Origin: a virus
Virus record (IMG/VR): IMGVR_UViG_3300024264_000181
Coordinates: 1 to 22,072 of that record
DNA length: 22,072 bases
Strand: one strand, 5' to 3'
The position numbers and the translations under genes were made by a program. The notes under the pieces were generated by a model, which was not told where the DNA came from, ran no database searches, and worked only from the letters and a program-made list of their open reading frames with translations. The stretch's first letter is position 1, and each line of letters begins with the position of its first letter. This document shows positions 1 to 22,072 of this stretch, piece by piece.

Positions 1-158
1 CAGGAGTTACTGGTGCTGGAATTGAAGGCGACTTAGCTGGAATTGAAGACGAAGCATTAGATACAGATATAGAAGCAGGCGGAGATACAACACCACCTGA
101 CACTGTTACAGGACAAGAGTTAGGTTCTGGAGCAGCAACAACGGACCAAACGGTATAA
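1..158 (+). CDS. 20: C-terminal end of probable portal vertex protein gp20 (partial)
   Basis: The reading frame is open from base 3 and stops with TAA at 156-158, giving the last 51 residues of a protein whose start lies outside the window. The visible tail is rich in Gly, Asp, Glu and Thr with no recognisable fold, as expected for a disordered C-terminus. The assignment to the portal protein (the dodecameric ring at the head vertex through which DNA is packaged) rests on gene order: in T4-like phages gp20 comes directly before the prohead core, protease, scaffold and capsid genes that follow here. Nothing in these 51 residues is diagnostic. The stop codon is embedded in a perfect late-promoter word at 154-161. 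Confidence 0.55.
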   Translation, partial: GVTGAGIEGDLAGIEDEALDTDIEAGGDTTPPDTVTGQELGSGAATTDQTV

Positions 159-161
159 ATA
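154..161 (+). promoter_or_regulatory. T4-type late promoter, perfect TATAAATA
   Basis: TATAAATA at 154-161 matches the T4 late promoter -10 word exactly (recognised by the phage sigma factor gp55 with gp33 and the sliding clamp). It overlaps the stop codon of the upstream gene and lies only 4 bases before the ATG at 166. T4 late transcripts start about six bases after this word, so the message would begin at or just inside the next gene. Confidence 0.6.
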
Positions 162-165
162 CAAT

Positions 166-411
166 ATGATACTTAGAGAACTATTTTATTTTGATCCAGA
201 CACTATTGAGCCTACAGAGGACAATAGGTATGAACCTCAGTATGACGAGTCACCTATTAAGAAAGGTGATACTCGCAAAACCAAATTAACATTACGCCAG
301 ATAAACAGAATACGTAAAGCAAGCGAACTACATAACAAAGAAGCAAAAGAAGAACTGCAATTTGTAAGACAAATGTATGGCATTGCTAACCAAGCTGAAG
401 CTGGCATTTAA
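166..411 (+). CDS. Small conserved head-module protein, possible prohead core gp68-like
   Basis: An 81-residue, charged, mostly helical protein. It opens with a short hydrophobic and aromatic segment (residues 2-10, LRELFYF) and a DPDTIEP motif, then a basic stretch and a Lys/Glu-rich helix (about 40-75). I recognise the ELFYFDPDTIEP type of start from small proteins sitting between portal and protease genes in marine T4-like phages, and its place corresponds to T4 gp67/gp68, the small prohead core proteins. The sequence itself does not prove that role. There is no Shine-Dalgarno sequence before the ATG at 166 and no other in-frame start upstream. Its stop overlaps the next start by one base (TAATG), which suggests translational coupling. 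Confidence 0.7.
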   Translation: MILRELFYFDPDTIEPTEDNRYEPQYDESPIKKGDTRKTKLTLRQINRIRKASELHNKEAKEELQFVRQMYGIANQAEAGI

Positions 412-1121
412 TGGCAAAAATAGACAAGACTCAATACACAAAACAAGAATGGCGAGAAATTAGAAACCAACGCCGTATCCAAAAAGTTGTAGAAAAAAAT
501 AAAAAACTTGTCGAAACTAGTCACCGAAAAAATAAAAAAACTGCATTTGTATTAGGCAACGGCACTAGTCGTGCTACAATTGATCCTGCCGATCTTTGGC
601 CATACGGTAAAACATACGGATGCAACGCATTATATAGATCTTTTGCACCCGACTTCCTTGTAGCAGTAGATGTAAAAATGATATTAGAAATTAATAAATC
701 TAAATATCAACATACACATTCAGTATGGACTAATCCTAATAAAAGCTATTCTCACATCAAACATCTAAATTTTTTCTCTCCAAGTAAAGGATGGAGTAGT
801 GGCCCGACAGCATTATGGTTAGCAAGTCAACATGGTTACGAAACAATTTATATTTTAGGGTTTGATTATAAAGGGTTAAAAGATAATACATCGTTTAATA
901 ACATATATGCAAGTACTATGAATTATAAAAAATCTACAGACGGACCTACTTTTTATGGGAATTGGATGCGCCAAACACGTAGTGTAATCCAAGAAAACAA
1001 AGATATTAACTATGTAAGAATAATAGCATCAGATAATTATTCACCCGACGAACTAAATACTTTTGACAATTATAACGAAGTTCTTGTTGAAGATTTCACG
1101 AAAATGTTCGAAATATCATAG
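411..1121 (+). CDS. DUF115/sialyltransferase-like (GT42-type) Rossmann protein
   Basis: A 236-residue protein. Residues 1-43 form a basic, probably helical leader rich in Lys, Arg and Gln. A Rossmann-like core follows: a beta strand and glycine turn AFVLGNGTS at 45-53, a short strand ending AVDV at 85-88, then SSGPTALWLASQHG at 129-142 followed by TIYILGFDY at 145-153. The pattern of a GNGxS loop, a central Asp, and an SG..AL.LA..G...I.ILGFD block is typical of the DUF115/MAF and GT42 sialyltransferase-like group, whose members transfer sugars or handle nucleotide-activated substrates. The substrate cannot be told from sequence. It overlaps the preceding gene by one base and sits in the head-assembly cluster, where T4 has no such gene, so it may be an accessory insertion. 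It could also be a catalytically dead structural derivative. Confidence 0.6.
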   Translation: MAKIDKTQYTKQEWREIRNQRRIQKVVEKNKKLVETSHRKNKKTAFVLGNGTSRATIDPADLWPYGKTYGCNALYRSFAPDFLVAVDVKMILEINKSKYQHTHSVWTNPNKSYSHIKHLNFFSPSKGWSSGPTALWLASQHGYETIYILGFDYKGLKDNTSFNNIYASTMNYKKSTDGPTFYGNWMRQTRSVIQENKDINYVRIIASDNYSPDELNTFDNYNEVLVEDFTKMFEIS

Positions 1122-1126
1122 TGCCA

Positions 1127-1149
1127 GCCGAAAACAGCCTGTTTTTGGC
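1127..1149 (+). terminator. Weak hairpin after the 411-1121 gene, possible terminator
   Basis: An inverted repeat GCCGAAAACA / TGTTTTTGGC (one G-T pair) with a 3-base loop starts five bases after the stop codon. It is followed not by a direct U-run but, after about 14 bases, by a run of six T at 1163-1168. It could be an inefficient terminator or an mRNA-processing hairpin. Confidence 0.35.
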
Positions 1150-1178
1150 CTATTTCTGCATACTTTTTTCCGTATAGA

Positions 1179-1186
1179 GTAAATAG
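1179..1186 (+). promoter_or_regulatory. Variant late promoter candidate (AGTAAATA) before acidic core gene
   Basis: The stretch at 1179-1191 reads AGTAAATAGTATT and matches 10 of 13 positions of the clear late promoter at 13045 (GATAAATACTATT). A TTGACA at 1189-1194 with TAATAC 16 bases later could instead be a weak sigma70-type promoter. Position between a possible terminator and a strong ribosome-binding site supports some promoter here. Confidence 0.35.
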
Positions 1187-1197
1187 TATTGACAGCC

Positions 1198-1213
1198 TTA
1201 CCCAACAGGGTAA
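1198..1213 (+). other. Leader hairpin upstream of acidic core gene
   Basis: A perfect 6-bp stem TTACCC / GGGTAA closes a 4-base AACA loop. It lies between the candidate promoter and the ribosome-binding site AGGAG at 1227-1231. It resembles in placement the hairpin-bearing leaders at 5547 and 13101, and the following stretch TTTATAGGAGAAAA is identical to the one before the 5627 gene. Confidence 0.45.
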
Positions 1214-1237
1214 TACATTCATTTATAGGAGAAAACA

Positions 1238-2197
1238 ATGGCAGATCAAAATAAATTTGAAGAAATGCTTGAGCGCCTTATCAACGAAGATAAAGCAGGT
1301 GCAGAAGAGCTTTTCCACGAGATTGTGGTAGAAAAATCACGTAACATATACGAAGGTTTACTAGAGTCAGATCTAGAAGATCTAGACGAAGCTGATGACG
1401 AAGCAGTAGACGAGTCAGATGATGAAGCAGTAGACGAGTCAGATGACGAAGATCTAGACGAGTCAGATGACGAAGATCTAGACGAGTCAGATGATGAAGA
1501 AGTTGAAGAAGGATTCGACTTAGGCGAATTTGAAGTTGAAGCTGACCCAATGGACGCAATGATGGGTGGTGACGCAGGCGACGACATGGAAATGGGCGGC
1601 GACGAAGAAGGCGACGACGAAGGTGAAGAAGGTGACATGGAAGATCGTGTAATGGATCTTGAAGATGCGCTAGACGACCTAAAAGCAGAATTTGAAAAAA
1701 TGATGGACGGCGACGACGAAGCTGGTGATGATGAAGAAGGCGGAGACGCAGTTGACGACATGATAGACGATGTTGAAGACGAAGCAATTGCTTTTGAATC
1801 AGACGAAGAAGTCGAAGAAGCAACTGACGAAGAAGTTGATGAAAGCAAAAAGTCAGCAGGCGAAACAATGCGCGAGTATGTTGAAAAAGTATCAGCTACA
1901 ATGGGTGACACAGGTACTAACGGTACAAAGTCAGCAGTAGCAGGTAAAAATGACATGGGCGGCACAAGTGCTAATATTGCAAAAAATGCAGTAGCTGGTG
2001 ATCCAGAAGCAGGCGCAGGTTCAACTGTAAAAGGTTCAGCACTAAGTGATACAAGTGCAAAAGAAGATTCGGCTGGTAACGTAAATGTTCCAGGCGGTAA
2101 AGCTGCTAAAGCAGGCAGCAATCAACCTGGCCACGGCGCTGAGAAAAAGGGCAAGCCAGAGACAGCAGCTAATAAAAAACCAACTATTGGCGGCTAA
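1238..2197 (+). CDS. Highly acidic prohead core protein (gp67-like position)
   Basis: A 319-residue protein dominated by Asp and Glu from residue 44 to about 200, with Gly and Met in the middle (110-180), and a C-terminal third (205-319) that is Gly/Ala/Ser/Thr/Lys-rich and probably disordered. The N-terminus is a helix with the motif LFHEIVVEKSRNIYEGLL (25-42), which I recognise from acidic proteins next to the protease gene in marine T4-like phages. Residues 53-92 contain an 8-residue tandem repeat. In T4 the equivalent slot is filled by the small acidic core proteins gp67 and gp68, which fill the prohead and are degraded by gp21; a core or scaffold role is inferred from position and charge. 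AGGAG at 1227-1231, six bases before the ATG, supports the start. Confidence 0.7.
   Translation: MADQNKFEEMLERLINEDKAGAEELFHEIVVEKSRNIYEGLLESDLEDLDEADDEAVDESDDEAVDESDDEDLDESDDEDLDESDDEEVEEGFDLGEFEVEADPMDAMMGGDAGDDMEMGGDEEGDDEGEEGDMEDRVMDLEDALDDLKAEFEKMMDGDDEAGDDEEGGDAVDDMIDDVEDEAIAFESDEEVEEATDEEVDESKKSAGETMREYVEKVSATMGDTGTNGTKSAVAGKNDMGGTSANIAKNAVAGDPEAGAGSTVKGSALSDTSAKEDSAGNVNVPGGKAAKAGSNQPGHGAEKKGKPETAANKKPTIGG
1394..1513 (+). repeat. 24-bp tandem repeat coding for DDE(A/D)(V/L)DES
   Basis: Four copies of a 24-bp unit run from 1394 to 1489, encoding DDEAVDES, DDEAVDES, DDEDLDES and DDEDLDES, with a fifth decayed copy (DDEEVEEG) to 1513. The copies fall in two near-identical pairs, as expected if the tract grew by slippage or unequal exchange. 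A short related duplication of the AGATCTAGA type precedes it at 1370-1387. Confidence 0.85.
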
Positions 2198-2218
2198 AAA
2201 AGACGTTAGGAACCAAAC

Positions 2219-2848
2219 ATGGCCAACTTTTTAAGAGAACATTTGACATTTGACCAAGCAGGCATGGTACTTGAGACCGCGGAAAACTCAAATGGAGGCA
2301 AAGATCTTTACCTAAAAGGTATTTGTATCCAGGGCGGAGTACGCAACGCTAACCAGCGTGTGTATCCTGTAAATGAGATTGGAAGGGCTGTCAAAACTCT
2401 CAATGATCAAATCAGCGAAGGTTTTAGTGTAATCGGCGAAGTTGACCACCCAGAGGGTCTTAACATTAACTTAGATCGTGTAAGTCATATGATCACAGAT
2501 ATGTGGATGGATGGCGATAACGGTTTCGGCAAAATGAAAATCTTACCAACCCCTATGGGACAGTTAGTTAAAACTATGTTAGAAGCAGGTGTTAAACTAG
2601 GTGTTTCCTCTAGGGGCTCTGGTGAAGTTGACGGTAACGGCAACGTTACTGGTTTTGAAATAATCACTGTGGACGTTGTGGCTCAACCCAGCGCCCCTGG
2701 TGCATATCCAACTCCGATATATGAACATATCATGAATACTCGTGGCGGGATGAAGGCATATGAATTAGCAGAGGCAACAAAAGAAGATGCAAAGGCACAA
2801 AAGTTTTTAAAGAATCAATTGGTTAATATAATCAATGGTCTCCAATAA
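2219..2848 (+). CDS. 21: Prohead core protease gp21
   Basis: A 209-residue serine protease of the T4 gp21 family (MEROPS S80, herpes-assemblin-like fold), which cleaves scaffold, core and capsid proteins inside the prohead before DNA packaging. Visible motifs are VIGEVDHPEG (71-80) carrying the expected catalytic His77, and KLGVSSRGSGE (127-136) carrying the nucleophilic Ser (130 or 131) followed by Arg-Gly. The VDVVAQPSAPGA block at 151-162 is the conserved third segment. The length matches T4 gp21 (about 212 residues). The start has AGGA at 2208-2211. It directly follows the acidic core gene and is 14 bases ahead of the scaffold gene, the standard T4-like order. The C-terminal 40 residues are helical and charged and may be removed by self-processing. 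Confidence 0.95.
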   Translation: MANFLREHLTFDQAGMVLETAENSNGGKDLYLKGICIQGGVRNANQRVYPVNEIGRAVKTLNDQISEGFSVIGEVDHPEGLNINLDRVSHMITDMWMDGDNGFGKMKILPTPMGQLVKTMLEAGVKLGVSSRGSGEVDGNGNVTGFEIITVDVVAQPSAPGAYPTPIYEHIMNTRGGMKAYELAEATKEDAKAQKFLKNQLVNIINGLQ

Positions 2849-2862
2849 ACGAGGAGAATAAT

Positions 2863-3960
2863 ATGTTGGACGCATTAAAATCACTCTTCGAAAGCGATGC
2901 ACTTACAGATGATGTAAAAGCAGAACTTCAAGAAGCATGGGAAGCTAAAATCGGTGAAAACCGTAAAGCAGTCACTGCGGAACTTCGTGAGGAGTTTGCT
3001 CAAAAGTACGAGCATGACAAGCAAACAATGGTGGAAGCTATTGACAAGTTGCTTGAGGAACGTCTAGCTGAAGAAATTTCAGAATTTGCAGAAGATCGTC
3101 AGCAGTTAGCTGAAGCAAAAGCGAAGTATGCTATTGCTATGCGTGAAAACGCAGACCTTATGCAAGGTTTTGTTATGGAACAGCTTAAAACAGAAGTTTC
3201 CGAACTACACGAAGAACGCAAAGCAATGGCTGTACAGCATGCTAAACTTGAAGATTTTGTTGTTGAAGCATTATCTAAAGAAATTGCAGAGTTCCACGAA
3301 GATAAACAAGACTTAGCTGAAACGAAAGTACGATTAGTACGTGAAGCTAAGGAACACTTCGCTAAGGTCAAAACAGACTTTATCGAAAGAAGTGCAATAG
3401 CAGTATCAGAAACAGTTGACAAAGCTCTACGTAGCGAAATACATCAACTTAAAGAAGATATTGATGAAGCAAGACAGAACGACTTTGGTCGTAAGTTATT
3501 TGAAGCATTCGCAAGTGAATACACAAGTAGCTATCTAAACGAAAACTCAGAAACATCTAAACTTTTAAAAGTTGTCGATGCAAAGAACAAGCAGATTAGT
3601 GAAGCAAAAGTTGCTGCTAAGAAAGCTATTGAAATTGCAGAAGCACAGCAAAATAAAAATAAAGTACTTTCTGAATCAGTTCGCAGAGAGAAAATTATGA
3701 CAGATCTAGTTGCTCCTTTATCAAAGGATCAGCGCGATATCATGACAGACTTACTGGAAAGTGTACAAACTGACAGATTAAATAAATCTTTCAATAAGTA
3801 CCTACCATCAGTTATTGACGGCAACGGACCAGCGAAGCGCAAGGCAGTCTTATCAGAGGCAAAAGAAATTACAGGCAACAGAACACAAGAAAAAACTATG
3901 ACACCAAAAGCAGACGATTCTAATGTATTAGACTTACGCCGTCTTGCTGGATTAAATTAA
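2863..3960 (+). CDS. 22: Prohead core scaffold protein gp22
   Basis: A 365-residue, almost entirely helical and heptad-rich protein (Lys, Glu, Ala and Gln), consistent with the T4-type major scaffold that nucleates capsid growth inside the prohead and is then digested by gp21. Long coiled-coil stretches cover about residues 30-200 and 225-275; the segment SLFESDALTDDVKAELQE at the start and the C-terminal LDLRRLAGLN are typical of marine gp22 proteins. Several L/I-x-E sites followed by a small residue (for example LAE|A near residue 85) fit the known gp21 cleavage preference. GAGGAG at 2851-2856 lies six bases before the ATG. The gene sits between the protease and capsid genes, seven bases ahead of the latter, so the three are surely co-transcribed. 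Confidence 0.9.
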   Translation: MLDALKSLFESDALTDDVKAELQEAWEAKIGENRKAVTAELREEFAQKYEHDKQTMVEAIDKLLEERLAEEISEFAEDRQQLAEAKAKYAIAMRENADLMQGFVMEQLKTEVSELHEERKAMAVQHAKLEDFVVEALSKEIAEFHEDKQDLAETKVRLVREAKEHFAKVKTDFIERSAIAVSETVDKALRSEIHQLKEDIDEARQNDFGRKLFEAFASEYTSSYLNENSETSKLLKVVDAKNKQISEAKVAAKKAIEIAEAQQNKNKVLSESVRREKIMTDLVAPLSKDQRDIMTDLLESVQTDRLNKSFNKYLPSVIDGNGPAKRKAVLSEAKEITGNRTQEKTMTPKADDSNVLDLRRLAGLN

Positions 3961-3970
3961 GGAGATTATG

Positions 3971-5149
3971 ATGTCAGAACTATTAGAAAGTCGCTGGACA
4001 GACACAAAGACTGCTCTTCTTGAAGGCCTAGACGGTAACAAGAAGTCAGTAATGGCTGCCACACTAGAAAACACTCGCAAGTATCTTTCAGAAGCTGCAA
4101 CAGCGGGTGCAACAAGCGCAGGTAACGTAGCAACACTTAACCGTGTTATCCTACCAGTTATCAGACGTGTTATGCCAACTGTTATTGCTAACGAGTTAGT
4201 AGGTGTACAACCTATGACTGGTCCAGTTGGTCAGATTCACACACTACGTGTACGTTACGCAGATGCTTTTAACAGCACCAACGGAACAGACACAGCAGCT
4301 GGTGATGAAGCACTAAGCCCATTCAAAATTGCTGAAGGTTACTCAGGTGCCGCAGCAGACGACAGGGCAGCAGCCACAAGCGCATTAGAAGGCGCGGCAG
4401 GCAACAGAATGAGCATTCAGATCTTAAAGCAGACTGTTGAAGCTAAATCACGTAAGCTATCAGCACGTTGGACCTTTGAGGCAGCTCAAGATGCACAGTC
4501 ACAGCATGGTATTGATGTTGAAGCAGAAATTATGGCTGCTCTAGCACAAGAAATTACAGCTGAAATTGATCAAGAAGTATTAGCTTCTTTAGGTTCACTA
4601 GCAGGATCTGCTGCTGAAACTTATGACCAATCAGCAGTAAGTGGCACAGCTACTTTCGTAGGTGATGAGCATGCTGCATTAGCAGTACAAATCAACCGCG
4701 TAAGTAACTTGATTGCACAGCGTACACGTAGAGGCGCAGGTAACTGGGCAGTGGTATCACCATTTGCACTAACTATCCTACAGTCTGCTACAACTTCAGC
4801 GTTCGCAAGAACAACAGAAGGTACATTCGAAGCACCAACTAACACTAAAATGGTTGGTACATTGAACAATGCAATGAAAGTATATGTAAACACATATGCA
4901 GCTGACAGCAGTCCAGTACTTATTGGTTACAAAGGATCAAGCGAATCAGACGCAGCAGCGTTCTATTGCCCATATATCCCACTAATGAGCTCAGGCGTTG
5001 TACTAGATCCAGATACATTTGAACCAACTGTATCATTCATGACACGTTATGGTTATGTGGAACTAAACAACACAGCATCATCGCTTGGTAACGCAGCTGA
5101 TTACTTAGGTAAAGTTGACATTACTAACAGTGCAGTAAGCTTCAGCTAA
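3971..5149 (+). CDS. 23: Major capsid protein gp23
   Basis: The HK97-fold major head protein of T4-like phages. Characteristic blocks are NRVILPVIRRVMPTVIANELVGVQPMTGP (about 55-83), the RKLSARWTFEAAQD region (about 158-171), and the C-terminal PYIPLMSSGVVLDPDTFEP followed by TRYGYVE. Two ATGs stand in tandem at 3968 and 3971; I chose 3971 because AGGAG at 3960-3964 is then six bases away instead of three, giving 392 residues. The N-terminus contains LSE|AATAG at 39-46, matching the gp21 consensus (I/L-x-E before a small residue), so the mature protein probably starts at Ala42. T4 gp23 has 521 residues and cyanophage forms are somewhat shorter; this one is compact, implying a small or missing insertion domain. 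A strong terminator follows at 5169. Confidence 0.95.
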   Translation: MSELLESRWTDTKTALLEGLDGNKKSVMAATLENTRKYLSEAATAGATSAGNVATLNRVILPVIRRVMPTVIANELVGVQPMTGPVGQIHTLRVRYADAFNSTNGTDTAAGDEALSPFKIAEGYSGAAADDRAAATSALEGAAGNRMSIQILKQTVEAKSRKLSARWTFEAAQDAQSQHGIDVEAEIMAALAQEITAEIDQEVLASLGSLAGSAAETYDQSAVSGTATFVGDEHAALAVQINRVSNLIAQRTRRGAGNWAVVSPFALTILQSATTSAFARTTEGTFEAPTNTKMVGTLNNAMKVYVNTYAADSSPVLIGYKGSSESDAAAFYCPYIPLMSSGVVLDPDTFEPTVSFMTRYGYVELNNTASSLGNAADYLGKVDITNSAVSFS

Positions 5150-5168
5150 GTTTAATTTATTAAACTAG

Positions 5169-5195
5169 AATAGGCCCTTCGGGGCCTATTTTTTT
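5169..5195 (+). terminator. Strong rho-independent terminator after gp23
   Basis: A perfect 9-bp stem (AATAGGCCC / GGGCCTATT) closed by a C-UUCG-G tetraloop, followed by seven T. The UUCG loop is the most stable tetraloop known, so this should efficiently end the head-gene transcript 20 bases after the capsid stop codon. Confidence 0.95.
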
Positions 5196-5215
5196 GACTT
5201 TTTTTAAAAAAGTGG

Positions 5216-5243
5216 TTGACATTGTTTATAATGATGTTATATT
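5216..5243 (+). promoter_or_regulatory. Sigma70-type promoter for the intergenic RNA
   Basis: A consensus -35 TTGACA at 5216-5221 and a -10 TATATT at 5238-5243 are 16 bases apart. It sits just past the gp23 terminator and differs in type from the late promoters elsewhere in the window, suggesting reading by the host holoenzyme early in infection. The predicted start is near 5250. Confidence 0.6.
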
Positions 5244-5249
5244 AAGTAC

Positions 5250-5498
5250 ATAAGCTAGACGACGGTTTAGATTAGATAGTGCAAGGAATAAGCAACCGCA
5301 GCGTTGTAAACTTGGCTAGCACCTGTAGTAGGAGCGCATGAGTGTAGAGATACAAAGATGCGTATTTTGGAAGTAACTTTCCGATGTTAGGCTCTCCGAA
5401 CTTAGAAATGAGTTGCTGAGGAGTTGTTGGTAATCATTAATCCCAACCTATCACTTTATTATTAAAAGGTCTACCCACTAATGCGGTAGGCCTTTTTT
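5250..5498 (+). ncRNA. Candidate structured non-coding RNA between gp23 and fibre module
   Basis: A transcript of about 250 nt is bounded by the promoter at 5216-5243 and the terminator at 5466-5498 and holds no plausible protein gene. Local hairpins are visible: CAAC/GTTG at 5293-5306; CGCAT/ATGCG (5335-5362) enclosing a 3x3 purine internal loop and TGTA/TACA capped by a GAGA (GNRA) tetraloop; GGAA/TTCC at 5369-5382; GTT-GG/CC-AAC with one A-G mismatch at 5386-5401; and GTTGG/CCAAC near 5426-5447. The base composition is also more GC-balanced than the surrounding intergenic DNA. I do not recognise a known family: there is no tRNA-like part, no tmRNA features and no 6S-like closing helix. Function is unknown; an early antisense, sponge or protein-binding RNA are possibilities. 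Confidence 0.55.
5466..5498 (+). terminator. Rho-independent terminator of the candidate ncRNA
   Basis: A 10-bp stem AAGGTCTACC / GGTAGGCCTT (one G-T pair) around a 9-base loop, running into six T at 5493-5498 and a further T-rich tract. No gene ends within 300 bases upstream, so it must terminate an RNA starting in the interval. Confidence 0.93.
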
Positions 5499-5522
5499 CT
5501 TTTTCTTTTCTGTTAACCCTTT

Positions 5523-5532
5523 GATAAATACT
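5523..5532 (+). promoter_or_regulatory. Late promoter GATAAATACT for the 5627 transcript
   Basis: ATAAATA at 5524-5530 within the 10-mer GATAAATACT, identical to the words at 8422 and 13045. It lies 25 bases after the ncRNA terminator and 94 bases before the next gene. This matches the T4 and cyanophage late promoter (N/T-ATAAATA) and gives an 88-nt structured leader. Confidence 0.8.
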
Positions 5533-5546
5533 AATGTCAAATAGTG

Positions 5547-5579
5547 TGCCGCAAGGCGGACTTATGCTGTACCCACAGC
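5547..5579 (+). other. Structured leader of the 5627 gene
   Basis: Two adjacent hairpins occur just after the late promoter: (T)GCC-GCAA-GGC(G) at 5547-5558 with a GNRA tetraloop, and GCTGT-ACCC-ACAGC at 5566-5579. They stand well upstream of the ribosome-binding site at 5615-5619 and so may stabilise the 5' end of the message instead of hiding the start. Confidence 0.55.
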
Positions 5580-5626
5580 GTAGCTCATAGAACGGGCATT
5601 GGACTACTTTTTATAGGAGAAAAAAA

Positions 5627-6085
5627 ATGGGAAGACCACTAAACAAGAGATTTTTTGCAGATGCTACTACAGGTCCTGGTGCAGGAGATGAAATCAAAGT
5701 TAACTTTCACGACGGAGCAGGCGTTAAAGAAGGCTTCATTGTAAAGCAAAAAGGATCTAAAAGATTCGTATGTTCAGAAACAGGTACGTTAGATACATTA
5801 CATACTTGTGTGCTAACAACTGGCAAATTACCAGCAGCACTAACAGCAGGTGAAATGGCTATTTCATTCAAAATGGATGATGCAGAAACATACACAGTAA
5901 GTAAAATTTCTGGACGTAAAGTAACACTAGTTGCTCCAAGTGCTACAGGCGCAAACGCATATGACGGAAAGTCAGTGCCATGGAACTTTAGTACAAGTAC
6001 TACAGATGGTGCAGCACAAGTTGAAGAAGCTGGTGAAGATGATGTCTCCAACACTGATGATGACGATTTCACAGCAGACGCATAA
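5627..6085 (+). CDS. Probable virion structural protein (MGRPLNKRFF type)
   Basis: A 152-residue protein, beta-rich in its first 120 residues, with an N-terminal MGRPLNKRFFADA and alternating strands such as EIKVNFHDG (23-31), GFIVKQKGSKRFVCS (37-51) and TYTVSKISGRKVTLV (89-103), ending in an acidic disordered tail (about 128-152). I recognise the MGRPLNK..F start from small virion-associated proteins of marine myoviruses, but no biochemical role is known to me. It is the first gene of a late transcript downstream of the capsid gene, with AGGAG at 5615-5619 and an unusually strong leader, so abundant late expression is likely; a decoration or neck/tail component are guesses. Confidence 0.7.
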   Translation: MGRPLNKRFFADATTGPGAGDEIKVNFHDGAGVKEGFIVKQKGSKRFVCSETGTLDTLHTCVLTTGKLPAALTAGEMAISFKMDDAETYTVSKISGRKVTLVAPSATGANAYDGKSVPWNFSTSTTDGAAQVEEAGEDDVSNTDDDDFTADA

Positions 6086-6096
6086 GGACTGATGTA

Positions 6097-6459
6097 ATGG
6101 AACGACCAATTAATGTTTTTTGGAATTTTTTAAAAAATCTAAAAGATTTGATCGTTTCGGTTAAGATAGGAAACTCTAAGGCAGATCCATTTGGGTCTGT
6201 TTTAGAGCAACTTTCCGATAATACATTTAAGGTTAAAGATAACAACGGAAACATTGGAACATGTACATTAGTATCTAAAGATACAGATGAATTAAAAGAT
6301 AACGAAATGTCGTTATATGCAATTTGTTTAAAGATGTGTTCTAGTGTTTTTATAAAGAAAGTAATAAATGATATAATGATAGATTTTAAGAATAATAATT
6401 ATAAGTGGGAACTTGATCATGATTCAACACAATCTATTGTTTTGCTAAGGGATATTTAA
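6097..6459 (+). CDS. Hypothetical small protein
   Basis: A 120-residue protein of unknown function. The first 20 residues (VFWNFLKNLKDLIVSVKIG) are hydrophobic with lysines and amphipathic, not a clean membrane segment or signal peptide. Residues about 18-60 look like a small beta barrel (VSVKIGN, NTFKVKDNNGNIGTCTLV), and 75-102 a helix. The DNA is distinctly more AT-rich than its neighbours. AAGGA at 6084-6088 overlaps the previous stop codon and an ATG-TAA dead end at 6092 lies between it and the true start. Its stop abuts the next ATG directly, so it belongs to the same late operon. Confidence 0.6.
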   Translation: MERPINVFWNFLKNLKDLIVSVKIGNSKADPFGSVLEQLSDNTFKVKDNNGNIGTCTLVSKDTDELKDNEMSLYAICLKMCSSVFIKKVINDIMIDFKNNNYKWELDHDSTQSIVLLRDI

Positions 6460-7476
6460 ATGTCAACAAAGTTTTTAAAAATTGGCGGTGATTACAAAAT
6501 CTCTACAGAATCAGGAGGAAGAATAACTCTTGATACAGGCAATGAGATTGGAGATGTTGTTATTACTGGTGATTTAGTAGTACAAGGCCAATCTACAGTA
6601 GTTGAAACTACTAACATGACCATTGAAGATAATATTATAATATTAAATCAAGGTGAAACAGCAAGCGGCATCACTAGAGGCGGTCAAGCTGGTATCGAAG
6701 TAGAAAGAGGAACTGACGTTAACGGTAGATGGTTATTTGTTGATGCAATTGATTGGACTGATACTACTGTACCAGGAACTACTAGAAGCGGTGGTTGGTC
6801 TGGTAGGGATACGTCAGGAAATATATTAGGTATTGAAACTGTTAGTATTACAACAAGCGGTAATCCTTTTGCATTTTATATTGATAGTAATAATGCTAGT
6901 GCAAAAATATCTATTGACGGCGCAAACGACTACGAGTTACGAGTAACTGACGATGATGATATTCCGAATAAAAAATATGTTGATGATTCAATTACAAACT
7001 TCTTTAACGTAACAGTACCAAGCAGGATACAAGAAGGTCCAATTGGTAATTTAACAAAATTTGAAACATTTGATGATTCGCAAACTGGCACACCTAGTCG
7101 TATAGTAGCTACTATCGATGACGTTGATGTAGTTGAAGTGTTTGGCGACTATGCTGACTTGTATGGTTTAAGAATAGAGTCTTTAACTGGACGAGGCGTT
7201 GAGTTAAAAACAACAGAAACAAGCGGTAACGATTTGATACTCGGAGCAATGGGTACAGGTCAAGTTGTTATTGAAGATAATTTTAGAATACAAAGATTAG
7301 GTCACGAAGGTGATCAAACTACACCTGATAATATTCCTGTACCTGATGAAGGTGTTACAGTTTTTGCAAATACCAGTAATGCTGGAGGTTCTGGACTCTT
7401 TTTTGTTAATGAAAATTCACAAAGAGATGAACTAGTAAGTAGAAACAGAGCACTTTTGTATAGTATGATTTTTTAA
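6460..7476 (+). CDS. Fibre-like virion protein, 338 aa
   Basis: A Gly/Asn/Thr/Asp-rich, beta-structured protein. Residues 29-66 (GDVVITGDLVVQGQSTVVE, then TTNMTIEDNIIILNQGE) show the alternating short-strand pattern of trimeric phage fibre shafts, as seen in many marine phage tail-fibre proteins. Residues about 240-275 carry the LKTTETSGNDLILGAMGTGQVVIED element, a divergent form of the FITTT..ADLELRANGTG repeat of the giant proteins downstream. The C-terminus (SRNRALLYSMIF) is short and hydrophobic, like the ends of the two giant proteins. The ATG immediately follows the previous stop; AAGGGA lies about nine bases upstream. A tail-fibre or whisker-type role is likely but the exact location on the virion is not shown by sequence. 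Confidence 0.7.
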   Translation: MSTKFLKIGGDYKISTESGGRITLDTGNEIGDVVITGDLVVQGQSTVVETTNMTIEDNIIILNQGETASGITRGGQAGIEVERGTDVNGRWLFVDAIDWTDTTVPGTTRSGGWSGRDTSGNILGIETVSITTSGNPFAFYIDSNNASAKISIDGANDYELRVTDDDDIPNKKYVDDSITNFFNVTVPSRIQEGPIGNLTKFETFDDSQTGTPSRIVATIDDVDVVEVFGDYADLYGLRIESLTGRGVELKTTETSGNDLILGAMGTGQVVIEDNFRIQRLGHEGDQTTPDNIPVPDEGVTVFANTSNAGGSGLFFVNENSQRDELVSRNRALLYSMIF

Positions 7477-7485
7477 GGAAATAAA

Positions 7486-7866
7486 ATGGCAATAGTAAAT
7501 CAAGCAATTATAGATAACGTAGCAAATGCACCTAATAACTTTAGGTATACAATGTTAACAGTACCAGTAGGTGAGCAATGGGCAATTACAAATATTCTTG
7601 TCTGTAACACTTACAATCCTACTGCTGCAAATCCAGAAAACGAAACTTGTGCATTTGATTTACACCTAGTTCCTAGTACAGGAGCATATGCAGATGCTAC
7701 TACTAGTGTAGTTCGCAGACTGTCTTTACCAGCTGGCGAAACATTTACGTTTGACACTGAGCGTGTAATTTTAGAAGGCGGCGACAGTGTTGTAATAAAC
7801 GGTGAAGCAAGTGTAGGCGGTACAGGAAGACTAGCATGTACAGTGAGCTATATGAAGGTATTATAA
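7486..7866 (+). CDS. Small beta-sandwich virion-type protein
   Basis: A 126-residue, strand-rich protein: GEQWAITNILVCNT (30-43), AFDLHLVPST (55-64), VVRRLSLPAGETFTF (74-88), DSVVINGEA (99-107) and RLACTVSYMKVL to the end. The order of strands and the LPAGETF...L..GD.V...A pattern resembles carbohydrate-binding-like or jelly-roll accessory domains found next to phage fibres. The 109-residue protein at 17907 has the same layout, so the two are probably distant paralogues on either side of the giant fibre genes. AAGGA at 7475-7479 is six bases before the ATG, and its stop directly abuts the next start. Function is inferred only from fold pattern and place. Confidence 0.6.
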   Translation: MAIVNQAIIDNVANAPNNFRYTMLTVPVGEQWAITNILVCNTYNPTAANPENETCAFDLHLVPSTGAYADATTSVVRRLSLPAGETFTFDTERVILEGGDSVVINGEASVGGTGRLACTVSYMKVL

Positions 7867-8418
7867 ATGAGATTACTTAAGGCACAAAACACTAATCTAC
7901 GCAACATCTACGGAAAAGGTGTTAAGTATGATATTGACGATCAAGTAATTGTTGACTCAACAAATAGTATGCTTGTGCCTAAAGGTACAACAGCACAACG
8001 CCCAGCTACACCTAATAACGGGCACATTCGCTATAATACATCATTAGATACAGGCGGAGTTGAGATTGGCTTAGAAGCATACAATGACAGTGAGTGGAGA
8101 CGTTTACGCTATAAAGAACCAAACACAAATCCAGGCATTGTATGGCAAAACTTAGGTAACGGCGATGCAACCGAAACGGTGTTTGGCATACTTAACAGTG
8201 GCGATCCGGATTATGTACAACCAGAAGCAGCAGAACATGTAATTGTATTAGTTGAGAACGTTGTTCAACTACCTACAACAAACTATACATTAGAACAAAG
8301 TTCAGCAGGTAATTTAACAGGACCTAATTCACCGTATGCAGACGGTTGGTATATTAAGTTTACAAGTCCAGTTGATCTTGCTAAGCCTGTAACTGTAGTA
8401 CATAACTTCGACAAATAA
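7867..8418 (+). CDS. Fibre-associated protein with IRYNT and beta-strand tip modules
   Basis: A 183-residue protein of two parts. Residues 36-75 (VPKGTTAQRPATPNNGHIRYNT, then GLEAYNDSEWRRL) are the P-x-G-T-x-x-RP...G.IRYNT...YN.S.W module that recurs near the C-termini of the giant fibre proteins at 8448 and 13169. Residues about 95-183 (VIVLVENVVQLPTTNYTL ... WYIKFTSPVDLAKPVTVVHNF) look like the V.VNG..Q.P..DYT...I.F..P......V beta domain common in phage fibre proteins. It starts immediately after the previous stop codon. It could be a fibre tip, a connector or a chaperone-like partner; the shared module favours a structural partner. Confidence 0.65.
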   Translation: MRLLKAQNTNLRNIYGKGVKYDIDDQVIVDSTNSMLVPKGTTAQRPATPNNGHIRYNTSLDTGGVEIGLEAYNDSEWRRLRYKEPNTNPGIVWQNLGNGDATETVFGILNSGDPDYVQPEAAEHVIVLVENVVQLPTTNYTLEQSSAGNLTGPNSPYADGWYIKFTSPVDLAKPVTVVHNFDK

Positions 8419-8421
8419 CCC

Positions 8422-8431
8422 GATAAATACT
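8422..8431 (+). promoter_or_regulatory. Late promoter GATAAATACT for the 1524-aa fibre gene
   Basis: The exact 10-mer GATAAATACT, with ATAAATA at 8423-8429. The predicted start (about 8435) lies only a few bases before the ribosome-binding site AGGAG at 8437-8441, so the leader would be unusually short, in contrast to the long structured leaders at 5523 and 13045. Confidence 0.75.
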
Positions 8432-8447
8432 TGCACAGGAGTAAATT

Positions 8448-11400
8448 ATGTCGCAAGTAGGTAGAATATCAGGACCATTATTACAAGAAAATTTAATACG
8501 TAACGGTATTGATCTCAGCTTTGAAACTGACTTAATATATCTTGACGTTAGTAGCGGTAGAGTAGGTGTTAAGACTAACTCTCCAAGTAATGAATTACAA
8601 AATTCTCAAACTACTAGATCTACAAATTTAATTGTAGATACTGAAGCTAATTTTCCAATACTAAATTTTACAAACAGCACAGTGCAACCGTTCGGCGGCA
8701 CTAATAATATTGTACTCGATGCAAGGCATAACATTACAGCTAATCGAGTAAAAACAGATAATTTACTAATTGACGACGATCGTATTAGTACATATACTAC
8801 AGATACTAATATTGAATTAAGACCAAACGGAACTGGTATAACTGAGTTTAATAACTTATGGGTTGAGAATAATCTAAATGTTACAGGTGATGTACGATTA
8901 GACGGTGACGTTACATTTGGTAATGCAGACACAGATAGTATAACATTTGACGCAGACGTTACATCAAATATTATTCCTGATGCTGACGTAACTTATAACT
9001 TAGGTACTCCAGGAAAACGCTGGCAGACAATTGAAGCAAGACTATTAAACGGTCAAGACATTGACGCACAAGTTGCTCTTATTGGCAACGTTAACATTGG
9101 CACAAGACCTGGTAATTTGTATTATGTGTCAACTAACGGCGATAACGCAAATGTAGGCGATCATCCACAAGGACCATTCCTTACAATTGCGCATGCGGCA
9201 TCACAAGCATCAGCAGGCGACACTATTCATATTGCGCCAGGCGAATATGAGGAAATTTGTCCTATAACAGTTCCTCAAGGCGTAACAATAACTGGTCTTG
9301 ATTTAAGAAATACTATAGTTAAACCTACGCAAGCTACTAATGCAAATAATATTTTTCTACTCAATGGCGAATCAAGTGTAACTAATTTAACTATAAAAGA
9401 TTTTTATACAGGGTATGCATTTAGTTTTGCGCCGAACGCAACAGTAACAAGTCGTAGCCCGTATGTTCAAAACATAACTGTACTTACAAGAGGTAGCGTA
9501 ACAAGTGCAAGTGACCCAAGAGGTTTTGCACAAGGTGATGCTGGTAAAGGCGCCCTAGTAGACGGAGCAAGTGTACTAAGCACTAGTAAAGATGCAAGTA
9601 TGTTGTTCCATGCTGTAACATTTATTACTCCGGGTGTTGATGCACTTACAATGACTAATGGTGTAAAAGTTGAATGGTTAAACTCGTTTACATATTTTGC
9701 AAATAGAGGACTGTATGCTGTTAACGGAAGCACAGGACATCTAAGCACAGACGGGTCAACAGTAGACTACGGCGCAGAAATAAGATCAATAGGATCTGCA
9801 AATGTCTATGGAAATTACGGAGCAGTAGCAGACGGTTCAGATACGTTAATGTACCTTATACAACACAATATGGCATATGTTGGTGTAGGAAAATATTCTG
9901 ATAATGATCCTAGTCGAGTTATACAATCGCAAGAAATATCAAAATTAAACAGTGGTAACATTTATTATCAAACTGTTAATCATGCTGGCAATTTTAGAAT
10001 TGGTGATAACTTTTTTATTAACCAAGATACTGGTGAAAGTAGTATTGTAATTAATGAAGGCCAAGTACAAGGCTTTGGTAGGCTACGTGCAACGACAAAC
10101 GGCAACGTAACTATAATTGACGGCGAAGAAGTAAGTACAGGTAATTTATTATTCAATCAAAATACAATATCTTCTGTAATTGGTGATATAAATGTAGATG
10201 CATTTGGCGGAGATATTAATCTACTAGATAATACAAATGTAACTGGCGATGTAGACATTACCGGAGACCTAACGTTCGACGGGCAGTTAAACTTAATGGG
10301 TAATCAAGCATCTGATACATTAAAATTTAATGTTAATTTTGATCAAGATATTAATCCTAATATTACAAGTTCTTATGATTTAGGATCTTTAAATAAAAAG
10401 TGGAACGGCATTTGGCTTACTGAAGCACAAATAGACGACATACATATTGAAGATAATTTTATTACAACTGATTCAAGCAATGCTGACTTAGATTTACGTG
10501 CTAACGGCACTGGCGACATTCTTATTCCTAATAACAATGTACAAGTTGATAATAACTTAACTGTAAGTGGCGACACTGATTTACAATCTTTAGATGTAAC
10601 TGGAAATATACAGCTCGTAGGTGATAAAAATACTACAGGCAATATTAGTATTACTAATCTTAATTTAGATGGAAATTTAGTTTCAGGATCTCAAGTACAA
10701 CTTGAAGAAATATTAGTTGACGGAAACGTAATTACTACAACTACGTTAAATGCTGATTTAGAGTTACGTGCTGCCGGCACTGGTACTATTAATACAAGCG
10801 AACAAGTACAAATTAATAATAATTTATCACTGAGTGATTTGTCTGCACCAAACAGTATAATTACTGTAACTGATAATGTTAGGTTTGATACTGCAAATAT
10901 AACTAATGTGGTTATACAAGGCAATAAAATAACACATAAGCCTTCAGTTGGTAATGATTATCTTCGGTTAATGAATGTTACAAATATAAGTGCGGATACT
11001 ATTGTACAAAATAATGTAATAGTTAATGGCACTACTGATATTGACAATGTAACGGTTAACGGAAATATTACACAAACTGGAAATAAAACACAAACTGGAA
11101 ATTATACTCTTGCAGGAGAATTTAGTAATTCTAATTTGTATATTGAAGATAATTTTATTACTACAACTGAAAGTAATTCGGATTTAGAATTACGTGCAAA
11201 TGGCACTGGTGATATTTTAATTGACACTGACGACACTGTTACAATATCTAATAATTTAACTGTAGGAGGAGTTTTACAATATAACGGCTTCTTGCAAATT
11301 AACGGTGACGTAACTTTACAAGGTAATATTCAAGATGGTAATTTAACTATTACTGAAGATTTTAATGTTACAGGAAATTTAGATGTTACAGGTAACGCAC

Positions 11401-13022
11401 AACTTGAAGAAATACTAATTGACGATAACTTTATTACTACAACTACATCAAATGCTGATTTAGAATTACGTGCAAACGGCACTGGCGATATATTGTTTAC
11501 TGAAAATACAGTAATACCAAACACTATGTCCTCGCCTAGTATGGATACTAATAATATTGTTAATTCTCAAATTATTACTTCTAATAAATTTTCTACAACT
11601 GATAATAATATAACAATAGACGACAATTTTATTACTACAGAATTGTCAAATAGTAATTTAGAATTACGTGCTACTGGAAATGTAGTTTCTCAAGAAAACA
11701 CTATTATAAATCAAAACTTAACTGTAAATGGCGATACTGATTTACAAGACACAACTATTACAGGTACAATTACGTATGTTGGGGATAATAATCAAACTGG
11801 TAATTTAAATTTAACAGGCGACATTAATTTAAGTGGTAATTTTAGTATTACAAACCAACCATTCCTATTTGAAGATATACTTATTGATGGAAATGTATTA
11901 ACTACTACTCTTAGTAATAGTAATCTAAGTCTAGAATCTAATGGCACCGGCACTGTAAATTTTGATAGTAATGTTAATGTAACAAATAATTTAACAGCAA
12001 GAGATATAACAGTAACTGACATTGTTATTAATGACGAATTTGCTTTAGAAAATATGGTAAGTGCAACAGATGTGCAATTATTTGATAACGTAATTACCAC
12101 ATCAAACTCTAATTCAAATTTAGAATTACGTGCAGCAGGTACAGGATTTGTTGAGTTACAAAATATTAAATTTAACGAAAACGTAATATCAACAACAGAT
12201 AGTACTATAATACTTAACACAACTAATATAGATATACAATCAAATAGTTCATTACAAATACCAGTTGGAGATATTTCACAAAGAATACAAAGATTAGCAG
12301 ATGAGATTATTGATGGCGGCGATGCTGACGATATACTAATAACTGTTTATGACGGTGGTGATGCAACCACAATATTTGGACCAAATGATTTAATATTAGA
12401 TGCTGGAGTTGCTCCAGTACCGTCGGGAAACTTAGGCGATATACGTTATAATAGTCAACTTGGTCTATTTGAAGGCTTCAGTCAAGATTTACAATACTTT
12501 GGCGGTGTGTATAGTGCAAATTCACGAACAAACGTATCAACAACAACTAATAATACTGTAGAATTTAATGTTAATAACAGTCTAGTAGGGACATTAACGT
12601 CTACAGAGCTATCTATGACTGGTTTAGACGTCGACGCAATATCTATTAGAAATAACAACATAGCAATATCAGGTGCAAATGATTTAACGTTATCTCCGCC
12701 AGGGACAGGTATTACTATACCAAACGGCTTAAAGTTTGATAATAACATAATATTAAATGAATCAGCAACAGGTCTAGTTATCGGTCAAACAGGCTTTGGA
12801 TATACAAAAATTAATTCAACAACAGGTGTAGTTACTCCAGTAGGTGACGAAACAAACAAAGGTGCAACACCGCAGCAAGGTGAAATACGTTGGAATACAG
12901 CACTGGAAATCCAAGAAGTTTACAATGGTACAGAATGGATTGCAGCTAGGGGTATTGTTGATAATGTTAATGCTTCAGAGTTTGAAGAAATTATTGATTT
13001 TTGGACTCTAGTTCTAGGGTAA
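8448..13022 (+). CDS. Giant fibre-like protein A with beta-helix and tandem repeats
   Basis: A 1524-residue secreted-type virion protein without signal peptide. Order of parts: N-terminal domain GRISGPLL..NLIRNGIDL.FETDL.YLDV (5-40), shared with the next giant gene and probably the virion-attachment part; a first repeat-like segment (105-190); a right-handed beta-helix of the DUF1565/pectate-lyase type (about 223-530) starting with NLYYVSTNGD and including PGEYEEICPITVPQGVTI; then seven or so copies of a DxFITTT..NADLELRANGTG repeat (about 665-1235) separated by NLTVSGDTDLQ...TGNL strands; and C-terminal modules with G.IRYN and G.IRWNT (about 1320-1500), ending FWTLVLG. Marine T4-like phages carry similar very large structural proteins, sometimes called VrlC-like. 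Tail-fibre or host-recognition function is inferred; no catalytic residues are evident. It has its own late promoter. Confidence 0.8.
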   Translation: MSQVGRISGPLLQENLIRNGIDLSFETDLIYLDVSSGRVGVKTNSPSNELQNSQTTRSTNLIVDTEANFPILNFTNSTVQPFGGTNNIVLDARHNITANRVKTDNLLIDDDRISTYTTDTNIELRPNGTGITEFNNLWVENNLNVTGDVRLDGDVTFGNADTDSITFDADVTSNIIPDADVTYNLGTPGKRWQTIEARLLNGQDIDAQVALIGNVNIGTRPGNLYYVSTNGDNANVGDHPQGPFLTIAHAASQASAGDTIHIAPGEYEEICPITVPQGVTITGLDLRNTIVKPTQATNANNIFLLNGESSVTNLTIKDFYTGYAFSFAPNATVTSRSPYVQNITVLTRGSVTSASDPRGFAQGDAGKGALVDGASVLSTSKDASMLFHAVTFITPGVDALTMTNGVKVEWLNSFTYFANRGLYAVNGSTGHLSTDGSTVDYGAEIRSIGSANVYGNYGAVADGSDTLMYLIQHNMAYVGVGKYSDNDPSRVIQSQEISKLNSGNIYYQTVNHAGNFRIGDNFFINQDTGESSIVINEGQVQGFGRLRATTNGNVTIIDGEEVSTGNLLFNQNTISSVIGDINVDAFGGDINLLDNTNVTGDVDITGDLTFDGQLNLMGNQASDTLKFNVNFDQDINPNITSSYDLGSLNKKWNGIWLTEAQIDDIHIEDNFITTDSSNADLDLRANGTGDILIPNNNVQVDNNLTVSGDTDLQSLDVTGNIQLVGDKNTTGNISITNLNLDGNLVSGSQVQLEEILVDGNVITTTTLNADLELRAAGTGTINTSEQVQINNNLSLSDLSAPNSIITVTDNVRFDTANITNVVIQGNKITHKPSVGNDYLRLMNVTNISADTIVQNNVIVNGTTDIDNVTVNGNITQTGNKTQTGNYTLAGEFSNSNLYIEDNFITTTESNSDLELRANGTGDILIDTDDTVTISNNLTVGGVLQYNGFLQINGDVTLQGNIQDGNLTITEDFNVTGNLDVTGNAQLEEILIDDNFITTTTSNADLELRANGTGDILFTENTVIPNTMSSPSMDTNNIVNSQIITSNKFSTTDNNITIDDNFITTELSNSNLELRATGNVVSQENTIINQNLTVNGDTDLQDTTITGTITYVGDNNQTGNLNLTGDINLSGNFSITNQPFLFEDILIDGNVLTTTLSNSNLSLESNGTGTVNFDSNVNVTNNLTARDITVTDIVINDEFALENMVSATDVQLFDNVITTSNSNSNLELRAAGTGFVELQNIKFNENVISTTDSTIILNTTNIDIQSNSSLQIPVGDISQRIQRLADEIIDGGDADDILITVYDGGDATTIFGPNDLILDAGVAPVPSGNLGDIRYNSQLGLFEGFSQDLQYFGGVYSANSRTNVSTTTNNTVEFNVNNSLVGTLTSTELSMTGLDVDAISIRNNNIAISGANDLTLSPPGTGITIPNGLKFDNNIILNESATGLVIGQTGFGYTKINSTTGVVTPVGDETNKGATPQQGEIRWNTALEIQEVYNGTEWIAARGIVDNVNASEFEEIIDFWTLVLG
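10441..12145 (+). repeat. Tandem fibre-shaft repeats in protein A gene
   Basis: Units with the core FITTT..NADLELRANGTG begin near 10450, 10720, 11150, 11425, 11625, 11890 and 12090, spaced roughly 200-430 bases apart. The cores are highly similar even at DNA level; the linkers vary. A stretch of 47 bases at 11427-11473 is identical to 16400-16446 in the paralogous gene. Confidence 0.85.
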
Positions 13023-13044
13023 TCACCACTTATTTCCTACATAC

Positions 13045-13054
13045 GATAAATACT
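13045..13054 (+). promoter_or_regulatory. Late promoter GATAAATACT for the 1577-aa fibre gene
   Basis: Exact copy of the 10-mer found at 5523 and 8422, located 22 bases after the stop of the preceding giant gene. It gives a leader of about 110 nt to the ATG at 13169. No rho-independent terminator is visible before it, so read-through from the upstream gene is likely. Confidence 0.8.
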
Positions 13055-13100
13055 ATTAATGCAGCATACGACCATTAATGTTGCAGGGTCAAACTGTGGT

Positions 13101-13152
13101 TAGCCAGCAAAGAGCGAAAGCTGAAAACTTAGGCTAGAGGGACAGGATCCCC
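13101..13152 (+). other. Structured leader of the 1577-aa fibre gene
   Basis: TAGCC at 13101-13105 pairs with GGCTA at 13132-13136, enclosing AGC-GAAA-GCT at 13113-13122 with a GNRA tetraloop (or alternatively CAGC/GCTG). A second small hairpin GGGA-CAGGA-TCCC follows at 13139-13151. The ribosome-binding site AAGGAG (13159-13164) lies just after it. Upstream, ATTAATG with a GCAG-like follow-on occurs twice (13056 and 13074). Confidence 0.5.
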
Positions 13153-13168
13153 GTGTTAAGGAGAAGAG

Positions 13169-16100
13169 ATGGCTGTTGGTCGCATATCCGGTCCGCTTTT
13201 AAAGTCAAATTTAATTCGTAATGGAATTGATTTAGCTTTTGAGACGGATCTTTTATACCTAGATGTATCTAACGGTAATCCAGCTAATCATAAGATTGGT
13301 ATTAAAACTGTTACTCCGTCACACGAATTACATATTAATGGTACAACCCGAACTAATAATTTACTTGTTGATACACAAGCAGATATTGCTGATATTACTA
13401 TTACTGGCAATACTATTTCTAGTGCAAACACATTAAATTTATTAACTACAGGTACTGATACAGTTGTATATCAAAGGCAACTAGACATTCAGAGTCTATC
13501 ACTTTATGACAATGTTATTGAAACTAATGAGTCAAACGCAAACATTGAATTACGTCCAAACGGCACAGGTCAAGTTGAAGTTTATTCAGATTTACAAGTT
13601 AACGGCGATGTTGACGTAAGTGGTAATGTTACAATTGGCGGCAATATTACACTTGGTGATGCAGACACAGATTCACTAACTTTTGATGCAGACGTAGCAT
13701 CACACATTATACCAGACACAACTGACACTTATACACTAGGTACTCCTACAAAGCGTTGGGATAACATCTATGTAAACAGTTTTGTTGTTGATAATATCGA
13801 CACACAAGACTTAGACGTAGGCGGTGTTGACCTTGGATTACGTCCAGGTAACTTATACTATGTATCTACTAACGGTGACGATACAAACACTGGTACACAC
13901 CCTAATGACCCTGTAGCAACACTAGCTTATGCAGTTAGTATTGCAAGTGCCGGCGATACAGTTTATCTATACCCTGGAACATACGAAGAGATATTTCCAC
14001 TTACTGTTCCAGTAGGAGTAACAGTAAAGGGTCACTCATTAAGAAGTGTTACAATTACACCTACATCTGGTACAAATACAAATGATGCATTTTTACTTAA
14101 CGGTGAAACAACTGTTGAAGATGTAACAATAAAAGATTTTTATAGCCCAGGCTATGCATTTAAATATGCAAACAATATGCTTGTTTCAAGCAGAAGTCCA
14201 TACATAAGAAACGTAACGGTTATTACAAAAGGTAGTGTATTAACAGCTGAAGATCCTAGAGGCTTTAATCAAGGCGATGCAGGTGCAGGTGCATACTTAG
14301 ATGGTAGTGTTGTTAACGCAAGCTCAAAAGAAGCAGCATGTCTATTCCACGCAGTAACGTTTATTACACCGAATGTTAACGCACTTGTAGCAACAAATGG
14401 TGTTAGAGTAGAATGGTTAAATTCTTTTTCATACTTTGCTGATAAAGGTGTATACGCCTTAGACGGCACAGCAGGAAAATACAACGACGGTAAAACACGT
14501 ATTAGATTAAGTGGCTTATCTGGAACTGCGCCAGCAGCAGCACAAACTGTAACATTTACATCAACTGATAGTTCAACTGTTGTTGGTCCTTTAACAATTG
14601 AAAGTGTCGAAGGTGGTGACATACTTGTTATAGATAGTAAAGTTACTGGACTAATTGGATTTGATACTACACCAGCAACTATTGCATTTAGCGGCAGCGG
14701 CACTGCTACAACAATTGAAAATCTTGATGTAAGAGACTTTGGTGCTGAAATTAGAATGATTGGTTCAGCTAGTGTTTACGGTAATCAAGGATTAGTAGGA
14801 GACGGACCAGGCGTATTAGTTTATGCTATTGGACACAATCTTGCATACATTGGTAACGGTAAAGAAGTTACTAATGATCCAGGCACAGTTATACAAGCAA
14901 ATGAAATAATAGAATTAAATGATTCTAAAATTAGATATAACTCTGTTGACCACGACGGCGACTTTAGAGTAGGCGATTTATTCTTTGTAGACCAACAAAG
15001 CGGTACAGTTAACTTTGCACTTAACAGTCTAAACATTGATATTACTGACGGTGTAACGTTTAATACAAACGGAAATACAAGTTTTGTAAATGGTGAAAAA
15101 ATTGAAATAGGCAATTATCGACTTAGTGGAAATACTATAGAAACACTAGCCGGTGATGTAAATATTGACGCAAACAGCGGAACAATAAATCTACAAGATA
15201 ATGTAAATGTAACAGGTAATTTAGATGTCACAGGTAATGTTACAATAGGCGGTAATATTACAATCGGTGACGAAGCAAGCGATACTATCCAATTTGTTGC
15301 AGGCATTGACAGTGACATGATTCCTAGTGAAACTAGTCAGTATAAATTAGGAACTGCGTCTTTACGCTGGAGAAATTTATATGTAGATCAAGCTAATATT
15401 GACGACATTGAGATACAAGATAACTTCATTACTACAACTACGTCAAATGCTGATTTAGAGTTACGTGCTAATGGCACTGGCAAAATATTAATTCCTAATA
15501 ATAATGTACAAATTGATAATGACTTAACTGTAAGCGGCTCAACTAACTTACAAGGTACTACTATTTCAGGTACAGTTACTCATGTTGGCGATACAACACA
15601 AACTGGTAACTTAGGTATTACTGGCAACTTAACAGTTACACAAGATGTAGATGTTACAGGATCTGCACAGTTTGAAGAAATATTAATTGACGATAACTTT
15701 ATTACTACAACTACGTCAAACACTGATTTAGAATTACGTGCAGCAGGCACAGGAAAAGTTTTAATACCTAACAACGATGTAGAAATTACAAATAATTTAG
15801 ACGTAACCGGTGATATTACAGCTGACAACATTACTGCATCACAAACAATAAATGCTACAGTATTCCAATCAGATGATATACAAATCCTCGGTAATACAAT
15901 AACAACAACACTTTCTAATAGTGATTTAGAATTAGGCACAAGCGGTACAGGTAGTGTTATTATTAATAATGACACAACAATATCACAAAGTTTAACTGTA
16001 AACGGTAGTACTGATTTAGATGATGTTACAATTAACGGAAGTGTTATTCAAATTGGTAATACAACACAAACTGGTAATTTAACATTACTAGGAGAATTTA

Positions 16101-17902
16101 CTAACGGTAATATATTAATTGAAGATAATTTTATTACTACAACTGAAAGTAATTCAGATTTAGAACTACGTGCAAGCGGCACTGGTAATATACTAATTCC
16201 TAATAACGATGTTAGAATTACTAATAACTTATTTGTTAGTGGCGATGCTACACTTGGCGACACAACATTAACTGGTAACGTTGCAATTACAGGTGACATT
16301 ACACAAGCAGGTGAATATACTGTTAACAATAATGTTAATGTAGGTAATAATTTAGATGTTACAGGCACAGCGCAGTTTGAAGAAATATTAATCGACGACA
16401 ACTTTATTACTACAACTACATCAAATGCTGATTTAGAATTACGTGCTAATGGCACTGGCGACATTCTTATTCCTAGTAATAATCTTGTAGTTAATAATAA
16501 CACACAAATTACAGGTCAACTTACAACAACAACTATTGTAAATAGTGGTGTTGTTACATCTGATCAATTTACTACTGGCGATGTATTAATTGACGATAAC
16601 TTTATCACTACTACTCAAACAGACAGTGATTTAGAATTACGTGCTAATGGCACTGGTGAAGTTGTAGTACCTAGTAATAATGTTATACTAGAACAAAACT
16701 TAACTGTAAACGGTGATACTAATTTACAAGACACAACTATTACAGGAACAACTACACACGTAGGTAATACTTCACAGACTGGCGATTATAATTTAACAGG
16801 CAATCTTACAGTTTCCGGCGGTGTTAATATTACTAGTGCAATGCAATTTGAAAATATACGTATTGCAGGGAATGTTTTAGAAACTACTCTTTCAAATAGT
16901 AATTTAGACTTACGTGCAAATGGTACAGGCGTCATTGAAATACCAAATAATAATGTTGTTATTAATAACGATCTAAATATTGTTAGCACATTATTTGTAG
17001 AAGATATTGATGCATCTGGGACTATTACTGCAAATAGATTTACTACAGGTGATATTTTAATTGATAGTAATTATATTACTACAACAAATTCAAACAGTAA
17101 TTTAGAACTAAAAACAAGTGGCACTGGTAATGTAGTAATAGATAATTTTGAAATATTTGATAGTACAATAACATCAACTAATGACATTATATTAGATCCT
17201 GGTTCTGAACATGTAATAATTGATTCCACTGGTGCGTTGAATATACCAGTAGGTTCTACAGGTACTAGACCAGCAGTACTAGCAGCTGGACAAATTAGAT
17301 ACAATACTTCTTTACAGAGATATGAAGGATACAATGGATCTAATTGGGTAATACTACAAGGCGTTGAAGATTTAGACGGTGATACTAAAATTACTGCAGA
17401 ACTAAACGAAGGTGATAATGACGGAGTAATACGTTTTTACAGTCAAAATGTTTTAGTTGCTGACTTAGATTCAGATAGATTAAATGTTAATAAATTAACC
17501 GTAGATAATATTACCATAGACAACAATGAGATAAGTAGTAGTGCAGATACAGATTTATTATTAACAGCCCAAGGTACTGGTTCGGTAAGATTTGAAAATT
17601 TTGGAATAAAAAATAATACTATTACAAACACAGTTTCTGATAGTATTACATTATTCCAAAATACTAATAATGGTTATGTCAAATTTGACGGAACATTTGG
17701 ATTAGTTTTACCGGTAGGTACAAGTCCTCAGAGACCCGGCGTTGGTTATAGAGAAATAGGCATGACTCGTTTTAACACTGAAGACCAAAGGGTTGAAGTA
17801 TTTGATGGTGTTAACTGGGTAAGTGTCGCAGGTTCGCAAGGGGGTCTAACTCCAGCAGACGCAGAGGATCTTGCAATTGAAAAGGTATTAATATTCGGAT
17901 AA
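13169..17902 (+). CDS. Giant fibre-like protein B, paralogue of protein A
   Basis: A 1577-residue paralogue of the 8448 gene with the same plan: N-terminal VGRISGPLL.SNLIRNGIDLAFETDLLYLDV (3-34); repeat-like segment (105-190) with DNVIETNESNANIELRPNGTG; beta-helix (about 228-614) opening NLYYVSTNGDD and containing PGTYEEIFPLTVPVGVTV; about eight shaft repeats (746-1320), better conserved than in A; then IPVGSTGTRP...G.IRYNTSLQRYEGYNGSNW (about 1350-1395) and a second copy near the end (PVGTSPQRP...TRFNTEDQRVEVFDGVNW), closing with a helical tail and VLIFG. Unlike A, its beta-helix holds an extra domain of about 85 residues near 437-522. AAGGAG at 13159-13164 supports the start. Likely a fibre or adhesin; whether A and B form one complex or alternative fibres cannot be seen. 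Confidence 0.8.
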   Translation: MAVGRISGPLLKSNLIRNGIDLAFETDLLYLDVSNGNPANHKIGIKTVTPSHELHINGTTRTNNLLVDTQADIADITITGNTISSANTLNLLTTGTDTVVYQRQLDIQSLSLYDNVIETNESNANIELRPNGTGQVEVYSDLQVNGDVDVSGNVTIGGNITLGDADTDSLTFDADVASHIIPDTTDTYTLGTPTKRWDNIYVNSFVVDNIDTQDLDVGGVDLGLRPGNLYYVSTNGDDTNTGTHPNDPVATLAYAVSIASAGDTVYLYPGTYEEIFPLTVPVGVTVKGHSLRSVTITPTSGTNTNDAFLLNGETTVEDVTIKDFYSPGYAFKYANNMLVSSRSPYIRNVTVITKGSVLTAEDPRGFNQGDAGAGAYLDGSVVNASSKEAACLFHAVTFITPNVNALVATNGVRVEWLNSFSYFADKGVYALDGTAGKYNDGKTRIRLSGLSGTAPAAAQTVTFTSTDSSTVVGPLTIESVEGGDILVIDSKVTGLIGFDTTPATIAFSGSGTATTIENLDVRDFGAEIRMIGSASVYGNQGLVGDGPGVLVYAIGHNLAYIGNGKEVTNDPGTVIQANEIIELNDSKIRYNSVDHDGDFRVGDLFFVDQQSGTVNFALNSLNIDITDGVTFNTNGNTSFVNGEKIEIGNYRLSGNTIETLAGDVNIDANSGTINLQDNVNVTGNLDVTGNVTIGGNITIGDEASDTIQFVAGIDSDMIPSETSQYKLGTASLRWRNLYVDQANIDDIEIQDNFITTTTSNADLELRANGTGKILIPNNNVQIDNDLTVSGSTNLQGTTISGTVTHVGDTTQTGNLGITGNLTVTQDVDVTGSAQFEEILIDDNFITTTTSNTDLELRAAGTGKVLIPNNDVEITNNLDVTGDITADNITASQTINATVFQSDDIQILGNTITTTLSNSDLELGTSGTGSVIINNDTTISQSLTVNGSTDLDDVTINGSVIQIGNTTQTGNLTLLGEFTNGNILIEDNFITTTESNSDLELRASGTGNILIPNNDVRITNNLFVSGDATLGDTTLTGNVAITGDITQAGEYTVNNNVNVGNNLDVTGTAQFEEILIDDNFITTTTSNADLELRANGTGDILIPSNNLVVNNNTQITGQLTTTTIVNSGVVTSDQFTTGDVLIDDNFITTTQTDSDLELRANGTGEVVVPSNNVILEQNLTVNGDTNLQDTTITGTTTHVGNTSQTGDYNLTGNLTVSGGVNITSAMQFENIRIAGNVLETTLSNSNLDLRANGTGVIEIPNNNVVINNDLNIVSTLFVEDIDASGTITANRFTTGDILIDSNYITTTNSNSNLELKTSGTGNVVIDNFEIFDSTITSTNDIILDPGSEHVIIDSTGALNIPVGSTGTRPAVLAAGQIRYNTSLQRYEGYNGSNWVILQGVEDLDGDTKITAELNEGDNDGVIRFYSQNVLVADLDSDRLNVNKLTVDNITIDNNEISSSADTDLLLTAQGTGSVRFENFGIKNNTITNTVSDSITLFQNTNNGYVKFDGTFGLVLPVGTSPQRPGVGYREIGMTRFNTEDQRVEVFDGVNWVSVAGSQGGLTPADAEDLAIEKVLIFG
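14478..14735 (+). other. Extra ~85-residue domain inside beta-helix of protein B
   Basis: Comparison of the two paralogues shows VNGSTGHLSTDGSTVDYGAEIRS-type sequence in A (around 9720-9785) continuous where B has an insertion between AGKYNDGKTRIRL and ENLDVRDFGAEIR. The insert is Ser/Thr/Gly-rich with beta strands (QTVTFTSTDSS, GDILVIDSKVTGLIGF) and reads like a small independent beta domain projecting from the helix. Confidence 0.7.
15407..17130 (+). repeat. Tandem fibre-shaft repeats in protein B gene
   Basis: Repeat cores of the FITTT(T/E)SN(A/S)DLELRANGTG kind start near 15417, 15690, 15890, 16125, 16395, 16595, 16865 and 17070, about 200-280 bases apart. Each is followed by an (I)LIPNN.V element and by strand linkers of the NLTVSG.T.LQ.TT..G...HVG.T.QTGN type. 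DNA identity between cores is high enough for homologous exchange. Confidence 0.85.
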
Positions 17903-17906
17903 TAAC

Positions 17907-18236
17907 ATGGCAGCAATTTTAAAAAACAAAGTAATAAAAAACATAGGTGTTTTACCTGTAGATATATTTGAAACAGATGTTACACAGCGAGCAACGGTAA
18001 TTGGCATGAGTATTACAAACTTAACAACAAGTTTTGTTTATGTAGATGTACTAGTGCAAGATGACAGTAGTGTAACTGGATACTATTTGAAAGAAACATT
18101 ATTGCCTGCAAACACAAGTCTACGTGTAGTAGCAACAGGTGAAAAATTGATACTTGCACCTAGTAATAAATTACAAGTAAAATCAAGTGTAAGCGATAGC
18201 GTAGACGTTATCGTCAGCTTTGCGGAGATTGTATAA
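17907..18236 (+). CDS. Small beta-sandwich virion-type protein, paralogue-like to 7486 gene
   Basis: A 109-residue strand-rich protein without signal peptide or membrane segment. Segments ATVIGMSITNLT (29-40), VYVDVLVQDDS (44-54), YYLKETLLPANTSLRVV (59-75), EKLILAPSNKLQVKSS (79-94) and VDVIVSFAEIV (99-109) follow the same order and spacing as in the 126-residue protein at 7486. It begins four bases after the giant fibre gene and lacks a good ribosome-binding site (only GGA at 17897-17899), so it is probably translated by coupling. Its stop overlaps the next start by one base. A fibre-associated capsomer or adaptor is a reasonable guess, not shown. Confidence 0.6.
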   Translation: MAAILKNKVIKNIGVLPVDIFETDVTQRATVIGMSITNLTTSFVYVDVLVQDDSSVTGYYLKETLLPANTSLRVVATGEKLILAPSNKLQVKSSVSDSVDVIVSFAEIV

Positions 18237-18667
18237 TGAGTCATTTTATAGGGAATACACCAGAACAAGTAGCAAACGGATTTATCAAAAGATATTTTTA
18301 CGGTTTACGTAGAAATGATGATGGCGAATTGTTTTTAGTTAGAGTTGACCAATTACAAGGCGGCGACGAAAATGTTGTTGTTATTAACGATTTAGGTATT
18401 GAAGAAGAAAACTTTCCAGACTTTGAAGAAGGTATTGATTTCTTAGACGGTGTAGGTACAGATGGTGCAGTTGTATATCCAAACTTACGTTATCCACAAC
18501 TTAAATGGGACGGTAGAAGCTTAATATATTACATAGAACAAGATACAGGATTTCTTGTTCAACGTATTTCCGAAGGGTATGATTTCCCACAAAATATAAG
18601 TTCGCCTGGTTATGGCGAAGGCAAAGATAGCGAAGTAATTACTTCAAACAGTACAACAGATTATTAA
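18236..18667 (+). CDS. Conserved small virion-type protein (YYGLRR type), unknown function
   Basis: A 143-residue protein. N-terminal IGNTPEQVANGFIKRYFYGLRRNDDGELFLVRVDQL (5-40) has an amphipathic helix then strands; the middle is acidic (EEENFPDFEEGIDFLDG, 55-72), followed by LKWDGRSLIYYIEQDTGFLVQRIS (88-111). I recall similar YYG(L/I)RR..DG.LFL proteins next to large fibre genes in marine T4-like phages, but I know no assigned function. TAATG overlap with the previous gene and GGAG at 18224-18227 set the start. It ends 11 bases before the next large gene, so it is part of the same operon and may form an attachment or base domain for it. Confidence 0.6.
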   Translation: MSHFIGNTPEQVANGFIKRYFYGLRRNDDGELFLVRVDQLQGGDENVVVINDLGIEEENFPDFEEGIDFLDGVGTDGAVVYPNLRYPQLKWDGRSLIYYIEQDTGFLVQRISEGYDFPQNISSPGYGEGKDSEVITSNSTTDY

Positions 18668-18678
18668 AGGTTTGACCA

Positions 18679-21600
18679 ATGGCAGAATTTAAAATTGATA
18701 GATTTAAGTATAACTGGAAGGGAGATTGGGCTCCAAGTTCAGATTATAAACGAGACGATATTGCAAGGATAAACGGTAGATCGTATGTGTGTATTAAAGG
18801 TCACACATCATCAGGTGATTTTGGCAGTGACTTAAATGCTACAATACCTAATAGTGTTCCGCCGCAACCAGATCCAAGATGGATCGTAATGACTGTAAGT
18901 AAAAGTTTTATCGGCGAATGGGTAACTGCTACAAATTATAACAAGGGCGATCTTGTTTTAAATGGCGGTACTGTTTGGCTTTGTATTGAAGCACATAACG
19001 GGCAAAGTTTTGCAACTGAAATTGCAAACTGGGAAGTATTTACTAAAAGCATTAGTTTTGTTTCTAACTGGACACCTAATACTACATATGCACACGGTGC
19101 TCTTGTAAAGTATAACGGATATGTTTACAAATGTCTAGTAGCACATATTGGTAGTGCTACTTTAGAAGACAACCAAACAGATTGGTTAGAATTTCATGTA
19201 GGTGACGAATATAGAAATTCTTGGATAACTGAAACCGTTTATAGAAAAAATGATATTGTAAGATATGGTGCTTCTGTGTTCCGTTGTACAGAAACTCATA
19301 CTTCGGGTGTTGTGCAACTTGATGATACAAAGTTTACATTAGAATTTCCTGGTACACAGTTTGACGGTGAATGGTCAAGTTTAACTGCATATAATTTAGG
19401 TGATATTGTTAGATATGGCGGACATGTGTACTACGCCGTTGCAAACAATATCGATAGCGACCCTAGCAGAGTAACAGCTGGTTATACATCAGGTGGCGAC
19501 AGTACCCAAGATTGGATTGTACTTGCAAAAACATATAATTTTAGAGGCGACTGGGATATAACATCTCCTTACAAAACAGGTGACATTGTTGTACGAGGCG
19601 GCTATCTATACCAAATTCTAAGAGATGTTAATATTAACGACGGCGACGATAGTACGTTGGTTTGGCAAGACCCAGAAATATACGAACTAATTATACCAGG
19701 TAAAAAGTTTGTTGGTCCATGGAGTACTACAGGATATTATGCAGTTGGTGAAATAGTATATCATCTAGGTACTGCATACTTTTGTAATTTTGAACACCAA
19801 GCAACTGCTGAAAACTTTCCAGGCGATAACGGAAGCGGCTACGATTATTGGGATATACTTGTACAAGCAGGACAGCCAGGCGGATTACACGACAAAGGCG
19901 ACTTGCTTACTTTTGGGTTATCACGAACAGGTGCTGATGACGGTAGTACTGTAGGAGACACTAGATTAAAACTAGGCGACGAAGTAGGACAAGCATTATC
20001 TGTTACTACTGATTTAGATTTATTTTGGAGAAACTTTTTAACTGATAGCGATGTTATATATGTTAGTAACGAAGGAATAAACAGACCAGGTTACGGTAGA
20101 ACTCCTTTGCGCCCATTTAAAACAGTTAAGTATGCATCCGAATTTGTTGAAGATAATTTTATAGCTGGCAATCCAGTAAAAATATCAATAGCAACAGGCT
20201 ATTACGAAGAAATTGGTCCAATAACAGTTCCAGCAGGTTGTGCAATAATGGGAGACGAATTAAGATCTACTACAATTGTTGCAAACCCTAGGAAACAAGA
20301 TTACTACGATAATTATAACCAAGTACAAGATTATTTAACATTTACTGAAACATTTATTCTTGACTTATTATTAAATGTTCCAATCACACCATTAACAGGT
20401 AATACCGAAACACAAGTTTTAAATGGTCCTTTTGGTTCGGAAGACGTAGCACAACGATGTGTTGAATTATTTACAGACTATAAAAATAATGTAGAATTTA
20501 ACGTGTTTACTGGAGAAATTAGTCCAGTAATGACCGGATCTAATACATTAAACGCAGACACTAATTTTGTTAATGGTGGCGAAAATATTAGCCAAAACAT
20601 TATTTTTATTAGTGGACAAATTTATGCGTTCTTACTACAAGAAGGGTTTACTGTAGACAAAGACACAGTGTACGAAGATGTAAATTCTATATTTAGAGGC
20701 CTTGCAAGAGATTTGAAATATAGCGGAAACTATGCAACTTTACTTGCATCGAGACGATATATAAATGCTGCCAACGGATCACAAAACGATGATCTATTTT
20801 GGGTAAGAGATACTACAGGAATTAGACAATGTACATTAAAAGGATTAGTCGGAACGCTTAATCCTCCAGGTGTATTTGACTTATACCAACGTCCAACAGG
20901 TGGTGCATTTGTTGCATTAGATCCAGGTTGGGGACCAGATGATAGTCGTGTATGGATTAATAATAGATCACCTTATATCCAAGGCGTAACAAATATTGGC
21001 AGTTCTTGTGTAGGTAAAAAAGTAGACGGCAGCCTACATAACGGCGGCAACAAGTCTATGACATCAAACGATTTTACCCAAGTACTAAGTGACGGTATTG
21101 GCGCTTGGATAACCAATGGGGGCAGAGCAGAACTTGTTTCTGTGTTTACATATTATTGTGCTGTAGGATATTTTGCTGAAGACGGCGGAATTATACGTGC
21201 TACAAACGGCAACAACTCTTATGGTGATTACGGGTCAATTGCAGACGGAAACGATCCAACAGAAATACCTGATACAGCAACAATATGGAATAGAAATAAT
21301 CAAGCTTTTGTAGACACTGCTGATTCCGGTGGAACAGTAGATAGTATAGCATTGTTTGAATACGAGCATTGTGGCGAGAACTATAAATCAGCATCGGCTA
21401 CAATTACAGGTGCCGGCGCTGGCGTTAATGTAGAATTTGATGACTTTAGAGATGGCTCATTATATAATGTTAGACTTATAAACACTAAAGGATCAGGAAG
21501 CGAAGGCGGTACAAATTATCTAGTAAGACAAGGTAACGCCCAAGAAACTTTAGATGCAAGCCAATACTTAAAATTAAGTACAAGTGATGCAACACAATTT

Positions 21601-22072
21601 TATGAAGATGTTGCAGGCATGAGAATACTAGTTATTCAAGGCACTGGATACGGACAATACGGTTATATATCTGGATACAGTGCAGTAACTAGACAAGTTA
21701 CTGTATCAAGAGAATCTGACGATCAGCCAGGATGGGATCATTTAATTCCTGGTACACCTCTAGTAGCAGCATTTGATTCAACTGCTAGATATAGAATAGA
21801 ACCGAGAATGGCAGTTAGTCATCCAGGGTTTACTTCTACTGTACAAAATTTACCAGCAGAAAGAACATTTATTGACGTTGACTTTGGTGGAATAACAAAT
21901 ACTTACGGAGGGTTAACAGGCGGCTTAGGAACTGGCGAAACATTTGGATTACCGCAAATTGAAGCAATATTTAATGTTTCAAGAAGAGGCAGTGACTACG
22001 TTGTATCTATAAACAATGCCGGTGCTGGATATGCTGAGAATGATAGATTAACTATCAGAGGTGATTTACTAG
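18679..22072 (+). CDS. Giant adhesin/fibre-like protein C with seven CBM5/12-like modules (partial)
   Basis: Open from the ATG at 18679 to the window edge, 1131 codons with no stop, so the C-terminus is missing. AAGG at 18667-18670 lies eight bases upstream. The first 400 residues hold seven tandem modules of about 45-60 residues, each following the W....Y..GD.V...G..Y.C...H pattern of carbohydrate-binding families 5/12 (chitin-binding type 3): module starts are near W17, W81, W131, W182, W232, W292 and W348. A linker (400-445) leads to a right-handed beta-helix region (from about 455) with IYVSNEGIN, RPFKTVKYA and GYYEEIGPITVPAGCAI, the same landmarks as in proteins A and B, but without their N-terminal domain. 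A large helical insertion is likely at 540-690. The CBM-like array suggests surface-glycan binding by the virion; ligand unknown. Confidence 0.8.
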   Translation, partial: MAEFKIDRFKYNWKGDWAPSSDYKRDDIARINGRSYVCIKGHTSSGDFGSDLNATIPNSVPPQPDPRWIVMTVSKSFIGEWVTATNYNKGDLVLNGGTVWLCIEAHNGQSFATEIANWEVFTKSISFVSNWTPNTTYAHGALVKYNGYVYKCLVAHIGSATLEDNQTDWLEFHVGDEYRNSWITETVYRKNDIVRYGASVFRCTETHTSGVVQLDDTKFTLEFPGTQFDGEWSSLTAYNLGDIVRYGGHVYYAVANNIDSDPSRVTAGYTSGGDSTQDWIVLAKTYNFRGDWDITSPYKTGDIVVRGGYLYQILRDVNINDGDDSTLVWQDPEIYELIIPGKKFVGPWSTTGYYAVGEIVYHLGTAYFCNFEHQATAENFPGDNGSGYDYWDILVQAGQPGGLHDKGDLLTFGLSRTGADDGSTVGDTRLKLGDEVGQALSVTTDLDLFWRNFLTDSDVIYVSNEGINRPGYGRTPLRPFKTVKYASEFVEDNFIAGNPVKISIATGYYEEIGPITVPAGCAIMGDELRSTTIVANPRKQDYYDNYNQVQDYLTFTETFILDLLLNVPITPLTGNTETQVLNGPFGSEDVAQRCVELFTDYKNNVEFNVFTGEISPVMTGSNTLNADTNFVNGGENISQNIIFISGQIYAFLLQEGFTVDKDTVYEDVNSIFRGLARDLKYSGNYATLLASRRYINAANGSQNDDLFWVRDTTGIRQCTLKGLVGTLNPPGVFDLYQRPTGGAFVALDPGWGPDDSRVWINNRSPYIQGVTNIGSSCVGKKVDGSLHNGGNKSMTSNDFTQVLSDGIGAWITNGGRAELVSVFTYYCAVGYFAEDGGIIRATNGNNSYGDYGSIADGNDPTEIPDTATIWNRNNQAFVDTADSGGTVDSIALFEYEHCGENYKSASATITGAGAGVNVEFDDFRDGSLYNVRLINTKGSGSEGGTNYLVRQGNAQETLDASQYLKLSTSDATQFYEDVAGMRILVIQGTGYGQYGYISGYSAVTRQVTVSRESDDQPGWDHLIPGTPLVAAFDSTARYRIEPRMAVSHPGFTSTVQNLPAERTFIDVDFGGITNTYGGLTGGLGTGETFGLPQIEAIFNVSRRGSDYVVSINNAGAGYAENDRLTIRGDLL

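Follow-up and report, generated by a model that had tools for sequence, protein, structure and literature searches.

A divergent manA RNA between its own predicted promoter and terminator downstream of gp23 in a marine viral contig

What is encoded by the gene-free stretch that separates the major capsid protein gene (gp23) from the next gene in the IMG/VR virus record IMGVR_UViG_3300024264_000181? The DNA analyzed comprises positions 1 to 22,072 of that record (22,072 nucleotides, hereafter the window). Positions 5216–5498 hold, in this order, a sigma70 promoter close to consensus, a structured RNA and an intrinsic terminator, and this unit is located between the gp23 terminator on the left and a late promoter on the right (Table 1). 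No ORF of 40 aa or more is present inside it, in agreement with the preliminary description of the locus; the only ORFs found there are spurious ones of 20–27 aa, and a coding explanation was rejected, no ORF being conserved. No tRNA or tmRNA was found in the window.

The elements named in the preliminary description are present. The sigma70-type promoter (TTGACA 5216–5221, TATATT 5238–5243, 16-nt spacer, 11/12 matches) is the best promoter-like site within 4500–6500. Insulation on the left by the UUCG terminator of gp23, a late-promoter-like sequence behind the RNA, and a hairpin with a GAGA tetraloop and a 3x3 purine internal loop (GAG/AAG) were likewise recovered; the hairpin is conserved in close relatives. 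The RNA's own terminator (GGUCUACC...GGUAGGCC-U6) is strong, but the word "perfect" had to be given up because of one G-U pair. The late leader of the next gene, which belongs to the Rfam family freshwater-2, had been overlooked; it begins shortly after the late promoter and extends to the ATG of that gene. The late-promoter motif DATAAATA occurs in the window at 154, 5523, 8422 and 13045, in 4/4 cases just upstream of + strand genes, and is rarer than expected by chance (4 observed vs 10 expected). This suggests that these sites are late promoters and that the motif is counter-selected elsewhere.

Table 1. Features of the interval and its neighbours (positions in the window).
Feature	Positions	Strand	Evidence or remark
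gp23 major capsid protein gene, left neighbour	3968..5149	+	Pfam Gp23 E 5e-99; PHROG major head protein E 3e-100
gp23 intrinsic terminator, UUCG loop, left-side insulation	5167..5192	+	
Sigma70-type promoter TTGACA-N16-TATATT, extended -10 TG	5216..5243	+	predicted start ~5250
Divergent manA RNA, structured region	5252..5457	+	RF01745 5255–5457; local model R1 5252–5454
P1 hairpin CUAGAC-GACG-GUUUAG, RNA 5' end	5255..5270	+	fold; partial covariation, 64% of cells paired
Outer closing stem, 5' strand GAUAG (partner CUAUC 5448–5452)	5275..5279	+	
Hairpin with GAG/AAG purine internal loop and GAGA (GNRA-type) tetraloop	5334..5362	+	fold; alignments
Outer closing stem, 3' strand CUAUC	5448..5452	+	
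Intrinsic terminator of the RNA, stem 5464–5475/5485–5496 and U tract	5464..5498	+	same-place terminators in relatives
Late promoter of T4 type, GATAAATA, serving the next gene; lies beyond the RNA unit	5523..5530	+	
freshwater-2 RNA (RF02980), next-gene leader, separate from the RNA unit	5545..5629	+	68.6 bits, E 8e-9, above cut-off
Next gene	5627..6085	+	without Pfam or PHROG match

The RNA had been taken for a member of no recognized family. At the gathering level, an Rfam search over the interval reports freshwater-2 only and not manA. In an E-value search, manA (RF01745) is matched end to end (model positions 1–192 of 192) with 42.8 bits and E 8.9e-10, under the gathering cut-off of 55.2 bits. 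The reverse comparison was made with R1, a covariance model built from 41 sub-family RNAs, including the window RNA and excluding canonical manA. It recovers 16/16 canonical manA loci at full length (E 3e-5 to 1.5e-12) and also matches Pelagibacter phage HTVC008M (E 0.003). Since the match holds in both directions, homology is shown, and judged by these models the window RNA is a divergent manA, although the score does not place this copy in the Rfam family in the strict sense. The family is thus not undescribed: manA was described in 2010 as a riboswitch candidate usually located in 5' UTRs (Weinberg et al., PMC2864571), and its presence in S-CREM1 was reported in 2023 (PMC9964418).

An Rfam scan of 13 relative loci gave manA matches in 12 of them (39–64 bits, two above the cut-off). 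Members of the sub-family score 37–64 bits, and some exceed the cut-off (L041, 56.4; L113, 57.5; L098, 64.0; Pelagibacter phage Mosig, 64.0); the HTVC008M copy reaches 25.9 bits. The cut-off misses most of the sub-family, SAR11-host phages included.

The window RNA and manA share the order of helices and are both carried by marine T4-like phages, as indicated here by the gp23 neighbour and the viral contigs; carriers of the window sub-family include a SAR11 phage (Mosig). The canonical core GUGACUGAAUAA...UAAGGUG with a two-pair helix is replaced in the relatives of the window RNA by GUGCAAGGAA...AACUUG with a CAAG/CUUG helix. The outer stem is GAUAG/CUAUC in the window and GGGAG/CUCCC in 13 canonical loci. 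The GAUAG/CUAUC pairing was also considered as a pseudoknot, which was rejected: the other helices lie inside it, and it is a plain outer stem. While manA is filed as a 5' UTR element, the window RNA is a terminated stand-alone unit: a terminator and a separate late promoter precede the next gene. The phage-carried RNAs GOLLD and ROOL are also stand-alone, separately transcribed structured ncRNAs, but are much longer than the window RNA, and Rfam found no match to either in it. Freshwater-2 is another phage leader RNA of the same intergenic region, but its place is further downstream, where the next late transcript begins. The wcaG RNA (RF01761), likewise an orphan structured RNA of marine cyanophages (PMC2864571), is a different family, for which Rfam gave no match in the window.

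Could the interval be a non-functional spacer between promoter and terminator that folds fortuitously? The single-sequence folding energy would allow it: the RNA region folds to -74 kcal/mol against a shuffle mean of -63.5 (z only -2.24), which is modest and would not convince by itself. The comparative evidence does. With the named structure placed on 41 sequences, 85.4% of cells are paired vs 37–49% when the partners are slid, and 40/51 pairs show changes on both sides, so that the RNA passed the check for compensatory changes proposed in the preliminary description. The covariation score is 0.498 vs 0.174 for shuffled alignments; RNAalifold alone finds 30 pairs, 18 of them compensatory. The outer stem varies against canonical manA. 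Support is weaker for P1 and two junction hairpins (helices 1, 7 and 9; 64–69% of cells paired across two sub-groups), probably in part because of the alignment. The invariance of the ATAGTGCAAGGAA...AACTTG columns is uninformative, since the relatives were picked by that motif. Strong covariation, above both shuffled and slid controls, already refutes fortuitous folding, and the significant manA match in both directions and the recurrence in many phages also speak against it; this explanation could hardly be correct.

More than 90 viral contigs, as well as phage Mosig, contain relatives of the RNA. Starting from relatives of gp23, blastn recovers the RNA behind gp23 in further viral contigs, with 74–84% identity, and a motif pattern scan returns at least 120 stretches. 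No full-length relative of the window interval was found by blastn in named phages; Mosig was reached only with L150 and L041 as queries. The canonical manA pattern, scanned over 84,980 species genomes, matched 3 contigs. A bacterial origin was rejected for them: phage-family proteins are encoded in the flanks examined, and in two of them these are clearly T4-like. A very divergent manA-like RNA precedes the ssDNA-binding protein gene of HTVC008M (L217 2080–2266); its outer stem, read by eye, is GCUAC/GUAGC, and a hypothetical protein is annotated over the RNA. Hypothetical ORFs are also annotated over cyanophage manA in L201, L205, L206 and L208 (PHM1_121, PSSM4_169.1, PHM2_011/012 and SSSM5_127), and these small ORFs are probably not genes.

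Each of 13 complete cyanophage genomes carries exactly one manA, at one of several sites. It directly follows gp23 in five named cyanophages (P-HM1, P-RSM4, metaG-MbCM1, S-SSM5 and MED4-213), precedes gp32 in P-HM2, and is located near talC, purL or pstS in others, among them P-SSM2 (before purL) and P-RSM6 and P-TIM40 (before talC). The rule of one copy per genome is firm for the named cyanophages only, since the phages with the RNA in the gp23 slot are mostly incomplete contigs.

Copies in the gp23 slot resemble that of the window: the RNA unit is closed, and a separate late promoter serves the gene that follows. At gp32 (PHROG ssDNA-binding), the RNA runs into the gene, and in most cases a late promoter follows the RNA after a few bases. 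Five relatives (L037, L069, L078, L066 and L021) lack the promoter–RNA–terminator cassette and keep the gp23 terminator, the late promoter and the leader of the next gene, with freshwater-2 confirmed in three of the five. The cassette is thus a separable module, since both flanking elements persist where it is missing. Whether or not manA is present, relatives retain the late promoter and the leader of the next gene. P-HM1 and P-HM2, one species in the record taxonomy with gp23 88% identical, carry their single manA after gp23 and before gp32, respectively, and in each phage the other site is empty. P-HM1 keeps the gp32-site promoter without manA, so that promoter belongs to gp32 and not to the RNA.

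The promoter accompanies the RNA. Among 73 relatives with enough flank, 62 have a sigma70 score of at least 11 (maximum 13; spacer of 16–18 allowed) upstream of the RNA, vs 1 of 395 control windows. Its distance to the RNA is nearly fixed, mostly -60 to -68 from the motif, and a similar promoter lies against the 5' end of canonical manA in the 13 cyanophages examined. The type of promoter makes expression at another time of infection than that of the late genes plausible, as the preliminary description proposed. In L200, L201, L203, L208 and L212, an upstream terminator hairpin overlaps the -35 box (GGGTGC-TTGACA-CCC, then a U tract); such an overlap may represent one element that ends the previous gene and starts manA.

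A terminator also stands behind the RNA in 29/39 gp23-slot copies and 13/17 copies at other sites, in 0/17 copies before gp32 and in 1/185 control windows (gp23 slot vs gp32, Fisher p 9e-8). Its sequence differs widely among relatives; its position is kept. With manA proposed as a riboswitch candidate of 5' UTRs (PMC2864571), and with a terminator 12–20 nt behind an aptamer-like RNA being a common riboswitch layout, the RNA could be a transcription-termination riboswitch that senses a metabolite and controls read-through at 5464–5498 into freshwater-2 and the late module. This appears unlikely. No anti-terminator partner was found: the terminator arms pair with their own RNA no better than with the RNAs of other phages (16/30), so the alternative pairing of aptamer and expression platform that marks a riboswitch is not seen in the window RNA. 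Furthermore, where the cassette is missing, the downstream gene is still preceded by a late promoter and a leader of its own, downstream genes vary between phages, and the terminator never occurs on the gp32-leader copies. Conservation of a promoter and a terminator together with the RNA is, on the contrary, the mark of a stand-alone ncRNA gene, and it is found here.

The RNA could instead be primarily a 5' leader that stabilizes or regulates early mRNAs (gp32, purL, talC and others), the gp23-slot copies being displaced ones kept by chance or linkage. It stands as a leader with no terminator ahead of gp32 (17 loci, and P-HM2), purL (P-SSM2) and talC (P-RSM6 and P-TIM40). Copies in the gp23 slot and at the other sites have nevertheless diverged while retaining the promoter, the fold and the terminator (42/56 terminated), which requires selection on the free form; this explanation is accordingly quite improbable.

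The interval is probably, then, a self-contained unit for a separately made, free-acting divergent manA RNA. The sigma70 host-type promoter is so placed that the transcript would begin immediately upstream of the P1 hairpin. By comparison with its relatives, the RNA has the manA architecture, P1 being followed by the outer stem, which encloses a two-part helix, a three-hairpin junction and two 3' hairpins. The intrinsic terminator, for which no anti-terminator is apparent, would end the RNA at a predicted length of ~245 nt. The cassette, with the gp23 terminator on one side and the next gene's late promoter on the other, could be transcribed by the host RNA polymerase before late transcription or independently of it. 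We infer that the RNA would then accumulate and work free, by binding a host or phage protein or a small molecule, and not as a switch of an attached gene. Its action as a free RNA is argued from the terminated form, kept under strong divergence, and from the shifts of site between close relatives at a copy number of one. Its activity must also suit a leader position, since the same RNA is found at the 5' end of gp32 and other mRNAs elsewhere. At gp32-type loci and in several cyanophages that lack the terminator, the RNA could act as a 5' leader, as published (PMC2864571), and a free RNA whose core is conserved could still sense a ligand. A broader proposal is more tentative and somewhat doubtful: manA as a whole might be a phage-specific trans-acting RNA and not a riboswitch class, carried as a single copy on a portable promoter–RNA cassette by marine T4-like phages of cyanobacteria and SAR11, made by the host polymerase and acting in the infected cell on a target of the host or the phage.

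Since 2010, manA has been an orphan riboswitch candidate filed as cis-regulatory, and no ligand was found in the literature examined. The terminated, mobile, single-copy form suggests a direction away from cis-control, namely a search for a protein or host target of the free RNA. The family is already known; what may tentatively be considered new is the existence of a terminated stand-alone form, that of a divergent sub-family, the occurrence of this sub-family in SAR11 phages and the switch of site between P-HM1 and P-HM2. No report of these four was found in a literature covered in part, nor was any open paper that maps transcript starts across a manA locus. A published riboswitch scan, made with a different scanner, gave no riboswitches in SAR11 phages (PMC7029224). 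The pair P-HM1/P-HM2 offers a ready natural comparison in culturable phages.

Other RNAs occur beside manA in single relatives. A glutamine riboswitch (RF01739) is located between gp23 and the manA cassette in L017 (5234–5281), L060 (5236–5282) and L148 (742–791). The sequence CTATATGGGAACAACCTG...CATCCGAAGGCACTCATAG, shared by L040, L143 and L172, stands just 3' of manA in the place of the terminator; Rfam and ARAGORN gave no match for it in L040 and L143. In two gp23-slot copies, tRNA-Gly(TCC) directly follows the RNA with no terminator between them (L029 5499–5573, L102 4366–4439). At 3552–3943, the viral contig L154 carries a permuted alphaproteobacterial tmRNA and a tRNA-Leu near a manA RNA.
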